Assembly: GCF_015207255.1 (NCBI RefSeq)
Contig: NZ_JADEXG010000020.1
Coordinates: 1-64,000, forward strand
Length of the DNA: 64,000 nt
Reading direction: 5' to 3'
Source of the DNA: Vasconcelosia minhoensis LEGE 07310
GTDB lineage: Bacteria > Cyanobacteriota > Cyanobacteriia > Phormidesmidales > Phormidesmidaceae
In this document: piece by piece, positions 1-64,000 of the stretch
Layout: each line of letters starts with the position of its first letter
How positions within the stretch are numbered: the first letter of the stretch is position 1
The notes under the pieces: generated by a model
What the model was told of the DNA's origin: nothing
The model's input: only the letters and a program-made list of their open reading frames with translations
The model's database searches: none
Translations under genes and position numbers: made by a program

Positions 1-924
1 GCCGTTAAGCACAAAGCCGTTACTGCCATTCAGGCTAGAGAGCTCTAAACTGCCGCTGTTACCGACAGCGCTGCCGCCAAACACCACGTAGCTCTCGCCA
101 GAATAGCTGCCGTTGGGGTCGGCCAGGTATGCGCCAATAATCAGGTCATCGATGCCGTCGCCGTTGAGGTCCCCGGCCCCGCTCACCGAAATGCCAGAGA
201 AGTCACTGGCATCAATGCCGTTAAGCACAAAGCCGTTGCTGCCATCCAGGCTAGCCAGGTCGAGACTAGCGTTAAAGGCATTCTTGCTGCCAAACACCAC
301 GTAGCTCTCGCCAGAACCGCTGCCGTTGGGGTTAGCACCGTCTGCGCCAATAATCAGGTCATCGATGCCGTCGCCGTTGAGGTCCCCGGCCCCGCTCACC
401 GAACGGCCGGAGCGGTCATAGGCATCAATGCCGTTCAGCACAAAGCCGTTGCTGCCATTCAGGCTAGAGAGTTCTAAACTACCGCTGTTACCGACATCGC
501 TGCCGCCAAACACCACGTAGCTCTCGCCAGAATTGCTGCCGTTGGGGTTAGCACCGTCTGCGCCAATAATCAGGTCATCGATGCCGTCGCCGTTGAGGTC
601 CCCGGCCCCGCTCACCGAAATGCCGGAGCGGTCACCGGCATCAATGCCGTTAATCACAAAGCCGTTGCTGCCATTCAGGCTAGCCAGGTCGAGACTAGCG
701 TTAAAGGCATTCTTGCTGCCAAACACCACGTAGCTCTCGCCAGAACCGCTGCCGTTGGGGTCGGCAGCGAATGCACCAATAATCAGGTCATCGATGCCGT
801 CGCCGTTGAGGTCCCCGGCCCCGCTCACTGAACGGCCGGAGACGTCACTGGCATCAATGCCGTTAATCACAAAGCCGTTGCTGCCGTCTAGATCAGAGAG
901 GTTTAAGACTGAGTTAAATGCCAT
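1..924 (-). CDS. FG-GAP repeat (integrin alpha-like) protein, partial
   Basis: An open frame runs leftwards from ATG at 924-922 off the window edge, 308 codons seen. It consists of beta-propeller FG-GAP repeats of 71-72 residues. Each holds the calcium-binding core DLNGDGIDD followed by LIIGA and then SGESYVVFG. Four full cores are visible at about 793, 580, 364 and 151. Repeats alternate between a type with SKNAFNASLDLASL and a type with GNSGSLELSSL, giving a 429-bp higher-order unit of very similar DNA. No signal peptide is seen, since the first residues (MAFNSVLNLSDL) already enter a repeat. Cyanobacterial proteins of this kind are usually very long, secreted or surface-bound, often through C-terminal type I signals; that part lies outside the window. 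Function unknown; adhesion or matrix role is inference. Confidence 0.85.
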   Translation of the reverse strand, partial: MAFNSVLNLSDLDGSNGFVINGIDASDVSGRSVSGAGDLNGDGIDDLIIGAFAADPNGSGSGESYVVFGSKNAFNASLDLASLNGSNGFVINGIDAGDRSGISVSGAGDLNGDGIDDLIIGADGANPNGSNSGESYVVFGGSDVGNSGSLELSSLNGSNGFVLNGIDAYDRSGRSVSGAGDLNGDGIDDLIIGADGANPNGSGSGESYVVFGSKNAFNASLDLASLDGSNGFVLNGIDASDFSGISVSGAGDLNGDGIDDLIIGAYLADPNGSYSGESYVVFGGSAVGNSGSLELSSLNGSNGFVLNG

Positions 925-1078
925 GGTGGTTCTATTTATACGAATAGGTCTAAGTGAATTCTCGGAAGTTATATTTTAAAATTTACCATCGGCTACCTGC
1001 TCTCCGATTCTGCATCGGTAAGTTTTGGATAAAATTTTACAAACGTGCGCCATGGGTATAGTTTGCAAAAAGTAGAAG

Positions 1079-1181
1079 CCTTTCCCCTTCTCCCCGAGGA
1101 GAAAGGGGAAAGGAACTCGGCCCGAAAGCTGAGCAAAACTCAAAGTCCCTCGCCCGGGGGAGAGGGATTTAGGGTGAGGGC
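1079..1181. repeat. dispersed CCCTCTCCC-type intergenic repeat
   Basis: Two hairpin-forming blocks sit side by side. At 1079-1113 a 15-nt pyrimidine arm pairs with a purine arm that has one extra A. At 1146-1167 TCCCTC pairs with GAGGGA across a CG-rich loop, followed by GATTTAGGGTGAGGG. Sequences of this form occur as scattered intergenic elements in many cyanobacterial and other bacterial genomes. It is probably a non-autonomous repeat. Confidence 0.6.
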
Positions 1182-1219
1182 TGGCAAAACTGGGATGCGC
1201 ATGCGTGCTGCTGCCTGCA

Positions 1220-1263
1220 CTGAGCCGGTGACGACTGGGGTAGCGCAGTCGTCACCGGCTCAG
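1220..1263. repeat. perfect 18-bp inverted repeat (hairpin)
   Basis: Arm 1220-1237 is perfectly complementary to arm 1246-1263, with an 8-nt loop GGGTAGCG. The stem is GC-rich and very stable. It lies about 90 bp beyond the stop codon of the minus-strand permease gene. It has no T tract on either side, so it is not a canonical intrinsic terminator. It may slow 3' exonucleases or belong to a repeat family. Confidence 0.75.
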
Positions 1264-1353
1264 GCATCCCATTGCGAGGACCCGCCTAGCCAGTCGTGAA
1301 GATGTCCTGGTCGTTGAGCGCCAATGCTTCCCTAGCCGACTGAGGTCCCACTG

Positions 1354-3039
1354 CTAACCCTGTCTAGCCTTAGCAATTTGCCAGCTGAGTAAAACAACCG
1401 GCAACAGCCCCACCAGCAAAATCATCAGAGCTGGAGCCGCCGCCTCGATCAGCCGCTCGTCTGAGGCGTACTGGTAAACCTGCACCGCTAGCGTGTCAAA
1501 GTTAAACGGGCGCATCACCAGCGTGGCGGGGAGTTCCTTCATCACGTCGACAAAGACCAGCATCACCGCTGTCAGCAGGCTGCCGCTAAGCAGTGGCGCA
1601 TGGACCTGAGCCAGCGTGCGAGTCGGCGTGTAGCCCAAGCTGCGAGAGGCGTCATCCAGGCTGGGACGAATTTTTGCCAGGCCAGACTCAACAGCGCTGA
1701 GGGAAACCGCCAGAAATCGCACCGAGTAGGCAAAAACCAGCGCCGCAATCGTACCGCTGATCAGCAGCCCCACAGAGATACCCAGCGGCTGGAGCCCGGT
1801 CGCGATCGCGCGATCCAGCCGGGTCACGGGCAGCAAAATGCCAACGGCAATCACCGAGCCGGGAATAGCATAGCCCATAGCCGCTACCCGCACGCCAAAC
1901 CGCATGGGCGGACTGTTCTGTAACCGCACGCCATAGGCCAGAATCAGCGAGAGCACGCTGACGACTCCTGCCGTAATCAGCGCCAGCAGCAGGCTGTGAT
2001 AGGTCAGGGGCCAAAAATTTGAGTCTAGAGTCTGGTCGGCATGGGTGACGGTCATATGCAGCAGCAGTCCGCCAGGCAGCAGCAGTCCCAGCCCAATCGG
2101 CAGGCTACAGGCCGCCAGCGCTAGCAGGGCTCGCCAGCCGCGCAGGTCATAGGCCGTGAGCGACTGAAACCGGTTCGCCGTTTGGTAGTATCGGGCCTGC
2201 CGCCGCGACCAGCGCTCCAGTAAAATTAGCACCAGGATAAACAGCATCAGCACCGCCGCCAGCTGTGCCGCCGCAGTGCGATCGCCCAGGCTCAGCCAGG
2301 TCCGATAAATACCCGTCGTGAAGGTAGAAACGCCAAAATATTGCACTGTGCCAAAATCGTTGAGCGTTTCCATTAGGGCCAGGGCGGTACCTGCCGCGAT
2401 CGCGGGTCTAGCCAGCGGCAGGGCCACCGTAAAGAAACTGCGCCAAGGGGTACAGCCCAGTGCCCGACTGGCCTCTAGGGTACAGCTTGACTGCTCCAGA
2501 AAAGTAACCCTGGACAGCATGTAGACATAGGGATAGAGGGTAAGGCTGAAAAGCGCGATCGCGCCCCCGAGCGATCGCAAATTGGGAAACCAATAGTCCG
2601 CAACCCCTTCCCAGCCAAAAAGCGATCGCAGCGTGGTCTGGACAGGCCCAAAATATTCTAGAAAATCAGTGTAGGTATAGGCCAGCAGATAGGCCGGGGC
2701 CGCCAGCGGCAGCAGCAGCGCCCATTCTAAAATGCGGCTACCCGGGAACCGACACATTGACACCAGCCAGGCCGTCCCAACTCCCAGCAGCAATACGCCA
2801 GACCCGACCCCCAGCATCAGCCCCAGCGAGTTGAGGATGTACCGGGTCAGCACTGTCTCGGCCAGATGCGCCCAGACATCGCTGGAATTAGTGAATACGC
2901 TACTGAGGACAACCAGCACCGGCAGCATAGTCAGCAGCGCAATCAGCAGCACTGCTGCGGTCCAGCTATTCCATAATGAAGCGCTCGCCTGTTTAAGCGG
3001 AGCCAGAGCTTTAGCCAAAAGGGGCCATTTTGCAGTCAT
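1354..3039 (-). CDS. iron(III) ABC transporter permease, FutB/SfuB-like
   Basis: 561-residue inner-membrane permease with two fused six-helix BPD_transp_1 halves, the usual length for the FutB/FbpB family that imports ferric iron from a periplasmic binding protein. Recognisable features are the first hydrophobic helix near residues 30-50, the EAA-type loop around LEASRALGCTPWRSFFTVALPLARPA (about residues 188-213, slightly split here), NDFGTVQYFG, and a second EAA loop LDDASRSLGYTPTRTLAQVHAP in the C-terminal half. The ATP-binding and substrate-binding partners are not in the window. FbpB-like and thiamine permeases share this architecture, so the substrate is inferred. The divergent neighbour is a DUF1003 gene 195 bp away. 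Confidence 0.85.
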   Translation of the reverse strand: MTAKWPLLAKALAPLKQASASLWNSWTAAVLLIALLTMLPVLVVLSSVFTNSSDVWAHLAETVLTRYILNSLGLMLGVGSGVLLLGVGTAWLVSMCRFPGSRILEWALLLPLAAPAYLLAYTYTDFLEYFGPVQTTLRSLFGWEGVADYWFPNLRSLGGAIALFSLTLYPYVYMLSRVTFLEQSSCTLEASRALGCTPWRSFFTVALPLARPAIAAGTALALMETLNDFGTVQYFGVSTFTTGIYRTWLSLGDRTAAAQLAAVLMLFILVLILLERWSRRQARYYQTANRFQSLTAYDLRGWRALLALAACSLPIGLGLLLPGGLLLHMTVTHADQTLDSNFWPLTYHSLLLALITAGVVSVLSLILAYGVRLQNSPPMRFGVRVAAMGYAIPGSVIAVGILLPVTRLDRAIATGLQPLGISVGLLISGTIAALVFAYSVRFLAVSLSAVESGLAKIRPSLDDASRSLGYTPTRTLAQVHAPLLSGSLLTAVMLVFVDVMKELPATLVMRPFNFDTLAVQVYQYASDERLIEAAAPALMILLVGLLPVVLLSWQIAKARQG

Positions 3040-3233
3040 ACTCCCTTTAGAGCGATAGTAAAGCTACTCTAGCATTCTGTATCGGTGGGCTGAATAGCAG
3101 ACCGCTGGCGCTTCAGCCAGCCTGATGATCCGGCTGACCGAGTGCAGATAGGGAACTTTGTATACTGTCTCCGATGTCACTATGCTGCCGTTAAACTGGG
3201 CTATAGGGTTAAACGTACCTCCGAAGGGTACTG

Positions 3234-3866
3234 GTGAACGTGGATACTTTCTCTCAAAACTCGCACTCTGTGATTCATATGTCCGCAGGCTCTGTTTACG
3301 TTAACGGCGAAAAATATCCTCTGCCCGAGCAGGTGGTTCAGAACATTGAAACGGTCATTGGCCTTCAGGCCAAACAGGTCCAGACCGAGCCGCTGCATAA
3401 ACAGCTGCTAGAGAAAGTAGCGGCGGCCTTTGGAACGGCCGCTTTTTTGTATACGCTAATCCTGTTTTTTGTCGTGTGGATAGGCTGGAGCCACCTAACA
3501 GGGGAACCTACGCTGCTGTTTAACCTGCCTAAGTACGATTTGCAAAATCAGATGCTGGATACGGCCGCTTTGCTAATCGCTACGGGGGTGCTGGTGCATC
3601 AAACTCGTCAAGAAAAGCTGGCCGAGCAGCGATCGCACCTGATGTTGCAAATCAACCTTTTAACTGAGCAAAAAACTGCAAAGCTGATCGCCCTGCTAGA
3701 AGAAATGCGGGCAGACCTGCCTGAGCTCCGCGATCGCAAAGACTGGGAAGCTGAAATCATGCAGCAGGCGACTGACCCGCAGGTCGTGCTAGATATTTTG
3801 CAGGAGAACCTGCAAGACGATGACGCAATCGCGGATTTGACCTCTGACGTCACCCCAAGCGCCTAG
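3234..3866 (+). CDS. DUF1003 membrane protein
   Basis: 210 residues from a GTG start; a weak GAAGGG lies 6 nt upstream. An ATG at residue 16 is a possible alternative. Two hydrophobic segments, about residues 64-86 and 108-124, are followed by HQTRQEKLAEQRSHLMLQINLLTEQKTAKLIALLEEM, the conserved soluble coiled tail of DUF1003 proteins. The extreme C-terminus is acidic. The family is widespread and of unknown function. It stands alone and is transcribed away from the iron permease gene. Confidence 0.8.
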   Translation: MNVDTFSQNSHSVIHMSAGSVYVNGEKYPLPEQVVQNIETVIGLQAKQVQTEPLHKQLLEKVAAAFGTAAFLYTLILFFVVWIGWSHLTGEPTLLFNLPKYDLQNQMLDTAALLIATGVLVHQTRQEKLAEQRSHLMLQINLLTEQKTAKLIALLEEMRADLPELRDRKDWEAEIMQQATDPQVVLDILQENLQDDDAIADLTSDVTPSA

Positions 3867-4018
3867 TCAGAAACTGAAGATTTAGCCAGCATGTGCCTCA
3901 TTTCTACTACGTCTGTAATTTTCGCCGAGTGAGACGCCGCGGGCCGCGACTACCATAGAGGCAGAGAGTCACGTCAACCGGGCCGAGCGCGGTGCATCCG
4001 CCATTAGGGAGTCAGACT

Positions 4019-4291
4019 ATGAGTGCTGAGAAAACGTTCCACCGCGCTAACTGTCGCTTTCACCTGCGCAACTATACGCGCTGGCGGCAGCTGCAAAGCA
4101 AGACTCAGATTCTGCGATCGCAGGTCGGCTTTGCCGAAACTCCGTCCACCTGTTCATCAGTCTGCCAGGGCTGTCTTAACTACCACGGCCTGAGCTACGG
4201 CACCCGCCAGGCCACTCGCACGCTGCTGGTTTGCGCTATCCATCCCTACGGCTGGCAGCAGGAAGCGCCTTGCCCCGACTGGGGCGGCTGA
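4019..4291 (+). CDS. small cysteine-containing protein, cyanobacterial, unknown
   Basis: 90 residues from ATG 4019, chosen over an upstream GTG at 3992 because AGGGA stands 8 nt before it. The C-terminal half has CQGCLNYHG, then LVCAIHPYGW and CPDW. The Cys-x2-Cys plus two later Cys would suit a small metal site. I recall similar C..C.NYHG/CPDW proteins as conserved hypotheticals in cyanobacteria. No function can be assigned. Confidence 0.7.
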   Translation: MSAEKTFHRANCRFHLRNYTRWRQLQSKTQILRSQVGFAETPSTCSSVCQGCLNYHGLSYGTRQATRTLLVCAIHPYGWQQEAPCPDWGG

Positions 4292-4328
4292 ACCGGGTCA
4301 ATTTTTTGCGCTTCACCCGAGAGTAGGC

Positions 4329-5123
4329 TTAATCAATCGCTGCTTTTAGCTCTCGGCAAAATTTGCCAATGGCCGCTAATCCTTCTTCAGAGGAACCCTC
4401 AGCCAGCCGTTTGACAAAGGCGCTGCCGACAATCACGGCGTCAGCTCCCCACTGCCTGAGCTGTTGAGCCTGCTCTGGGGCCGATACGCCAAACCCAACC
4501 CCGACCGGATTTTCAGTCGTGCTGCGCAGCTCGGCGAGCAAATCCTTAACCCGGTCGGCAATACCGCTGCGAACGCCGGTGACGCCGGTGACGCTGACCA
4601 GGTAGATAAATCCCTGGGAGCGGGCCGCGATTTCGCGGATACGGGCCGCCGGTGTCGTCGGTGCCACCAGCAGCGTTACTTCAATGCCAATGGCCTGGGC
4701 CAGAGATAGCAGACTCTCCATTTCCTCTAAGGGCAGATCGGGGACGACTAAGCCTCGAGCCCCAGCATTATAAATGTCTTGTAGAAAAGCTTCGATACCT
4801 CGATTCAAGATCGGGTTGTAGTAGGTAAATAGTATCAGCGGCGCTGAAAGCTGTGGGCTGATCTGCTCCACCAAGGTCAGCACGTCGTCTAGCCGGACGC
4901 CGCGCTGCAAAGCGCGCGTTGCAGCCGCCTGAATCACCGGGCCATCAGCCAGCGGGTCAGAGTAGGGGACGCCCAGCTCAATTAGGTCAGCACCGCTACG
5001 ATCAAGCACCCGTAGGGCTTCAGCCGTCGTCTCTAATTCTGGGTCGCCCGCCGTAATGAAGGGAATTAGGGCGCACTGTTTGAGATCGCGCAGCCGCTTA
5101 AACTGTTCAGACACAGAGATCAT
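4329..5123 (-). CDS. trpA: tryptophan synthase alpha subunit
   Basis: 264 residues, normal length. TrpA cleaves indole-3-glycerol phosphate to indole and glyceraldehyde-3-phosphate and passes indole to TrpB through a tunnel. Seen: [13 protein letters not shown] near the N-terminus, the catalytic Glu in [11 protein letters not shown] and the catalytic Asp in PLADGPVIQ, then GVGFGVS and the phosphate-binding loop [11 protein letters not shown]. It follows DUF3007 and ndhL on the same strand; this order is common in cyanobacteria although the products are unrelated. trpB is not in the window. Confidence 0.96.
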
Positions 5124-5198
5124 AAAAACCTAATCGGGCGCTCGTTCACATTTTGTTCATATACAGTGCAGAACTCTAGATTACAACGCCTGGTTCAG

Positions 5199-5531
5199 CT
5201 ATTTTGGCTGTTTCGGTTCGGCTTCTTTGATCTGCCGCTCTTGCTCAATCTCTGCCTGGAGCGCTGCCAGCTCCGCCGGCGTCATTTGGTCCAGCCGCTT
5301 TTGTAAGACGGCATCTTCGTAGTCTTTGAGCTGCTGATTGTAGGTCATGTTTTTACCTAGCACCCGGGTCAGGTAGGTAATCACCCAGCCGAGCAACCCA
5401 CCGACAAAAATAACCTGGCTCCAGATTCCCGCTGACAGGCGATCAAACCCCGCTTGCAAGAACAGCAGATACAGCCCGCCGCCAGCGATAAATACCCCGA
5501 GGCCAATTCCAATTACGTCAATCCGCCGCAT
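5199..5531 (-). CDS. DUF3007 family membrane protein
   Basis: 110 residues. Two hydrophobic helices, about residues 5-25 and 36-56, precede a charged helical tail beginning YNQQLKDYEDAVLQKRLDQMTPAELAALQAEIEQE. This matches the DUF3007 family found in cyanobacteria and plants. It starts 8 nt after the ndhL stop codon, so the two are almost certainly co-transcribed. The coupling to ndhL suggests a thylakoid role, which is inference. Confidence 0.8.
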   Translation of the reverse strand: MRRIDVIGIGLGVFIAGGGLYLLFLQAGFDRLSAGIWSQVIFVGGLLGWVITYLTRVLGKNMTYNQQLKDYEDAVLQKRLDQMTPAELAALQAEIEQERQIKEAEPKQPK

Positions 5532-5539
5532 CGCCTGGC

Positions 5540-5761
5540 CTAGACTTCACGTCGCTGGGGGCGGAAGTTGAGCAGTGGGCTGAGCAGCAGCATACCCGGA
5601 AAAAAGACAAACATCAGCGCGTATAAAATCAGGCGCTCCACCGAGCTCACCGTATTCCAGCGCAGCTTCAGGTAGTACATCAGCGCCGCCGGAATCACCA
5701 GCAAATACAGTCCGCCCAGGGCAGCATAGAGGAGAGCCGCAATCAGCATAGGTTCCGTCAC
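5540..5761 (-). CDS. ndhL: NAD(P)H-quinone oxidoreductase subunit L
   Basis: 73-residue thylakoid membrane subunit of NDH-1, the complex used for respiration, cyclic electron flow and CO2 uptake. Two membrane helices are visible (about residues 6-30 and 44-62), separated by KLRWNTVSSVERLILYALMF, typical of NdhL. It is first in the ndhL-DUF3007-trpA run. NdhL is an oxygenic-photosynthesis-specific subunit, so it helps place the organism. Confidence 0.92.
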   Translation of the reverse strand: MTEPMLIAALLYAALGGLYLLVIPAALMYYLKLRWNTVSSVERLILYALMFVFFPGMLLLSPLLNFRPQRREV

Positions 5762-5907
5762 TCAGGTTCAGCTATATAATCTTAGCGCTTTCCCGGCGGG
5801 TGGGCGCGGGGTGAATAGCGCGATCGCGGCAATTCAGATTAGCTGAATAGGTTGCGCTTAACCCAAGTTGGTGCTCGAATAGATTGGGGAAAGCTTAGGC
5901 ATCCTCT

Positions 5908-5991
5908 GGGGGCGTGGCGGAATGGTAGACGCTGCGGATTTAAAATCCGTTGACCGTTAAGGTCGTGAGGGTTCAAGTCCCTCCGCCCCTA
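5908..5991 (+). tRNA. tRNA-Leu (UAA anticodon), no intron
   Basis: 84-nt cloverleaf. Acceptor GGGGGCG (5908-5914) pairs with CGCCCCT (5984-5990), with one G-U pair. The anticodon loop TTTAAAA at 5939-5945 has anticodon TAA at 5941-5943. A long variable arm GACC-GTTAA-GGTC and T arm GAGGG-TTCAAGT-CCCTC follow. Discriminator is A5991; CCA is not encoded. The group I intron that interrupts this gene in many cyanobacteria is absent. The last three bases also form the larC stop codon on the other strand. Confidence 0.96.
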
Positions 5992-7332
5992 TTCAGAAGC
6001 CCGGATTGCCGCTCTGTGGATGAGCTGGTCGGAGCCCAGCGCCAATGCCGCCTGATGGACCTGCTTCCAGGGCACGCCGTGGATCTGGGCCAATCGGGCA
6101 CAGTCTTCGTACTCAGGCTGGAGATTCAGAATCTCACCCCCGGCCTGGTAGCGGGCAATCTTGACCTGCACTTCGCCGTAGGGCGTTGCGATCGCGGCCC
6201 ACTGCCGCTGCAAAACCTGCCGCTGCTGCACAGTCGAGCGTACGCCCAGAGTCGTCGTCTCACGGAAAAGTACTGCCGTACAGGCCGCTGCCGCCTGGGG
6301 CGGACAGAGCACCGTCACCAAAGTTCCGGGGCGGCACTTCTTCATACTCACCGGCTGGGTGAACACATCGACGGCCCCGGCGGCAAAGAGCTGGTCATAG
6401 AGATAGCCAATGCCCTGAGGGCTAAAGTCGTCGAGCTGGGTTTCAAGCTGGCTGATCGCTTCGGTCTGGGCGGCGGAGATAGAAGGTTTGGCATCAACAT
6501 GCTGGTGCTCGGTAGGGCTAGCGGGGAACCGCTCAGGCTCGGACGCTGCCCCCACCCACAGCCGCAGAATATTCGGAATGGGCAGGTCATGGCCGCCAGC
6601 ACCCAGCCCTACCTTCTGCAAAGTCATGGGCGGCGGTGGGCCAAACTGGGTGGCGAGGGCGGTCGCGATCGCAGCCCCCGTTGGCGTCACCAGCTCTTTC
6701 TCAATGCCGTTGCTGTAGACCGGCACCTGAGCCATCGTCAGCAGCCGCAGCACGGCGGGGGCAGGCACCGGTAGCAGGCCATGGGCCGCGCGGACTAATC
6801 CACCGCCGGTAGGCAGCGCCGAGCAGTAGAGCGTATCGACCTGGAGCCAGTCTAGGCCCAAGCAGGTACCAACGATATCGACAATGGCATCGACCGCGCC
6901 AACTTCGTGGAAATGAACCTGCTCAGGGGCAATACCATGTACGGCAGCTTCGGCCTGGGCCAGCTGTTGGAAGATAGCCAGACTCTGCGCTGTTACCGGC
7001 TCGGGCAGCTCCGCCGCCTGAATCAGGGCCTCAATTTGGGGCAGCTGTCGCCCCTGGGAATGACTGTGCCCATGGCTATGCCCATGGCTATGCCCGCGGC
7101 TGTGCTCACCTGTCTCGGGCGGAAGCAAATCGACATGCAGCTGGGTGGCGACCTGCTGCTGCCGTTCTACCCGCTCGGCCCAAAGCTTAAATTCTCCGTG
7201 CAGGGGAAGCCGTTCGAGCTGCTCCACCAGATAGTCTAGGGGAACGCCCGCATTGACTAGCGCCCCCAGGCACATATCTCCGGCAATCCCAGTGGGGCAG
7301 TCTAGATAGGCTAGGGTTTTCATAACAGGCAT
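5989..7332 (-). CDS. larC: LarC-type nickel insertion protein (nickel-pincer cofactor)
   Basis: 447 residues, normal length. LarC uses CTP to insert nickel into the pyridinium bis-thiocarboxylate mononucleotide that makes the NPN cofactor. Seen: [23 protein letters not shown] at the N-terminus, a His-rich loop at about residues 77-92 ([16 protein letters not shown]) for nickel, [16 protein letters not shown], and the C-terminal domain with [11 protein letters not shown] at 7323 is an alternative start three codons in. Neither larA, larB nor larE is in the window, so the client enzyme is unknown. The TAG stop lies inside the 3' end of the convergent tRNA gene. Confidence 0.92.
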
Positions 7333-7430
7333 TCCAAAGCGGGAAGAGCCGCTGCGATAATGGAGATGCCCCGATTTTAAAGCAGATCCCTATTCGCGTT
7401 TTATTCCCGACTTCGTCTCTAATAGGCAGC

Positions 7431-8084
7431 ATGACGACTCAGTATAGAATCCATCCGCAAAACCCCCAGCCGCGTCAGGTGGAAGCCGTGCGAGCCACGC
7501 TACAGCAGGGGGCTGTTTTGCTTTACCCCACCGATACGGTTTATGCCATCGGCTGTGACCTCAGCAATCAGGCCGCGATCAAGCGCGTCCGTCAGCTGAA
7601 ACAGCTGTCTAACGATAAGCCCTTGACCTTTCTCTGCTCGTCGCTTTCCAATATTGCTCGCTTTGCCCAGGTGAGCGACCCGGCCTACCGCTTAATCAAG
7701 CATCTAATTCCGGGTCCCTATACCTTTCTGCTACCGGCGAGCCGCGAGGTGCCCAAGCTGGTAATGAATCCCAAACGGCGGACGACCGGCATTCGCGTGC
7801 CCAATAATCCGCTTTGCCTGGCAGTGATTAAGGCTCTGGGAAATCCAATTATTTCGACCTCAGCGCTCTCGGTCGCTAGGCAAGCCGATGACGAACCCCT
7901 GTCTAAAGCCGAGCTGTTCGACCGGTTGGGCAGCCAGGTGGATGGCATTGTCGATACCGAGACTGAGCTGGGCTATCAGGTGTCAACTATTCTGGATTTT
8001 ACCGGCAAAGACCCGGTGATTACCCGTCAGGGGCAGGGCTGGCAGGACGCGATCGCATGGGGAGCCAGCCTTGCCCAATCGTAG
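7431..8084 (+). CDS. YrdC/Sua5/YciO-family threonylcarbamoyl-AMP synthase-like protein
   Basis: 217 residues, single YrdC domain. The family makes L-threonylcarbamoyladenylate from Thr, bicarbonate and ATP for tRNA t6A37. Seen: LLYPTDTVYAIGCD, the KQLSNDKPLTFLC segment with the conserved KxR-like basic patch, LIPGPYTFLLPA, RTTGIRVPNN and ISTSAL. The composition and length suggest the YciO-like branch common in cyanobacteria rather than classical TsaC/Sua5, so in vivo activity is uncertain. It is divergent from larC across a 98-bp gap. Confidence 0.88.
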   Translation: MTTQYRIHPQNPQPRQVEAVRATLQQGAVLLYPTDTVYAIGCDLSNQAAIKRVRQLKQLSNDKPLTFLCSSLSNIARFAQVSDPAYRLIKHLIPGPYTFLLPASREVPKLVMNPKRRTTGIRVPNNPLCLAVIKALGNPIISTSALSVARQADDEPLSKAELFDRLGSQVDGIVDTETELGYQVSTILDFTGKDPVITRQGQGWQDAIAWGASLAQS

Positions 8085-8096
8085 ACTGTTCGTTCA

Positions 8097-8407
8097 ACTG
8101 GCACAGGCCATAGCGAGCGAGCTTAGCGCCTCTAGTGAATTTAGCCTAGATTCTGTAAGCCTTTTTGGTAAATTATTCTGGCGATTACATTCGGGACTAA
8201 GAACGGATTTTTGTCACTTCCTGGCAGGTTCAGCTGTGACAGTTTTCCGGGATACTGTCACAAGGATGAAACGGTCAAGGCGAAGCTCTTTTTAGAGTGA
8301 AATTGTCAAACGCAGCCGGGTTGGCAGACTCGCCCAGCGCTCTGGCAACCCGATGCAAGTCCCCAGGAAATTGTTATGAAAACCCAATCTACCTCCGGCT
8401 CCAGGAC
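8097..8407 (+). promoter_or_regulatory. structured leader with two stem-loops
   Basis: Between the YrdC-family gene and the body of the next gene are two hairpins. TGTGACAGT (8235-8243) pairs perfectly with ACTGTCACA (8254-8262). CGGGTTG-g-CAGA (8317-8328) pairs with TCTG-g-CAACCCG (8341-8352) around a 12-nt loop. A CAGGA Shine-Dalgarno-like motif follows at about 8363, before ATG 8376, but that ATG opens only a 22-codon frame. I do not recognise a known riboswitch class. Confidence 0.5.
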
Positions 8408-8779
8408 ATGGCCGCGGCGGATATCGACCAGGTTCTGGGCCTGACCGCCCGCCAGCGCGACTACCTACAGCAGCGATTTAAATACCATGTCCAGCGGTTT
8501 GCTCAGTTCCATAGCTGGGAACTGGTGCACCAGTGGCTGGGGGCTGACCTAGAGAAAAATTTCGGCCTTACGCCCCAAGCCTGGCAGCGCTTTTTAGCGC
8601 AGCTCAACCCCGCACAGCGCCAGCTGCTCGAACTGAGACAGCAGGCCCAGCGGTCTGAGTTGCCCGACGGACTGAACGCGATCGCCCAGCGGCTGGGCCA
8701 AACCCCCAAGCAGGTGCGGCGCAGCTGGAGCCAAATTGTCAGCCTGGCCTGGCAGCTCCGCAACTCAGCCGACCGCTGA
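8297..8779 (+). CDS. putative small regulator, cyanobacterial, unknown
   Basis: Up to 160 residues from GTG 8297, but the first ~35 residues overlap a strong hairpin and look unlike protein. The real start may be the ATG at about 8408 (MAAADIDQVLGLT), giving about 123 residues. The body is helical and Gln-rich, with FKYHVQRFAQFHSWELVHQWLGADLEKNFGLTPQ and a C-terminal segment, LNAIAQRLGQTPKQVRRSWSQIVSLAWQLR, that resembles a sigma-4-like or other helix-turn-helix. I do not recognise a named family. It is convergent with the OmpR-type regulator, 8 nt away. Confidence 0.65.
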   Translation: MKLSNAAGLADSPSALATRCKSPGNCYENPIYLRLQDMAAADIDQVLGLTARQRDYLQQRFKYHVQRFAQFHSWELVHQWLGADLEKNFGLTPQAWQRFLAQLNPAQRQLLELRQQAQRSELPDGLNAIAQRLGQTPKQVRRSWSQIVSLAWQLRNSADR

Positions 8780-8787
8780 GCCCGGGC

Positions 8788-9519
8788 CTAGCCGACCACC
8801 TCTGTACTGCCAGCCATATCGGCGGGTGGCTCAAACTTATAGCCCACGCCACGTACGGTTTGAATCAGGGTGGGCTGGGTCGTATCGATCTCAATTTTTT
8901 TACGAATCTGGCCGATATGGACATCGACGACGCGCTGATCGCCTACGTATTCGTAATCCCAGACCTTTTGAATCAGCTCTGTGCGCCGCCAGACTCGCCC
9001 CGGATGGCTGGCAAGAAAATGCAGCAGGTCAAATTCCAGCGCCGTCAGCGGGACCGGATCTTCGGCCAGCGATACCTCTCGCCGAATCGGATCGATCGAT
9101 AGCTTGTCAAAGGTCAGACATTGCTGCTCAGCGGCGGTCACCGGGCGCTGGCGCTTGAGGATTGCCCCCAGCCGCACTTCTAGCTCACCCAGGCTAAACG
9201 GCTTGGTAATGTAGTCATCCGCCCCCTGATTAAAGCCGCGAATCTTATCGGCCTCATCATTGCGGCTGGTCAACATCAGGACAAAGACGCCGGTGCGGGC
9301 CTGCATCTCTTTACAGAGGTCATAGCCGTTAGCATCGGGCAGGTTGACATCGAGGATCACCAAGTCGGGATTAAACTGCTCAAAAATGGCCAGAGCGCTT
9401 TTGCCGTCTTCAGCCGACTCCATTTGATAGGCCTGCTTAGCTAAGAAGCGGTGGATTAAGTTGCGGATAGCAGGCTCATCATCAACCACGAGGATTTTGG
9501 CGGTGGTCATAGTCATCAC
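8788..9519 (-). CDS. OmpR-family response regulator
   Basis: 243 residues. The receiver domain (about 7-125) has the acidic pair VVDDE, phospho-acceptor Asp57 in LVILDVNLPDANG, and Lys in DDYITKPFS. The winged-helix DNA-binding domain (about 135-235) ends with the typical VVDVHIGQIRKKIE...VRGVGYKF. Several ATGs crowd the start (MMTMTT), and either may be used. It resembles cyanobacterial RpaB/NblR-class regulators, but I cannot assign an orthologue. No kinase gene is adjacent. Confidence 0.9.
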   Translation of the reverse strand: MMTMTTAKILVVDDEPAIRNLIHRFLAKQAYQMESAEDGKSALAIFEQFNPDLVILDVNLPDANGYDLCKEMQARTGVFVLMLTSRNDEADKIRGFNQGADDYITKPFSLGELEVRLGAILKRQRPVTAAEQQCLTFDKLSIDPIRREVSLAEDPVPLTALEFDLLHFLASHPGRVWRRTELIQKVWDYEYVGDQRVVDVHIGQIRKKIEIDTTQPTLIQTVRGVGYKFEPPADMAGSTEVVG

Positions 9520-9957
9520 CCGATTGCTAAGAAACTATAAGCAATAAAAACGGCGGCTTGGGGCCATCTGTCCGTCAGGGCTGCCGATTTTGGGCTTAAA
9601 CCCTCCATCTCCCCGATCTTCGAGCCCCCACAGCGCCCACAAAAATTTTTACAATGCATCCATAACCCTATCAGGAAAAGCTGTCGTTCGTTGAGTTTTA
9701 TAGCGCAAGCTAGCATTAGATTAAGCCGATTTTATCTTTCGTAATTTGGTTTTGGCAATTCTCTGAAAATCTGGCAAAACTTTTCTGACAAAGTTTTTTG
9801 ACATTGATGAGCTGCCGTTCTCGTTTCGGACTGTCCATGGTTACACTGGGGGCTAGGGCTTTTATACTGAAGCCACATCCTGATTATGCCCAATCTCTTC
9901 ATGAAGTTTTCTATGCTGAGCATGGGTCTACGCTGAGGTTGGCTAGAGGTCTCTAAG
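9520..9957. other. intergenic region between divergent genes
   Basis: 438 bp between the OmpR-type regulator (leftward) and the CPP1-like gene (rightward). It is AT-rich in 9640-9810, with a TTGACA box at 9798-9803 and a TATACT box near 9862, but these are not spaced as one sigma-70 promoter. Two short minus-strand frames (9516-9716, 9732-9923) lack recognisable features. I see no RNA gene. Confidence 0.5.
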
Positions 9958-10599
9958 ATGAGCGAACAAAACGCCCACTACAAAACGCTAGGACTGGACG
10001 AGGCTTCGTCATTTGAGGAAGTCCAGTCGGCCCGAAAGCGGCTGGTTAAAGAATATGAAGATGACCCGAAAAAGCGGGAAAGCGTCGAGGCTGCCTACGA
10101 CTCTATTCTGATGGAGCTCTTCCGGCTGCGTAAGGAGGGCAAGATTAAAGTGCCCGACCGGATTCGCTATGCCGAAAAGCAGGCCGACCCGCCAGCTACG
10201 GTTGGCAAGGGGCCAAGTCTGCCCAGCGGCGGCAGCCCCCAGTGGCTCCAAGATTTTTTAGACCAGCCGGAAAGAGAGGAGTTTCTCTGGCCTTCGGTGA
10301 CCTTTTTAGGCCTGGCGATCGCGAGCTGGTTTGCCGCCTCGTCTGATCCGGCCAGCGCTTCTGCCCTACTCGGCTTTGGCGTGATGGCGAGCGTTTATTT
10401 TCTGAATCGCAAAGAGCGTAAGTTTTGGCGGGCGATTCTGCTATCTGCTGCCGCGCTGGCGGTCGGTTTGACCATTGGCTTTGTACTGGTGCAAATTTTA
10501 GCTTCCCAGGGGACGACCTTGCCCGCTGGGCAGGCTGCGGCGATCGCGTCCGTGATCGCCTTTATCGTGCTCTGGTTTGTCACCTGCTTCCTGCGCTAG
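9958..10599 (+). CDS. CPP1-like chaperone-like membrane protein (J-like domain)
   Basis: 213 residues. The N-terminal 60 residues are J-domain-like (HYKTLGLDEASSFEEVQSARKRLVKEY) but lack HPD. The C-terminal half has about four hydrophobic helices (residues 110-210), including FLWPSVTFLGLAIASWFA. This is the CPP1-like/DUF3353 family. In plants the relative CPP1 (chaperone-like protein of POR1) stabilises light-dependent protochlorophyllide oxidoreductase at the membrane, and a similar role here is inference. It is convergent with the HPPD gene, 42 bp away. Confidence 0.85.
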   Translation: MSEQNAHYKTLGLDEASSFEEVQSARKRLVKEYEDDPKKRESVEAAYDSILMELFRLRKEGKIKVPDRIRYAEKQADPPATVGKGPSLPSGGSPQWLQDFLDQPEREEFLWPSVTFLGLAIASWFAASSDPASASALLGFGVMASVYFLNRKERKFWRAILLSAAALAVGLTIGFVLVQILASQGTTLPAGQAAAIASVIAFIVLWFVTCFLR

Positions 10600-10623
10600 C
10601 CCACGGCCTGTCTAAGGGCTATC

Positions 10624-10658
10624 CCGCTAAAGGCTGCCCCGCTAAAGGCTGCCCCGCT
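10624..10658. repeat. 15-bp tandem repeat at the HPPD 3' end
   Basis: Two exact copies of CCGCTAAAGGCTGCC (10624-10638 and 10639-10653) are followed by the first 5 bp of a third. The HPPD stop codon (10642-10644) is inside the second copy, so the repeat sets the last residues of that protein. Confidence 0.8.
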
Positions 10659-11691
10659 GCATCTGAGCCCGCTCAATCGCTTCAAACAGGGCGCGAAAGT
10701 TGCCTTCTCCGAAGCCCTGGGCGGTTTTGACCCGGCTGCCGTCGCGGTAGCGGCTGCGCTGGATAAATTCAAAGAAGAACGTCGGCTCAGCAAAAATCGG
10801 CTGGGTAAAGGTCTGTAGCAGCCGCGCCGCCGTATTGTCAGCGGCCCAGTCAACCAGGATGGACTGAGCCGCGATCGCGCGCCAGTCTACCTCAGCCTCA
10901 GCCGCCCCTGAACGCAGCTGGAGGCTGTCGTAGTAGGTGAACGGCACCGATATGAGGGGCAGGCCGCGATCGCGAAAGGCCGAGATCGTGCTGACCATAT
11001 CCGGACAGCCCAGGGCGACATGCTGGATACCTGCGCCCCGATTGTGGGTCAGGAATTCCTGAATCTGGGAATTCTGCGAACTGGGCTGATTAATCGGCAG
11101 CTGGGCCGTTCCATCAGGATGGCCAATCACCTGACTACACAGGCCCGAATGCGCCGTCTCGATCGTAAATGACTGGCGCGGCTCGAAGCCGAAGACGGCT
11201 GCATACCACGCGATCGCGGCGGCTAGCTGCCCCTCAGGCACGTTCAGCACCGTGTGGTCAATCGTCGAGAGATAAGTTCCCCGAGGCTGACGTTCCAGCC
11301 AGTCGGGATCGACTTCTACCAGGGTGTGACACAGATCTCCCCAGCCCTGAATCTGACAGCAGCGCTCGGTCTGTCCTGGCAGCGCTGCAGCGGTTGGGTC
11401 CGGTAGCCTAGCGCCCTGAGCCCTGGCCCGGCTCACCCAGGCATCCAGGTCGGTTACGGCAAAGGCAATATCGGCGACCCCTGGCGGGTGGGCCTGTAAG
11501 TAGCAGGCAACGCTGCCATTCTGATCCAGCGGTGCCGATAGACGAATTTGGATGGCGCCTTGAGCCAGCACTTCGGTATGCCGATCTGCCTGTTGGAACG
11601 CGGTCAGCGGTTGAAATGCCAGCATTTGAATGAACCAGTCTCGCCAATTCGCAGCATTCTCAACATAGAAATGCAGATGGTGAAAGTGCAT
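10642..11691 (-). CDS. hpd: 4-hydroxyphenylpyruvate dioxygenase
   Basis: 349 residues from ATG 11691, preferred over the ATG-like start at 11748 because GGAGAG stands directly before it and MHFHHLHFYVENA begins the first vicinal-oxygen-chelate domain. The enzyme turns 4-hydroxyphenylpyruvate into homogentisate, the head group of tocopherols. Fe(II) ligands are visible: His in STIDHTVLNV, His in GIQHVALGC and Glu in FFFEFIQR. The C-terminal motif EGNFRALFEAIER is typical. It is shorter than plant HPPD, as usual in cyanobacteria. Confidence 0.93.
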   Translation of the reverse strand: MHFHHLHFYVENAANWRDWFIQMLAFQPLTAFQQADRHTEVLAQGAIQIRLSAPLDQNGSVACYLQAHPPGVADIAFAVTDLDAWVSRARAQGARLPDPTAAALPGQTERCCQIQGWGDLCHTLVEVDPDWLERQPRGTYLSTIDHTVLNVPEGQLAAAIAWYAAVFGFEPRQSFTIETAHSGLCSQVIGHPDGTAQLPINQPSSQNSQIQEFLTHNRGAGIQHVALGCPDMVSTISAFRDRGLPLISVPFTYYDSLQLRSGAAEAEVDWRAIAAQSILVDWAADNTAARLLQTFTQPIFAEPTFFFEFIQRSRYRDGSRVKTAQGFGEGNFRALFEAIERAQMQRGSL

Positions 11692-11897
11692 AGTCTCTCC
11701 GCTACAGATTCCTTCGCTCATCCTATTGTTCTTAGTGAACATTTGCACTCAAGTGCGCCTTGCGAGAGAATGCTCCCAATTCTGCCGTATTTTTTCGCAA
11801 AACGATGCCCCGCATTCGTATTATTCAGCACATTTGTCTGCTCGGTAGCCGGGTATAGCTTTTGCGGTGGAGGGTGCAGAGTAAAGAGTAGAGGGGT

Positions 11898-12890
11898 TTA
11901 GGCGACTTGGTTTTGAGCGGGAAGCGTTCCCTGGTAAACAGCGTCAATGTTGGCCAGTGTCGTTTTGGCAATTTGCTCCAGGGCATTGCGGGTAAAAAAC
12001 GCTTGGTGGCCGGTGATCAGCACGTTCGGGAAGGTCAATAGGCGCTGGAAAACGTCGTCCTGGATCACCCGCTCGGACAGGTTTTCAAAGAATAAGTCGC
12101 TTTCCTGCTCATAGACATCGAGGCCCAGGTAGCCAATTTTATGGGTCTTGAGCCCGTTGATGATGGCTTCCGTATCGATTAGCGCTCCCCGACTGGTGTT
12201 GATCAGCATCACCCCCGCCGGCATCTGCTCAACCGCTTCGGCGTCGATCAAATGATGGGTCTGGGGCGTTAGCGGACAGTGTAGGGTCAGAATGTTGGCG
12301 GTCTTCAGCAGGGTTGGCAGGTCCGTGTAGGTTACGCCCAGAGCTTCGCAGTCGGGGTTGGGGCGGACATCGTAGGCCATCAGCCGACAGCCAAAGCCGT
12401 GGAGGATCTGACCGACCAGGGCACCGATTTTACCCGTTCCAACAATGCCTACGGTGCAGCCGTGCAGGTCGAAGCCCAGCATCCCTTCCAGGTCAAAATT
12501 GTTTTCCCGCACGCGGGCATAGGCGCGATGGATTTTTCGATTCAGGGCCAAGATGAGTCCTACGGTATGTTCAGCCACGGCGTAGGGTGAATAGTCAGGA
12601 ACGCGAGCCACAGTCAGGCCCAGGCGCTTTGCAGCGGCAATATCGACCTGGTTGAAGCCCGCGCAGCGTAGCCCAATCAGCTGGGTGCCTTGAGCCGCGA
12701 TCGCGGCTAGGACCGCTTCATCTAGCTCATCGTTAACGAAGCAGCAAACAACCTCATAGCCGTTGGCTAACGGCACCGTGGCGCGATTCAGCCGAGGTTC
12801 AAAGTAGGTCAGCTCGTAGCCATAGCCCTGATTGGCCCGGTCTAAAAACTGGCGGTCGTAGGGCTTAGTACTGAAGACGGCAATTTTCAT
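11898..12890 (-). CDS. D-2-hydroxyacid (D-lactate) dehydrogenase
   Basis: 330 residues, LdhA-like. It interconverts pyruvate and D-lactate with NAD(P)H. Seen: catalytic Arg in RCAGFNQVD, the NAD-binding loop [24 protein letters not shown], the conserved Glu in [15 protein letters not shown], and the catalytic His in [13 protein letters not shown]. It is probably involved in dark fermentation. The gene is isolated, with rsmE divergent 99 bp away. Confidence 0.92.
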
Positions 12891-12989
12891 AGGACTCAGT
12901 GGCGTTTAATCCGGTGGGCTTTGCTGCTAACGCTTGCGACAAAGGAGAGCGGATAGGAAAATCTATCAGTCATCTCTCATAGGATATCG

Positions 12990-13718
12990 GTGTCTCAACT
13001 TCAGCGACTGACGATCTCGGAGCAGCAATGTCAGGGGCGAACGCTGGATCTGCTGCCTGAGCAAGTGCACTATCTGCGCCGCGTCCTGCGGCTCGCGCCC
13101 GGCAGCCGCTTTATCGCGCAGGATGGCCAGGGACAGCAGTGGCTAGCGACGCTGGGAGATAAATTGGACCAGGCTGAGCTGGAGGAGGTGCAGCGGGGAG
13201 GGAGCGCGATCGCGCCTTTCATCCTGATTGCTGCTCTGCCCAAAGGCAGCGGCTTCGATGCGGTGGTTCGCCAGGCCACCGAAATTGGCGTCACCGATAT
13301 CTATCCGGTTTTAAGCCAGCGCACCTTGCTCAACCCTAGCGACAGCCGGGTCAGCCGCTGGCAGCGGATTGCCCAGGAAGCTTCAGAACAGTCTGAACGG
13401 CTGACGATACCTGAAATTCATCCGCCGGTATCGTTTCCCGCCCTGCTTCAGCAGCCCGCCCTAGCTAGCCAGCAATACCTCTGCGTGGCCCGGGGCGAAT
13501 ATCCGCATTTGCTGACCCAGCTCCAAAAAGATTTGTCAGCCGCCGCAGCTGTCGCGATCGCTATTGGGCCAGAGGGCGGCTGGACCCCTGAAGAAATTGC
13601 TGAGGCCGCTGTGAAAGGATATCAGCCCGTCTCTCTAGGCTCTGCGATCCTACGGGCAGTGACCGCCTCTATTGTGGCATTGGCTATCGTTGCTGCGGTT
13701 AGGGAGCCTTACCGATAA
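12990..13718 (+). CDS. rsmE: 16S rRNA (uracil1498-N3)-methyltransferase
   Basis: 242 residues from a GTG start. A PUA-like N-terminal domain (VHYLRRVLRLAPGSRF) is followed by a SPOUT domain with the trefoil-knot SAM site IAIGPEGGWTPEEIAEA and LGSAILRAVTASI. It methylates U1498 of 16S rRNA. Typical size, no anomalies. Confidence 0.95.
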   Translation: MSQLQRLTISEQQCQGRTLDLLPEQVHYLRRVLRLAPGSRFIAQDGQGQQWLATLGDKLDQAELEEVQRGGSAIAPFILIAALPKGSGFDAVVRQATEIGVTDIYPVLSQRTLLNPSDSRVSRWQRIAQEASEQSERLTIPEIHPPVSFPALLQQPALASQQYLCVARGEYPHLLTQLQKDLSAAAAVAIAIGPEGGWTPEEIAEAAVKGYQPVSLGSAILRAVTASIVALAIVAAVREPYR

Positions 13719-13845
13719 AGAAATCTCAAGTATTTGCCCGGATGGCCAAACCAACTGCGCTTGCTTAAGCTGTGATTGTCGAGCATCTTTTGGCTAGTCC
13801 CTTAGTATAGCACAGACAAACGTTACGATATCCCATTCTTAAAGT

Positions 13846-14178
13846 GTGACGGTAATGCCTAAACCACTGACCTCTGAAACAGTTTTTTCTGGATTCCACG
13901 CTCTGTCCGAGCCGATTCGGCTTCAGGTGCTCGAACTGCTGCAAGGTGGAGAGCTCTGCGTCGGCGATATGTGTCAAAAGCTGAATATCGCCCAGTCAAA
14001 ACTCTCTTTTCACCTGAAGACGCTGAAGGAAGCCAGCTTAGTCAGAGCCCGCCAGCAGGGGCGGTGGATGTACTACAGCCTCAATACCGACCAGTTTAAT
14101 CTGCTAGAAAACTATCTGGCTAACTACGGCCAGATGAGCCAATATTCCGCTGAGAAACCTGCGCTCATTGATTACTAG
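13846..14178 (+). CDS. ArsR/SmtB-type transcriptional regulator
   Basis: 110 residues from GTG 13846, or 107 from ATG 13855; neither has a clear ribosome-binding site. A winged helix occupies most of it: ALSEPIRLQVLELLQGGELCVGDMCQKLNIAQSKLSFHLKTLKEASLV. The ELCVGD motif keeps only the first Cys of the ELCVCDL arsenic/antimony site, so the sensed metal is unclear. No arsB, arsC or transporter lies beside it. TTAGTATAG and CCATTCTTAAAG upstream may be promoter elements. Confidence 0.88.
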   Translation: MTVMPKPLTSETVFSGFHALSEPIRLQVLELLQGGELCVGDMCQKLNIAQSKLSFHLKTLKEASLVRARQQGRWMYYSLNTDQFNLLENYLANYGQMSQYSAEKPALIDY

Positions 14179-14191
14179 AAAGGCCAGCCGC

Positions 14192-14229
14192 CAAGCGCCG
14201 AAGCTTTATGAATGAAGCTCCGGCGCTTG
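14192..14229. terminator. hairpin between convergent arsR-type gene and opcA
   Basis: Arm 14192-14206 pairs with 14215-14229 over 15 positions with one mismatch, and the loop is 8 nt. It sits in the 70-bp convergent gap and probably ends transcription from both sides, although no strong T tract follows. Confidence 0.55.
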
Positions 14230-14248
14230 ACAATCGGGCAATTTGGCT

Positions 14249-15580
14249 TCAGGCATCCACCATTTGCAAAATTTCAGTGGCCACAGCCAGACTTTCCTCA
14301 AATAGGACATCTTCGCCCCAGCGCTGTAGCTGCTGCCCAAGTAATAAGTCGGAGCGCTGGTCTGATAGCGCGGTGACTTCCTGAAAGAGGCAGCTCTGCG
14401 CTCCACCGCCGGACTCCATCCGCATACAGCCTACGGTTTCAGAGCAGAGCACCGTACAGCAGTTGGCTTCGGGATTAGTCGATGACAGCCGCAGTCCCGT
14501 CAGGTCGCCTAGAATTTCGCCCCAGTCAGCGATGGGCACGGCGGCTAGCTCTGTTTCAATCTGCCTACCGTCTGCTCGAGAAAACCGGATGCGTTGAATA
14601 TCGTAGTCGCCCCCTTCATCCTTGTATGCTTCGGGCTGCCAGTCCAGGCGGCTAGCCATCCAGCCCAAATACATCAGTGCCTGAGCCGGGTTGCCGTTTT
14701 CATAGTCAATACTGACCTGATCGACCTCCATCAGCGCGACGCGACGCTCAGGCGGGTCGAAGGAAGATGCCGTTAGCTCTTGCCAAGGGGCCAGCCGATA
14801 CCAGTTGAGGTCGGCGACGTTTGTGCCTGAGTCAATCAGTTTCTTGATTTTAGGCAGCTCGGCGGCGGCGTCGCTGAAATAGCTGGAGTCGAGGATGACG
14901 CAGCTGCTAGAGGCCGCCAGCGACCGAAAGAGTGGTTGCTCTTCATTCGGCGTGGCTTTCCACCAGACGAACTTAGGCAAATCCGATACGATTAGCGACT
15001 CCACCAGATCGCCTACACGCTCCAGCGCTGACTTGGTACCCCGCAGCGTGATGTATTCGCAGCAGATCAGGTTGCTGGTGTTGTTTTTCTGCACGGGGCA
15101 GTAGGCCGATACCTGAGCTGTGACGCCGGTATCTTCGCCCAGGATGGGGCAGAGGGTAATCACCCGGCAGGGATTTTGGGCGGCTAGAGACTCGCTGAAG
15201 GTAAAACCGCGAATATCAGAATTTTTGAAGCTGAGCCGGTCTGGCGGAAGGCGATCGCACTCTTCTCGCAGTCGCGCCAGCGTCTCGGTATCGACCCGGC
15301 CCGTAATTCTCAAATTGTAAGCCTTCTGAAAATCGGTCACGGCGGCTTTGGTCGCCGGGCCATGTTCCCCGTCGATGGCCTCTTTGTAAAGACTGAGTGC
15401 CGCCAGCCGCTGTTGAATCTCCTCTGGCTCGTAGATCACCATGCTAAAGGTGGTGGCCCGAGTGGCGCCCGGGGCCGAGCTGCCGTCGCTTTGACTGCGC
15501 CAGATGTTACGCAGTTCAGCTTCGATTTCATCCAGGGAAATATCTTTGGGCTTTTGGAGCGCAACGAGAGGAGTAGCCAT
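14249..15580 (-). CDS. opcA: glucose-6-phosphate dehydrogenase assembly protein
   Basis: 443 residues. OpcA is the cyanobacterial allosteric activator of G6PDH. Residues 55-105 form a peptidoglycan-binding-like helical domain (LYKEAIDGEHGPATKAAVTDFQKAYNLRITGRVD), followed by the OpcA domain with TLCPILGEDTGVTAQVSAYCPVQ and LPKFVWWKATP. Several Cys are present, in keeping with redox control known in the family. It is the last gene of the fbp-tal-zwf-opcA run, 126 bp after zwf. Confidence 0.94.
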   Translation of the reverse strand: MATPLVALQKPKDISLDEIEAELRNIWRSQSDGSSAPGATRATTFSMVIYEPEEIQQRLAALSLYKEAIDGEHGPATKAAVTDFQKAYNLRITGRVDTETLARLREECDRLPPDRLSFKNSDIRGFTFSESLAAQNPCRVITLCPILGEDTGVTAQVSAYCPVQKNNTSNLICCEYITLRGTKSALERVGDLVESLIVSDLPKFVWWKATPNEEQPLFRSLAASSSCVILDSSYFSDAAAELPKIKKLIDSGTNVADLNWYRLAPWQELTASSFDPPERRVALMEVDQVSIDYENGNPAQALMYLGWMASRLDWQPEAYKDEGGDYDIQRIRFSRADGRQIETELAAVPIADWGEILGDLTGLRLSSTNPEANCCTVLCSETVGCMRMESGGGAQSCLFQEVTALSDQRSDLLLGQQLQRWGEDVLFEESLAVATEILQMVDA

Positions 15581-15706
15581 AGTTACCTATGAGATGTGCT
15601 GCTGGGTCGAATCAGTCTTGAAATCTAGCGTTGACGGGTTGACTAAATTTAATGAGTATCTGCTTGAGGACGGTATTTCAATCTTAAGAAATTTTTGTCA
15701 AACCGA

Positions 15707-17236
15707 TCAGAGCCGCCGCCAGCGCCGTCCGTTGCGGTTGAGCAGCAGCTCAGCTTCAATCGGCCCCCAGGTTCCCGCTTCATAGAGCGGGATTTGGTCG
15801 GGATCGGCAGCCGCATCCCAGACTTCTAGCAGCGGCGTCAGCACGCGCCAGGATTCCTCTACCTCATCCCCTCGGGTAAAGAGGGTTTGGTCACCCAGCA
15901 TGGCATCGACCAGCAGGCGGCTGTAGGCGTCGGTGCTGGCCTTGCCAAAGGCCGCATCATAGCGAAAGTCCATATCGACCGACCGCGTCCGCAGAGAAGA
16001 ACCCGGAGTTTTGACTTCAAAGCGCATGGCAATTCCCTCATCCGGCTGAATTCTCAGCGCTAGAATATTGCGGTTCATCTGCTTGGCTGCCGACTGGAAC
16101 ATCAGATGAGGTACTTCTTTGAAATGAATTGAAATCTCAGAGACCTTTTTAGGCAGGCGCTTACCCGTCCGCAGGTAAAACGGGACACCCTGCCAGCGCC
16201 AGTTATCAATCTGCAGCTCCAAAGCGGCAAAGGTGTGATTGGTCGAGCCTTCCGCTACGTCGCCTTCGTCTCGATAGCCGGGGACCTCTTTCCCCTTCAT
16301 CCAGCCAGAAGAATATTGGCCGCGAATTGCGCTTTTCCCTAAGTCCTCAACGTTGGCCAGCCGCGTCGCCTGCAACACCTTGACTTTTTCATTGCGGATG
16401 CTGTCGGCGTTGAGCGAGTTGGGCGCTTCCATCCCAGTCAGGCAAAAGAGCTGCATGAGGTGGTTTTGCACCATGTCTCGAATCGCCCCAGCGGTTTCGT
16501 AATAGCCCGCCCGTCCTTCTAACCCGACGGTTTCAGCCACCGTAATCTGAACGTGATCAACGAACTGACGATTCCACAGCGGCTCGAAAATGGCATTGCC
16601 AAATCGAAACACCAGTAGGTTTTGCACCGTCTCCTTACCGAGATAGTGGTCGATGCGGTAGATTTGCTTTTCTGAGCAGACATTGCGAACCTTGTAGTTC
16701 AGCGACTGAGCCGACGCCAGGTCTCGACCAAAGGGCTTTTCGATCACCAGCCGCTGCTTGGCCTTGTCTTCTAGCATCCCCGCTGCGCCGAGCTGCTGAG
16801 CAGCCTCGGCAAAGAAACGAGGCGCCACAGATAGATAAAAGGTGCGGTTGCCCCGGGTACCCCGCTTTTCGTCTAGCTCTGAGAGAAAGTCTTTGAGCTC
16901 CTGATAGCTTTCGGGATTGTCAATGTTGCCCGGGCAGTAAAACAGCCCCTGGGAAAACTTTTCCCAAACCGCCTGATTGCCCAGCCCATCGCCATAGTCC
17001 TCGATCCCTTCTCGCATGTGCTCACGAAAGTAGTCGTGACTCCATTCCCGCCGGGCGACGCCGACAATCGTCAGCTCCGGCGGCAGCCGTCGCTCCTGAC
17101 GCATCTGGTAAAGGGCGGGCACCAGTTTGCGCTGGGTGAGGTCGCCTGAGGCACCGAAAATGACCAAAATTTGCGGCTCGGGGATACGGTCTTTTTGGAG
17201 GCCAACGCGGAGTGGGTTTTCGAGGAGGGTGACCAT
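15707..17236 (-). CDS. zwf: glucose-6-phosphate 1-dehydrogenase
   Basis: 509 residues, normal length. It oxidises glucose-6-phosphate to 6-phosphogluconolactone and makes NADPH, the main dark NADPH source in cyanobacteria. Seen: the coenzyme loop [16 protein letters not shown], substrate site [13 protein letters not shown] with the catalytic His, EKPFGRDL and RTGKRLPKK. It is preceded by a G-rich repeat region separating it from tal and followed by its activator opcA. Confidence 0.97.
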
Positions 17237-17382
17237 GGGTGGGTAGTGCGTGGAGGGTGGTGGGTAGAGGGTGGCCGGTAGAGGGTGGCGGGTAAAGCGT
17301 TGATAGGAATAGTGAATCTGGATAGTAGGGTATTTTCTATCTCAATTCTGTACCCTGTCTAACCCACTGCCCTCTACCCCGG
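17237..17382. repeat. G-rich tandem repeat between tal and zwf
   Basis: The tal-zwf spacer holds about four degenerate copies of a GGGTAGAGGGTGGC-like unit at 17228-17294. A complementary CCCTCTACCCCGG stretch lies at 17371-17383, next to the tal stop. A long imperfect hairpin could form in the operon mRNA here. Such spacers are a known habit of cyanobacterial genomes. Confidence 0.6.
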
Positions 17383-18525
17383 CTAAGCCGGTGATAGCTG
17401 CTTGACCTTCATCACCAGCGAGTCCATGAGCTGGTCAAAGGGTTGGACGAACTTATCGATACCTTCTTTGAGCAGCTCGTCCATTATCTGGTCAAGGTTG
17501 ATTCCCAGCTCGGGCAGTGAATTGATCAGGGCGCGGGCCTCGTCTACGTCTTGCTCAATCCGGCTATCGACGTCGCAGTGATCGGCGCAGGCTTCGATTG
17601 TGCCCGGCGGTAGGGTATTGACCGTGTCTGGCCCGATCAGCTGATCAACGTACATGACATCGCTATAGGCGGGGTCTTTGGTGCTAGTGCTAGCCCAGAG
17701 TAGCCGCTGTACCTTAGCCCCTTTAGCCGCAAGGGCCTGCCAGCGATCGCTGCTGATAATCTGCTTATATTCCTGGTAGGCCAGCTTGGCATTGGCGATC
17801 GCGACTTTACCCTTAGTATTGGCCAGTCGCATTCGCTTTTCGGAACTTCCGGCTTTCTCAATGAGCTTATCCAGCTGGCCGTCCACCTTGGAATCAATCC
17901 GGCTGAGAAAGAAGCTGGCGACGGAGGCGATTTGGCTGATATCTTCGCCTGCCGCGACCCGCGCTTCAAGCCCCCGGATGTAGGCCCAGGCGGTTTTAAC
18001 ATAGCTCTTAACTGAGAAAAGCAGCGTCACGTTGACGTTGATGCCCTCGCGGATTGCGGTTTCGACAGCAGGCAGACCCTCCGGGGTGCCGGGAATCTTA
18101 ATCATCAGATTGGGCCGATCAATCGCCTGAAAGTAGCGCCGGGCTTCGGCTATGGTCCCTTCTGTATCATGGGCCAGGCTCGGCGGTACCTCTAAGCTGA
18201 CGTAGCCGTCTAGCCCCTGGGTCGATTCATAGACCGGCTTAAGGACATCACAAGCCTGGCGGATATCGGAGAATACTAAGGATTCGTAGATTTCCTCGAC
18301 CGACTTACCCGCCCGGATGCCTGCCTCAATGTCTTCGTCATAGACCTGATTACCCGCGATCGCCTTTTCAAAGATGGCAGGATTCGACGTAATTCCATGC
18401 ACATCGCGACGGTCGATTAGCTCTTTCAGCTCACCCGACTGGAGCAGGTTGCGGCTGAGGTTATCCATCCAGACGCTCTGGCCATAGTCCTTCAGATGCA
18501 GGATAGGATTGTCAGTCACGTTCAT
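17383..18525 (-). CDS. tal: transaldolase
   Basis: 380 residues from ATG 18525, preferred to the longer frame (18546) because a perfect AGGAGG lies 6 nt before it. It moves a dihydroxyacetone unit between sugar phosphates in the pentose phosphate pathway. Seen: SNPAIFEKAI, the Schiff-base Lys in PNLMIKIPGTPEG, and LWASTSTKDPAYSDVMYVDQLIG. This is the long TalA subtype usual in cyanobacteria. Operon partner of zwf and opcA. Confidence 0.96.
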   Translation of the reverse strand: MNVTDNPILHLKDYGQSVWMDNLSRNLLQSGELKELIDRRDVHGITSNPAIFEKAIAGNQVYDEDIEAGIRAGKSVEEIYESLVFSDIRQACDVLKPVYESTQGLDGYVSLEVPPSLAHDTEGTIAEARRYFQAIDRPNLMIKIPGTPEGLPAVETAIREGINVNVTLLFSVKSYVKTAWAYIRGLEARVAAGEDISQIASVASFFLSRIDSKVDGQLDKLIEKAGSSEKRMRLANTKGKVAIANAKLAYQEYKQIISSDRWQALAAKGAKVQRLLWASTSTKDPAYSDVMYVDQLIGPDTVNTLPPGTIEACADHCDVDSRIEQDVDEARALINSLPELGINLDQIMDELLKEGIDKFVQPFDQLMDSLVMKVKQLSPA

Positions 18526-18594
18526 ATAGAACCTCCTAATTCTCAAACTCTATTTTTAATTTATCGATTTTTGAAAGGGTCTGACAGCCTCAGC

Positions 18595-19647
18595 TCAGAC
18601 CGAAGCTGCTGACTTTTCACGCTGTCCCTCTTTGATAAAGGACTCGACCAGGGACACATCTTCCGTACTTCCAATGACCAGGGGCGATCGCGCATGGAGC
18701 TTATCGGGGACCACATCCAAAATATCCTGAGTACCCGTACTGGCCCGCCCTCCGGCCTGTTCTGCTAGAAACGCCAAGGGAGCCGACTCATAGAGTACGC
18801 GCAGCTTGCCCTCAGGCTTTTTCACCGAACCCGGGTAGAGAAACACGCCGCCTTGCATCAAAATCCGGTGAAAGTCCCCCACCAGCGCCCCGCTGTAGCG
18901 AGCCGAGTAGCCTTCATGGCGATGAACATAGCGAATATAGTCCCGCAGAGACTCTTCCCACTGCCAGAAGTTACCTTCATTGACGCTGTAATTTGGCCCG
19001 TGGGCGGGAATCTGAATGTTTTCGCTGGCTAAAATAAATTCTCCCAGACTGGGATCGAGGGTAAAGGCATGGACGCCGTGGCCGATCGAGTAGACCAGTA
19101 CCGTACTCGGCCCGTAGAGGATATAGCCTGCTGCAATCTGGTCACGTCCTGAGCTCAGCAAGTCTGACGCAGTCTGATCGAGATCGCTGCCCTGCTGCTG
19201 ACGAATAGCAAAAATTGAGCCGACGTTTAAGTTAATATCAACATTGGATGAGCCATCAATCGGGTCGTAGAGCAGGGTGTAGCGCCCTAACGGGCAGTTC
19301 TCTGGAATATAGTAAGGCTCGTCCATTTCTTCCGACGCTAGGCGGCAGACCAAGCCGCTCTGCTTAAAGACAGAAATAAAGACATCGTTGGCGTAGATGT
19401 CCATCTTCTTCACCGACTCGCCCTGCACGTTGGTGCGACCCGTGAAGCCCAGCGCGTCTTCCACCAAGCCCGCTCGCGTCAGCCGCCGGGCGATCAGCTT
19501 ACCTGCCAGCGCAATCCGGTTCATCAGGGCGCTCAGGTCCTGAGCATCAGGCCCAAAACTCTGAAGCTGCTGTAAGACATGGCGCGAAAGCGTCGTACTA
19601 TCCCGGTCTAGGGTGCTACCCTGAGCGGGCTGATAGCCATCAGCCAT
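18595..19647 (-). CDS. fbp: class I fructose-1,6-bisphosphatase
   Basis: 350 residues; GGGGAGGA lies 9 nt before the ATG. It hydrolyses fructose-1,6-bisphosphate in gluconeogenesis and the Calvin cycle. The metal motif [10 protein letters not shown] and the LASEEMDEP segment are clear, as is the substrate segment [23 protein letters not shown]. It heads the fbp-tal-zwf-opcA run seen in other cyanobacteria, 69 bp before tal. Confidence 0.97.
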
Positions 19648-19807
19648 AATATGTTTCCTCCCCTACGGGCCTGCGACTAGGAAAGTTTAACAGCTCGTCC
19701 TAAAGCCTGCCGTGAAGCTCCCCACAATCCCACTTTAAAGGCCCTGTCTCCTGATTCGATGAGACAGAGATTAAAGCTGCGTCATGCAGGCAGGGGGAAC
19801 CCTGCCC

Positions 19808-21184
19808 CTACCCATCCCCCCTAACTTCCCTTGGTCGCCATTCCGGGATCACCCGCTGCGGAGCCCGCGACACCACTAGACAGTCATCCTGCACGTTCTT
19901 CGTCAGGACAGAGCCCGCCCCAATGGTGACATCGGAGCCGACTTCGATGGGCGCAACCAGGACGCTGTTAGAGCCGGTTTTAGTGCGATCGCCGATCACG
20001 GTCGGATGCTTTTGAAATCCGTCATAGTTGGCGGTAATCGTTCCCGCTCCGACGTTCACCTTCTCGCCGAGCGTGGCATCGCCGATGTAGGACAGGTGGG
20101 CGACATTGGTGCGATCGCCCAGGGTCGATTTCTTAATTTCAACAAAATTGCCAATCCGGCAGTTTTTGCCGACGCTGACCTGACCGCGCAGATGGGCGTA
20201 GGGACCGACGCGATCGCCCCCGGCCAGCGTACTCTCGCTGACGACGGAATAGAGCAGAGTGGTATTAGGGCCGATGGTGCTGTCTTCAACCAGGCAGCCG
20301 GGACCAATGCGGCAGCCGGTTTGAATCACGGTATGGCCACGCAGGTGGGTCTGCGGCTCAATTATGACATCGGGTTCAAGCTTGACCGTGGCGTCGATGG
20401 TAATGCTGTCAGGGTTGACCAGGGTAACGCCCGCCAGCATCCAGTCTTTCTTTATCCGGTCCTGAAGAATATCGTCGGCTTCGGCCAGCTGCTTGCGGTT
20501 ATTGATTCCCAATATTTCATTGGGATCGGCTGCATCGACAGCCATTACGGGAGAAAGGCTTTTGATCACATCGGTGAGGTAGTATTCCTGCTGGTCATTG
20601 TCGGCCTTGAGCTGGGGCAGCACCGTCATCAAAGCTGACCAGTTGAAGCAGTAGATGCCTGCATTGACGCGGCGATTTTGCCGCTGGGGATCGCTGCAGT
20701 CGCGGTGTTCGACGATTTCCTCGACGACCAGGTTTTCATTACAGAAAACCCGGCCATAGCCGCTCGGGTCGAGCACTTGCGCCGTCAGAATCGTTGCCGC
20801 GTTGCCATTTTCATTGTGGGTCGCCAGCATCTGCGCAAGTGTCTCTGGCCGCAGCAGTGGCACGTCGCCGTTGAGCACCAGCAGGTTGCCTGAAAACCCG
20901 TCCAAAGCTGGGATCAGCTGCTGCACGGCGTGACCGGTTCCTAGCTGCTCGGTCTGCTTGATAAATTCCAGGTCGGGAACATCAGCCAGGGTTTTCTGAA
21001 CCTGCTCCGCCGCGTAGCCCACAATCACCAAGCGCCGACTCGGACTGACCTGCCCCAGGCTGGCCAGCACGTTTTCTAATAAAGTCTGCCCGCTGAGCCG
21101 ATGCAGCACTTTGGGCAGGTGCGATCGCATCCTCGTCCCCTTTCCTGCGGCTAGGACCGCGATCGCGAGTGAATCTGTACTCAT
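19808..21184 (-). CDS. glmU: bifunctional UDP-GlcNAc pyrophosphorylase / GlcN-1-P acetyltransferase
   Basis: 458 residues from ATG 21184, which follows a GAGGGGG site; the longer TTG start lies inside that site. The N-terminal uridylyltransferase domain has LAAGKGTRM and PKVLH, with GTGHAVQQ and LNGDVPLL. The C-terminal left-handed beta-helix has GNFVEIKKS and [11 protein letters not shown]. It makes UDP-GlcNAc for peptidoglycan and lipopolysaccharide. It is 161 bp upstream of fbp on the same strand, probably its own unit. Confidence 0.97.
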
Positions 21185-21269
21185 ATACCCCCTCAAGAAT
21201 GACTGCTTGAGGGAGTATAGCTTGCCAACCCTGGCCAGCTAAAGGGGACAGGCCATTCCTGAGCTGCTG

Positions 21270-22160
21270 CTAAATCAATGCCCAGCGCCTGCGCCACTCG
21301 CCAGTAGAGGCGAGGGTTGAGGTTTGCTGCTCCAGCTGTCGTCGCTGTTGGATATCGTCAGCAGCAGCGCTCAGAGTGGGATCGCGGTAGGCCACAGCTG
21401 CTCGGGTGGTTAGGTGCTCCTGCTCTTGCTGCGGTAAGGCCGGTAGTCCACCCTCGTAGTTCGCCACTGTTCCCGGCCAGCGACGACCCGCCGTCGGGAC
21501 TGAGTCGATGGATAGACCCGCCAGCTTCAGGGCCGTGCGTACTGCTGCGGCGCAAGAATAGGTGGCCAGCCGCCCATCGGGCTTCAGGCACCGGGCAACC
21601 TGCTGGATAAACTCAACCGTCCAGAGCTGGGGACAGCGGGGTGGTGAGAACGGGTCGAGAAAAATGACGTCGGCCTGCCAGGCTTGGGCTGTGAGGGTTT
21701 GGATAGTTTGACGGGCATCGCCCAGTAGCAGCTGAGCCTGGATTGGAGCCGTCACTAAAGGGTTTGAAGCTGACGGGATTGCCTGGGTTTCGGCGATCGC
21801 GCTCAAAACTTGAGCAGTACGAGCTGACCAAGGTGGGGTGGAATTTTGCGCGATCGCGGCTCTCGGCACAGTCAGATCAATTTCCAAGGCAAACAATTCC
21901 ACTTGGCAGTCCGGGTTCACCTGCCAAATCGTCTCCAAAGCCGCCGCCGTGTTGTAGCCCAGCCCGTAGCAGACATCCAGGATGGCCAAATTCCCAAACT
22001 TTGCCCGCTCAGCCAGCTGCGTCGGTGCCACATAGGTCTGCTGCGCCTCCTGCCAGGCTCCGCCCCGGCTGTGGAAGCATTCGCCAAATTCTTCTGAGAA
22101 GAAAGTATTTGAGCCATCTTGGGTCGGAATCGGCGTAAATTGGCGCTTAGGCACGGACAT
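21270..22160 (-). CDS. MnmD-like tRNA methyltransferase (MnmC methylase-domain relative)
   Basis: 296 residues. The opening FTPIPTQDGSNTFFSEEFGECFHSRGGAWQEA and the SAM loop ILDVCYGLGYNTAAAL match the N-terminal domain of MnmC, and DPFSPPRCPQLWTVEFI is its signature. In MnmC this domain methylates the aminomethyl group of U34 in tRNA. The FAD oxidase half of MnmC is absent, as in stand-alone MnmD proteins. The C-terminal 50 residues are Gln-rich and divergent. Confidence 0.82.
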   Translation of the reverse strand: MSVPKRQFTPIPTQDGSNTFFSEEFGECFHSRGGAWQEAQQTYVAPTQLAERAKFGNLAILDVCYGLGYNTAAALETIWQVNPDCQVELFALEIDLTVPRAAIAQNSTPPWSARTAQVLSAIAETQAIPSASNPLVTAPIQAQLLLGDARQTIQTLTAQAWQADVIFLDPFSPPRCPQLWTVEFIQQVARCLKPDGRLATYSCAAAVRTALKLAGLSIDSVPTAGRRWPGTVANYEGGLPALPQQEQEHLTTRAAVAYRDPTLSAAADDIQQRRQLEQQTSTLASTGEWRRRWALI

Positions 22161-22288
22161 TGAGAGATGTGGAGATACTTTTACACACTATATTAGGCAA
22201 CGTTGGTCCGGTAGCTGAGCTTGGGCACTAGCTGGCAGAATAGGTACTCAGAACATCTAATTTATTTTCGATTCAATGGCAGTCAACC
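22161..22288. other. promoter region and original 5' end of the restriction gene
   Basis: The MnmD-like gene and the RM island diverge here. ATG 22276-22278 followed by codons for A-V-N is the likely original start of the restriction gene. The insertion at 22289 turns the next codons into P, G and a TAA stop (22294-22296). No strong ribosome-binding site is seen upstream of this ATG. Confidence 0.6.
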
Positions 22289-22463
22289 CAGGGTAAGCGC
22301 AAGAATCAATAAAGACTGCCTTATTGAGAAAAATGGCCGCGCCTATGTCAACAGGGTAAAGCTATTGAGAAAGGCGAGTACGAAAAACTGGGGCTTCTAG
22401 CCACGTCTGCAGCGCCCAAAAGCCAATGCATACTTTGGATACGATTTTCTTGCGCTTACCCTG
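22289..22463. mobile_element. 175-bp MITE-like element in the 5' end of the restriction gene
   Basis: Perfect 17-bp terminal inverted repeats: CAGGGTAAGCGCAAGAA at 22289-22305 and its complement at 22447-22463. The element is flanked by a perfect 10-bp direct repeat GCAGTCAACC (22279-22288 and 22464-22473), a target-site duplication. The inside has no usable frame and no transposase, so it must be moved in trans. CAGGG ends and an 8-10-bp duplication fit the ISAs1 family as I remember it. Removing the element and one repeat copy restores one continuous reading frame. Confidence 0.88.
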
Positions 22464-22514
22464 GCAGTCAACCTTGATAAGCCCCATCTTTGGAAAATAG
22501 ATATTGCTCAATCG

Positions 22515-23420
22515 GTGGATATGTATAACGACTGGTTTATGAATTTTGCTCCGAGGGCATTTCGAGAAACACGGATCGAGGTTACTAAAGATGTCGAAGC
22601 GACGCTGAGGGAAACGAATAACTTGACAAATGTTGCCCCTGCAATTTTACGTAAACATCCTGGAGTACTTCCTACTCTTAGAATGTCAACTTGTCCACCT
22701 TTGGCAGTTGATCGACTGATTGGCCTTGCAGCGATTCCAAGCAGCTTAGTCAAGAGAATGGAAAACAAGAAAAAACTGCCAGTTCGTCTCCGAGGAGCAG
22801 CCTTAGACATTGAACTTCAGAAGATTGGCGACATTATTGAGCGGATGGCAGATCCGGATATTTTTACATGGCTAAATCGAACTGAACCTCCTTTACAAGC
22901 TGAGATACGTCGTGCTGCTACCATTGTCGCAGATCGTCTATGCGGATCAGTCGCCAATCCTATTATCCGAAATGCCCAGGAAAAGAGACAGCTTGCAGCA
23001 ATTCAAAGCTGGCTTGAAACTTTCCAATACAGGAAACTAACAGTACAAGATGGTATGAAATTTAGTGACATGCCTCCTGGAACTTTTAGTTTTCGCATGA
23101 ATATACCTGTAACTCTAGAAACAGGAAAGATAATTAATATACCAATTGATGCTGTAATCAAGCCCAAATCGAGCCAAAGAAGAGAGATGCCCATTTTATT
23201 TGAAGCAAAATCTGCTGGCGATTTTACAAACGTTAACAAAAGGCGCAAGGAAGAGGCAATTAAAATGTCCCAATTGCGAAGAACATATGGAAATCAGGTA
23301 CGATTTAGTTTATTTCTCTGCGGCTATTTCGATAGCGGCTACTTAGGCTATGAAGCTGCTGAAGGGATTGACTGGGTTTGGGAACATAGAATCGATGATC
23401 TAGCTAGTTTTGGATTATAG
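22515..23420 (+). CDS. XamI-like type II restriction endonuclease, N-terminus displaced by insertion
   Basis: 301 residues from GTG 22515 (ATG 22521 next). The same frame is open leftwards across the target duplication and into the element to 22401. Joined to the original ATG 22276, the native protein would begin M-A-V-N-L-D-K-P-H-L-W-K and be about 18 residues longer. Recognisable: TLRMSTCPPLAVDRLIGLA, RAATIVADRLCGSVANPIIRNAQE, FEAKSAGDFTNVNKRRKEEA (a likely ExK catalytic pair) and LCGYFDSGYLGYEAAEGIDWVWEHRIDDL at the C-terminus. I place it in the XamI family (GTCGAC) from memory. It is AT-rich, unlike its neighbours. Whether the shortened product is made or active is unknown. Confidence 0.72.
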   Translation: MDMYNDWFMNFAPRAFRETRIEVTKDVEATLRETNNLTNVAPAILRKHPGVLPTLRMSTCPPLAVDRLIGLAAIPSSLVKRMENKKKLPVRLRGAALDIELQKIGDIIERMADPDIFTWLNRTEPPLQAEIRRAATIVADRLCGSVANPIIRNAQEKRQLAAIQSWLETFQYRKLTVQDGMKFSDMPPGTFSFRMNIPVTLETGKIINIPIDAVIKPKSSQRREMPILFEAKSAGDFTNVNKRRKEEAIKMSQLRRTYGNQVRFSLFLCGYFDSGYLGYEAAEGIDWVWEHRIDDLASFGL

Positions 23421-24996
23421 AGAGTTGAATATTAAAGAAATAGAAAAAAGGCGCTTTTTGTTGCAAGGCCAATTGGACGAGAAAAAAACTCAGAAAGAAC
23501 GCAATAAATTAGGCCAATTTTCAACGCCTATGACACTTGCAAAAAGCATTCTAGAGCACAGTATCCCCCTGCTCGATTGTGGTGAAAAAATACGTTTTCT
23601 AGATCCAGCTTTTGGTACAGGGGTTTTTTATTCTGCTCTTCTGAATGCGACTGGATCCGACTCAATTCTTTCGGCACAAGGCTTTGAAGTCGATCCATGT
23701 TATGGAGAAGCAGCAAAAGAACTGTGGAAAGAAACTCTTTTGAATTTGAAAATTTTAGACTTCACTAAATTATCTCCACCAAAACGGCAATCTGATTGTT
23801 TCAATCTCATTATTTGTAATCCCCCTTATGTGCGCCATCACCACATAGAAAGTGAGGAAAAGATAAATTTACGATATTTATCTAGTAAAGCTTGCGAAAG
23901 TAAAATAAGCGGTTTGGCTGGTTTGTACTGCCATTTTCTTTGCCTTTCTCATCCTTGGATGCAAAGAGGAGGAGTTGCTGCGTGGTTAATACCTAGTGAG
24001 TTTATGGATGTGAATTATGGCAAAGCCATCAAGCAATATCTTTTGCAAAAGGTAACACTTATTCAAATTCATAGATTTGACTATGAAGACACCAAGTTTG
24101 ATGATGCACTTGTGTCATCAGCAGTTGTTTGGATAAGAAATTCTCTGCCGCCTCCTAATCATAAAGTTTTATTTACTTTTGGAGAATCAATGCACTCGCC
24201 CAATATGTCTCGCCTAGTTAATTTGCCATGTTTGAAAGACGAGCCCAAATGGACACGCTTCCCATCTCTAGGCATCCGTGAAAAGGCCGAAAATCATTGT
24301 CTATCAGACCTATTCGAGATAAAGCGTGGGATTGCAACTGGCGATAATAAATTCTTTATTCTTACCAAGGAAAAAACCGAACATTATAGCCTTCCTGATG
24401 AATTCTTGCGTCCCATTTTGCCAAGCCCGCGATACATACTCGCTAATGAAATCCAAGCAGATCAGGAAGGGCTCCCTATACTAGAGCATCAGCTTTTCCT
24501 GTTAGACTGTCGTATTCCTGAGGAAGTAATTCGTGCGAAATATCCCAGTTTATGGAAATATCTTAAATCTGGGAAAGGTACTACGTCGGAGCGTTATTTA
24601 TGTCGTACTAGAAAAACATGGTATTTCCAAGAGAAGCGGTTGCCTGCACCAATTATTTGCACGTATCTAGGTAGAAAAAAAGGCGGCAATGAACGTGCTT
24701 TCCGATTTATTCTCAATTCATCTAAAGCTGTAGCTCCTAACGTTTACTTGCTTTTGTATCCTCGTGACACATTGAAATACTACCTTTCGCGAGACCCAAA
24801 TCAGATTCGACGAATTTGGGAAATACTCAATGCTTTGGAGCCCACCTCAATTTTAGAGGAAGGTAGAGTATATGGAGGAGGGTTACATAAGATAGAACCT
24901 AAAGAATTGGGAAATGTAAATGCTACAAGAATAGTCAATGCTATACCAAGCTATGCCAAAATATCAAAGGAAACTCAGCATAGTTTGTTTGAGTAG
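23410..24996 (+). CDS. N6-adenine DNA methyltransferase of the RM system
   Basis: 528 residues from TTG 23410, overlapping the restriction gene by 11 bp in another frame, which suggests translational coupling. No in-frame ATG occurs before the conserved LGQFSTP segment, so an upstream non-ATG start is required. SAM motif I is FLDPAFGTGVF and catalytic motif IV is NPPYV. The C-terminal half (about residues 290-520) looks like a target-recognition domain of the Eco57I/TaqI-like class. It appears intact. Base composition matches the restriction gene and not the genome around it. Confidence 0.88.
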   Translation: MDYRELNIKEIEKRRFLLQGQLDEKKTQKERNKLGQFSTPMTLAKSILEHSIPLLDCGEKIRFLDPAFGTGVFYSALLNATGSDSILSAQGFEVDPCYGEAAKELWKETLLNLKILDFTKLSPPKRQSDCFNLIICNPPYVRHHHIESEEKINLRYLSSKACESKISGLAGLYCHFLCLSHPWMQRGGVAAWLIPSEFMDVNYGKAIKQYLLQKVTLIQIHRFDYEDTKFDDALVSSAVVWIRNSLPPPNHKVLFTFGESMHSPNMSRLVNLPCLKDEPKWTRFPSLGIREKAENHCLSDLFEIKRGIATGDNKFFILTKEKTEHYSLPDEFLRPILPSPRYILANEIQADQEGLPILEHQLFLLDCRIPEEVIRAKYPSLWKYLKSGKGTTSERYLCRTRKTWYFQEKRLPAPIICTYLGRKKGGNERAFRFILNSSKAVAPNVYLLLYPRDTLKYYLSRDPNQIRRIWEILNALEPTSILEEGRVYGGGLHKIEPKELGNVNATRIVNAIPSYAKISKETQHSLFE

Positions 24997-25113
24997 TTAT
25001 GTGACTATAAGCTGACATTTTTTGGGGCAAACAGAGTAGAGTTTATTACATAGATTCGCAAAATGGGTAAGTGCTAACACTTTGAGAGAAAACTCAAGAT
25101 TAGGCATTAAGAA

Positions 25114-25947
25114 GTGATAGATTCGTATTTAGTAGACGCTCAGTGGCTGTCGGCGCATCTTGAGCAGCCGCAGGTGGTGATTGTAGACTGTCGCTTTGCG
25201 CTGTCAGAGCCGGATTTGGGCCGTCAGCAGTATGAAGCCGGACACATTCCAGGGGCTTACTACCTCGATCTGAACCGAGATCTGTCGGGGCCGGTGCAAG
25301 CGCACGGTGGTCGGCATCCGCTGCCAGACTGGCAGACCTTTGTTCGCACTTTGAATCAGCTGGGAATCTTCTCTAAGCCTCCGCAAGGGCCAACCCAGGT
25401 CATTGCCTATGACGATTCGCAGTTTGCCTTTGCAGCGCGGCTGTGGTGGCTGCTGCGGTATTTGGGCCATGAGCAGGTGGCGCTGCTGGATGGCGGCTTT
25501 GAGGCTTGGAAGGCAGCCGGGCTGCCACTGAGTACGGGAATTCCCGAGCCCAAAGCAGGCGACTTTAAGCCGCAGCCCCAGCCTGACTGGACGGTCGATA
25601 TCGAAACGGTCCGCCAGCGCAAAGACCAGCCGGGCGTGTTGCTGATTGACTCACGGGCCGAGGGCCGGTTTCGGGGTGAGTACGAGCCGATCGACCCAAT
25701 TGCCGGGAGTGTGCCCAGTGCGGTGAACTATTTTTGGCAGGATGTAGTAGACGATTCAGGTCGGCTAAAGTCCCCAGCGGAACTGGCAAATCACTGGTCT
25801 GACTTGGACTCGGCAGACGAAGTGATTGTCTACTGCGGCTCAGGGGTGACGGCCTGCGTGAATTTATTTTCGCAAGCGATCGCGCACAAACCCATGGGCA
25901 AGCTCTACCCCGGCGGCTGGAGCGACTGGAGTTCTTACCTGACCTGA
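25114..25947 (+). CDS. two-domain rhodanese-type sulfurtransferase
   Basis: 277 residues from GTG 25114. Two rhodanese domains: the first (about 5-130) is inactive with no Cys at the loop, and the second ends in the active loop YCGSGVTACVNLF. Resembles thiosulfate or 3-mercaptopyruvate sulfurtransferases (SseA type, CGSGVTA). The rsmD ATG follows its TGA with no gap, so the two are co-transcribed. Confidence 0.92.
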   Translation: MIDSYLVDAQWLSAHLEQPQVVIVDCRFALSEPDLGRQQYEAGHIPGAYYLDLNRDLSGPVQAHGGRHPLPDWQTFVRTLNQLGIFSKPPQGPTQVIAYDDSQFAFAARLWWLLRYLGHEQVALLDGGFEAWKAAGLPLSTGIPEPKAGDFKPQPQPDWTVDIETVRQRKDQPGVLLIDSRAEGRFRGEYEPIDPIAGSVPSAVNYFWQDVVDDSGRLKSPAELANHWSDLDSADEVIVYCGSGVTACVNLFSQAIAHKPMGKLYPGGWSDWSSYLT

Positions 25948-26493
25948 ATGGCCATCCGCATCTACGGCAATCGTGCCATCAAAACCCTGCCAGGCCAGGC
26001 AACTCGTCCCACGTCGGCGCGGGTGCGAGAGGCGCTGTTTAACATCTGGCGGGGGCGGGTTTCCGGCTGCCGCTGGTTGGACCTCTGTGCAGGCAGCGGC
26101 GCGATGGGAGCAGAGGCGCTGTGTCGGGGTGCGGCAGTAGCGGTGGGGATCGATGCAGCCGGGGCGGCCTGCCGGGTAATTCGGCAGAATTGGACCCTAG
26201 TAGCCCAGCCTGAGCAGTCCTTTCAGGTGCTGCGGGGTGACGTCATCCAGCAGCTGCGCAAGCTTCAGGGATCGTTTGACCTGATTTATTTCGACCCGCC
26301 CTACGCCAGTGGGCTCTATCAGTCAGTGCTGGCTGGAATTGCGGAAAACGGATTGCTCGTAGAGGAGGGCGCGATCGCGGTTGAATACAGCCCTGAGTCC
26401 TGGCAGCCAGCTGAGACAGCCGGATTAGCCCTAGACCAGACTAAGCGCTATGGCAGCACCAGCCTGGCCTTTTTTAGCCCTGAGGGAATTTGA
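25948..26493 (+). CDS. rsmD: 16S rRNA (guanine966-N2)-methyltransferase
   Basis: 181 residues. Opens with the RsmD hallmark PTSARVREALFNIW, then SAM loop LDLCAGSGAMGAEAL and catalytic motif FDPPYASGLY. Methylates G966 of 16S rRNA. It abuts the sulfurtransferase gene directly. Confidence 0.94.
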   Translation: MAIRIYGNRAIKTLPGQATRPTSARVREALFNIWRGRVSGCRWLDLCAGSGAMGAEALCRGAAVAVGIDAAGAACRVIRQNWTLVAQPEQSFQVLRGDVIQQLRKLQGSFDLIYFDPPYASGLYQSVLAGIAENGLLVEEGAIAVEYSPESWQPAETAGLALDQTKRYGSTSLAFFSPEGI

Positions 26494-26567
26494 TAACCTC
26501 TTCCTAAGGGCTTAATAAGCATTTATCACTACCCACATACTGCAACTTACGGCACAATGGAGTAAAG

Positions 26568-26581
26568 CAACTTAAAAGTTG
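26568..26581. promoter_or_regulatory. inverted repeat upstream of flv3
   Basis: CAACTT and AAGTTG are separated by AA, 50 bp before the flv3 start. It could be an operator for the flv3-flv1 unit. The ribosome-binding site TAGGAGG lies 8 nt before ATG 26632. Confidence 0.4.
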
Positions 26582-26631
26582 TTAAATTCTCTTTTGAGAT
26601 AGTTTGCTCAGGATGCTCTAGGAGGCTCTCA

Positions 26632-28362
26632 ATGGTTGCAACCGCACCGGCACTCGAAAAGCGGCTCACCCTACAGACCGCACAGATTGGCCCCGATACG
26701 ACAGCCATTCGCTGTCTGGACTGGGATCGCGATCGCTTCGACATTGAATTTGGCCTGCAAAACGGCACCACCTATAATTCCTACCTGATTCGGGGGGAGA
26801 AGACGGCGCTGGTGGATACCTCCCACGCTAAGTTCCGAGAGCTCTACCTCGACGCGCTGAAGGAGCAGATTGATCCCCGGGAGATTGACTACATCGTGGT
26901 CAGCCACACCGAGCCGGATCACAGCGGTTTGGTGAAGGATGTGCTGGAGCTCGCGCCGAATGCGATTATCGTGGGTGCAAAAGTTGCGATTAAGTTTTTG
27001 GAAGATCTGGTCCATCAGCCCTTTGAGCGACAGGTGATAAAAAGCGGCGAAACCCTAGACCTGGGCCAGGGTCACGTTTTGGAATTCATCAATGCGCCTA
27101 ACCTGCACTGGCCGGATACCATTTTTACCTACGACCACAAAGACGAGACGCTCTATACCTGCGACGCCTTTGGGGCGCACTACTGTCAGGACGCGGTCTT
27201 TGACGAAGACCTAGAGGGCCTAGCCCCCGACTTCCGCTTCTACTATGAGTGCCTGATGGCCCCCAATGCCCGCTCCGTCCTGTCGGCGATGAAGCGGATG
27301 GATAAGCTGGAGGGCGAAATCAGCACCATCGCCACGGGCCACGGGCCGCTGCTGCGCCACAATCTGGTGGAGCTAACCGAGCGCTACCGCCGCTGGAGTC
27401 AGGAGAAGAGCAAGTCAGAAACGCTGATTGCCGTCTTTTACGTGTCGGACTACGGCTATAGCGACCGGCTTTCGCAAGCGATCGCGCACGGTATCACCAA
27501 GGCAGGCGTCGCGGTCGAAATGGTCGATCTGCGCTCCGCCGACCCCCAGGAAGTGAATGAGCTGGTGAGTCGGGCCACCGGCGTCGTGATTGGAATGCCG
27601 CCCTCATCGGGTCGCGGAGCTGAGCAAACTCAGTCTGCGCTGAGTACGATCCTGGCGGCAGTCAACGACAAGCAGACCTTTGGCCTATTTGAGTCCTACG
27701 GCGGCGATGATGAGCCGATTGACCCGCTGTACACCAAGCTACAAGAGCTGGAGCTGAAGGTCGCCTTTGAGCCAATTCGGGTTAAGGACACGCCCGCTGA
27801 GCCGGTTTATCAGCTCTGTGAAGAGACGGGGACAGACCTGGGTCAGGAGCTGGCCCAGTCGAAGAAAATCAAGAAAATCAAGTCCCTGGATGCCGACTTG
27901 CAGAAGGCGCTGGGCCGGATTAGCAGTGGTCTTTACATCATCACGGCGAGCAAAGGCGAACTCCAGAGCGCCATGCTCGCCTCCTGGATTACCCAGGCTA
28001 GCTTCGAGCCGCTGGGCTTCACGGTTGCGGTAGCCAAAGACCGGGCAATCGAGTCCCTGATGCAGACCGGCGATACCTTCGTGCTGAATATTCTGGAAGA
28101 GGGCAACCACCTGGGCCTGATGAAGCATTTCCTCAAGCGCTTCCCCCCCGGGGCCGACCGGTTTGCCGGCGTCCGCACCCGCCCGGCGGAGAATCGGTCG
28201 CCGATTCTAGCCGACGCCCTAGCCTATCTGGAATGTACGGTCGCGAGCCGGATGGAGCTGAGCGACCACTGGCTGGTGTACTGCACGGTGGATGACGGCA
28301 AGGTATCCAAGGAGGAAGCGCTGACCGCGGTTCACCATCGTAAGGTCGGGAACTATTATTAA
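26632..28362 (+). CDS. flv3: flavodiiron protein Flv3 (canonical di-iron partner)
   Basis: 576 residues in three domains: metallo-beta-lactamase-like (1-260), flavodoxin-like with FMN site (about 265-415) and a C-terminal NAD(P)H:flavin reductase domain (about 425-576). Flv1/Flv3 reduces O2 to water with photosystem I electrons, protecting the photosystem in fluctuating light. The di-iron ligands are complete: His92, Glu94, Asp96 and His97 in SHTEPDHSG, His in NLHWPD, Asp in YTCDAFG and His in TGHGP. The N-terminus closely resembles Synechocystis Flv3. It is followed by flv1 after 32 nt. Confidence 0.93.
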   Translation: MVATAPALEKRLTLQTAQIGPDTTAIRCLDWDRDRFDIEFGLQNGTTYNSYLIRGEKTALVDTSHAKFRELYLDALKEQIDPREIDYIVVSHTEPDHSGLVKDVLELAPNAIIVGAKVAIKFLEDLVHQPFERQVIKSGETLDLGQGHVLEFINAPNLHWPDTIFTYDHKDETLYTCDAFGAHYCQDAVFDEDLEGLAPDFRFYYECLMAPNARSVLSAMKRMDKLEGEISTIATGHGPLLRHNLVELTERYRRWSQEKSKSETLIAVFYVSDYGYSDRLSQAIAHGITKAGVAVEMVDLRSADPQEVNELVSRATGVVIGMPPSSGRGAEQTQSALSTILAAVNDKQTFGLFESYGGDDEPIDPLYTKLQELELKVAFEPIRVKDTPAEPVYQLCEETGTDLGQELAQSKKIKKIKSLDADLQKALGRISSGLYIITASKGELQSAMLASWITQASFEPLGFTVAVAKDRAIESLMQTGDTFVLNILEEGNHLGLMKHFLKRFPPGADRFAGVRTRPAENRSPILADALAYLECTVASRMELSDHWLVYCTVDDGKVSKEEALTAVHHRKVGNYY

Positions 28363-28394
28363 TCTCACCCTGTCCCTCACTCCCCCAACTCGCC

Positions 28395-30110
28395 ATGGCT
28401 GAATCTAAAGAACGTGACGTACAAGTCTTCCCCATTGCGGCGAATACGCTCGTAATGCGCTGCCGGAGCTGGGAGCGGCTGCGTTTTGAGATTGAGTATG
28501 CGCTGGAGAAGGGGACGACCGCGAATTCCTATTTGATTAAGGGCGATCGCGTTGCCCTGCTCGACCCGCCGGGTGCCTCTTTCACGGAGATATTTCTGGC
28601 CGCGCTGAAAGAGCAGATTGCCCTATCCCAAATTGACTACGTGATCTTAGGCCACGTCAACCCCAACCGGATGGAAACGCTAAAGGCGCTTTTGGCCGAA
28701 GCGCCCCAGGTGAAGGTAGTTTGCTCAAATCCCGCCGCGATCGCAATTGAAGCCGCTGACGACCTCGATCCCACCCTTCAGGTGATCAAGGGTACGACCG
28801 ACGACCTGCTCGACCTGGGCCAAGGCCATCAGCTCTCCTTCATTCCAACCCCGACACCGCGCTGGCCGGGCGGACTCTGCACCTACGACGACTACACCCA
28901 GGTGCTCTACAGCGATAAATTCTTCGGGGCGCACGTCTGCGGCGAGGCCATTTATGACCTCGACCGAGAATCGCTGAAGGAAGACCGCCGCTACTACTTT
29001 GACTGTGTGATGGCCCCCAATGCTCGCCAGGTTGAGGCGGCCCTAGAAAAGCTGGCTGACTATGCGCCCCGGCTTTATGCTGTGGGGCATGGCCCGCTGG
29101 TACGCTACGGCGTTACCGAGCTAACCCAGCAGTACCACCAGTGGAGCGCCCAGCAAAAAGAGCAATCCCTTTCAGTCGCGCTAATCTACGCCTCGGCCTA
29201 CGGCAATACGGCGACGATTGCCCAAGCGATCGCGCGCGGCGTCACCAAAGCTGGGATTGCCGTCGAGTCGATCAACGCCGAGCAGGCCGAAACTTCAGAC
29301 ATTAAAACCGCCGCCGAAAAATGCGCGGGCTTCATCATGGGTTCCCCAACCCTGGGCGGCCATGCCCCGACCCAAATTCAAACGGCTTTAGGCACGGTTC
29401 TTTCTACAGCTTCTAAGACTAAGCTAGCCGGGGTCTTTGGCTCCTTTGGCTGGAGCGGTGAGGCGATCGACCTGCTGGAGAGAAAATTCAAAGATGCGGG
29501 CTATAGCTTTGGCTTTGAGCCGATTCGGGTCAAGTTCACCCCCGACGAAACGACGCTGAAGTACTGTGAAGAATCCGGTACGGACTTTGCCCAGACCCTG
29601 AAAAAATCAAAGCGGGCCAAGGCTCCGAAGACGCCAGCAACGTCAGTGGAAAGCGCCATTGGGCGGCTGGTGGGCTCCCTCTGCGTGGTGACGGCGCAGC
29701 GGGGCGAGCTGGCCAGCGCCATGCTGGCCTCCTGGGTAGCTCAGGCCACCTTTAGCCCGCCGGGGTTGACCGTTGCCGTTTCTAAAGATCGGGCGATCGA
29801 AACCCTGCTCTATCCCGACAGCAGCTTTGTGCTAAATATTCTGGCTGAGGGTAAGCATCTAGGCCCGATGAAACATTTTCTCAAGCCGTTTAAGCCGGGG
29901 GAAGATCGGTTTGAAGGCGTTGAAGTCGAAGAGACTGAAAACGGCGGGCTGATTTTGCCAGAGGCGATCGCGTATCTAGAATGCCGGGTCAAGTCGCGGA
30001 TGGACTGCGGCGACCACTGGGTGGTCTACGCCACCGTCGAAAATGGCGAGCTAATCGACAGCGATGCCAAGACCGCCGTGCATCATCGGAAGACGGGGAG
30101 TCATTATTGA
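28395..30110 (+). CDS. flv1: flavodiiron protein Flv1 (non-canonical partner)
   Basis: 571 residues, same three domains as Flv3. The iron site is altered: where Flv3 has H-T-E-P-D-H this protein has H-V-N-P-N-R (residues 87-92), PNLHW is replaced by PTPRW, and the Asp in YTCDAF becomes Lys. This is the Flv1/Flv2 class, which acts as a partner in a heterodimer. Flv1 rather than Flv2 is chosen because it is adjacent to a Flv3-type gene and there is no Sll0218-like gene in between. Confidence 0.9.
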   Translation: MAESKERDVQVFPIAANTLVMRCRSWERLRFEIEYALEKGTTANSYLIKGDRVALLDPPGASFTEIFLAALKEQIALSQIDYVILGHVNPNRMETLKALLAEAPQVKVVCSNPAAIAIEAADDLDPTLQVIKGTTDDLLDLGQGHQLSFIPTPTPRWPGGLCTYDDYTQVLYSDKFFGAHVCGEAIYDLDRESLKEDRRYYFDCVMAPNARQVEAALEKLADYAPRLYAVGHGPLVRYGVTELTQQYHQWSAQQKEQSLSVALIYASAYGNTATIAQAIARGVTKAGIAVESINAEQAETSDIKTAAEKCAGFIMGSPTLGGHAPTQIQTALGTVLSTASKTKLAGVFGSFGWSGEAIDLLERKFKDAGYSFGFEPIRVKFTPDETTLKYCEESGTDFAQTLKKSKRAKAPKTPATSVESAIGRLVGSLCVVTAQRGELASAMLASWVAQATFSPPGLTVAVSKDRAIETLLYPDSSFVLNILAEGKHLGPMKHFLKPFKPGEDRFEGVEVEETENGGLILPEAIAYLECRVKSRMDCGDHWVVYATVENGELIDSDAKTAVHHRKTGSHY

Positions 30111-30164
30111 TATGCTACCTATAAGACGCTTCCCTTCGTACGCTGACAGTACGCTGAACTTTCC

Positions 30165-31580
30165 ATGCCAGCTGTGCCGCATCAGTCTGAATTTAAAGCT
30201 GAGTTTAAAACTGGGAATATCTATTCATTCTTAGCAGACTGTCAGCGGCAAACGCTGGACCAGCCCCAAGTGGTCAGCCTAATATTTCCACTTCCCGCGA
30301 TCGCGCCCTGGGCGGTACTACAGGCGTTAGGCCAGCGACATCAGCGACATTTTTACTACGACGACGTGCTGCGGCAGCAGTCCGTCGTCGCCATAGACGT
30401 TGCCGTAGAGCAGATTGCTCAGGGACCCGACCGGTTTGTCCAAGCGCAGCGGTTTATCGATTTCTGGCTGAGCCACTCAATCCCGTCCCAGCCTTCATTT
30501 TTGTCTAAGCAGCCGCGCTTTTTTTGCAGTGCCACCTTTTTCGAAAGTCCGACTGCAAATTCCCAATTCGAGCCGATTCATATCTTTTTGCCCCGGCTCC
30601 AGGTCGTGACCGAAGCGGATAAATCGACGGCTGTATTCAACTACTTTTTAGACGAAACCACTGTTTTAGAGCAGATTGCAGCTGATATAGACCGGACGTT
30701 AGACGAATTACTGAAGCTAGAAAAGACTCGCCTGCCAGCAGACCGCTCCAGCTCCGCCAGCGCTAATTACCGTATCGTCAAGGACATCGACACCTTCCAG
30801 ACGACGGTGCAGGCCATTTTAACGCTGATTCAGCAGCAGCTGCTGCATAAAGCGGTGATTGCCGATGTCCTAGAAGTTGTCGCGGCAACCCCGTTTAACT
30901 TGCCAACTTCCCTCCAGACTCTGCGGCAGAAGCATCCCGACTGCTGCATCTTTTCGGTAGGCAACGGACAGGGGCAGGCGTTTGTTGGCGCTAGCCCCGA
31001 GCGGCTGCTGAGCATCGCTGACGGACGGCTGAGGACTGACGCGCTAGCGGGTTCGGCGGCAAGAAGTGATGACCCTGGAGAAGATGCTCTGCTGGCCCAG
31101 CGACTGCTCCAGAGTAAAAAAGAGCGCTATGAGCATCGGCTAGTGGTCGAATTCATTACCCGTCAGCTGCGATCGCTCGGCCTGATTCCCAAGTTTAACG
31201 CTGCACCCAGCCTGCTCCAGCTTTCTCAGATTCAGCACCTGCATACGCCGATTTACGCCTATCTGCCGTCAACGACTCAGCCGCTGCAAATTCTCGATAA
31301 GCTGCATCCTACCCCAGCGGTGGCCGGCGTGCCGCGAGAGGTGGCCTATCAGCTGATTCGGCAGTATGAAACCTGCGATCGCGAACTCTACGCCGCCCCC
31401 CTTGGCTGGATTGACGCCCAGGGCAATAGCGAATTTATTGTCGGCATTCGCTCTGCCCTGGTCGACGGCTGCTGGGCCAGGCTGTATGCGGGAGCAGGCA
31501 TTGTCGCCGGGTCGGAGCCGGGGAGGGAGCTGAGTGAGATTAGGCTGAAGCTGCAGACGCTTTTGGCGGCGTTGGTTTAG
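30165..31580 (+). CDS. menF: isochorismate synthase
   Basis: 471 residues. Converts chorismate to isochorismate, the first step toward phylloquinone, the photosystem I quinone. The chorismate-binding domain fills the C-terminal half: GASPERLLS, DALAGSAARSDDPGEDALLAQ, KERYEHRLVVEFI, HPTPAVAGVP and GAGIVAGSEPGREL. The N-terminal 200 residues are divergent, as is usual. It is 60 bp before menD on the same strand. Confidence 0.93.
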   Translation: MPAVPHQSEFKAEFKTGNIYSFLADCQRQTLDQPQVVSLIFPLPAIAPWAVLQALGQRHQRHFYYDDVLRQQSVVAIDVAVEQIAQGPDRFVQAQRFIDFWLSHSIPSQPSFLSKQPRFFCSATFFESPTANSQFEPIHIFLPRLQVVTEADKSTAVFNYFLDETTVLEQIAADIDRTLDELLKLEKTRLPADRSSSASANYRIVKDIDTFQTTVQAILTLIQQQLLHKAVIADVLEVVAATPFNLPTSLQTLRQKHPDCCIFSVGNGQGQAFVGASPERLLSIADGRLRTDALAGSAARSDDPGEDALLAQRLLQSKKERYEHRLVVEFITRQLRSLGLIPKFNAAPSLLQLSQIQHLHTPIYAYLPSTTQPLQILDKLHPTPAVAGVPREVAYQLIRQYETCDRELYAAPLGWIDAQGNSEFIVGIRSALVDGCWARLYAGAGIVAGSEPGRELSEIRLKLQTLLAALV

Positions 31581-31640
31581 GTGGGGTGGATAGTTGGATG
31601 GTAGGGGCAGGGTTTCCCTGCCGAATAGATGGGGTGATGG

Positions 31641-33371
31641 GTGGCTGTTGACTTTCGTAATTTGAATTCGCTGTGGGCTTCGATTGCGGTGGAGACGCTG
31701 GCCCGGTTGGGTTTGCAGACGGCGATTATTTGCCCGGGTTCGCGTTCGACGCCGCTGACGATGGCGTTTGCTCAGCATCCGCAGATTGAGGCGATCCCTA
31801 TGTTGGATGAGCGCTCTGCTGCCTTTTTTGGTCTGGGCTGCGCTAAGCGGCAGCATCGTCCGGTGGCTCTGATCTGCACGTCGGGAACGGCGGGCGCTAA
31901 TTTTTATCCGGCCATCATTGAGGCGCGAGAAAGCGGTGTGGCGCTGCTGGTATTCACTGCTGACCGACCGCCTGAGCTGCGCGACTGTGCTTCGGGACAG
32001 ACGATTGACCAGCAAAAGCTGTTTGGTGATTTTCCCAACCGATATAGCGAGCTGGCGACGCCAGCGGTTGAGCGACTGGACTATCTCAGACAGACGATGG
32101 TGCAGGCCTGGGCGCGATCGCGCTTTCCTCCCGGCCCGGTTCATCTCAACTGCCCCTTTCGCGACCCGCTACCGCCGCTACCTGACCCAGAAATTCAGCG
32201 CTTGCAGGCTAGCTTTGACGAATCGCGGTTTTTTGCCGGGGTGAAGGAGGCGCGATCGCGGTCGTCTTATTCGGATATTGACCTACCGTTGGATCAGTGG
32301 CGGGGGTGCGATCGCGGCCTGATTATTGCTGGCCCAGCCCAGCCGCCGGACCCAGCTGCCTACTGTCAGGCCGTCGGCAAAATTGCTCAGGCCCTGGGCT
32401 GGCCGGTGCTGGCGGAGGGGCTGTCTCCCCTGCGCAACTATCGCGACTTCAATCCGCTGCTGGTTTCAACCTACGACATTATTCTGCGTCAGCCGGAGCG
32501 AGCCGATGCCCTTAAGCCCGCCTGCGTCATCCAGCTGGGGCCGCTGCCGACGAGCAAAGTCCTCCGCCAGTGGCTTCAGCAGACCCAGCCGCAGACCTGG
32601 GTAATTACAGATCGTACCGGAGTCAATCTCGACCCGCTGCACGGCCTGACTCAAGCTGTTATTCTGTTACTGGAACAGCTTTCTAAGCAGCTGTCTATCT
32701 CGCCAAAGCCTACTGTCAGCCTGTACTGCCAGCAGTGGCTTAAGGGCGAATCAATAGCTCGCCAGCGACTGAATCAGAAACTCGAAAACCTCGATTCTTT
32801 GTTTGAAGGAAAGGTGGCCTGGCTGCTATCAAAACATCTCCCAGCTGAAACACCGCTGTTCATCGCTAACAGTATGCCGGTGCGCGATGTTGAAACCTTC
32901 TGGCAACCCAATCAGCTCAAGTTCCAGCCCGCGTTTAATCGGGGTGCAAACGGGATTGATGGCACGCTGTCTACTGCCATGGGCTGGGCGCATCAGAACC
33001 GCAGCAGCGTCTTGCTCACGGGCGACTTGGCTTTGCTGCACGATACAAACGGATTTTTGAACGTCCGCCAGCTGAAAGGTCATTTGACCATCGTATTGAT
33101 TAACAATCAGGGCGGCGGTATTTTTGAAATGCTGCCCATCTCGCAGTTCGAACCCGAGTTTGAGCCCTACTTTGCCATGCCTCAATCGATTGATTTTGAA
33201 CAGCTGTGCCGGGTTTACGGCATCCCATATTACCTCATAGAACAGTGGTCGGATTTGATAGGTGCCCTGAACCCGCTGCCTCAAAGCGGCGTCCGAGTGA
33301 TTGAGATACGCACAGGTCGGAAGGCTGATGCTAGCTGGCGGCAGACGGAGCTGGTGGATGTTATTAGCTGA
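31641..33371 (+). CDS. menD: SEPHCHC synthase (thiamine-diphosphate enzyme)
   Basis: 576 residues from a GTG start. Joins isochorismate and 2-oxoglutarate in phylloquinone synthesis. Seen: CPGSRSTPLT, LDERSAAFFGLG, CTSGTAGANFYPAIIEA and the diphosphate-binding GDLALLHDTNGFLN. Its C-terminus, ROOT-like KADASWRQTELV, is typical of MenD. Middle gene of menF-menD-menH. Confidence 0.95.
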   Translation: MAVDFRNLNSLWASIAVETLARLGLQTAIICPGSRSTPLTMAFAQHPQIEAIPMLDERSAAFFGLGCAKRQHRPVALICTSGTAGANFYPAIIEARESGVALLVFTADRPPELRDCASGQTIDQQKLFGDFPNRYSELATPAVERLDYLRQTMVQAWARSRFPPGPVHLNCPFRDPLPPLPDPEIQRLQASFDESRFFAGVKEARSRSSYSDIDLPLDQWRGCDRGLIIAGPAQPPDPAAYCQAVGKIAQALGWPVLAEGLSPLRNYRDFNPLLVSTYDIILRQPERADALKPACVIQLGPLPTSKVLRQWLQQTQPQTWVITDRTGVNLDPLHGLTQAVILLLEQLSKQLSISPKPTVSLYCQQWLKGESIARQRLNQKLENLDSLFEGKVAWLLSKHLPAETPLFIANSMPVRDVETFWQPNQLKFQPAFNRGANGIDGTLSTAMGWAHQNRSSVLLTGDLALLHDTNGFLNVRQLKGHLTIVLINNQGGGIFEMLPISQFEPEFEPYFAMPQSIDFEQLCRVYGIPYYLIEQWSDLIGALNPLPQSGVRVIEIRTGRKADASWRQTELVDVIS

Positions 33372-33413
33372 TGGGGTGTAGACGCGATAGCGGCTTCCCG
33401 CAGGGTAGGGGTG

Positions 33414-33483
33414 TTCGCGAAGCGTCGCCGTAGGCGTTAGGGGTGATGGGGAAGATTATTCGCGAAGTGTCGCTTAGGGCGTT
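33414..33483. repeat. duplicated palindromic repeat between menD and menH
   Basis: Two imperfect 25-bp copies beginning TTCGCGAAG and ending GGCGTT lie at 33414-33438 and 33459-33483. GCGATAGCGGCTTCCCGCAGG precedes them at about 33384. Such TTCGCGAAGC / CGTAGGCG blocks are abundant intergenic repeats in cyanobacteria. They separate menD and menH by 127 bp. Confidence 0.65.
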
Positions 33484-33498
33484 GGGAGCGATGCTTAG

Positions 33499-34317
33499 AT
33501 GATCAGGCAGCTCCTGGCGGTAGGTGATTATCGGTTCAGCTATTGGGCTGTAGGGAATCCTCAGCATCCGCCGATTCTTTTTCTGCATGGCTTTATGGGG
33601 AGCGGTCAGGATTTTGCTCAGGTGATGACAGCGATCGCGGATCGGTTTTACTGTGTTGCGGTTGATTTGCCTGGCCATGGTTACACCCAAGTTTTAGGAA
33701 AACCCGCTAGCTATGGTATGGAACCCACTGCTGCAGGACTTATCCAGCTGATCACAGCGCTCGATCTTCGGCCCTGCCGACTGGTTGGCTACTCGATGGG
33801 TGGGCGTCTGGGGCTCTATCTCCTGCTGCAGTTTCCCGAGTATTTTTGCGCTGCCGTTTTGGAGTCGGCTTCGCCGGGGTTGCAGACGGCGGTGGAGAGA
33901 GAGGAGCGGGTTAGGCGCGATCGCGCCCTTGCCCAACAGCTCGAAACCCAAGACTTCCGAAATTTTCTCACTGACTGGTACAACAATTCCCTATTCACTT
34001 CGCTTAAAAGTTCTCCTAGTTTTGCCTCTATGTTCAAGCGCCGACTTCAGAACAATCCGAGAGAACTGGCCCAGTCAATCCGACATTTCAGCACCGGCTG
34101 CCAACCTTCTCTTTGGCACCGCCTATCTCAAAATCAGGTGCCATTGCTGCTGCTAGTCGGCAGCTTAGACTCAAAGTTCGTTAACCTCAATAGTCAAATG
34201 GCTGAGCTCTCCGGGCTTGCTCAGCTTAGAATCGTCGCTGACGACAGTCACAATATCCACTTAGCCGCACCCGAAAGATTCGTTTCTGAAGTAAAGCGGT
34301 TTTTTACTGGTACTTGA
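33499..34317 (+). CDS. menH: MenH-type alpha/beta hydrolase
   Basis: 272 residues. MenH eliminates pyruvate from SEPHCHC to give SHCHC. Fold and catalytic residues are complete: oxyanion motif FLHGFMGSG, Ser in VGYSMGGRLGL, Asp in VGSLDSKFV and His in DDSHNIHLAAPE. The placement after menF and menD supports the assignment over a general hydrolase. Confidence 0.9.
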   Translation: MIRQLLAVGDYRFSYWAVGNPQHPPILFLHGFMGSGQDFAQVMTAIADRFYCVAVDLPGHGYTQVLGKPASYGMEPTAAGLIQLITALDLRPCRLVGYSMGGRLGLYLLLQFPEYFCAAVLESASPGLQTAVEREERVRRDRALAQQLETQDFRNFLTDWYNNSLFTSLKSSPSFASMFKRRLQNNPRELAQSIRHFSTGCQPSLWHRLSQNQVPLLLLVGSLDSKFVNLNSQMAELSGLAQLRIVADDSHNIHLAAPERFVSEVKRFFTGT

Positions 34318-34654
34318 GTAGCTCAGCAGATCGGCATAATTAAGCTACGGATGTCATTTCGAGCAAAGTTGAGGTATCTCTCGATCCGTAAAATTTCTGA
34401 TGTCAGGCTATAGCTCTAGGGGCATGGCTCCGCTTCCGCTAATGCCACTAAGGTTTTTCAACCCGGTCATTGGCTGGTGAGCCTGCGCTAACCCCTAATT
34501 GTCCGATCCCACCTCAGCCCAATCAAATCCGTTTACGGGGCTTGGCTTAGCCAAAAAAATACAGAATTATTTTAGAAGTTCATACAAACCAGGTGTTTAT
34601 GCCGAAGCAGTAATCGGTTGGGTCCCTGAAAATAGGGTTTAAAGAGGATGAACT
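34318..34654. other. intergenic region before the GGDEF-EAL gene
   Basis: 337 bp with no gene. At 34352-34384 it has TGTCATTTCGAGC...GAGGTATCTCTCG, a form of the widespread GTCATTTCGA repeat. An AT-rich part with a possible promoter (34545-34600) follows. AGAGGA stands 8 nt before the ATG of the next gene. Confidence 0.5.
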
Positions 34655-37027
34655 ATGAAAAGCGCTGCTTTGCCCCAGGTCGGGACCAGCTCAATCGATA
34701 GCCAGAGCCCAATAGAGCACAAGCTAATCTCTGAGTTTGACTCGGCGAGCAATCCGCTTCAGTCCATTAGCACCCCAATTAAGCTTCTGCTGATTGCGCA
34801 TAACATACAAGATGCCAGTCTGATCCGGAAGCTGCTAGCCCTGGCCGAGAATCGACAGTTTGAGCTGGTCCATATACGGAGCCTGCCAGAGGCCCTAAAG
34901 TTCCTGAGCCGAGAAGCCATCGATGTCATTTTACTCAATCTACCCCCTCCAGATGGATATGGTATAGACATCGTTAGTCAGGTCCATGGTGCAGCGCCTC
35001 AGGTGCCCCTAATTACGTTGATAGGCTGTAATGATGCCATGCTGTCGATTGAGTCGCTCAGGCTTGGTGCCCAAGACTGTATTGCCAAGGACCAATTAGA
35101 ACACCACTCACTGCTCCGGACGGTTGACTACGCCATAGAACGCCATCAGATGCAGGCGCGCTCAAAGCAGCAGGTCGAGCGAGAACGCATGATAAATGGC
35201 ATTGCACAGCGGATTCGTCAGTATTTGAGCCTGGAGAAGATTTTGAATACGACTGTCGCGGAGGTGCGGCAGTTGCTTCAGGCCGACCGGGTATTTATCT
35301 ATCGCTTAAACCCAGACTGGAGCGGCACAATCATCGAGGAATCGGTCACTAGCCCCTGGAAGTCTATTCTAGGCGTGAGCAACCATGACCATAGCTTTGG
35401 CGAAAAATACGTTCCCCTGTATAAACTAGGTCGGGTTCAGGCCACCGAGGACATTTATACAGGCGGGTTGGACCAATGCCACATTGATTTTCTGGCCGAA
35501 TATCAAATTCGCGCTAACTTAGTGACTCCAATTGTTCAGGGAGAAAAATTGTGGGGGCTACTGGTCGCCAATCAGTGTAGTGGTCCGCGGCAATGGCAGC
35601 CGTTTGAAATTTCTTTACTCCAGCAGCTAGACACCCAGGTGGCAATTGCCATTCAGCAATCTGAGCTTTATGAACAATCCCAAAGTGAATTGGCCGAGCG
35701 TAAGCGAGTCGAGCAGCAACTTCGGCACAATGCGTTTCACGACGCTTTGACGGATCTGCCAAATCGAGCTCTGTATATGGATCGGCTGGGCCAGGCCTTA
35801 AAACGATACAGGCGGTTTAATACCTGTCAGTTTGCTGTGCTGTTTCTGGATATCGATCGCTTTAAGCTGGTCAATGATGCTCTTGGCCACCACATCGGCG
35901 ACCAGCTGCTGATTGCGCTCGCCCAAAGACTGAAAAGCTGTGTGCGGCCCGAAGATACGGTAGCCCGATTCGGAGGAGATGAGTTTGCCATTCTGTTGGA
36001 AGACATTAAAGATGCAAGTGTTGCAATACAAATTTCTGAACGAATTCTTCAGGCTTTAACTAAACCGTTTCTCCTGAAGTCTTATGAAATCGTCTCTACC
36101 ACCAGCATTGGTATTGTTATTAGCACAACCGGGTATGACGACCCTGAAAAGCTCCTGCGGGATGCAGATATTGCCATGTATCGCGCCAAGAATCAGGGTA
36201 AGGCTGGCTACGCCATTTTTGATGCCGCCATGCATGCTCAATCTGTGACTCAGCTCCAGTTAGAAACCGACCTGCGGCAAGCCGTTGAACGGCAAGAATT
36301 TACGGTGCTCTACCAGCCTATTGTGTCGCTCAGCAGTGGCAGAATCAGCGGTTTTGAGGCTTTGATACGCTGGCTGCATCCCACCCGAGGAATGGTTTCC
36401 CCGACAGAATTTATTCCAGTAGCAGAAGAAACTGGCTTGATCATCCCGATCGGTGCCTGGATCCTGCGAGAGGCTTGTGCTCAGATGCAGGCTTGGCAGC
36501 AACAGTTTCAGATAGCCCAGACCCTGACTATGAGTGTCAATCTTTCGTCAAGACAATTCATGCAGCTGGATTTAGTTGAGCAAGTCAATCAAATTTTGCG
36601 AGAGAGCCATCTAGAGCCCCGGCATATCAAACTAGAGATTACGGAAAGCGTCATTATGGAAAGGCCTGACATGGCAGCTCTAACGTTGAAAAAATTGCAC
36701 GAAAGTGGCATTCAAATTTCGATTGACGACTTTGGAACCGGATATTCGTCTCTCAGCTATCTCTATCGTTTTCCGATCGATACCCTCAAACTTGATCGCT
36801 CCTTTATCAAAGGCATTGACGTTGACGGCGAAAAGCTAGCCCTAGTCAAGGGGATTATCCAGCTAGCCAGGAACATGGACATGGATGTGGTGGCCGAAGG
36901 GATAGAAACAGCCCAACAGTTAGCCCAATTGAAAAAACTTCGTAGCGAATACGGACAGGGATATTTTTTCTCAAAACCTCTGAATAGTGAGACAGCAACC
37001 GCGATACTTGCCGAAGAATATCGCTGA
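34655..37027 (+). CDS. cyanobacteriochrome-like GAF / GGDEF / EAL protein with degenerate receiver domain
   Basis: 790 residues. Domain order: receiver-like (about 42-160), GAF (about 185-335), GGDEF (360-520), EAL (535-785). The receiver has Asn95 where the phospho-acceptor Asp is expected (VILLNLPPPDG), so it is not phosphorylated. The GAF has Cys275-His276 in GLDQCHIDFL, the bilin-attachment motif of cyanobacteriochromes, and DHSF (245-248) where DXCF types have a second Cys. GGDEF (440-444) and the inhibitory RxxD site RPED (431-434) are intact, as is EAL (568-570). It is thus predicted to make or degrade c-di-GMP under light control. Likely a stand-alone gene. Confidence 0.87.
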   Translation: MKSAALPQVGTSSIDSQSPIEHKLISEFDSASNPLQSISTPIKLLLIAHNIQDASLIRKLLALAENRQFELVHIRSLPEALKFLSREAIDVILLNLPPPDGYGIDIVSQVHGAAPQVPLITLIGCNDAMLSIESLRLGAQDCIAKDQLEHHSLLRTVDYAIERHQMQARSKQQVERERMINGIAQRIRQYLSLEKILNTTVAEVRQLLQADRVFIYRLNPDWSGTIIEESVTSPWKSILGVSNHDHSFGEKYVPLYKLGRVQATEDIYTGGLDQCHIDFLAEYQIRANLVTPIVQGEKLWGLLVANQCSGPRQWQPFEISLLQQLDTQVAIAIQQSELYEQSQSELAERKRVEQQLRHNAFHDALTDLPNRALYMDRLGQALKRYRRFNTCQFAVLFLDIDRFKLVNDALGHHIGDQLLIALAQRLKSCVRPEDTVARFGGDEFAILLEDIKDASVAIQISERILQALTKPFLLKSYEIVSTTSIGIVISTTGYDDPEKLLRDADIAMYRAKNQGKAGYAIFDAAMHAQSVTQLQLETDLRQAVERQEFTVLYQPIVSLSSGRISGFEALIRWLHPTRGMVSPTEFIPVAEETGLIIPIGAWILREACAQMQAWQQQFQIAQTLTMSVNLSSRQFMQLDLVEQVNQILRESHLEPRHIKLEITESVIMERPDMAALTLKKLHESGIQISIDDFGTGYSSLSYLYRFPIDTLKLDRSFIKGIDVDGEKLALVKGIIQLARNMDMDVVAEGIETAQQLAQLKKLRSEYGQGYFFSKPLNSETATAILAEEYR

Positions 37028-37055
37028 TGATTGATAATTTGCAGGCATCAATTTA

Positions 37056-37077
37056 GGGAATCTAGTTATAGATTCTC
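37056..37077 (+). terminator. weak hairpin after the GGDEF-EAL gene
   Basis: GAATCTA and TAGATTC with a GTTA loop, extended by two more pairs at the base. It lies 30 bp beyond the stop codon and has no T tract. Low confidence as a terminator. Confidence 0.3.
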
Positions 37078-37216
37078 CGTAGAAAATCACTAAAGACGCC
37101 TCCTTTGAGTAGGGCGTTGGCGCGCGAGGGATAGACGAGCCAAGCAGCGGTACAATCGCAACAGAACCTTGCACAGACAGGCCGAAAGGCAGCCAAACCT
37201 GCGTTCCTCAGTCGGG

Positions 37217-37885
37217 TTAACGGACATCGCTTACACCGACCTGGGCACACATCGACTCCACCGGACAGATCGAACAGCGAGGCCGTGTTCCCTGACAAAT
37301 CTGTTTGCCAAAGGGCATCAGCAGCTCGTTGGTTTCAATCCAGTGGCGCTGGGGGAGCTTTTGTTCTAGGGCCTGGGTTGTCTTTTCTGGCGTTTTGGTC
37401 TCAACATAGCCCCAGCGGTTGACCACCCGATGCACATGCACATCGACGCTGATGTAGGGCTGACCGCAGCCAATCCCCAAGGCCAGATGGGCGCACTTGG
37501 GACCGACGCCCTTAAAGCCGAGCATCACCTCCGCATCGCAGGGCAGTTCGCCTTCGTACTGCTCAACTAGGGTAGTCGCGATCGCGTGGATCTGCGCCGC
37601 CTTACGATCGGCAAAGGTGCTCCTGCGGATCAGAGATTCAATTTCTGCTACCTCAAGCTGGCTCATGGTCGCAGGAGTATTCGCCCTGGCAAACAGCTGA
37701 CGAGACACCGGCAAACTCACCTCATCATAGGTGCGAATCGAAATCATGCAGGAAATCAGCTGCTCAAAGAGCGAATCGTATCCCTCCGCCGCCAGCTGAA
37801 ACATCGCCGCCTTGGGATAGTCGCGCATGGTTTCACCGATCTGAGCGAGAGCTGTCTCAATCTTAAAATTAGGCAATGTTGGCAT
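37217..37885 (-). CDS. nth: endonuclease III-family DNA glycosylase/AP lyase
   Basis: 222 residues. Helix-hairpin-helix MLGFKGVGPKCAHLAL holds the catalytic Lys, and the catalytic Asp is in SVDVHVHRV. The C-terminal four-Cys iron-sulfur site has the expected C-x6-C-x2-C-x5-C spacing (CQGTRPRCSICPVESMC). It removes oxidised pyrimidines. The substrate-region sequence CMISIRTYDEVS is somewhat unlike classical SAQTTD, so this may be a divergent branch. Confidence 0.9.
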   Translation of the reverse strand: MPTLPNFKIETALAQIGETMRDYPKAAMFQLAAEGYDSLFEQLISCMISIRTYDEVSLPVSRQLFARANTPATMSQLEVAEIESLIRRSTFADRKAAQIHAIATTLVEQYEGELPCDAEVMLGFKGVGPKCAHLALGIGCGQPYISVDVHVHRVVNRWGYVETKTPEKTTQALEQKLPQRHWIETNELLMPFGKQICQGTRPRCSICPVESMCAQVGVSDVR

Positions 37886-37967
37886 GTCGGTCTCAGGGCA
37901 AATGCTTAAGCTATCTGGAGTGGCCGCATTTGAAAGCTATCGTGGGTATTAAATTTGAGGCAATAGC

Positions 37968-38129
37968 ATGAAAACCATTGGGCTAATTGGCGGCATGAGC
38001 TGGGAGTCCTCGTTTGAGTACTACCGCATTATCAACGAAGCGACCAAGCACAGGCTGGGCGGACTACATTCGGCCAAGAGCATCCTACATTTTTTCGACG
38101 CCGTTCTAACTGCAATGCCCATCAATTAA
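37968..38129 (+). pseudogene. 5' fragment of an aspartate/glutamate racemase gene
   Basis: 53 codons from ATG 37968 to TAA 38127. The protein opens with MKTIGLIGGMSWESSFEYYR and continues INEATKHRLGGLHSAKSIL, the unmistakable N-terminus of the Asp/Glu racemase family, normally about 230 residues. Homology stops around residue 45 and the catalytic second half is absent. The break is followed by relic-like DNA. Confidence 0.85.
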
Positions 38130-38402
38130 GAGAGCGTGTATAACGTCATCACTAAATGATTTGTTTCAGGTCTTTGCAATCCGGTTCGGCTTTGTTGCAT
38201 GAATGAAAAAAGAGACAGAGGTTCCCCATCTCGGTCGTTTCCTATGCTTCAACACGTCATCGAAAAACTATCCGAACTCTGGTAGCCTTTGAGCTCTAGC
38301 TTTCAGCTACGCCCTAATACAGCGCGTGCTTCACCAGTCGCCTGCTCGCTCAAATACGATGCTGTGGCAAAATTGAAGCAGCTGATTGAGGGTTTGCCAG
38401 TT
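38130..38402. other. relic-like region after the racemase fragment
   Basis: No intact gene. GGCTTTGTTGCATGAATG at 38189-38206 resembles the ends of IS903-type (IS5-family) elements. A 28-codon frame from ATG 38201 follows. The longer frame that continues into the Uma2-type gene begins at 38289, but its first 38 residues look non-coding. Confidence 0.4.
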
Positions 38403-38978
38403 ATGACCATTGCGGGTGTGCCAACTAAAACCTATACGGCTGAGGAATATTTGGCTCTGGAAGTAGAGTCTGATATTCGCAACGAGTTTCGCAATGGAGA
38501 ACTTGTTGAGATGACAGGAGGGACGCCTGAGCATAATGAAATTACCAGTGTTCTCAATGCTCTGCTTAGGGTCATGCTAAGAGGAAACCCATACAGCATT
38601 TTTGTCGCAGACCAGCGGCTATGGATTCCTGCAGCCCAGGTCTATACCTACCCGGATATCATGGTCACACCCCGTCCACCGGAACGGCAGCCCGGGCGCA
38701 AAGATACCGTTATCAATCCAATTTTAATTGCAGAAACGCTCTCGAAATCGACCCAAGGGTATGACCGAGGCGAGAAGTTTGCCTACTATCGCACGATTGA
38801 AACCTTTCAAGAATATGTGCTGATTGACCAGTATCAGCCTCATGTTGAGCACTATGTCAAACAGGCCACCAAGCAGTGGCTATTTACGGAATACGACCAT
38901 TTGGAGAACGCTTTTACGTTAGCTTCCATACCGGTCGAGATTGCGCTCGCAGATTTATACGAAGCCGTTGAATTCTAG
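38403..38978 (+). CDS. Uma2-family (DUF820) putative nuclease
   Basis: 191 residues from ATG 38403, chosen because the family begins near TYTAEEYLALE. Seen: RNEFRNGELVEMTGGTPEHNEI, YTYPDIMVT and ILIAETLSKSTQGYDRGEKFAYYRTI, the PD-(D/E)XK-like core of Uma2. These proteins are present in many copies in cyanobacteria; role uncertain. It ends 3 bp from the convergent methyltransferase gene. Confidence 0.85.
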   Translation: MTIAGVPTKTYTAEEYLALEVESDIRNEFRNGELVEMTGGTPEHNEITSVLNALLRVMLRGNPYSIFVADQRLWIPAAQVYTYPDIMVTPRPPERQPGRKDTVINPILIAETLSKSTQGYDRGEKFAYYRTIETFQEYVLIDQYQPHVEHYVKQATKQWLFTEYDHLENAFTLASIPVEIALADLYEAVEF

Positions 38979-38981
38979 AAC

Positions 38982-40118
38982 CTAATACAGCTCATACTTT
39001 ACCAGCCGACATTCAATTGAGCCATTGTAGATGGGAATGCGCTGCGATGACCGCAGACCAATCTGCTGAATTAGCTGCTTATTGCCGCTGAGGACAAAGG
39101 CCGTCCAGCCGGAGAAGCGCTGCTTTAGGACATCGCCGAGCTGCTTATAGAGTGCGCCTAGATCTTCGCCTTCGTCGATGCGGAAACCGTAGGGGGGATT
39201 GCAGAGAAGAATTCCGCTGGCGGCTGGCGGCACAATTTCTGAGAGGTCGGTCGGGAAAAACTGAACCTGGGACTCGACGCCGCAGAACCGGGCATTGTCC
39301 TCAGCCTGATTGATGCGTTCGGAGTCGCGATCGCTACCCCCCACAAAAGCCTTCAGCTCCGTCTGACGGCTGGCTTTAGCCGCTTCCAGTAGCTGCTCCC
39401 ATAGGACTACGTCAAAATCAGGCCAGGTCTCAAAGCCAAAGCGATCGCGAAATAGCCCCGGTGCAATCTGCAAGGCTTGCTGGCTGGCTTCCAGGGGCAG
39501 CGTGCCCGAACCGCAGAAGGGGTCATAAAACGCCTGGTCGCTCTGCCAGCCCGATAGCCGAATCAGCGCGGCGGCCAGCGATTCCTTCAGCGGGGCGACC
39601 CCCACCGCCGGACGGTAGCCCCGCCGATGTAGGCTGCCGCCTGAGCTGTCCAGGCTAACCGTGCAGCGATCGCGGTAGATATGCACATTCACCGCTACGT
39701 CCGGCTCCTGCGGATCGACGCTAGACCGCTCGCCCAGCTGCGCCTGCTGCTGGTCCACGATGGCGTTTTTCACCTGGAGCGCGGTGAAATGGCTGTGGTT
39801 AAGGCGACGGCCCTTGCCTGTGAGCTGCCCGGTGGCGTGGACTGCCAGCGTCTGGAAGGGCGTCAGGTGGGGCTGCCAGTCAATCTGCTGGACGACCCGA
39901 TAGAGGTCGTCGGCATCCTCACAGGAAAATTCGCCCAGCTTGACCAGAATCCGAAACGGCAACCTAGCCCAGAGGTTGACTTTATAGAGTAAAGCGCGAT
40001 CGCCCTCGAAGCCAACGCCGCAAAATCCCGGCGTGACGGAACTGGCTCCTAACGCCTCTAGCTCCTCAGCCGCCAGCGTTTCCAACCCGCGAGCGACCGT
40101 TGCAAAATAATCGGTCAT
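38982..40118 (-). CDS. THUMP-domain RNA methyltransferase (RlmL N-terminal type)
   Basis: 378 residues. An N-terminal THUMP domain (about 1-165) is followed by a Rossmann methyltransferase domain with DPFCGSGTLPLEA (SAM loop) and NPPYGFRID (catalytic N-P-P-Y). It is the size of the first half of E. coli RlmL, which makes m2G2445 in 23S rRNA, so this target is likely but not proven. It is 7 bp upstream of nothing on its strand; the next gene, a hydrolase, ends 8 bp before its start. Confidence 0.88.
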   Translation of the reverse strand: MTDYFATVARGLETLAAEELEALGASSVTPGFCGVGFEGDRALLYKVNLWARLPFRILVKLGEFSCEDADDLYRVVQQIDWQPHLTPFQTLAVHATGQLTGKGRRLNHSHFTALQVKNAIVDQQQAQLGERSSVDPQEPDVAVNVHIYRDRCTVSLDSSGGSLHRRGYRPAVGVAPLKESLAAALIRLSGWQSDQAFYDPFCGSGTLPLEASQQALQIAPGLFRDRFGFETWPDFDVVLWEQLLEAAKASRQTELKAFVGGSDRDSERINQAEDNARFCGVESQVQFFPTDLSEIVPPAASGILLCNPPYGFRIDEGEDLGALYKQLGDVLKQRFSGWTAFVLSGNKQLIQQIGLRSSQRIPIYNGSIECRLVKYELY

Positions 40119-40125
40119 AATCTCC

Positions 40126-41010
40126 TCATAAGTTGTTCTTCAGCCAGCCAACCAGCAGCCCAGCAACAACGCTGGGCTGTTCTAGCTGGGGCAAAACGCC
40201 AGTATCGTCAACAATATGAAACTGCTGGACCTGCGAGCTGAGCGCCGCTAGCCGCCGGCCCAAGCTGAGAGGGGTAAACTGCGATCGCGCCCCCCACACC
40301 ACCGCCGTCGGTACAGCAAGCTGGGGCAGGTCCTGAGCCAGATCAAAGTACAGGTCGCCGCGTAAAAAGGCCAGGGCTGCATAGTCGGCATTCGGCTGCT
40401 GGGCAGAGGCTAAGTAGGCCGCGACAATTTCGGGGGAGATGCGATCTCGCTTAGCAAACAAGAACTGCTCTAAGAAATTGCGCACGGCAAACTCGTTAGT
40501 CGCTCCCAGAGCATAGATCACCTGATCCAGCAGCGGCGTGTTGATAATCGGCGCGGGCAGCCGCCGTCCGGCCCCGGTCCCAAAGTCGTTAAACCCAGAT
40601 GGACAGGTTAAAAAAAGCGAGCGAATCTTTTCTGGCAGCTGGTTTGCCAATCGCACCGCCAGTGCGCCCGTCCAGGACGCGGCCACTAAAGTCACCGGGT
40701 CTGGCAGCATCTGCAAAAACTCGCTTAGGCTGAGCAGGTAGTCCTCAATCCGATAGCGGCGAGCGGGATGGCTCGATTCACCCCAGCCCATCAGGTCGGG
40801 CGCAATAATTTGGTGGGTAGCCGCGATCGCGGGATACACCTTTGACCATTCATAGGCCGAGGCCCCACCCCCCAGGCTATGCAGAAAAACCACCGTTGGC
40901 CGCCCCGCCTTCAGGCTCCAGGGGGCTCGGGTCTGGGTGTAGTAAACCAGCGTCCCTAGCGACGTTTGAACGCTCTTCTGACCAAAACCGGCAGGCTGAA
41001 AGTCGATCAT
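40126..41010 (-). CDS. alpha/beta-hydrolase-fold protein with degraded catalytic site
   Basis: 294 residues. The fold is clear: FLHSLGGGASAYEW, APDLMGWGESSHP and nucleophile-elbow LVAASWTGALA with Ser112. But the acid position reads WGARSQFTP, where other members have Asp, and the His position reads DDTGVLPQLEQP, with Val272. The triad is thus incomplete. Either it is a non-catalytic member, or its chemistry is different. It precedes the THUMP methyltransferase on the same strand by 7 bp. Confidence 0.82.
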   Translation of the reverse strand: MIDFQPAGFGQKSVQTSLGTLVYYTQTRAPWSLKAGRPTVVFLHSLGGGASAYEWSKVYPAIAATHQIIAPDLMGWGESSHPARRYRIEDYLLSLSEFLQMLPDPVTLVAASWTGALAVRLANQLPEKIRSLFLTCPSGFNDFGTGAGRRLPAPIINTPLLDQVIYALGATNEFAVRNFLEQFLFAKRDRISPEIVAAYLASAQQPNADYAALAFLRGDLYFDLAQDLPQLAVPTAVVWGARSQFTPLSLGRRLAALSSQVQQFHIVDDTGVLPQLEQPSVVAGLLVGWLKNNL

Positions 41011-41056
41011 AATAGAGCATCGTAGCCTATCGTGAAGAAAGCTCGCTGTTTATATT

Positions 41057-41299
41057 ATGCTAATGCCACCTGAAGAAACCCTGAAGCAAGTCGCCGCTGA
41101 ACTGCCCGTTTTTCAAGCTAATGAGCAAAAGCAGCTATTCCTTTTTGTAATTGGAGCTCTGGCCGCTCGCTTGATCAGCCTACGTAAAGCTGCTGAACTC
41201 ATGGCGCTCGAAACCGATACTTTGATCGAACTACTCGATACTATTGGCCTTGATTTTTCCTATCTATCCGAAGCTGATATTTCCATTGAGAAAGCTTGA
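41057..41299 (+). CDS. UPF0175-family antitoxin
   Basis: 80 residues. The compact helical domain with LFVIGALAARLISLRKAAELMALETDTLIELLDTIGLDFSYLSEAD is the UPF0175 type, which usually partners a DUF3368/PIN-like toxin. The stop codon overlaps the start of exactly such a gene. Confidence 0.85.
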   Translation: MLMPPEETLKQVAAELPVFQANEQKQLFLFVIGALAARLISLRKAAELMALETDTLIELLDTIGLDFSYLSEADISIEKA

Positions 41300-41802
41300 G
41301 AGACTTAGCTGAATCGATGCGGACGGTCATCAACTCCTCACCCTTAATCTTTCTATCCAAGTTGGGGTATCTAGATGCCTTATTGACAGACGCTCAAACC
41401 TTCTATATCCCCGAAGCCGTGGTACAGGAAATTAGCGCCAAGCCTGACCAAACGGCTTCTAAAATTCAGGCTTTCTTAAAAAATTCTCAGATTCAAATTA
41501 GAGAAGCTCATCTACTTCAGCTAGTCAGCCAGTTATCTCTGAGGTTTGGTAAAGGTGAGGCTGAAGCTATTGCATTAGCGCTGGAATTGTCGGCTGACAC
41601 CATCTTGCTAGATGATTTCGCTGCACGTCAAGAAGCTTTGCGGCTCGGTCTCAAAGTTAAAGGCACTCTCGCCATTATTTTTAGATTACGCCAGGAGAAC
41701 CGCGTGCCGCAGACCTCGCTCGATGACCTTTATCAAGAGTTAATTAATATCCGGTTTCGGGTCAAACGCTCAATTTTTGACCAAATTTTTTTTGACTCGT
41801 GA
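41296..41802 (+). CDS. DUF3368/PIN-like toxin
   Basis: 168 residues from TTG 41296, overlapping the antitoxin by 4 nt; ATG 41317 (MRTVINSSPLIFLSKLG) is the more usual family start. The PIN-like core has INSSPLIFL, GKGEAEAIALALEL and LLDDFAARQEA. Likely an RNase of a type II toxin-antitoxin pair. It ends 16 bp from the convergent GH116 gene. Confidence 0.85.
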   Translation: MRDLAESMRTVINSSPLIFLSKLGYLDALLTDAQTFYIPEAVVQEISAKPDQTASKIQAFLKNSQIQIREAHLLQLVSQLSLRFGKGEAEAIALALELSADTILLDDFAARQEALRLGLKVKGTLAIIFRLRQENRVPQTSLDDLYQELINIRFRVKRSIFDQIFFDS

Positions 41803-41818
41803 TGATGCAAAAATGGAC

Positions 41819-44311
41819 TTATCGGGTTAACTCCATTCTCCAGTCAGTCAAGGCACCGTAGAGCCCCCAAATGGCCATCGGGCGGAGGTAGTGGCAGGCG
41901 CGGAAGGTGCCGACTGTCGTAATCGCTTCGGGGGTGCGGAACTGGAGGCCATGCTGGTAAATCTGTTGAACGACGGCGGCGGTGATTTCTAGCGCTGCGT
42001 CTCGTTTGCCCATCTGGGCGAAAAAGGCAGCTAGGCCAAAATTGATGCCTGTCCAGACCTCTAGCTGGTGGGTATCGTCGGGGTTCTGGGGCGAACCGTC
42101 GGGGCGAACGCCGTTGGCTGCGCCGATGCTAAGGCCGAGCTGGGCAGCGCTAAAGAAACCCGCTTGAGCGCCTTCGAACTTTTGATTTTGAGGAGCAGTA
42201 TGGTGCTGGGCGTACTGGTTGAATTTGACAAAGCAGGCGTCGTAGATAGCTTCTAACGCCGATTCAGTAAACTCGGGTTCGACAATGTCGGGCAGCCCCA
42301 TCAGCCGGGCAAAGAACTGGCCGCAGAGCTGGTCAGCCATCACCACGTCAGCGCCGCTGCCGGTATCGAGCCGGTAGTATTGGCCATTCCAAAGCTTGTT
42401 CTGAAAGACGACGCGGCCCTGGTCGGCCCAGCGGCGATATTGGGCCAGTAGGATAGCCAGATTGCCACTGCCGCGAGAATGCTGCTGGAGCTGGTTGCCG
42501 ATCGCGATCGCGCTTTCCAAAGCCGCCAGCCACAGTCCACCGCAGTAGGCGCTGACGCCCTTAAGCTGCCAGTCGTCAAAGGTCTGGTCGGGGGCACCGC
42601 CGTTCTCGGGCATACCGTCACCGTCCCGATCAAACTGCTTCAGATAGGCCAGCGCTTCGACCACGGCGGGCCAGCAGTCTGCCAAAAAGTCAACGTCGGT
42701 TTCGCCGGTCATGACGAAGGCCCGATAGACCTGAATAACAAAATCGCTGGGTAAGTCTTTCCACTGGTTGCAGTCTTGATAGCTGGTGTAATTGGTCTGC
42801 TGCCAGGGATGCTCGTTTGGCGCACCTAAATCGTGCGGCGTGGCCCCTCGAAGCTTGCGGGCAGCCCAATGTTCGCCCTCGCCAATCGTGTAGTAGTAGC
42901 CAATAATCCGCTGTCGGCTGTCCTCGGCTGAAATCGCTCGGGCAAAGGCGCGGATGACGGACTTCTCAATCTCGGGCCACAGCATCAGGGTGGCAAAGCC
43001 GCCATACAGCCGCACATCTAAGCTTTCGTACCAGCAGTAGTCAAAGCATTCGAGGACGCCGAACTGGCCGATTGGGTCGGTTTCACTGGCGGCGGACCAA
43101 AGCGTGCCGCCGCTGGTCAGGTCGTAGAGTTCGTTAAATAGCGCCATTTTCAGCCAGTCGGGCAGGTCAGACCGGTTGAGGATGGGCTGCTGCCACTGCT
43201 GGATTTGTTGCTGCCAGCTGGGATATTTGGTAAGCGCGATCGCGGCCATGGCTTCGGCATTCCGACCGCTGCGGCCAAAGAAATCAGTGTAGCGGCGGTA
43301 GGCCTGCTTCCCGGCCGCGAATTCAGTCACCGGCAGGTCCCAGGTCAGGACGAAGGGAATTTCTGCCGTTTCGCCAGGGGATAGGGTGAATTTGACTGCG
43401 ATCGCGCCGCCCACCTGTTCGCCCGCAGCGGCAGGCATTTCATCCGCTAAATTCGGCAGCGTCCCAGACTGGGAAAATGACTGCCAGAGGTCGCTCCCAT
43501 CTCCTGCTGGATTCCAGCGGCTATGGTAGAAGATTTCGCCCTGTTCGAACGGTCTTGTTGCGATGCAAAACTGTCCCTGCCCCTCGGCAGGTTCCCCTGA
43601 CCAGTCACCATCCATCACGCAGGTCACCCGGTCGGCCTGGACAATCCGCTGGTTGAAATTGCCTGCGCTCTTCCCCAGCCGGGGCTGGTATTTATAAAAA
43701 GGGCTGCCGTCATCCCGCTGCTGTACCGTGGGCGAGGGATTGGCATTGGTAAACCAGCCCACCATATTTTGCCAGCTCAGCATTAGGCTTAGCGTAATCA
43801 ACCGATCGGTAGGATTATGGGCCGTCCAAACGAAGACCGCCACTGGATAGCTCGCCTCTTGATAGTTATCGGCCCAGATAGGAGAAAACTGCTCGCAGCT
43901 CAGCTCGGTCTGAAAAACACCGCGATAGGTAGATCCGCTGCGAGGGTATAGGGCGTGATAGGTACTCGCAGAGTTAGCCGGGTAAAACTCCCATTCGGAA
44001 AGGCTGCCATCGGTTGGGGGCTCGGTGGACATTGCGTAGGCCTGCTGCCGGTCTTCTGTCTGCTCAAAGACGCTGAACTGACAGGCCGGAAAGATTGCAA
44101 ACACATGCTCGCCGCCGTCCAGATGCCACAGGTTAAAACTGCCGCTGGGGGCTCGACCGATACAGCCCGCGCCAAAGCCGCCGAGGGGAACACCATGGCC
44201 TGGGCCGTCATCCAAGTTGCTGGCGTAGCGGACAACATAGGGCGTTTCCCAACCTGCGCCAATTGGCCTTTGCCATGCGCAGTCGGGAATAAAGGGATCA
44301 GGCAAGGTCAT
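41819..44311 (-). CDS. GH116-family beta-glucosidase/glucosylceramidase-like enzyme
   Basis: 830 residues, as expected for family GH116. The N-terminal beta-sandwich has PLGGFGAGCIGRAPSGSFNLWHLDGGEH. The catalytic (alpha/alpha)6 domain includes LTSGGTLW, FDYCWYESLDVRLYGGFATLMLWPEIEKS, which should hold the nucleophile Glu, and PDQTFDDWQLKGVSAYCGGLW with the acid/base Asp. No signal peptide is seen, so it is likely cytoplasmic. Substrate is unknown. It is on the opposite strand to the toxin-antitoxin pair. Confidence 0.9.
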   Translation of the reverse strand: MTLPDPFIPDCAWQRPIGAGWETPYVVRYASNLDDGPGHGVPLGGFGAGCIGRAPSGSFNLWHLDGGEHVFAIFPACQFSVFEQTEDRQQAYAMSTEPPTDGSLSEWEFYPANSASTYHALYPRSGSTYRGVFQTELSCEQFSPIWADNYQEASYPVAVFVWTAHNPTDRLITLSLMLSWQNMVGWFTNANPSPTVQQRDDGSPFYKYQPRLGKSAGNFNQRIVQADRVTCVMDGDWSGEPAEGQGQFCIATRPFEQGEIFYHSRWNPAGDGSDLWQSFSQSGTLPNLADEMPAAAGEQVGGAIAVKFTLSPGETAEIPFVLTWDLPVTEFAAGKQAYRRYTDFFGRSGRNAEAMAAIALTKYPSWQQQIQQWQQPILNRSDLPDWLKMALFNELYDLTSGGTLWSAASETDPIGQFGVLECFDYCWYESLDVRLYGGFATLMLWPEIEKSVIRAFARAISAEDSRQRIIGYYYTIGEGEHWAARKLRGATPHDLGAPNEHPWQQTNYTSYQDCNQWKDLPSDFVIQVYRAFVMTGETDVDFLADCWPAVVEALAYLKQFDRDGDGMPENGGAPDQTFDDWQLKGVSAYCGGLWLAALESAIAIGNQLQQHSRGSGNLAILLAQYRRWADQGRVVFQNKLWNGQYYRLDTGSGADVVMADQLCGQFFARLMGLPDIVEPEFTESALEAIYDACFVKFNQYAQHHTAPQNQKFEGAQAGFFSAAQLGLSIGAANGVRPDGSPQNPDDTHQLEVWTGINFGLAAFFAQMGKRDAALEITAAVVQQIYQHGLQFRTPEAITTVGTFRACHYLRPMAIWGLYGALTDWRMELTR

Positions 44312-44386
44312 AAAATCTGGAAATGAATGCTATTTTGGGTAGGGCTGACTGTCCATAGTACTGAACAGAGGGGACGAGCGCGCTTT

Positions 44387-44709
44387 ATGTTTCTAGAGAC
44401 TATACCATCGGGAACTTCACTGCCAGCGGCTAGCCAGATCGTTTTTATTGATCGCGCGATCGCGCGATAACCCAGCTCGCCGCCCGGTTCGAAGCCGGGT
44501 CTCCTCTGTTTGCCCCATTTATTGTCGTAGATGGCGCGGTAGCAGAGCTGCTTGACGGTAATTCCAGCAATGACCCAGCGATCTCTTTCCCCTTTATCGG
44601 GGCTCACTCGGACCGGCCCGATCACTTCCGCCTGCTGGCGGATAACCCATTCAGCGTTGAGGATTTGCCGTTTCCATTACGGCTTGAAAGCGCGATCGCC
44701 AATTCTCCG
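44387..44709 (+). pseudogene. decayed DUF4114-type protein gene
   Basis: A short frame from ATG 44387 (MFLETIPSGTSLPAASQIVF...) stops at 44470 after FIDRAIAR. A second frame, open from 44452, then reads APFIVVDGAVAELLDG, FPFIGAHSDRPDHFRLLADNPFSVEDLP, the signature of DUF4114 domains found in large extracellular cyanobacterial proteins. The GGDxDFND end of that domain is missing. The switch of frame is at a GCGCGATCGCGCG stretch. It is probably a remnant with a frameshift or deletion. Confidence 0.6.
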
Positions 44710-45681
44710 CTAGAGCGCATCGACCTCGTCAACGGCCAATCCTGTATAACTGGCGACGTCCTGTGGAGACATACCTGCCGCTTTTAGCCTTTTAGCAATT
44801 TGCTGCTGGCTCTCCGCTCTGCCTTCCTGTCTGCCTTCCTGTCTGCCTTCCTGTCTGCCTTCCTGTCTGCCTTCCTGTCTGCCTTCTTCTCTACCCTCCT
44901 GTCTACCTTCTTCTCTACCCTCCTGTCTGCCCTCTTGCCTTCCCTCTTCCCTAGCCTCCTGACGCAGGGAGTTCGTAATGTTGTACATGTCACGGTAATT
45001 CTTCAGGCTGCTTTGATAGCTGTTTTGTTCATCCGGTGAGAAATTCGCAATCTCGGCGACCTCAAACAGCTCGTTAAACACCCCTTCCTGCAGCTTCTCA
45101 GGCGGCTCCTCGAGCTGGGCTAGATGCTTAAACAGATATAGCCACTTGTCGAAATGTGTCTCTAACTCTTCCAGGGTCTTGGTGAACTTGGGCAGCTCGA
45201 TATAGATCAACCTCAGCTTCTTATAAAAGACGTCGCAGTGCTGATTCTTCAGCTCTACCGTATGCAGCAGGTCGGGTTCGTCCTTGTGATCGTCAAAGAT
45301 AAAATCCAGGATGCCGACGCTGTAGACCGCCGTTAGCTCATAGTTCCAAATGCCTTTTTGGGCCTGCTCCTGAATTGGGAAGGTGGCATAGAAGACGCTT
45401 CTGTCTTTGAAAAAATCCTGCTTGGCCTTCTGCACTTCGACGATGAAACGTTCTCCAGACTCTGCCTGACAGTAGATATCGAAAATGGCTCTGCGGTCAA
45501 TCAGGGTATTGCCCTGGTTCTCGCTGTTCTTGAATGTCAGGTCTTGGATGCGATGATAGTCTGGCAGAAGCGTGTTCAAGAAGTCTATCAGCAGTCGCTT
45601 ATTGGGCTCGGTGCCAAAGACGCGCTTAAAGCCAAAGTCCGTCAGCAGGTCGATGTAGATATCTGGCAGCTGATAAACCAT
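44710..45681 (-). CDS. Rpn-family PD-(D/E)XK nuclease/transposase-like protein
   Basis: 323 residues. The opening DIYIDLLTDFGFKRVFG and the core Asp68, Glu82-x-Gln84-Lys85 (IVEVQK) mark the Rpn/PDDEXK_2 family, which promotes recombination in E. coli. Residues 240-290 are repeats of EGRQ and EGRE, encoded by 12-bp tandem repeats, and predicted to be helical. A short C-terminal helix with KAAGMSPQDVASYTGLAVDEV follows. Members are abundant in cyanobacteria. It faces the DUF4114 remnant. Confidence 0.88.
   Translation of the reverse strand: MVYQLPDIYIDLLTDFGFKRVFGTEPNKRLLIDFLNTLLPDYHRIQDLTFKNSENQGNTLIDRRAIFDIYCQAESGERFIVEVQKAKQDFFKDRSVFYATFPIQEQAQKGIWNYELTAVYSVGILDFIFDDHKDEPDLLHTVELKNQHCDVFYKKLRLIYIELPKFTKTLEELETHFDKWLYLFKHLAQLEEPPEKLQEGVFNELFEVAEIANFSPDEQNSYQSSLKNYRDMYNITNSLRQEAREEGRQEGRQEGREEGRQEGREEGRQEGRQEGRQEGRQEGRQEGRAESQQQIAKRLKAAGMSPQDVASYTGLAVDEVDAL
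44821..44952. repeat. 12-bp tandem repeat in the Rpn-type gene
   Basis: Five exact copies of GCCTTCCTGTCT run from 44821 to 44880, followed by six more diverged copies to about 44952. On the coding (minus) strand each unit gives E-G-R-Q or a variant, so unit number changes keep the frame. Confidence 0.9.
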
Positions 45682-45767
45682 GTTGGGGAAGCGGGTTAAT
45701 CAAAATACTGAGAACGACGCTCTATCAGCTTATCGCAATCCTCCGACGAGCAGCTTCGAAGGATGGC

Positions 45768-45884
45768 TCAAGATGGCCCGTAATTTGCTAAAGCCAGCAG
45801 CCCGAGCTGAGTTAGGTTCCAGCCAATGAAGGCGATTAGACTGAAGAAGATAGCAATGCTGACGAGTTCTCGGACGGTTTTCAT
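45768..45884 (-). CDS. predicted 38-residue single-helix membrane protein
   Basis: A frame from ATG 45884 to TGA 45768 gives 38 residues: a short charged start (MKTVREL), a hydrophobic helix about residues 8-32 (VSIAIFFSLIAFIGWNL continuing) and a polar end ANYGPS. No clear ribosome-binding site is seen. It is outside any other gene in a 364-bp gap. I do not recognise it as a known small photosystem or NDH subunit. It could be a real small membrane protein or chance. Confidence 0.45.
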   Translation of the reverse strand: MKTVRELVSIAIFFSLIAFIGWNLTQLGLLALANYGPS

Positions 45885-46045
45885 AGCGCTGTCGGGGGGT
45901 GGGGTGGAGGCGCGATCGCGCAGCGTCTGAGCTCAAGAATCTTAACGAACAAACCCCGCTCAGAGCTGACAGAACCTCACCTTTCACTATAGGCTGATCT
46001 TACGGTTCGTTCAGCGATCGCTCTATCTTATCTATTTGCTTTCCT

Positions 46046-46372
46046 ATGCGCATTCGCATCATTGACCAGGCAGACAGCCGCTTTAGCCTTTCTCCAGAGG
46101 CGCAGACCGCCCTATTTGCCCTGCTGACGAGCGAATCTTTCTGCGCTCAGGTCTGCCAGGAAACCGGCGCTAGCCAGGTCGAATTTACCCACAAGCTATT
46201 CAAGCCGGTACCCTATACCACTGCCACCCCCAAGGGGATGGCTGCCGAATTTGAGCCCTACCATGAGTCGCCAGACTATGCGGTGATTAACGTGCCGCCG
46301 ACATTCATGTTTAAAGCGAAGATTTTTAGCCCGAACCGCCTCTGCGCGATCTATCGAAAAGTTGCCCGATAA
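46046..46372 (+). CDS. conserved-looking hypothetical protein
   Basis: 108 residues, no recognised family. Two Cys in CAQVCQETG and one in RLCAIY are present. Length, composition and a same-strand neighbour 18 bp downstream suggest it is real. Its preceding region (45885-46045) has a HIP1 octamer near 46014. Function unknown. Confidence 0.65.
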   Translation: MRIRIIDQADSRFSLSPEAQTALFALLTSESFCAQVCQETGASQVEFTHKLFKPVPYTTATPKGMAAEFEPYHESPDYAVINVPPTFMFKAKIFSPNRLCAIYRKVAR

Positions 46373-46390
46373 CTATTAAGCTTGCCTTTT

Positions 46391-46918
46391 ATGCCCGCTC
46401 CGTCTTTAAGTACGCTTCCTTTTCATCCCTACCTCACTCCAGACGGCCAGATTGCCACCGAGTTTGCAGGCGTGATCGGCATCTATGCTATCTATGACGA
46501 AGGCCAAACGCTGCAATATGTCGGGATTTCTCGCGATGTTGCCGCCAGCCTGAAGCAGCACCTGATTCGTCAGCCCGAAGCCTGCTACTGGGTGAAGGTC
46601 CATCCGGTTAAGCGCCCCAGCCGCACCGAGCTAAACGAGATTCGCGATGCCTGGATTGCTGAAAATGGGTCAGTGCCGCCTGGCAACGGCGAGCGGGCCG
46701 ACGCCTGGGAAAAGCCGATCGACGTCAGAGCCCTGATGACCCCGGCTGAAATTGTGGCCGAAGATAAGAGCGATGGCCTGGGGCGGGTGAAAATTATGAA
46801 ACAGATCGCCCGCCGGATTGAAGCTGACTTGCTAGAGAAGCTCAAGGCTCGCGGCGTGCAGATGGAGCTGCGATTTAACCCCAAGCTGAAGGAAGACGGG
46901 CTGCTAGACCTGAAGTAG
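46391..46918 (+). CDS. GIY-YIG nuclease-family protein
   Basis: 175 residues from ATG 46391; a TTG start 9 bp earlier is less likely. The GIY-YIG core is GVIGIYAIYDEGQTLQYVGIS, with an Arg after it (SRDV) and a Glu further on, as in the family. A C-terminal extension, KIMKQIARRIEADLLEKLKARG, is helical. Plant chloroplast and cyanobacterial relatives exist. Target unknown; no mobile-element context. Confidence 0.8.
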   Translation: MPAPSLSTLPFHPYLTPDGQIATEFAGVIGIYAIYDEGQTLQYVGISRDVAASLKQHLIRQPEACYWVKVHPVKRPSRTELNEIRDAWIAENGSVPPGNGERADAWEKPIDVRALMTPAEIVAEDKSDGLGRVKIMKQIARRIEADLLEKLKARGVQMELRFNPKLKEDGLLDLK

Positions 46919-46977
46919 CGCTATAGAGTGCGTTTTATTGCCGATATCATAGAGCTAGCGTCGCCAGAGAGTCCACC

Positions 46978-47721
46978 ATGGTTCTGCAAATTTCTCGGAC
47001 AAAGCCGCTCCAGATTGAATGGGAAGCGCTGCCGGACGACTACATCCTGCCGGATGACCCCGTGGAAAATATTCAACAGCCCTATCTAGCCGCCGCGCTG
47101 ACCGACGCCCTGGGTGAAGCCGGTCTGATTCGGCCCGAGATGCTAATCGGGTCAAACTTTGGCCTAGTGGCCAGAGTGAACGAAGAAACCGTGGTCAAAG
47201 CACCGGACTGGTTCTACGTTCCCCGAGCGGAGCCGCTGCCGACCCAGACGATTCGGCGCAGCTATACACCTCACCGGCAGGGCGACCCGGTGGCGATCGT
47301 CATGGAGTTTCTATCAGATACTGAAGAGAGCGAATTTTCAGTCCGGCCCTTCTTTCCCTACGGCAAGCTTTTCTTCTACGAAAACATTCTTCAGGTGCCG
47401 ACCTACGCCATTTTTAACCCCTACGATGTGGAACTCCGGGTCCTGGGGCTGGAAGCGGGTCAGTACCGAGAGCGTCAGGCCAATGACCAGGGGCGCTACT
47501 GGATTCCAGAACTGGGCCTGTGGCTCGGGATCTGGCACGGCTCACGGCTGGGACAGAAGCCGACGAACTGGCTGCGCTGGTGGGATGAGGCAGGCAATCT
47601 GCTGCTATGGAGCGCAGAAAAGGCCGAGCAGGAGCGCCAGCGGGCCGAGGCGGCTGAGCAGGAATTAGCCCGGCTGCGCGAGCAGATTACTCGGCAATCT
47701 CAAGATTTGGACGAGGGCTGA
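46978..47721 (+). CDS. Uma2-family protein with C-terminal coiled coil
   Basis: 247 residues. The Uma2 core is seen as IGSNFGLVAR, VVKAPDWFYVPRAEPL, VAIVMEFLSDTEESEFS and PYGKLFFYENILQVPTYAIFNP. The last 40 residues are a charged coiled coil (EKAEQERQRAEAAEQELARLREQ). The 3' end overlaps the convergent channel gene by 35 bp. Second Uma2-type protein in the window, distinct from the 191-residue one. Confidence 0.82.
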   Translation: MVLQISRTKPLQIEWEALPDDYILPDDPVENIQQPYLAAALTDALGEAGLIRPEMLIGSNFGLVARVNEETVVKAPDWFYVPRAEPLPTQTIRRSYTPHRQGDPVAIVMEFLSDTEESEFSVRPFFPYGKLFFYENILQVPTYAIFNPYDVELRVLGLEAGQYRERQANDQGRYWIPELGLWLGIWHGSRLGQKPTNWLRWWDEAGNLLLWSAEKAEQERQRAEAAEQELARLREQITRQSQDLDEG

Positions 47722-49426
47722 GCCGATTTTCTGACGTGATCGGCAGCACGCGCTCGGAGCGACTAGCCCAGAGGTTTTCCCAGCGGTTGGCGGGCATCAT
47801 CAGGTACAGGACGGTATCGCTGAGCATGACCATTTCTAATAGCGCCTGGCCGTGGACACGCTTTGTCTTGACTTCCGCATAGAGGGGAGAAAACTGCTCG
47901 GTGGCAGCTGCCTCTTTGAGGACACGGTTATGAAAGGGGTGGTTGGGCGTGATTAGGGTGGCGATCGCAACCCACAGTCCTTCCCGGGTCATGCAGTCGC
48001 CAAAAATCCGACCGCTGATTGCCGCTGCGGCAAAGGCGGGGGCAGCTAGCTCGGTCGGGCTCATCACCATGTCAAATTCAAACACCTGCTGAATCTGGCG
48101 GGCAAAGTGGGGGTCATGGACGCGCACGAATACCGGCAGGCTGGGGGCAATGCTCTTAGCCGTGATCGCAATTTCTAGATTGATGCTATCGTTGCTGGTC
48201 ACCGCCAGCAGCGCGTCGGCCTGCTCAATGTTGGCGGTTTGCAGCGTTTCAGGCACGCTGGCATCGCCGATAATGATCGGAATGTGGCGCGATCTCGCTG
48301 CTCCCAGAAAGCGCCCGTTGGGATTATGCTCAATCGCGATCAGCTCATCGCCCAGAGACTTAAGCTGATCGACAATTCGAATGCCGACCCCGCCCAGGCC
48401 GCAGACGATGCAGTGGCGGCTTTGGGGATAGCGGGTGACCGTCCAGATATGCTGGAGATGCGTCCCTAAAATAAAGTCATTCAGCAGGGCATAGCAAATG
48501 CCGACGACCCCTGCTCCTACCAGCATCATGATCGCGGTGAACAGCTTGATCGCCGCCGTCGCGTTCTCGGCCACCTTTTCCTGGCCGCCCGCCCCGGTAA
48601 TCATGCCCACCGAGAAGTATAGGGCGTCAATCACGGAGGTGCCGGTTTCATTGCTAACGTAGGTGGTCGTCGCCACCCCAATCGTCACTAGCAGCGCCAG
48701 CAGCACCAGCAGCACTGAGCGGCTGCGGCGGCGGAACTGAATGATGCCGCTGCTGAAGCGTCGCAGAGACTGCTTTAGCGATCGCTGCGACCGCCGAACT
48801 GTGGGCTGTTGGGCTAAAATCAGCATATCGCCCGGCTGCAATACCTTGCCCTCTCGAATTGCCGCGCCCAGGTTGGTTGAGCCCTGAGCAGGCTGGTAGG
48901 CAATATAAATGCGGGTGAGGTCTTCCCAAATGTCGGTAATCAGCCGACCTCGCCAGGGATGCTGCTCGGTAATTTCCTCCTCGATAATCGGCCAGATCTG
49001 ATCGAAGATCTGGAGCTGCCCGATGGCCCGGTTGCCCATGGCCGCAAAGGCAAAAATTGGTGCGATTAGCGCGGCAACGCTCATCGAGATATGGTCGGGC
49101 AGGGTCTGGTCGAGCCGAATTCCAAGCTGATTATTAAACAGCCGGTTAATAATCCGAATGCGCGGGTTGAGCAGCCGGGCCTGGGTGAGGACGGCCAGAT
49201 TGATACTGTCGTCGGCGCTGGCCAGCACCAGCGTCTGGGCTGCGTAGATCTCTGCCTGCACCAGGGTTTGCTCGATCCGACTGTCGCCGACCACGATATC
49301 GCCGTCTGCCTCGTGGGGCATGGCGCGATCGCTAATTCCCGCTACGCGAACGCCCTGCTCCCGCAGCAGGCAGAATATGCGATAGCCGGTACGGCCTAAG
49401 CCGCAGACAATCACCTGAGGCTGCAT
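47687..49426 (-). CDS. RCK-domain, two-helix potassium-channel-like protein
   Basis: 579 residues. A TrkA-N/RCK domain lies at each end: VIVCGLGRTGYRIFCLL (first) and HCIVCGLGGVGIRIVDQL (second), both with the NAD(H)-binding GxGxxG. Between them are two membrane helices (about 240-258 and 300-325) with a pore loop TGAGGQE, not the usual TVGYG. The overall plan is that of cyanobacterial RCK-gated channels. Ion selectivity is unclear because of the altered filter. Confidence 0.85.
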   Translation of the reverse strand: MQPQVIVCGLGRTGYRIFCLLREQGVRVAGISDRAMPHEADGDIVVGDSRIEQTLVQAEIYAAQTLVLASADDSINLAVLTQARLLNPRIRIINRLFNNQLGIRLDQTLPDHISMSVAALIAPIFAFAAMGNRAIGQLQIFDQIWPIIEEEITEQHPWRGRLITDIWEDLTRIYIAYQPAQGSTNLGAAIREGKVLQPGDMLILAQQPTVRRSQRSLKQSLRRFSSGIIQFRRRSRSVLLVLLALLVTIGVATTTYVSNETGTSVIDALYFSVGMITGAGGQEKVAENATAAIKLFTAIMMLVGAGVVGICYALLNDFILGTHLQHIWTVTRYPQSRHCIVCGLGGVGIRIVDQLKSLGDELIAIEHNPNGRFLGAARSRHIPIIIGDASVPETLQTANIEQADALLAVTSNDSINLEIAITAKSIAPSLPVFVRVHDPHFARQIQQVFEFDMVMSPTELAAPAFAAAAISGRIFGDCMTREGLWVAIATLITPNHPFHNRVLKEAAATEQFSPLYAEVKTKRVHGQALLEMVMLSDTVLYLMMPANRWENLWASRSERVLPITSENRLSPRPNLEIAE

Positions 49427-49654
49427 GGTCCCTCCTCTGAATTTCTGAATCGGCGCACCTGCTCCATTCGCGGACGCAACCGAGCAATTTTACGAATAGC
49501 CGACTTCAGCATTCCCAGAGGTATCGACGGGTACCGCTCTGGCCAAATCTGCACAAAAATTAGCATAGCGCGGCCTGAAGCGCATCCGACTCTGATCGGG
49601 AAAGCCGGTAGCTACAGGCAGCAAGCCATAGGAAGGACAGAAGATGACAAGCAG
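49427..49654. other. spacer between channel gene and DUF4079 gene
   Basis: 228 bp, no gene. It contains the promoter region for the channel gene (minus). I see no repeat or RNA. Confidence 0.4.
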
Positions 49655-50125
49655 CTAGAACTTCTCCAGAATTTTCTGTACGATTTGCACGCCAGTCACC
49701 GCCTGCCAGCCAAATAGCCCGACCAAAATCGTGTTTAACGTAATATGGGTATAGCGGGCAGCGTTATTGCCTTTCTGCATGAAGGGTACGAGCGAAGCTG
49801 AAACGGCAATCAGTCCCGTCATACTTAGCCCGGTTAGCAGGTGCGGGCCTAAGAATAGCTTGCCGTTATTGATATAGGTCGAGGCCATGCCGCCGAGGGT
49901 GCCGAGCACCATGAAGGCCAGAATTGCCGACCCCAACCGGTGGTGACGCGTGCCAAATTTGCCTTTGATCAGCGCTTTCTTCTCATCGCCTTCGGCTAGG
50001 CGAGTGCGCCGATGCTGCCAGCCCAGATAGGCGGCGTAAACTGTCACTGCTAAAACCCCCCACATTAAAGTGGGGTGGATAAAATTAAGCCAGGGCTTAA
50101 TGGACTCAAACGTATCGGAATTCAT
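49655..50125 (-). CDS. DUF4079-family membrane protein
   Basis: 156 residues from ATG 50125; the longer frame (to 50443) overlaps the start of the M48 gene and has no similar content. Four hydrophobic helices are visible, with WLNFIHPTLMWG at the start, GTRHHRLGSAILAFMVLGTLGGMAS in the middle, and LLTGLSMTGLIAVSASL. This family is found in cyanobacteria and chloroplasts and recalls cytochrome b561-like membrane proteins; HP and HHR His residues could bind haem, which is inference. Confidence 0.82.
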   Translation of the reverse strand: MNSDTFESIKPWLNFIHPTLMWGVLAVTVYAAYLGWQHRRTRLAEGDEKKALIKGKFGTRHHRLGSAILAFMVLGTLGGMASTYINNGKLFLGPHLLTGLSMTGLIAVSASLVPFMQKGNNAARYTHITLNTILVGLFGWQAVTGVQIVQKILEKF

Positions 50126-50273
50126 GATGGCTTCAGAGCAATTGCTATCTATTGTTGACCCAGAGATCAGTATATTCGGTTCGCCTGTTTCCTGCTGAGC
50201 GTAATACTCTCCTGCTGCCTGTGCGTTTTGTCCGAAATAGTTTCTCCAGAATTTTCCCCTGACGCTTTTTACA

Positions 50274-52106
50274 ATGAAATTACCCAAACCCTTTCTGCTG
50301 GCCCTGCCGACCGGATTTTTGCTAGCCCTGACGGTGGGCAGCGTTTTCCCAGTGCTGGGGCAGACCGCTGAGGATTTTTTGGAGCCGACGACGCCCAATT
50401 CTGACCCAGCTGAGCTGCTGACGATTGAGGACGATGCCCCCAACCCTGAATCGGCAAGGGATGAAGCTACCGTCGGTGAGGTTCTAGATTCGGAGCTAGA
50501 GGCAGATTCTGAGACTCTGCTAACTCAGGATTCTGAAGACATGCCTGACGAGGATTCCGAAGAATCTTCGTCAGAGTCTGAAAATGTGCCTGCGGAGGAT
50601 TCTGAAGATGCCACAGCTGATGGCCCAGAGCAGCCTGAAGAATCCGCTACCGATGTCGATCCTGAAGCAGAAGCGGCGGCCCAGCTGCGGCGGGAGCGCC
50701 TGATTGAAGCCGACCGGCTCTATGAAGCGGGCGACATTGCCGCTGCCCAGGCGCTCTACCGCACTGCCAAATTAGGTGAGGCTGCTGCTGAGGCTGACCT
50801 GCCTCCTGAGCCGTTTAGCGACGAGGCACAGCTCTCCCCTGCTGCCGCCGTCTACTGGCGAGAAGCAAACGCCGGTATTGCCAATGATCGCGAATCCCAG
50901 GCTTTGGTATCGCTAGCGCTGCTGACCGAAGAATATCCGGCCTTCACTCCGGGCCATTTGCGCTACGCCGAAGTGCTCCAGCGCTATGACCAGCCAGAAG
51001 CCGCGGAGCAGGTGCTGGAGCAGGCCCTGACCCAGTATCCGGCAGCCCCCGAGCTGCTGGCGGCCCAAGTTGAGCTGATGATGGCCCAGGAGCAGTGGCT
51101 GGAAGCCTCGATTGCCGGGCGGCAGTTTGCTGCGCTCAATCCGGAGCATCCGACTGCCGAGCAGCAGACCGCTCAGGCAGCGGAGAACCTGGAGCGGTTC
51201 AAGCGGCGGACGCGATCGCGGTTGCAGACTAACGCGATCGCAAACGTCTTCACCGGCGTCGTCGGCTATGCCCTCACCGGCAGCATCCTGGGTCCCTTTA
51301 CCGCCGCCGAATCCGCCATCATCCTGCTCCAGGGGGAAAGCACCATCGGCCGGCGCGTTTCAGAGCAGGCCCAGTCGCAGCTGCCGATGCTGGAAAATGA
51401 AGAAGTCTTGGCCTACGTGCGCGAACTGGGTCAGGAGCTGGCGGCGGTGGCTGGTCGAGAGGAGTTTGACTACGAGTTTTACGTCATCCTTGACCGTAAC
51501 CTGAACGCCTTTGCTCTGCCCGGCGGTAAGGTGTTTCTTAACGCCGGAGCGATCCTGGATACGCGTTCTGAAGCCGAGCTGGCGGGGCTGATTGCCCATG
51601 AGCTATCCCACGCCGTCCTTTCCCACGGCTTTCAGCTGGTGACCCAGGGCAACCTGACCAGCAGTGTCGCCCAGTACCTGCCGCTGTCGGGCCTGGCGAC
51701 CAATTTTTTCCTGGCTGACTACTCCCGCCAGATGGAGCGCCAGGCCGACGTGGTGGGCACCCAGATCCTGGCGGCTAGCGGCTACGCGGCGGATGGCCTC
51801 TATCACCTGATGGTTACCCTAAATGAAAAGGAAGAAAACCGAGGCGGCATCTCCTGGTTTAGAACTCATCCTTCGCCGCAGAACCGAGTGGACTACCTGC
51901 TTGCTCTAGTCGAGCGGGGCGGCTATAACCGCTATGCCTACGAGGGGGTCGCCCGCCACGAGGCGATTCAGGCCCTGGTCGAAGCTGAACTGGCTGCCCA
52001 AGAGGCGGAAGAAGCGGGTGAAAAGTCGCCTTTGGATGAGCTGCTAGACGCTGAATCTGAATCTTCGCAGCCTGAAGCCGAAGCGGACGAGCAACTCGAG
52101 CCTTAG
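50274..52106 (+). CDS. M48-family metalloprotease with TPR-like region
   Basis: 610 residues. A signal peptide (residues 1-29, ending VLGQ) is followed by an acidic low-complexity stretch (about 30-135), a TPR-like helical region (about 140-315) and the M48 peptidase domain with zinc motif IAHELSHAVLSHG (HExxH), and the third ligand in QMERQADVVGTQI. The C-terminus is Glu-rich. BepA-like periplasmic proteases of this type repair outer-membrane proteins, but the role here is inference. It is divergent from the DUF4079 gene. Confidence 0.9.
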   Translation: MKLPKPFLLALPTGFLLALTVGSVFPVLGQTAEDFLEPTTPNSDPAELLTIEDDAPNPESARDEATVGEVLDSELEADSETLLTQDSEDMPDEDSEESSSESENVPAEDSEDATADGPEQPEESATDVDPEAEAAAQLRRERLIEADRLYEAGDIAAAQALYRTAKLGEAAAEADLPPEPFSDEAQLSPAAAVYWREANAGIANDRESQALVSLALLTEEYPAFTPGHLRYAEVLQRYDQPEAAEQVLEQALTQYPAAPELLAAQVELMMAQEQWLEASIAGRQFAALNPEHPTAEQQTAQAAENLERFKRRTRSRLQTNAIANVFTGVVGYALTGSILGPFTAAESAIILLQGESTIGRRVSEQAQSQLPMLENEEVLAYVRELGQELAAVAGREEFDYEFYVILDRNLNAFALPGGKVFLNAGAILDTRSEAELAGLIAHELSHAVLSHGFQLVTQGNLTSSVAQYLPLSGLATNFFLADYSRQMERQADVVGTQILAASGYAADGLYHLMVTLNEKEENRGGISWFRTHPSPQNRVDYLLALVERGGYNRYAYEGVARHEAIQALVEAELAAQEAEEAGEKSPLDELLDAESESSQPEAEADEQLEP

Positions 52107-52218
52107 GCAGCGCAATCGACAGACTTAGCGACTAACTGGATCGCGATCGCACCGCCTTCAGGCAGTTAATTACTCAAAATGTCAGTCTAAACCTTAGAAT
52201 TGGCCTATTGTTTAGACG

Positions 52219-53937
52219 ATGAAGCAATTGACCAAGCCGATGTTCTCATCTGTGAATACGGGGCTGCGCTGGCTCCGATTGCTGGCCCGGCAGCCCTTTT
52301 CTCGCCGCCGTCTGTTTCGATGGGGTCAGTATGCTGGGTTGTTCAGCCTGTGTCTGCTGCTGGCCGTGAGCTGTGGCGGGCAGGCAAATGAGTCTGCGGA
52401 TTCGGCCGGGGGCGCGGCCGGTGAAGCGAGCGATCGCGTTGCCATCGGTACCACGCTCACGGCCCGAACGCTAGATCCCGCCGACGCCTACGAAATTTTT
52501 CCCGGCATTTTGCTCTACAACATGGGCGACCGGCTCTATACTTACGAGCCGGGCACCACGGAGCTGACGCCGCAGCTGGCGACGGAGATGCCCGACATCA
52601 GCGAAGACGGGCTGACCTATACAATTCCCCTGCGGGAGGACGTGACGCTGCATGACGGCACGCCGTTTACCGCTGAAGTCATGGCCTTTTCCATCGAGCG
52701 GTTCATGGAAAATGGGGGACGGCCTGCCTTCTTACTGTCCGAAAAGATTGAGTCGGTCGAGGCAACGAGTGACTATGAGCTGACGATCACGCTGAAGCAG
52801 CCCTTCGCCGCTTTTCCGTCGCTGCTCACCTTTTGGGGTGTGACGCCGGTTCCACCCGACCAGTACGAAGTGGCCGAAGGCAGCTTTCAGCCGGATACCT
52901 TCGTGGGCTCGGGTCCCTACAAGCTGGCCTCCTTCAGCAGTGACGTGATTAAGCTCGACGCCTACGAAGACTATTGGGGCGAAGCGCCTGAGAACCAGGG
53001 CATTGATATTCAGATTTTCACCAGCCCGGCAAACCTCTACAACACCTTTCTATCGGGTGGCCTGGACGTGGCCTACCAGACTCTCGACCCCGAGCAGATC
53101 GCCAGTCTTGAAAGAGATGCCGACTCGGGCGGCTGGCAGGTGATCGAAGCGGGTTCTACCGTCGTCAACTACATGTCGCTCAACCAGAAAATTGCCCCGT
53201 TTGACGACCTTAACGTACGTAAGGCCGTCGCCTCCATGGTCGATCGCGAGCTGATTAACCAGCGGGCCTTTCAGGGGCAGGCCGAGCCGCTCTACAGCCT
53301 CATTCCGAAAAGCTTTGAAGTCTATGAGCCGGTGTTCGAGGAAGCCTACGGCGACGGCAACTATGACCAGGCCAAGCAATTCCTCAGCGAAGCCGGAATC
53401 AGCGAGGCCAACCCGCTGGAGTTTGAAATCTGGTATCCCTCAGCTTCAACGACTCGCAGCGTCGTGGCCAATACGATGAAGGAATCGATTGAGCAAAGCC
53501 TGCCGGGTTTGGTCAATGTCACCGTCAGCACGGCTGAAGGCGCAACCCTGTGGGAAAACGTCGAGAAGGGCGTCTATCCCAGCGTGCTGTCCAACTGGTA
53601 TCCCGACTACTTCGATCCGGATAACTTCGTGCAGCCCTTCCTCAGCTGTGACCAGGGCTCAGCGTCGGGTCTGTGCGAAGAAGGTGCGACCCAGGGCAAC
53701 GGCTCCTTCTACTACAGCGACCAGGCCAATGAGCTGCTCTCAGAGCAAAGTGCTGAGCTGGACGAGTCGAAACGCGACGAGCTGTTCGAGGACCTCCAAC
53801 AGCTGATGGCGGAAGATGTGCCCTATATCCCGCTGTGGCAGAACAAGGACTATGTGTTTGCCCAAAGCGGTATTGAAGGCGTCGGCATAGAGCCCAACCA
53901 GCAGTTCCTGCTCTGGCAAATTAGTAAAGAAGGGTAG
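52219..53937 (+). CDS. ABC transporter substrate-binding lipoprotein (SBP_bac_5, DppA-like)
   Basis: 572 residues. The lipobox is LLAVSCGG (Cys about residue 53), with an unusually long basic N-terminus before it. The SBP_bac_5 domain has LTARTLDPADAYE, LREDVTLHDGTPFTAEVMAFSIER, and the C-terminal QLMAEDVPYIPLW. It should bind peptides or nickel-type solutes. The permease follows after 7 bp. Confidence 0.92.
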   Translation: MKQLTKPMFSSVNTGLRWLRLLARQPFSRRRLFRWGQYAGLFSLCLLLAVSCGGQANESADSAGGAAGEASDRVAIGTTLTARTLDPADAYEIFPGILLYNMGDRLYTYEPGTTELTPQLATEMPDISEDGLTYTIPLREDVTLHDGTPFTAEVMAFSIERFMENGGRPAFLLSEKIESVEATSDYELTITLKQPFAAFPSLLTFWGVTPVPPDQYEVAEGSFQPDTFVGSGPYKLASFSSDVIKLDAYEDYWGEAPENQGIDIQIFTSPANLYNTFLSGGLDVAYQTLDPEQIASLERDADSGGWQVIEAGSTVVNYMSLNQKIAPFDDLNVRKAVASMVDRELINQRAFQGQAEPLYSLIPKSFEVYEPVFEEAYGDGNYDQAKQFLSEAGISEANPLEFEIWYPSASTTRSVVANTMKESIEQSLPGLVNVTVSTAEGATLWENVEKGVYPSVLSNWYPDYFDPDNFVQPFLSCDQGSASGLCEEGATQGNGSFYYSDQANELLSEQSAELDESKRDELFEDLQQLMAEDVPYIPLWQNKDYVFAQSGIEGVGIEPNQQFLLWQISKEG

Positions 53938-53944
53938 CTGACCA

Positions 53945-54973
53945 ATGGCGACGCGCTCTAACGCGCTGCGGATTTACGTCCTATCGCGGCTGCTGCTGGC
54001 ACCGCTGATGATCTGGACGATTACAACTGTTGTGTTTTTGCTGATGCGGGCGACCCCTGGCGACCCAGTGGATGCGCTGCTGGGTCCCAGGGCCCCGGAG
54101 TCGGCGAAGGCGGCACTACGATCGCAGCTGGGCCTCGACGCGCCCCTCTGGCAGCAGTATTTCAACTACCTGGGCAAGCTGCTCAACCTTGACCTGGGCA
54201 GCTCCCTGACCAGCCAGGGACAAACGGTTTGGCAGATTATCCGAGCCCACTTTCCGGCCACGGTGGAGCTGACCCTGTGCGGGCTGCTGATCGCGGCGGT
54301 AGTGGGGCTGACGGTGGGCGCGATCGCGGCATCCCGACCGAATACGCCGCTGGATGCGGGTGGGCGGCTGTTTGGGATCATCACCTACGCTGTGCCGATG
54401 TACTGGTTTGGAATGCTCTTGCAGCTTTTGTTTGCCGTTCAGCTGCGCTGGTTCCCGATTGGCACACGCTTTCCTTTAGGGCAGTCGCCTCCGCCAGGGC
54501 CGACCGGGCTATACCTGCTCGACAGCCTGCTGCACGGTAGTCTGGCTCAGTTTGGCACCACGCTCTACTACCTGGCCCTGCCTAGCCTGACCCTGGGCAT
54601 TCTGATCAGCGGCGTCTTCGAGCGGATTGTGCGGGTCAACCTGAAGCAAACTCTCCAGGCTGACTATGTGGAAGCGGCCCGGGCGCGGGGCATTCCCGAA
54701 TTCCGTATCGTCACGGTGCATGCCCTGAGGAACGCCATGATTCCGGTGATTACAATCCTGGGTCTCACCTTTGCCTCGCTGCTAGGCGGTGCCGTCCTGA
54801 CGGAGGTGACTTTTTCCTGGCCGGGGCTGGCGAATCGGCTGTTTGAGGCGATCTCCCAGCGCGACTATCCGGTGGTGCAGGGGCTGATGGTTTTCTTTGG
54901 CGGTATTGTGGCAATTGTTAGCATCCTGATTGATATTTTGAACGCCTACGTAGATCCTCGGATTCGGTATTAG
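53945..54973 (+). CDS. ABC transporter permease, DppB-like
   Basis: 342 residues with six or so membrane helices. The N-terminal helix region FLLMRATPGDP and the EAA-loop EAARARGIPEFRIVTVHALRNA are typical of the DppB/OppB family. It is operonic with the binding protein. No DppC-type permease or ATPase follows in this window, so the complex must be completed elsewhere. Confidence 0.93.
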   Translation: MATRSNALRIYVLSRLLLAPLMIWTITTVVFLLMRATPGDPVDALLGPRAPESAKAALRSQLGLDAPLWQQYFNYLGKLLNLDLGSSLTSQGQTVWQIIRAHFPATVELTLCGLLIAAVVGLTVGAIAASRPNTPLDAGGRLFGIITYAVPMYWFGMLLQLLFAVQLRWFPIGTRFPLGQSPPPGPTGLYLLDSLLHGSLAQFGTTLYYLALPSLTLGILISGVFERIVRVNLKQTLQADYVEAARARGIPEFRIVTVHALRNAMIPVITILGLTFASLLGGAVLTEVTFSWPGLANRLFEAISQRDYPVVQGLMVFFGGIVAIVSILIDILNAYVDPRIRY

Positions 54974-55451
54974 TTGGGATGGGAAACAGGGGGGATCATC
55001 CGCAGAACTGCGAAGATCTATGGTCACTGATTTGACACCTAATATGAGAGACTGACATCGTTTTTAGCGGATTTAGTTTCTACAGCTTTTCTTAAGATTG
55101 ACCGAATTGGCGGCTGTTTCCAGGCGAAGTAAAAACCGCCAAAGGGCATAGATACCTAACGCTTTCGGGCTATGCAGTAGGTCGCATTCAGCATCGGGAT
55201 CGGTTTGACAGTGGGCGATCCCCGCCCTATTTCTGTCCTTTGGTTCGTTGCGGATGTCTGAAATGCTTGACATAATAGAGAAGTCCACATCAGCCGGGTG
55301 CTGTTCTTGACCACAGGTCATTTTCCTGTCAGATCGCTCAAGAGCCGACCCATAAATCTAATAATTCATGTTAATAAATCTTACGTCCAGCGCTTCGCCA
55401 GACAAGTCATCCGCTTCCGGAGCATCGCCCCTTTTACAGAAGGATAAAACG
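54974..55451. other. intergenic region between dppB-like gene and zinc-ribbon gene
   Basis: 478 bp. An 82-codon minus-strand frame (55073-55321) contains CDLLHSPKALGIYALWRFLLRLE and may be a gene, but it has no ribosome-binding site and no family I recognise. GTCAAGAATTGACC-like palindromes are absent. The region before 55452 has AAGGAT as a good ribosome-binding site for the next gene. Confidence 0.35.
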
Positions 55452-55628
55452 ATGGCGACGATTATTCAGCACGTCCATTGCCCAAACTGCGGCAGCGACG
55501 CAGAACGCTACCATCTGACTCAGGAGCGGCTTGTGCGCACTCAATGCCCGACCTGCGACTACCTGATGATTACCTGTGCCGGTACGGGAAAAGTGATTGA
55601 GGCCTATGCGCCGGGTTTGCCCGCTTGA
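55452..55628 (+). CDS. small zinc-ribbon protein (cyanobacterial)
   Basis: 58 residues from ATG 55452, which has AAGGAT 7 nt before it; the longer frame (55368) has no such site. Two Cys pairs (CPNCG and CPTCD) form a zinc ribbon, followed by YLMITCAGTGKVIEAYAPG. These small proteins are often mis-named as PriA fragments in cyanobacterial genomes. Function unknown. A hairpin terminator follows. Confidence 0.85.
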   Translation: MATIIQHVHCPNCGSDAERYHLTQERLVRTQCPTCDYLMITCAGTGKVIEAYAPGLPA

Positions 55629-55681
55629 GCCGATCTTCAGAACAGGCTAATCGGTTTTCTTAACTAACCCATTGCCTGATG

Positions 55682-55713
55682 CTGCGCCCCCGTGAAAGCT
55701 AGGGCGCAGTTTT
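55682..55713 (+). terminator. intrinsic terminator
   Basis: Perfect 8-bp stem CTGCGCCC (55682-55689) and GGGCGCAG (55702-55709) with a TTTT tract directly after. It ends the zinc-ribbon transcript and lies at the 3' end of the convergent rlmN gene. Confidence 0.85.
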
Positions 55714-56791
55714 ATGCTGATTGGCCCGACTGAGAAGCCCTGAGCTGGCCGCAGGCCGCATCTTCTTGCAGTCCCCGAGACTGGCGGACGCTGACGGCAA
55801 TCCCCAAATCCTGGAGCTGCTGCATAAAGGTCTGAACCTGCTGCCGACTGGGGCGCTTATAGTCCACCTCAACAATCGGGTTATAGGGAATGAGGTTAAC
55901 GTGGCTCTGAAAGCCCCTCAGCTGAGCGGCAAGCTCCTGGGCCTGGGCCGCGCTGTCATTCAGTCCAGCCAGCAGGATATATTCAAAGGTGACGCGGCGA
56001 CCGGTCAGCTCGACATAGTCCCGACATTCCTGTAGCAGGTCGGCGAAGGGATAGGGCTGGGCGCTGGGAATGAGCTGGGTCCGGAGGGCCTGATTAGACG
56101 CATGCAGGCTGACGGCGAGGGTCACCTGGAGCCGGTGCTGGGCCAGACGGCGGATATGTCCTGGAATGCCGACCGTAGAAACGGTGATTTGCCGTTGGCC
56201 AATGCCGATGTCCTGATTTAGGCAGCGTACGGCTGCCACAACGCTGTCTGCGTTAAGTAGGGGCTCGCCCATACCCATAAAGACGACATTGCTCACCCGC
56301 TGCTGAAAGTCGGTCTGCACCGTTAGTACCTGATCGACAATCTCATGCAGGGCCAGATTGCGGGCAAAACCGCCTTTGCCCGTGGCGCAAAAATCACAGC
56401 CCATCGGACAGCCGACCTGAGATGAGACGCAGACGGTCAGCCGTTTGGCGGTCGGTATGCCGACGGTCTCGATGATATGCCCATCGCCCAGCCGCAGCAG
56501 ATACTTGACCGTTCCATCTGGGGCCTCCGCCCGATGGTGCAGCTCGGAGCGGCCAATCGCAGCTGCGGCCTGCTCAGCTCGCCACTGTTTGGGAAAGACG
56601 GTGATGTCTTGGAGCAATCGCGCCCCTTTCCGATAGATCCACTGGTGGAGCTGTTTGCCCCGATAGGCGGGCTGCCCCTGGGCCTGCACCCAGGCCGTCA
56701 GCTGGGACAGCGACTGTCCCAGTAGCGGTAGGCGATCCGATTCGACGGCCGATTCTATCGGGGAGACGGTGGGAGGAGTGACAGCGGGCAT
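55712..56791 (-). CDS. rlmN: 23S rRNA / tRNA adenine C2-methyltransferase
   Basis: 359 residues. Radical-SAM Cys triad in [19 protein letters not shown], with GMGEPLLN and the C-terminal methylated-Cys region [10 protein letters not shown]. It makes m2A2503 in 23S rRNA and m2A37 in tRNA. Normal length. Confidence 0.96.
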
Positions 56792-56873
56792 GTCGGTTTC
56801 TAAGGCTTTAGCGGCTTCAGTAAGGCTTCAGCCTCCATTGTAGGCGCTGGCCCGGCGGCCCGGCGAAGCCGGC

Positions 56874-57650
56874 CTAGTTATCACCCTCATTCATCAGGTC
56901 TACGAGCCCTTCGGTGAGGGCACGGGGATCCATAAACAGGACCTTAGAGTTATCGCTCTCACCGATCTTTTGATTGGCTTCAACATAGCGCTGGGCCAGC
57001 AAAAAGTTGAGAATTTCGCGCCGACCCTCACTTTTGTCTAGGGCCTGGGCCAGCAGACGCATCGACTGCACCGTGCCCTCAGCTTCTAAAATAGCCGCTT
57101 TCTTTTTAATGGCGGCGGCCTGCTCCTGCTGCATCGATTCGATCACCTCTGGCGGCGGCTTGATCTCCTGAAGCTCCACCCGGTTGACCTTGACGCCCCA
57201 AGGCTCAGTCGCTTCGTCCAGCACGTCGAGCAGTGCCTTATTAATGCTTTCTCGGGAAGAAAAGGTACTTTGCAAATCCATTTTGCCAATTTCCGACCGC
57301 AGCGAGGTGACAACCAGTTCCTGCATCGCAAATTCCACATCTTCGACGGCGTAAAAGGTCTTTTCCAGATCGAGGATTCGCCAGTAAATAATTGCGTCTA
57401 CGCTGAGGCTGACGTTATCGCGGGTGATCGCCGTCTGGGGCTTAATGTCGAGCGTCTGCTCTCGGAGCGTATCTTCTAAAACGACCGTATCTAGAAACGG
57501 AACGATCAGGTTAAGCCCTGGTCGGAGCGTGGTTTTAAATCGGCCCAGCCGTTCTACTAGAGCCTCGTTGCCCTGCTTGACAATACGCACTGAGCCAACG
57601 GTATAGCCAATAATGATCAGCGAGAGAATGGCTAAGATTGAGGAACCCAT
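56874..57650 (-). CDS. SPFH/band-7 (stomatin-like) protein
   Basis: 258 residues. An N-terminal membrane helix (about 4-22) is followed by the SPFH domain with LVERLGRFKTTLRPGLNLIVPFLD and VNRVELQEIKPPPEVIESMQQEQAAAIKKKAAILEAEG. These form membrane scaffolds. An NfeD-like partner lies 58 bp upstream on the same strand, which is the usual pairing. Confidence 0.92.
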   Translation of the reverse strand: MGSSILAILSLIIIGYTVGSVRIVKQGNEALVERLGRFKTTLRPGLNLIVPFLDTVVLEDTLREQTLDIKPQTAITRDNVSLSVDAIIYWRILDLEKTFYAVEDVEFAMQELVVTSLRSEIGKMDLQSTFSSRESINKALLDVLDEATEPWGVKVNRVELQEIKPPPEVIESMQQEQAAAIKKKAAILEAEGTVQSMRLLAQALDKSEGRREILNFLLAQRYVEANQKIGESDNSKVLFMDPRALTEGLVDLMNEGDN

Positions 57651-57708
57651 CTATGGAAACTCCTGAGAGGTGCTCTTTGCATAGCACAGCTGATCTATGA
57701 ATGTCTAG

Positions 57709-57978
57709 CTACGAAGGTTTCGCGGCTACCGGGCGACGGGACTCAACCGCCAGCGGCATAACGAATAGCCTATTACCCTGCCGCCCGACAACGCTAACGG
57801 TCCGACCAGGCGCGATCGCGGTATGCTCTGACGGACAGCGCGCGTTCCACTGGACGCCTTCATGCATCACCTGGCCGACTCCCCCAGCGGCAATGCGGAT
57901 GCGGACCGTAGCTCGCTTGACGATGGCGGCAGCCTGACGCGGCTCCAGCCCTTTGAAAAGGCTATTCAGAGCATTCAG
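57709..57978 (-). CDS. short NfeD-like protein, probable CTG start
   Basis: The minus-strand frame up to TAG at 57709-57711 encodes IVKRATVRIRIAAGGVGQVM, then QWNARCP and APGRTVSVVGRQGNRLFVMPL, the OB-fold of NfeD proteins. The frame has no ATG, GTG or TTG before this domain. CTG at 57978 overlaps the TGA of the upstream kinase gene as CTGA, like the common ATGA overlap. That gives 89 residues, without the membrane helices of full NfeD proteins. It could also be a truncated gene. Confidence 0.6.
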   Translation of the reverse strand: MNALNSLFKGLEPRQAAAIVKRATVRIRIAAGGVGQVMHEGVQWNARCPSEHTAIAPGRTVSVVGRQGNRLFVMPLAVESRRPVAAKPS

Positions 57979-59702
57979 GATAGCGACTTTGCCGAAATGG
58001 CCTGCGGTAGCTCAACCCAAAAGGTGGTGGCATCGTGACCGCTGCTGATGCCAATCTCGCCCTCTAGATGCATTAATAGGCGCTTGACCAGCGCTAGGCC
58101 CAGGCCCGTACCTCCCTGCTTCCAAGGATCGGCGCTGGGAATGCGATAGAACTTATCAAAGATCCGGTCGCGCTCTTCGGGAGAAATTTCAACGCCGGTA
58201 TTGGTTAAGCTCAGGCAAAGCCGGTTGGCTTCGGTGGCCCGAGCGGTCAACCGGATAGCCCCGCCGGGGGGCGTATATTTACAGGCGTTATTTAGCAGCT
58301 CAGCGAGAATTCGCTCCAGGCTAGACAGGTCTGAAACTAGCGGGGGTAGGTCGGCCGGAATGGTTAAATCTAGGGTTTGCTGACGGCTTTGCGCTCGCTC
58401 TTGGAAGCTCTGCATCAGCGACGGCAGCCATCCCGACAGTTGGATCGGCTGAGGCAGAATGGGGTGATTGCCGACGTCGAGTCGCTGGAGGTCAAGCAGG
58501 TCATTGATGAGGCCAATCTCGCGCTCGCATTCCTCTTGCAGAATACGGTAGTAGCGGGCCACGCGACGCTGCTCTAACATCGGCTTTTGCAGTTCGGCGT
58601 TGAGGTCAAATTCCTGATTGAGGGTAACGCCGAGCAGCTGCAGCGCCACCCGCATACTGGTGACGGGGGTACGCAGCTCGTGAGAAACCGTACTCAGGAA
58701 GTCGTCTTTGAGCGTATTCACCCGTTCCAGTTCCTGCACCTGGAGCTGGGCCTCCTGATAGAGGCGAGCCTGACGGATGGCAATCGCGCATTGGTTGGTC
58801 ACCTGCTGCACCAGGCGAATATCCAGCTCCTTGAAGCCGTATTCCGGGTCGTTAATCAGCCAAAGATCGCCCAGCACGCCGCGGTCATCCAGGATGGGAG
58901 AGGCAAACATCGCGACATGGCCCCGCACCGGGTTGGGGATAATTGAACAAAACTGAAGGTACTGACCCTCTAGCAGCTGTGTGTAAACCTCCGGAAAATC
59001 TTCCATCTGGGCAACGCGACCCTGGGAGGAGTGGAGGCCAATTGTATATTCCTGATAGATCGTTGAGGTGCCCTGTTCCAGGTCATAAAGCGCCGTATTT
59101 GCCCCCTTGACGCCGAGGGCTTCGGTCAGCTCCCTCATCGCCGTCTGCAAAATCTGGGCCTCATCCAGGCTGTCGCGGACGCGATCCGTCACCCGCTTTA
59201 GCGTCGCTTCAAAGGCCAGGGCGGTTTGCAGCCGGGTTTGCCCCTCGGTGATTTCCTGCCTGAGGGAGGCGTGCGCCCGCTGCATCTGCTGATTCAGCTG
59301 GGTCAGGGTAGCCAGCGCCAGCTGAGCGGTAACGTCCACCAGGGTATTGACTAGAACCGGCTGCTGGTCGAGCTGAAGCAGGGCACGATGGACAATCAGC
59401 CGCCGCGATGACCCCGATGAAAGCGTCAGTTCGAGTTCAGCGGGCTCGCCTGTGCCGCGGTCAAAGCAGGCAGCGTCATCCTGTCTCAGCTGCTGCGCAG
59501 CGGCCTCGGATAAAAAGGCCGTCTCCCCCAGTTCAATCAGCGCAGCGGGGGTCTGGCCGAGGAGAGCACCGCAGGCCTCGTTGGCATAGAGCCAATGGTG
59601 CTGGGCCGTCTTGACATAGACCGCCGCGGCGATCGCGCCAACCAGGCTGTCGAGAGTGACAGCAGCGGCGGACTGAGCCGGGGGGATGAAATCGGATTTC
59701 AT
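57975..59702 (-). CDS. PAS/GAF sensor histidine kinase
   Basis: 575 residues from ATG 59702; a TTG six bases earlier is less likely. Domains: PAS-like (about 15-135), coiled coil, GAF (about 170-315), HisKA with phospho-acceptor His in STVSHELRTPVTSM, and HATPase_c with LLNNACKYTPPGG (N box) and GGTGLGLALVKRL (G box). No membrane helix, so it is cytoplasmic. No response regulator is adjacent. Confidence 0.92.
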   Translation of the reverse strand: MKSDFIPPAQSAAAVTLDSLVGAIAAAVYVKTAQHHWLYANEACGALLGQTPAALIELGETAFLSEAAAQQLRQDDAACFDRGTGEPAELELTLSSGSSRRLIVHRALLQLDQQPVLVNTLVDVTAQLALATLTQLNQQMQRAHASLRQEITEGQTRLQTALAFEATLKRVTDRVRDSLDEAQILQTAMRELTEALGVKGANTALYDLEQGTSTIYQEYTIGLHSSQGRVAQMEDFPEVYTQLLEGQYLQFCSIIPNPVRGHVAMFASPILDDRGVLGDLWLINDPEYGFKELDIRLVQQVTNQCAIAIRQARLYQEAQLQVQELERVNTLKDDFLSTVSHELRTPVTSMRVALQLLGVTLNQEFDLNAELQKPMLEQRRVARYYRILQEECEREIGLINDLLDLQRLDVGNHPILPQPIQLSGWLPSLMQSFQERAQSRQQTLDLTIPADLPPLVSDLSSLERILAELLNNACKYTPPGGAIRLTARATEANRLCLSLTNTGVEISPEERDRIFDKFYRIPSADPWKQGGTGLGLALVKRLLMHLEGEIGISSGHDATTFWVELPQAISAKSLS

Positions 59703-59848
59703 ACGCAATTTATACGCAATTTAACGGAGACCTGCCTTCACTATTCCCAGTCTCAGCTTAGAACGCCCATCTACACGCTGAGCACCAATAGAATAGGAAT
59801 TAGCTTAGAACAACTGTCCCAGAAATTTTACTGAAATTTCAGTTTCAA

Positions 59849-60535
59849 ATGACCCAGCTGTCCGCAAACGATACGGCGACTCACTGCTTAATCTCGCCAC
59901 CCGGCCTCCACGAGCTGCCGCCGCCGGAGCTACGGCTAGGCGTACTGGCCTCTGGCAACGGCAGCAACTTTTCCGCCATCCTGGCCGCGATCGCGGCGGG
60001 GCAGCTGCGCGCCGAGGTAACCGTTGTGGTTTACAACAATCCGACGGCTAAGGTCGCCGAGCGGGCGGCGGCGGCGGGAATCCCGGCAGTGCTGCTGGAC
60101 CACCGAGCCTACGAGACCCGAGTCGCAATGGATCAGGCGATCGTTGCCGTGCTGCGATCGCACCGGGTTGACTGGGTGATCATGGCGGGCTGGATGCGCC
60201 GCGTTACCCAGCGACTGATCGATGCCTTCCCTCAAAAAATTCTCAATATTCACCCCAGCCTGCTCCCCAGCTTCCCTGGTCTGGCGGCGGTGGAGCAGGC
60301 CCTGACCGCAGGCGTGAAAATCACCGGCTGTACAGTCCATGTGGTAGAACTCGAAGTGGATAGCGGTCCCATTATTATGCAGGCTGCCGTTCCGGTCCTG
60401 CCCGATGACAGCGCAGAAAAGCTCCAGGCCCGGATTCAGATCCAGGAGCACCGGATTTTTTCCCTCGCGATCGCCCTAGCAGCGCAGCAGGCTCAAAAGC
60501 TAGCCCAGCAGTCCGAGTCGATATCTATCCGCTGA
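59849..60535 (+). CDS. purN: phosphoribosylglycinamide formyltransferase
   Basis: 228 residues. It transfers a formyl group to GAR in purine synthesis. Seen: LASGNGSNFSAI, ILNIHPSLLPSFPG, GCTVHVVELEVDSGPIIMQ with the catalytic Asn, His and Asp. The N-terminus is ~35 residues longer than E. coli PurN. Confidence 0.95.
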   Translation: MTQLSANDTATHCLISPPGLHELPPPELRLGVLASGNGSNFSAILAAIAAGQLRAEVTVVVYNNPTAKVAERAAAAGIPAVLLDHRAYETRVAMDQAIVAVLRSHRVDWVIMAGWMRRVTQRLIDAFPQKILNIHPSLLPSFPGLAAVEQALTAGVKITGCTVHVVELEVDSGPIIMQAAVPVLPDDSAEKLQARIQIQEHRIFSLAIALAAQQAQKLAQQSESISIR

Positions 60536-60609
60536 AATACATTTTCGTTCTTCAAAGGATTTAAATTAGACTCATCAGCCAAATTTTTCCCTGCTCATAA
60601 TCCTGCAGT

Positions 60610-61332
60610 ATGTCTCTGAATAGCCCAATAGAACTCTCTCGATGGATGCTGTTTTCCCTGGGCGTTCAGGTCTCTCTGTACCATTCGGAGCGGGTCCCCA
60701 AGCATGGTTCGCTGCTGGTCGTCAGCAACCACCGCAGCTTTCTGGATGCGCCGCTGATGATGGTTGCGGCCGGTCAGCCGGTGCATTTTGCCTGCCACCA
60801 CTACATGGGCGAAGTGCCGGTGATGCGCGATGTGGTTAAGGCTCTAGGCGGCTTTCCGCTTGATCGGCCGGGGCAGCGGAGTCGCAGCTTTTTCAAGCAA
60901 TCGACGGCACTGCTAAAAGATAATCGGGCCGTGGGCATTTTTCCCGAGGGCACCGACCCGATGGTACAGCTGACCTCACCCCAGCAGGTGGGTGAATTTC
61001 AGCGCGGCTTTGCCCATTTAGCCCTGCGCGCGCCGATTGACAAGCTGTCGATTTTGCCGGTGGCGATCGCGTCCCTAGAAGAAACCCAAGGGATCCCGAT
61101 TCCGCTCCAGGTCTTGAGCTGGTTTGACCCCTCTGAACCGCTGTTTGATCAGTCGGGCTGGCATCCGGCGGTGCTGTATCGCCGGGTCAACCTGCTGGTC
61201 GGGCAGCCGATTCAGATTACCGATGAGCACCGGCGGCATTATCAGGGCAAGCAGGCGGCTGCGCTGGCCGCTGAACTGACCGAAACCTGTCAAGCAGAAG
61301 TGGCAGGACTGTTGCAGCAGGGTTGTGACTGA
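60610..61332 (+). CDS. PlsC-type lysophospholipid acyltransferase
   Basis: 240 residues. The H-x4-D motif is NHRSFLDAP and the second block is FPEGTDPM, with a third IDKLSILPVAIASLEET. It should acylate lysophosphatidate or a related acceptor. The stop codon overlaps the ATG of the next gene by one base (TGATG), so the two are translated together. Confidence 0.88.
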   Translation: MSLNSPIELSRWMLFSLGVQVSLYHSERVPKHGSLLVVSNHRSFLDAPLMMVAAGQPVHFACHHYMGEVPVMRDVVKALGGFPLDRPGQRSRSFFKQSTALLKDNRAVGIFPEGTDPMVQLTSPQQVGEFQRGFAHLALRAPIDKLSILPVAIASLEETQGIPIPLQVLSWFDPSEPLFDQSGWHPAVLYRRVNLLVGQPIQITDEHRRHYQGKQAAALAAELTETCQAEVAGLLQQGCD

Positions 61333-62186
61333 TGACACAGCCAACACCTCGGTTTGAAAATCCCGTTCGATTTTTGACCCCCCGGCCCGTACGGCCAGAG
61401 GCGCCACTGTTCATCTTTTTGCCGGGGATGGACGGCACTGGCCAGCTGCTGAGGACGCAGCTAGCAGGGCTGGAGCGCAGCTTTGATATTCGCTGCCTGT
61501 CGATTCCCCCCTGGGACCTGACCGACTGGGGCGGGCTGGTGCAGCAGGTGAGCGACCTGATTGCTGCGGAAGCGAAGGAGAAGTCGCAGCGCTCGGTGTA
61601 CCTGTGCGGCGAATCCTTCGGTGGCTGTCTAGCCCTCCAGGTGCTGACTCACGCGCCCCAGCTGTTTGAGCGGGTAGTGCTGGTCAATCCGGCCTCTTCC
61701 TTTCGGCGGCTGCTGTGGATGCGGCTGGGGGCGACCCTTTCCCTCTGGACTCCGAAGTCGTTCTACCGAATAGGGATGAAGGCGCTGGTACCGTTTTTGA
61801 GTGAGCAAGCGCGAATGGGTCGCAGCGATCGTCAAGCCCTGTGGGATGCGATGAATTCGGTGCCCGCCAAGACGGCGGCCTGGCGGATGTCGTTGCTTAA
61901 CTCATTTGCAGTAGAGCGGCTGCCGCTGGAGCGGATGACCCATCCGGTGCTGCTGATTACTGGCGCGAATGACCGACTGCTGCCCTCAAAGGAAGAGGGT
62001 AAGCGGCTGGTTTCCCGACTGCCCAATGCGCAGATGGTCGTCCTGCCCCACAGCGGCCATGCCTGTTTGCTGGAAACCGATGTTAATCTGTATGAAATTT
62101 TGCACCGAGCGGACTTTATCGACGCCCACGCCAAGTCTCATTCCATCCGAGCCTCGCGACCTCCAGATGACCGCTATAGTAAGTAG
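61332..62186 (+). CDS. alpha/beta hydrolase, PES-like
   Basis: 284 residues. FIFLPGMDGTGQLLRTQLAGLE and the nucleophile elbow LCGESFGGCLALQVL (Ser) with Asp in TGANDRLLPS and His in SGHACLLE make a full triad. The N-terminal FLPGMDGTG motif is that of plant phytyl ester synthases and related cyanobacterial proteins, where a hydrolase-like half is joined to an acyltransferase. Here the two lie in separate overlapping genes. The reaction is inference. Confidence 0.82.
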   Translation: MTQPTPRFENPVRFLTPRPVRPEAPLFIFLPGMDGTGQLLRTQLAGLERSFDIRCLSIPPWDLTDWGGLVQQVSDLIAAEAKEKSQRSVYLCGESFGGCLALQVLTHAPQLFERVVLVNPASSFRRLLWMRLGATLSLWTPKSFYRIGMKALVPFLSEQARMGRSDRQALWDAMNSVPAKTAAWRMSLLNSFAVERLPLERMTHPVLLITGANDRLLPSKEEGKRLVSRLPNAQMVVLPHSGHACLLETDVNLYEILHRADFIDAHAKSHSIRASRPPDDRYSK

Positions 62187-62245
62187 TAAAGTTATATATA
62201 ACTGTATATCTGCCGCGCTTGTTTCATTTGAGACGCCATAAAATC

Positions 62246-62980
62246 ATGTCTTTAACATCCTTAAGCCGAGCCCTAAATCGCCCCCTAAATCGCCTTAGTC
62301 TGTGGCTGGTTGCAGTCGCGATCGCGATTTTATCCACCCAGTCGCTCATCGGTCCAGCCTGGGCGACCGGCGTCTACCAGATGCCCGCTGCGGTGGATAG
62401 CGACACCTGGCTGATCGATGACGCCAATCAGGTTTCCCGGCTAAATGAAGGCAAAATCAGCAGTGAGCTGAGTGACCTCGCGGAGCAGACCGGGAACGAA
62501 GTTCGCTTTGTCACGATCCACCGCCTGGACTACGGTGAGACGCCCCAATCCTTTGCCGATCAGCTGGCCCAGCAGTGGTTCTCAACCCCAGAGGCGGCCG
62601 CCAAACAGACAGTCATCGTGCTAGACGACGTGACCAATAACATTGGCATTCACGTTGGCAGCGCCGCCGCAGATCGGCTGACGCCAGACATCGCTGAAAG
62701 CGTTACCGAAGAGACGATGAAGGTACCGCTGCGCAATAACAATCAATACAATCAGGCCTTTTTGGAAGCGACCGACCGCCTCGTGGCAGTGCTGTCAGGA
62801 AAACCTGACCCAGGGCCGCCGGTGGTTGATAACAGGATGCAGATCGAGGGAACGTTTGCCTCAGCAGAAGAGACCGAAGCCAATCGCGGCAACTCGACTA
62901 TTTTGGTTGTGTTGCTGCTGATTGCGGCGACCGTCATCCCAATGGCAACCTATTATTGGTACCAGTCGATTGGCGGATAG
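62246..62980 (+). CDS. TPM-domain membrane protein (Psb32-like)
   Basis: 244 residues from ATG 62246, preferred over a TTG nine codons earlier. A signal peptide (about 1-40, ending PAWA) leads into the TPM domain (about 50-190: WLIDDANQVSRLNEGKISSELSDLAEQTGNEVRFVTIHRL). A single C-terminal membrane helix (about 215-238) follows. The cyanobacterial relative Psb32 protects photosystem II. Orthology not proven. Confidence 0.85.
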   Translation: MSLTSLSRALNRPLNRLSLWLVAVAIAILSTQSLIGPAWATGVYQMPAAVDSDTWLIDDANQVSRLNEGKISSELSDLAEQTGNEVRFVTIHRLDYGETPQSFADQLAQQWFSTPEAAAKQTVIVLDDVTNNIGIHVGSAAADRLTPDIAESVTEETMKVPLRNNNQYNQAFLEATDRLVAVLSGKPDPGPPVVDNRMQIEGTFASAEETEANRGNSTILVVLLLIAATVIPMATYYWYQSIGG

Positions 62981-62995
62981 ATACCGGATGGATGA

Positions 62996-64000
62996 ATGAA
63001 ATGGCTTGAGCAAACGCCGCGCTGGATGGTCTGGGGGCTGGCCTTGCCGCTGCTGGCACTAAATGGCTGGGTGGCGCTGCAAATTTTAGACTACTTCCAG
63101 ACGCTGATCACGATCGTGGTGACGGCGGTTCTGCTCTCCTTTGTGCTGAACTATCCGGTGGGCTGGCTCAGTCGGCTGCGACTGCCCCGGGGGCGGGCGG
63201 TGCTGCTGGTTTTGCTGCTGGCGGTCGCGGCCATTAGCATTTTGGGCGTCACAGTGGTGCCGCTCCTGTTCCAGCAGCTCAACGACTTGGCCGAGCGGCT
63301 GCCGACCTGGCTGGAGTCGGGGACGTCTCAGCTTGCCTCGTTTCAGATTTGGGCGGCGGAGCATCGCCTGCCCATTAGCATTCCCAAGCTGCTGGAGGAG
63401 TTTGAAGGTAAGCTTTCAACCCAGCTTCAGAGCCTTAGCGGCAACGCCTTGAGCCTGGTCCCCGACGCGATTGGCAGTCTGCTTCAGCTGCTGCTGACGG
63501 TTGTTTTGACGCTCTATATGCTGCTCCAGGGGGAGAAGCTGTGGACTGGGCTATTCCAATGGCTACCCGAGGACTGGCGGCAGACGCGATCGCTGATTCG
63601 GCAGAATTTTCAAAACTATCTAATCGGACAGGTGACGCTGGGGCTGCTGATGGGCACCGCCATGGTGATCGCCTTTTTACTGATTCGTGTCCCCTTTGGG
63701 CTGCTGTTTGGGATTGGCGTCGGCATTCTAGCCATCTTTCCCTTTGGCACGCCCGTTGGCATTGCCATTGTCAGCTTTCTAACAGCGCTCAAGAGTATCT
63801 GGCTGGGGGTACGGGTGCTCGCCGTGGCTGTTGTGCTAGATCAGCTGATTGAGAACGCAGTCGCGCCTCAGCTGATCGGCCGCTTCACCGGCCTTAACCC
63901 GGTATGGGTCTTAATTTCTCTGCTGATTGGAACCAAAATTGGCGGGCTGCTTGGGCTGGTTTTAGCCGTGCCGACGGCCAGCTCAATTAAGAGCATTTTT
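62996..64000 (+). CDS. AI-2E family transporter, 3' end cut off by window
   Basis: 335 codons from ATG 62996, running off the edge. Six or more membrane helices; the first LPLLALNGWVALQILDYFQ and the family block ILAIFPFGTPVGIAIVSFLT are typical of AI-2E (PF01594) proteins, which export or import various solutes in different bacteria. No substrate is implied. Confidence 0.88.
   Translation, partial: MKWLEQTPRWMVWGLALPLLALNGWVALQILDYFQTLITIVVTAVLLSFVLNYPVGWLSRLRLPRGRAVLLVLLLAVAAISILGVTVVPLLFQQLNDLAERLPTWLESGTSQLASFQIWAAEHRLPISIPKLLEEFEGKLSTQLQSLSGNALSLVPDAIGSLLQLLLTVVLTLYMLLQGEKLWTGLFQWLPEDWRQTRSLIRQNFQNYLIGQVTLGLLMGTAMVIAFLLIRVPFGLLFGIGVGILAIFPFGTPVGIAIVSFLTALKSIWLGVRVLAVAVVLDQLIENAVAPQLIGRFTGLNPVWVLISLLIGTKIGGLLGLVLAVPTASSIKSIF

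Follow-up and report, generated by a model that had tools for sequence, protein, structure and literature searches.

In the cyanobacterium Anabaena sp. 90, 15 of 147 MITEs are located in open reading frames and 13 restriction-modification (R-M) genes are pseudogenes (PMC3542288), and Nezha is cited as another cyanobacterial MITE (PMC10969869). MITEs in genes and R-M pseudogenes are therefore both known kinds of event in cyanobacteria, although a literature search of limited scope turned up no MITE reported at a restriction gene start and no direct precedent for a solitary methylase after insertion of an insertion sequence (IS). Here, we describe a MITE in the first codons of a XamI-family restriction endonuclease gene, located within a 64,000-nucleotide stretch of the Vasconcelosia minhoensis LEGE 07310 genome (the window; contig NZ_JADEXG010000020.1, positions 1 to 64,000). 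The locus is arranged as follows.

22276..22296, + strand: ancestral endonuclease start as judged from homologue starts, now a 6-codon open reading frame with its TAA inside the element
22279..22288, unstranded: left copy of the target-site duplication GCAGTCAACC, perfect over 10 bp
22289..22463, + strand: noncoding MITE of 175 bp, with 9 full-length copies in the genome
22289..22305, + strand: left terminal inverted repeat CAGGGTAAGCGCAAGAA, the same end being found on an ISAs1-family IS at C43:196015
22447..22463, - strand: right terminal inverted repeat, the exact complement of CAGGGTAAGCGCAAGAA
22461..22463, + strand: CTG supplied by the end of the element at the former ATG position, a possible weak start if used at all
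22464..22473, unstranded: right copy of the target-site duplication GCAGTCAACC, perfect over 10 bp
22464..23420, + strand: body of the XamI-family restriction endonuclease gene without the start codon, 318 codons plus stop codon TAG
22515..22517, + strand: GTG, the first conventional in-frame start after the insertion, with no Shine-Dalgarno (SD)-like sequence upstream
23425..24996, + strand: N6-adenine DNA methyltransferase gene (PF07669 Eco57I, E=3e-14), its start assigned by homologue comparison

Comparison of the two ends of the 175-bp element at 22289-22463 gives perfect inverted repeats of 17 bp, or 18 bp with one flanking C/G. An earlier note on this DNA had described the same element, ends and 10-bp duplication, and its coordinates proved exact when we re-derived the ends and repeats from the sequence. 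Taken literally, the direct repeat around the element is 12 bp (TGGCAGTCAACC), since TG stands both at the end of the element and in the target ahead of the site, but the duplication proper is 10 bp. The longest open frame inside the MITE is 45 codons, and the element contains no transposase. Scanning of the element and its flanks (22100-22560) detected no + strand promoter-like site and no terminator. An element-borne promoter reading into the nuclease gene was considered and rejected, the + strand being without any such site.

The identification as a MITE, suggested in the earlier note, is borne out by the rest of the 5.26-Mb genome, in which the element and its ends recur. Nine full-length copies are distributed over eight contigs, six of them 100% identical, one at 94% and two at 91%. 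Both flanks are readable at seven copies, five of which show a perfect 10-bp target duplication and two of which (L006 and L007) do not; the remaining two copies are located at contig ends (C77 and C116). Furthermore, the ends of the MITE also bound a 1345-bp IS at C43:196015-197359, which has a 10-bp duplication of its own (AGCACGATAC), encodes an ISAs1-family transposase (NF033564, E=1.1e-117) and has no second intact copy in the genome. The 20 bp CAGGGTAAGCGCAAGAAAAT, read inward at the right end of the MITE, are common to the end of the IS; outside these ~20 bp at one end, no further likeness between the two was seen. With nine copies, and 10-bp duplications both at five of these and at the likely parent IS, the element is not a chance pattern. 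The six identical copies suggest recent movement, and the 1345-bp IS is the likely parent and transposase source, whose transposase would have mobilized the MITE in trans.

Because the copies on C77 and C116 sit at contig ends, the repeat evidently breaks the assembly, and it could conceivably have been misplaced into the present locus. A misjoin, however, would not give a perfect 10-bp duplication with flanks that rebuild one conserved gene, and we regard an assembly artefact as extremely improbable. The insertion is known from one genome, and might be polymorphic in the population.

Relatives that match the MITE over its full length at 73-83% identity are found in other genera of the family, and a 147-bp version in genome G006 has a 10-bp duplication. 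The MITE family is new and may be unnamed. Three other copies in the Vasconcelosia genome, L002 (C112), L005 (C24) and L009 (C18), also break long open frames and have intact duplications; rejoined, these frames extend over 996, 285 and 452 codons, respectively. Together with the copy described here, they indicate that the family often lands in genes. The copy at G000:C18:24694-24868 has no target duplication and adjoins an ISAs1-type transposase remnant at 24887-24997, which may be left over from the origin of the MITE or of a composite.

The insertion point is just behind codon 4 of the endonuclease gene. From ATG 22276, the sequence now reads ATG-GCA-GTC-AAC-CCA-GGG-TAA, that is, six codons and then a stop, and removal of the element with one repeat restores this ATG to a single open frame (MAVNLDKPHLWKIDIAQSVDMYNDWF...) that continues to the end of the gene and begins M-A-V-N-L-D-K-P-H-L-W-K, both as previously proposed. 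When this restored N-terminus was aligned with homologues, which could instead have begun near 22515, 83 loci were found to keep it, beginning with M-x-V-N-x-D-K-P-x-x-W-K-x-D. Conservation among these loci is high at N4 (96%), K7 (94%), P8 (93%), W11 (96%), K12 (95%), D14 (98%) and S18 (96%), and the mean frequency of the commonest residue is 0.74 over the first 17 residues versus 0.76 over the Pfam domain. The codon before residue 2 is a start codon in 76 of the 83 (ATG in 67, GTG in 8 and TTG in 1); in the other seven, either the frame is broken or was wrongly chosen, or the codon there is not a start. At the ancestral start of the present gene, MxVNxDKPxxWK is found in the joined flanks only. 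Annotated Chroococcidiopsis and Psychrobacter plasmid genes start at the same codon as ATG 22276, and an annotated Corynebacterium plasmid homologue starts two codons upstream of that position. Judged by these alignments, the element struck the nuclease gene at its genuine 5' end. Ancestral starts other than ATG 22276 are without support among the 83 homologue loci. Of the two observations that would have spoken against the earlier note, namely homologues beginning near 22515 and the lack of another copy of the ends, neither was made.

The P-x-D...E-x-K motif of the nuclease (PID...FEAK) is intact in translation, and the PF09572 match extends over profile positions 1-256 of 256 (E=1.1e-119, 399 bits against a cut-off of 25). 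The next start had been placed at a GTG about 18 residues in, and GTG 22515 is indeed codon 19 of the original gene, followed in frame by ATG 22521. A protein started at GTG 22515 keeps the whole Pfam XamI domain, which starts at residue 52 of the translated stretch, yet it is deprived of 18 residues, of which seven are near-invariant. The absence of these seven makes loss or strong attenuation of the nuclease a well-supported prediction. An AlphaFold model of the nuclease (pTM 0.64, N-terminal pLDDT ~60) is too weak to judge the first 18 residues, and a Foldseek search of the model against the PDB gave no significant match, the best being BstEII (E=0.034).

Overlooked in the earlier reading was that the element ends in ...CCCTG, which places a CTG before GCA, in frame with the full gene. 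From position 22401 in the element to the end of the gene, the nuclease frame is uninterrupted, and CTG codons occur in it at 22407 and 22461, so that a rare start could yield full-length nuclease. The R-M system could then still work, at a low level of full-length nuclease from CTG 22461 or of a form with an extension encoded by the element from CTG 22407. The first of these codons is exactly at the start position and retains all conserved N-terminal residues, and the second has an SD-like GGGG ~8 nt before it. Neither the nuclease frame nor its catalytic motif is damaged, although this is expected anyway after a recent insertion. However, bacteria initiate poorly at CUG (PMC11497404), and CTG 22461 is without an SD and, in transcripts from the native promoter, is fully base-paired within the hairpin of the terminal repeats (unpaired probability 0.0). 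We therefore think it unlikely that the system works in this way; full-length nuclease may be made in trace amounts, but probably not in much greater ones. Still more improbable, in our view, is an arrangement in which the CTG start rebuilt by the CCCTG end within the hairpin acts as a translational dimmer, giving very low, structure-controlled amounts of full-length nuclease and coupled ribosomes that feed the methylase. Were this true, the R-M system would be tamed, not broken.

XamI is an isoschizomer of SalI, with the recognition sequence GTCGAC, and by family the endonuclease is predicted to be a GTCGAC cutter. GTCGAC occurs 65 times in the 5.26-Mb genome, or 12 per Mb compared to a median of 91 for 64 family genomes, and relative to the control palindrome CAGCTG this genome is the second lowest of the 64. 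Within the window, 2 sites are observed versus 17.3 expected from sub-words. This scarcity is suggestive, being compatible with prolonged exposure to a GTCGAC-cutting enzyme, but it is unspecific, because a relative without a XamI-family hit (G009) has fewer still, 15 in 4.9 Mb; in that genome, another GTCGAC-specific system or some other cause must act. GTCGAC avoidance as proof of past restriction was dropped for the same reason.

The methyltransferase gene downstream had been reported as intact, and its frame is uninterrupted, extending over 528 codons at its longest (from TTG 23410) and including the SAM-binding FLDPAFGTG and NPPY motifs. For its start, TTG 23425 is the best candidate; this codon lies 4 nt past the stop of the endonuclease, and both it and TTG 23458 are preceded by SD-like sequence. 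Of 81 homologous loci, 80 have the methylase after the nuclease, with a start that overlaps the nuclease stop or falls a few bases behind it; in the one remaining locus (G005), the two are a single polypeptide. Touching or overlapping gene ends usually mean translational coupling. Because the methylase starts of the family lie at the nuclease stop, we infer from this gene spacing that the methylase is probably translated by coupling to the nuclease frame, in which case loss of nuclease translation may lower the methylase too. A search for a promoter of the methylase alone found no + strand consensus in 22160-23500, where total sites were at shuffle level. Strong polarity on the methylase is countered by the lack of a terminator-like site in the element and of Rho in the genome (Rho is present in 9 of 14 control genomes). 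The G005 locus belongs to a same-family relative (C1479, 2380-4728; L040 / L146), in which XamI nuclease and methylase occupy one 874-aa frame, an apparent single-chain R-M fusion.

According to the earlier note, silencing of the nuclease would make a solitary methylase. The silencing is well supported as a probable loss or strong attenuation, given the seven near-invariant residues missing from a GTG 22515 product; the solitary methylase is one possible outcome among others, since coupling is probable. Under that outcome the nuclease would be dead and the methylase well made, by re-initiation or from a promoter within the nuclease gene, such that GTCGAC is methylated without restriction. An intact methylase frame with both motifs, the SD-like sequences before TTG 23425 and TTG 23458, and the many in-frame internal starts of the nuclease gene that could feed coupled translation are all consistent with it, whereas coupling is suggested by the family gene arrangement, the methylase starts with a TTG, and the + strand of 22160-23500 is without a consensus promoter. 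In addition, this methylase occurs in 11 other genomes of the class, and each of them has the nuclease beside it, which argues that lasting solitary versions are at most uncommon. We hold a solitary methylase to be a serious possibility, if short of probable. In two of these 11 genomes the XamI match is split over two frames beside an uninterrupted methylase match (L140 in G282 and L145 in G247); damaged nuclease genes or sequencing errors are possible there.

Alternatively, coupling could have turned both genes effectively off, leaving an R-M system in decay. The touching or overlapping R-M gene ends of nearly all homologues, the fusion in one relative and the lack of a + strand promoter-like site for the methylase alone point in this direction; internal re-initiation in the nuclease codons, or the SD-like sites of the methylase, could nevertheless keep the methylase on, and coupling itself is read from gene spacing. 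Silencing of the whole cassette is a tentative reading that we give odds similar to those of a solitary methylase, and both fit a nuclease that is off or nearly off.

The explanation that we favor, and consider quite probable, is that MITE insertion cost the nuclease gene its start, leaving the nuclease lost or at trace and the methylase with fewer coupled ribosomes. A 175-bp MITE, mobilized in trans by an ISAs1-family transposase, would have inserted into the XamI-type endonuclease gene (a predicted GTCGAC cutter) of an R-M operon just behind codon 4, duplicating 10 bp. Ribosomes from the native ATG would stop after six codons inside the element, and the rest of the gene, catalytic motif included, would be left without a start, any residual nuclease coming from the weak starts CTG 22461, GTG 22515 and ATG 22521. 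Transcription from the native promoter would probably still read through into the methylase gene, because the element has no terminator and the genome no Rho, and the methylase, starting at the nuclease stop, would receive fewer coupled ribosomes.

With one recent insertion and the rest undamaged, the locus offers an unusually clean snapshot of an R-M system that is starting to decay or to be tamed, and, given its R-then-M order, a nuclease knockout may cut back the methylase as well. The case further defines a recently active ISAs1-type MITE family, with six identical copies and several genes struck, for which the likely transposase source sits in the same genome. The MITE has in common with the ISAs1-family IS at C43:196015-197359 (NF033564) the CAGGG...CCCTG ends and the 10-bp duplication, but at 175 bp it has no transposase and only ~20 bp match one IS end. 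Cyanobacterial MITEs such as Nezha and those of Anabaena sp. 90 are likewise short, noncoding, hairpin-forming inverted-repeat elements, some of them in genes; however, the Anabaena MITEs have no matching IS in their genome (PMC3542288), whereas the present genome has an IS whose ends are the same as those of the MITE. The R-M genes resemble other XamI (PF09572) type II systems in protein family, R-then-M order and touching genes, but unlike in those homologues, the nuclease gene has been parted from its start codon by an insertion. Finally, the R-M pseudogenes of Anabaena sp. 90 similarly represent loss of R-M genes by mutation in a cyanobacterium; what distinguishes the present case is that one clean MITE insertion has hit the first codons of a gene that is otherwise intact.

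Follow-up and report, generated by a model that had tools for sequence, protein, structure and literature searches.

Light control of cyclic di-GMP in cyanobacteria is known from SesB (Tlr1999), a teal-activated phosphodiesterase (PMC5871770; PMC8846402) which binds phycoviolobilin (PMC8846402), represses aggregation and aids dispersal (PMC9090330). SesB carries GSDEF and no RxxD site (PMC5871770), and has no cyclase activity. In SesC (Tlr0911) and in Synechocystis Cph2, bilin-binding GAF domains are likewise joined to GGDEF/EAL outputs, and light sets the level of c-di-GMP. The domain order of Cph2 differs from that of the protein analyzed here. A different output is found in PPHK of Leptolyngbya JSC-1, a photosensitive histidine kinase that also responds to phosphorylation; its Pg form has its absorption at 562 nm (PMC11480761). 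PPHK possesses a receiver-GAF module with Cys-His and no second cysteine in the GAF domain; three crystals are available (6OAP, 6OAQ and 6OB8), and 6OAQ is listed with BeF3- bound. According to its original paper, PPHK is said to work as a logical OR gate. Cyanobacteriochrome GAF domains are further divided by motifs (PMC11284453). The second cysteine of DXCF proteins serves both isomerization to phycoviolobilin and a C10 adduct, red/green proteins are marked by WXDXXL, and members of the NpR3784 lineage, having lost the second cysteine, carry Val where the Trp would stand.

In this study, a stretch of 64,000 nucleotides from Vasconcelosia minhoensis LEGE 07310, hereafter the window, was analyzed. 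An ORF at 34655..37027 on the + strand, where all the features located below also lie unless stated otherwise, runs exactly from an ATG start to a TGA stop, with GAGG about 8 nt 5' of the start. The encoded protein of 790 aa contains Response_reg, GAF, GGDEF and EAL domains in this order, each above the curated Pfam cut-off, and it is likely to be a soluble cyanobacterial photoreceptor enzyme. As such, it would probably sense light and make or break c-di-GMP, with a layout already known from SesB. The NCBIfam search of the protein gave no equivalog above cut-off among the families listed. Upstream of the gene are menF-, menD- and menH-like genes, separated by a gap of 337 bases, and downstream is an nth-like gene. 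These menaquinone/phylloquinone-type and housekeeping neighbors seem unrelated, and no operon partner for the photoreceptor gene was found among them. When 34200-37300 was scanned for promoters and terminators, sites were rarer than in shuffled sequence. Another GAF protein is encoded in the same window at 58776-59159 on the - strand (L118, 581-aa frame); it shows distant similarity and is devoid of bilin motifs.

Nine proteins of another family (f26, including Thermosynechococcus) share the receiver-GAF-GGDEF-EAL organization and are 42-48% identical to the window protein over most of the length. One of them, L087, is encoded at 2.084 Mb on the + strand of its genome and possesses GSDEF without RxxD. 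The TePixJ GAF in the same genome agrees with TePixJ in the PDB wherever the two align, and the remaining photoreceptor loci of this genome follow an order consistent with T. vestitus BP-1; on these grounds L087 was taken as Tlr1999, that is, SesB. SesB (L087/L131) resembles the window protein in having a degenerate receiver, a cyanobacteriochrome GAF, a GGDEF domain and a complete EAL domain in the same order. The stretch from W314 to LPNR (35594..35767), covering the GAF end, the signaling helix and the GGDEF start, has exactly 58 residues in the alignment of the window protein with all nine SesB-type proteins. However, the GAF of SesB has DSCF and CY, binds phycoviolobilin and responds to blue/teal, whereas the window GAF has DHSF and CH, and the GGDEF and RxxD motifs degenerate or absent in SesB are intact in the window. 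SesC is less similar, with a longer N-terminal part, DPCF in its GAF, and a GGDEF-EAL part 42% identical to that of the window. Neither 63 genomes of the window's family nor one named-genome scan revealed a closer relative sharing this layout, and the 63 family genomes yielded no close orthologue. We also observed another light-type c-di-GMP enzyme of 855 aa (G180:C181:6517-8964, L221), which has a GAF with DSCF and CH and a GGDEF-EAL part without receiver, and is encoded in a relative of the Thermosynechococcus family.

The common layout raises the alternative that the window protein is a true SesB orthologue, in which case the fusion of receiver, GAF, GGDEF and EAL would be ancient and the GGDEF site would have been lost later in SesB. 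The same domain order, the equal linker between GAF and GGDEF and the level of identity over most of the length agree with a common origin, and AU tests do not reject a single clade of the window and SesB for either GGDEF-EAL (p 0.229) or GAF (p 0.336). One quick GGDEF-EAL tree even scored higher when the two were joined. However, the window falls outside the SesB clade in both careful trees, where the supports for SesB are 100/99 for GGDEF-EAL and 100/98 for GAF. The two halves of the window protein also point away from SesB: its GGDEF-EAL part is 59-62% identical to enzymes lacking a cyanobacteriochrome GAF but about 48% identical to SesB, and for its receiver-GAF part the nearest protein, at 52%, is one of the histidine-kinase type. 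Orthology thus remains a serious contender that falls somewhat short of an even chance, and the trees favor, without proving, separate fusions in the window and SesB lineages, to which we lean slightly. The fuller scenario, that a two-input histidine-kinase module of receiver and bilin-GAF was joined to GGDEF-EAL at least two times, in the window and SesB lineages, and lost the receiver phosphorylation site each time, is put forward as a tentative proposal with less than an even chance.

The GAF domain (about residues 185-345, 35207..35689) was detected by Pfam at residues 193-333 with 80.1 bits, above the curated cut-off, and matches solved cyanobacteriochromes with E from 1e-54 to 1e-31 in the PDB sequence search, which puts the resemblance far beyond chance. 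The best match is PPHK (6OAP, E 1.3e-54), followed by NpR3784-derived miRFP670nano, NpR6012g4, AnPixJ, RcaE and TePixJ; several of these names are presumed from our reading of the PDB codes. The sequence-only reading had proposed a cyanobacteriochrome-type GAF with the Cys-His pair at 275-276 and DHSF in the place of DXCF. Both motifs are present: C275-H276 (35477..35482) aligns with the canonical bilin-attachment cysteine of the solved members, and D245-H-S-F248 (35387..35398) was located by translation and alignment. In a comparison of 95 Cys-bearing GAFs, the window deviates at just three of the positions that 75% or more of them share (M179, Y190 and T291), and the kept photosensory residues include C275, H276, D245, F248 and Y256. 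The same reading had suggested that clustering with non-photosensory GAFs in a tree would speak against it. In a FastTree phylogeny of 119 GAFs, such clustering was not seen; the window lies among cyanobacteriochromes, and supports of 96 and 95 set it apart from the non-photosensory GAFs encoded in the same genome and in T. vestitus. Tree and motifs together rule out a non-photosensory GAF, and by its sequence the window GAF is a cyanobacteriochrome.

By its motifs, this GAF fits none of the DXCF, red/green and NpR3784 schemes exactly. The second cysteine of the DXCF subfamily is replaced by S247. The WXDXXL of the red/green (XRG) group is absent, the corresponding residues being N243-H-D245-H-S-F, and the domain branches outside the AnPixJg2/NpR6012g4 clade. 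The canonical cysteine and the absence of a second one are shared with the NpR3784 lineage, the second-best solved match (as miRFP670nano), but N243 stands in place of the Val two residues before Asp, and the tree gives no clear placement of the window inside this lineage. The nearest GAFs, L039, L044 and L062, are 62-64% identical and include types both with and without the second cysteine, which indicates that this cysteine is often lost in the GAF neighborhood. One further DHSF, together with CH, occurs in L036 (G048:C137, residues 190-360 approximately), a protein of the same family with several GAFs in tandem, where it sits beside a DHCF neighbor and probably represents a separate Cys-to-Ser change. 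In the window's own genome, an additional cyanobacteriochrome-like GAF with DPCF (L125, G000:C47:2254-2487) lacks the middle part including the bilin Cys region, so that DPCFGEE joins VGIALQQA directly, and resembles a photoreceptor that has decayed or suffered an internal deletion.

The genome (5.26 Mb, 161 contigs) encodes a heme oxygenase and PcyA (349.7 bits against a cut-off of 206), and is thus by gene content a producer of phycocyanobilin. This bilin may be attached at C275, with D245 holding its pyrrole nitrogens. DHSF corresponds to DXCF with the cysteine missing and predicts no blue-absorbing adduct; since Ser takes the place of the second Cys, no C10 adduct can form, and the dark state is expected to differ from the lit one by Z/E isomerism of the bilin. 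The absorption of the two states would lie in the green and the red; should the pocket isomerize the bilin to phycoviolobilin, the pair would be green and teal. Because N243 is unlike both the Val of PPHK and NpR3784 and the Trp of the red/green group, the color is not readable from close precedent. The green/teal alternative, in which the bilin becomes phycoviolobilin without a second Cys and the sensor stays in the blue-green range like SesB, is a real one, because AM1_6305g1 is reported to isomerize its bilin even after its second Cys was changed to Ser (PMC11284453). It is further favored by the DXCF members L062, L067_646 and L099 among the nearest GAFs, and by phycoviolobilin being SesB's own bilin (PMC8846402). 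Nevertheless, the nearest solved relatives lacking the second Cys, PPHK and the NpR3784 lineage, are green/red with phycocyanobilin (PMC11480761, PMC11284453), and the window has His after the Cys where Thermosynechococcus SesB GAFs have Tyr; we consider the green/teal sensor rather unlikely.

The receiver (about residues 42-160, 34778..35134) was recognized by Pfam at residues 52-147 with 37.3 bits, compared with a cut-off of 30.2. Some 50 receivers of this module, which precede homologous GAFs in other cyanobacteria, were aligned with it, and the alignment puts the phospho-acceptor position at N95 (codon 34937..34939). An Asn at this position and a dropped phosphorylation input had been claimed from the sequence. 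The alignment bears out the former and reveals that the loss was understated, as four of the five key residues are gone: the acidic pair is replaced by A48/H49, Asp by N95 and Thr by I123, and only K145 remains. This is not the residue set of a phosphorylatable receiver. The latter claim is supported beyond its original extent by a comparison of outputs. The Asp is kept in 45 of 49 true receivers with outputs other than GGDEF-EAL (the exceptions are L027, L104, L237 and L239) but in none of the ten with GGDEF-EAL output, namely the window and the nine SesB-type proteins; the count leaves out six rows that are not receivers (L025, L028, L033, L034, L037 and L063) and comes from a sample chosen by similarity to the window protein, not a census. 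Receiver decay thus accompanies GGDEF-EAL output in this sample. The nine SesB-type proteins form one clade, so the ten losses amount to one or two events. L237 (G068:C58) and L239 (G189:C4) are histidine kinases that share the receiver-GAF arrangement but have the receiver Asp replaced by Ala or Asn, which means that decay is not limited to GGDEF-EAL outputs. Another receiver-GAF protein with histidine-kinase output is encoded in the window's own genome (L104, G000:C24:54452-55420); its GAF has DTCF and CH, and its receiver Asp is changed to Ser (LLLSSLLPD).

An AlphaFold2 model of residues 37-346 reached a mean pLDDT of 91.4, and the receiver in it is predicted to fold well despite the loss of its site. 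The best structural match of the model is to the three PPHK crystals (300 residues, Z 28.4, rmsd 4.3, 40% identity), with an aligned length about twice that of GAF-only matches; the match to miRFP670nano has 1.3 A and 51% identity. A sequence search with just the window receiver likewise retrieves 6OAP (E 2.5e-5). PPHK differs in its histidine-kinase output, and its BeF3--bound crystal stands against the lost receiver site in the window. The fold match combined with the lost site therefore suggests that the window protein carries the two-input module of PPHK with the phosphate input disabled. Its receiver would be a folded remnant of a PPHK-like phosphorylation-plus-light module, now serving only as a structural or dimerization part. 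A receiver that still takes input by binding a partner protein or ligand instead of phosphate is compatible with the retention of a full-length, well-folded domain, but no partner gene adjoins among the quinone-type and unrelated housekeeping neighbors, and we regard this as doubtful. That the GAF itself lost photosensing, and is a scaffold or binds another small molecule while the output is constitutive or nucleotide-regulated, would suit an N-terminal half decaying after the loss of both second Cys and receiver site, but it is very improbable given the retained C275, H276, D245, F248, Y256 and other conserved positions and a terminal branch of 0.28, shorter than the median of 0.35 and unlike that of a decaying domain.

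The GGDEF domain (35732..36202) matches at residues 360-516 with 167.7 bits and the EAL domain (36269..36979) at 539-775 with 267 bits. All the catalytic motifs of both domains that had been read from the sequence were found, and so was RxxD. RPED at 431-434 lies five residues before GGDEF at 440-444, which is the spacing of the I-site, so that the sequence has the features of a diguanylate cyclase. It equally has the E of EAL, N, E, DD, K, E and Q of a phosphodiesterase, within EALIRW 568, NLS 629, ITES 662, DDFGTGYSS 691, KLDRSF 712, AEGIET 747 and GQGYF 767. As both catalytic domains look intact, the direction of the enzyme is not predictable. Light may shift the long helix that links GAF to GGDEF, and thereby change the balance of the GGDEF-EAL tandem, whose output could be that of a phosphodiesterase gated by GGDEF or of a two-way enzyme. 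The genome contains 18 GGDEF matches. Its sole PilZ match is at the end of a cellulose-synthase-like protein and has RxxxR and DxSxxG. Effectors such as this protein might read the product; in Thermosynechococcus, Tll0007 is a target of this kind (PMC5871770).

The window protein would be a second, differently tuned example of light-controlled c-di-GMP enzymes with the SesB layout. What is new relative to SesB is the intact cyclase domain and the natural Ser at the second-Cys position of DXCF. A single-Cys GGDEF-EAL protein, possibly gated by green/red light, could serve as an optogenetic part. We interpret the protein as a light-regulated c-di-GMP enzyme that may be derived from a phosphorylation-plus-light sensor module, and the comparison with PPHK frames the question of whether placing a two-input module before a c-di-GMP enzyme makes the phosphate input dispensable. 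If the double fusion with receiver loss is true, evolution would have reduced two inputs to a single one more than once.

Follow-up and report, generated by a model that had tools for sequence, protein, structure and literature searches.

The closest described counterparts of the locus analysed here are the short NfeD/SPFH1 pairs, exemplified by NfeD1a (PMC2636767), E. coli YbbJ-QmcA (PDB 8z5g) and P. horikoshii PH0471 (PDB 2exd). The usual short NfeD has 140-150 residues and three hydrophobic stretches, and the excerpts of the same work on which we draw also record 50 genomes that have an SPFH1 gene with no identifiable NfeD, for which loss of the NfeD part has been proposed (PMC2636767).

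The locus lies on the minus strand of a stretch of 64,000 nucleotides from Vasconcelosia minhoensis LEGE 07310 (positions 1 to 64,000 of contig NZ_JADEXG010000020.1), the whole of which we call the window. An open frame of 89 codons plus TAG (57709-57978), which reads LNALNSLFKGLEPRQ...AKPS and ends at the TAG at 57711-57709, encodes an NfeD OB domain. It is preceded by a sensor histidine kinase gene (57975-59708) with PAS-like, GAF, HisKA and HATPase_c domains, whose first start is the TTG at 59708, with an ATG at 59702, and it is followed after 58 bases, in the same direction, by an SPFH/Band 7 (stomatin-like) gene, the usual NfeD partner, encoding 258 amino acids (56874-57650) behind an AGGAG at 57664-57660. 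Downstream of the SPFH gene, here and in relatives, stands an RlmN-like radical SAM gene (55712-56791), presumably RlmN itself. As in the short NfeD/SPFH1 pairs, then, a member of the same OB family lies directly upstream of an SPFH gene and in the same direction; unlike a short NfeD, however, the fragment has at most 89 residues, no N-terminal membrane segments and no standard start codon. The locus also resembles the SPFH1 genes that lost their NfeD neighbour, a process of which it seems to show a late step, but it differs from other NfeD-less SPFH1 loci in being an intermediate in which the OB part is still legible. With terminally truncated pseudogenes it shares the loss of the 5' half and the start codon, whereas its left-over domain is complete and its frame is open. 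We consider it likely that the OB frame is what is left, at the 3' end, of a short NfeD gene that was formerly the partner of the SPFH gene, and that it is now a decaying pseudogene which lost its start together with its front half. Our literature searches returned no paper on this locus, and we make no wider claim.

The Pfam NfeD profile (PF01957), for which the cut-off is 29.1 bits, scores 45.2 bits over residues 21-75 of the frame (57754-57918, minus strand), and five strands are predicted in this region. An AlphaFold2 model made with a 27-row alignment (A1) as input likewise has five strands, and the blocks that span residues 21-70 have a mean pLDDT of 92-94 (77.4 over all residues, with a pTM of 0.59). 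When this model was given to Foldseek, the best matches were the NfeD soluble domains 2k14 and 3cp0, with 3wwv also found and with weaker matches to 2exd and to 8z5g, the E. coli QmcA-YbbJ complex; a sequence search of the PDB gave one weak NfeD match (3cp0, E 0.048). From the model, the OB domain is predicted to be whole and still foldable. The frame has a low coding score of 0.039 bits per codon (of 166 true-gene blocks, 6% score lower, and 13% of off-frame blocks score higher), and one antisense frame outscores it at 0.125 bits per codon, but tests of this kind are unhelpful here because intact NfeD OB regions score similarly low (0.016 to 0.231, n=7).

An NfeD profile was run over as much as 1,500 bases ahead of the SPFH gene at 32 loci, 31 in the window's family and one in an outgroup (a genome search at the level of the order added none to the 63 genomes of the family, and a single genome represents the window's genus). 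Intact NfeD frames of 152-161 codons from stop to stop precede the SPFH gene at eight of them (G029, G006, G017, G024, G007, G032, G001 and G014). Fragments are present at three, namely the window, G016 and G005, the last of which stops at a contig edge; two others (G003 and G010) have too little upstream DNA, merely ~100 bases; and no NfeD was detected at 19, 18 of them in the family and the other in the outgroup, G040. In Leptolyngbya sp. PCC 6406 (locus L032), a 151-residue NfeD that starts at a GTG is followed by the SPFH gene and then by RlmN. When the window is compared with this protein and with the NfeD of G029, homology starts at LFKG, codon 57960, which corresponds to residue 72 of the PCC 6406 protein, late in the third of the membrane segments predicted for it (59-77). 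Hydropathy analysis found three membrane segments in each of these two proteins and zero in the window fragment, and the NfeD membrane half had no match in the genomes of the window (G000), G016, G004 and G012; a match was obtained in each of four positive controls. Two marks of a pseudogene are thereby found here: some relatives have the whole orthologue at this position, and the window's copy has lost a part on which expression or function depends.

The C-terminus of the kinase is complete. It ends with the conserved LP (VP in one homologue) and a tail of nine residues, within the 3-14 seen in 26 homologues. As the kinase end is the usual one and NfeD homology starts at 57960, the join between the two must fall between 58004 and 57961, and this zone (57961-58004) comprises what follows the conserved LP and precedes the first NfeD-homologous codon. 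The OB frame is the -1 frame with respect to the kinase and overlaps its end, an arrangement that would permit a -1 frameshift to produce a kinase-OB fusion, but the OB frame is open for just 11 codons before position 57978, no slippery heptamer was seen by eye in these codons, and the kinase terminates at its usual place; we find such a fusion scarcely credible. The preliminary description had suggested that the gene might have lost its membrane part when the kinase gene came next to it. The intact NfeD genes in relatives, the point at which homology begins and the failure to find the membrane half in the genome all agree with the truncation, but the kinase's arrival is a doubtful cause: its arrival need not have cut NfeD, because kinase and SPFH genes are already close together in the five genomes examined in the sister genus, g13. 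In all eight genomes with an intact NfeD before the SPFH gene, the best kinase match is located elsewhere. A holin-like gene precedes NfeD in PCC 6406 and G029, and as its best match in the window's genome is elsewhere (contig C114), it is uninformative on the order of events.

The absence of a standard start codon, which had first drawn attention to this frame, is borne out: no ATG, GTG or TTG occurs between the bounding in-frame TGA (58012-58014), which lies inside the kinase gene, and the OB domain, and the earliest in-frame GTG and ATG, at 57870 and 57867, are within the domain. The sequence also reads as had been described at the CTG proposed as start (57976-57978), which overlaps the kinase stop, TGA at 57977-57975, as CTGA. 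This CTG had been held to be the only candidate, which it is not, as three other near-cognate codons, ATC 57981, CTG 57969 and CTG 57948, are also in frame ahead of the domain. By simple arithmetic, a C before a TGA stop in the right phase is expected with a chance of about 1/4 x 1/3 = 8%, and the stretch from the upstream stop to the point where NfeD homology begins is 17 codons long, a length over which random sequence lacks ATG, GTG and TTG about 44% of the time, so that neither the overlap nor the missing start requires selection. A missing start is a frequent outcome of a random upstream join, while the OB domain itself is no chance match. On direct reading, a two-codon frame, ATG CTC TGA (57966-57974), follows the kinase stop immediately, in a different frame from the OB domain, and its TGA overlaps the second in-frame CTG (57969), again as CTGA. 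In and beside the join zone, 57978-57964 on the minus strand reads CTGAATGCTCTGAAT, in which CTGAAT occurs twice, three bases apart, giving the two CTGA overlaps.

It might be proposed from this arrangement that the OB frame encodes a working, soluble, membrane-free NfeD which starts at CTG 57978 (or 57969) by termination-reinitiation at the -4 overlap behind the kinase and which binds the SPFH ring from the cytosol. Its phase and overlap length are those of the -4 nt termination-reinitiation pairs, and such overlaps (ATGA or GTGA) are the commonest arrangement among overlapping gene pairs in the portion of PMC10666635 consulted. Moreover, the OB domain is modelled as intact and foldable, Pfam names it the partner-binding domain, and a frame under no constraint would probably not have survived for long. 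Set against this is the start itself, which would be CTG, with no such pair among the relatives examined: CUG is rare and weak, accounting for 0.024% of bacterial initiation codons and working with 0.86% of the efficiency of AUG in the figures quoted in the relevant part of PMC11497404. CTG 57978 and the next five codons lie outside the NfeD homology, and there is no Shine-Dalgarno match (the best anti-SD duplex is -1.7 kcal/mol against a mean of -2.9 for 500 random positions, and the SPFH start, which has a match, reaches -6.9), although this is weak evidence because the kinase and RlmN starts also have none. ATG 57974 at the kinase stop would compete as well; in one case of phage coupling described in the same portion of PMC10666635 ribosomes always took the start closest to the stop, a rule which applied here leads to ATG 57974 and yields Met-Leu-stop. 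The eleven other members of the window's SPFH group manage without an NfeD at the locus, and the window's departures from near-invariant columns, given below, exceed those of 25 intact homologues. The overlap is the sole support for the CTG start under translational coupling that the preliminary description had put forward, and we do not favour it: CTG 57978 looks incidental, and while translation from it is possible, a working gene of this kind is unlikely. The ATG at 57974, directly after the kinase TGA and out of frame, could also be the true start if one base too few had been recorded near the join through a sequencing or assembly error. There is, however, no homopolymer run between this ATG and the next stop, the membrane half would be missing regardless, and we regard such an error as very improbable.

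In the tree of SPFH proteins, the window (genus g1) is sister to g13 (81/81), followed by g5 (87/80), with g3 joining at 100/99. This group has 12 rows (g3, g5, g13 and the window), and its other 11 have no NfeD at the locus. Genera g6 and g10, which have no intact NfeD at the locus, have no firm place in the tree. NfeD has often been lost in the family, and the window's group does not stand out in this respect, because the group that holds the eight intact rows (86/79, 14 rows) also has five without NfeD (two of g12, one of g14 and two of g2), as well as one at a contig edge. The order of genes in the window is PurN, kinase, OB remnant, SPFH, RlmN, and at five g13 loci it is PurN, kinase, a gap of 165-989 bases, SPFH, RlmN (g13 has seven genomes, of which five were examined at the locus, G084 and G085 being left out). 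In four of these five the gap holds a gene on the opposite strand, the gap of G020 being 165 bases. An open gene that we call MINUS occupies it in G012 and G026; in G035 it holds a weaker relative of MINUS (31% identity, E 2.5e-4), and the frame in G031 is related to that of G035 (45%, E 6e-25). The order is rhomboid, MINUS, SPFH, RlmN in g5 and at four of five g3 loci, MINUS not having been found at the fifth (G028), and in G016, of g6, it is MINUS, NfeD remnant, SPFH, RlmN. A search for MINUS in the window's genome, run without a positive control, did not find it; the same protein finds the g3, g6 and g13 loci by local tblastn.

MINUS (L096 4019-4603 on the minus strand, and also at L103-L106, L122, L098 and L101) is an unnamed protein with a DVQVTLRW motif and a signal-peptide-like start, and it is probably secreted. 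Its gene lies head to head with the SPFH gene in g3 (four of five loci), g5, G016 and g13, and its open frame in G012 and G026 overlaps the end of the kinase gene on the opposite strand.

A sequence of events that would lead to the present arrangement begins with a short NfeD, comprising a membrane half and an OB domain, directly ahead of its partner, the SPFH gene, a state that some relatives still show. On the simplest reading, the kinase and SPFH genes would have become neighbours before the lineages of the window and g13 split. After the kinase adjoined the locus, a deletion may have removed the DNA between its 3' end and the middle of NfeD, an interval that would correspond to the gap occupied by MINUS in g13, and the NfeD start codon would have been removed with it. 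Since then the OB frame would have been a pseudogene, perhaps transcribed with the kinase but not usefully translated, and it may be still open owing either to a recent truncation or to selection on the OB domain having ended only recently. The SPFH gene, with its own ribosome-binding site, presumably works without NfeD, as in relatives. We infer the deletion and the order of these steps from a sample that contains no close relative lacking the deletion.

How far the OB domain has departed from its intact homologues bears on how long it may have been free of selection. The reference for conservation was the set of 25 intact rows, with the window and G016 left out and with each intact row tested by leave-one-out; the intact NfeD frame of G010 (L006, on another contig) was among the intact homologues used. 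At columns conserved in at least 90% of these, the window departs from 5 of 25 and G016 from 4 of 21, compared with 0-3 for each of the 25 intact rows. Of the 16 columns that are fully invariant in the intact rows the window keeps 15 and departs from one, while 24 intact rows depart from none and one row from one. Measured against ten closer intact homologues, the window departs from 6 of 26 invariant columns; when these homologues were left out singly, with congeners also removed where close, nine departed from 0-4 of 26-30, and the figure for the outgroup G058 was 2 of 28. The stretch at 57834-57820 (minus strand), which is nearly fixed as QISDV in closer NfeD proteins, reads PSEHT in the window, and as the DNA alignment with PCC 6406 has a one-base gap on each side of it, one in each sequence, a compensating pair of frame changes is possible.

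The ratio of OB to SPFH distances gives a less marked picture, with a mean of 2.20 for the window (9 pairs) against 1.95 for intact pairs (sd 0.48, n=36); the window lies within the intact range, so there is no strong excess of change. Constraint on the OB domain may be somewhat relaxed, but it is unlikely to have been gone for long. In a neutral simulation, the OB DNA of PCC 6406 was mutated without selection, and survival was scored as an open frame with at least 19 of 22 near-invariant residues. Survival was 52% at 0.05 changes per site, 18% at 0.10, 4% at 0.15 and 1% at 0.20. The relative whose SPFH protein is most similar to the window's is G004, and between these two the synonymous sites of the SPFH gene are saturated. 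Taken together, these two results imply that the truncation is much younger than the split between the window and G004 or that the OB domain was selected for part of the time since, and it is very unlikely that the truncation is as old as that split with no selection thereafter.

G016, of g6, has another NfeD remnant with no standard start ahead of its copy of this SPFH gene (L122 3852-4076). Its OB part is 64 codons from stop to stop, with no ATG, GTG or TTG before the domain, and NfeD homology extends upstream of it through two in-frame stop codons. In G005, a congener, the last 36 codons are kept at the contig edge. Over these 36 codons the two differ by seven synonymous and seven non-synonymous changes (dS 0.33, dN 0.09, dN/dS about 0.27), compared with a dS of 0.78 and a dN of 0.13 over the first 186 codons of their SPFH genes. 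Under neutrality, seven or fewer non-synonymous changes among 14 have a probability of 0.035, which is a hint, from sequence comparison, of some constraint on the g6 OB remnants.

The part of NfeD left in both the window and G016 is the part nearest the SPFH gene, and this could be taken to mean that it is kept as a cis element, as a promoter or leader of that gene. When the query included the 58-base gap before the SPFH gene, similarity beat all 200 shuffles in G026, G031 and G004, but this disappeared with the OB frame alone as DNA query, for which no trace before the SPFH gene rose above all 200 shuffles in nine gaps (five of g13, one of g5 and three of the five of g3). A sigma-70-type scan of 57600-58100 found nothing, which says little as 0.3 sites are expected by chance, and genera g13, g5 and g3 presumably express the SPFH gene without the OB stretch. 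We give the cis element only a slim chance.

With the OB frame read as the remnant of a lost partner gene, what appeared to be a start-codon anomaly is explained as ordinary gene decay, and NfeD would have been caught in the course of its stepwise loss from an otherwise kept SPFH-RlmN locus. If, on the other hand, the OB frame is translated, this would show that the domain with which NfeD binds its partner remains able to function once the membrane anchor is gone. It is tempting to speculate that the domain remained in use as a free, soluble SPFH partner after loss of the membrane half, made at a low level from the CTG by reinitiation, and that OB-only NfeD proteins with non-standard starts are a recurrent half-way state, of which the similar g6 case would be another example, in which the SPFH ring needs a cap but not an anchor; we think it quite doubtful that this is so. 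The window's genome also encodes a second, intact NfeD at L002 on contig C39; counted from its ATG it has ~140 residues, it is accompanied by an SPFH gene (317 aa) of its own, and it might serve both SPFH proteins.

The SPFH protein of the window also differs from most of its relatives. In its coiled coil, after residue 189, exactly 11 residues are missing relative to 24 of the 31 family rows. All seven rows of g1, g5 and g13 share the deletion and the remaining 24 family rows do not have it (the outgroup G040 is likewise short), a pattern which supports the inner grouping of g1, g5 and g13; none of the seven rows with the shortened coil has an intact NfeD at the locus. By their length, we read the 11 missing residues as one coiled-coil repeat.
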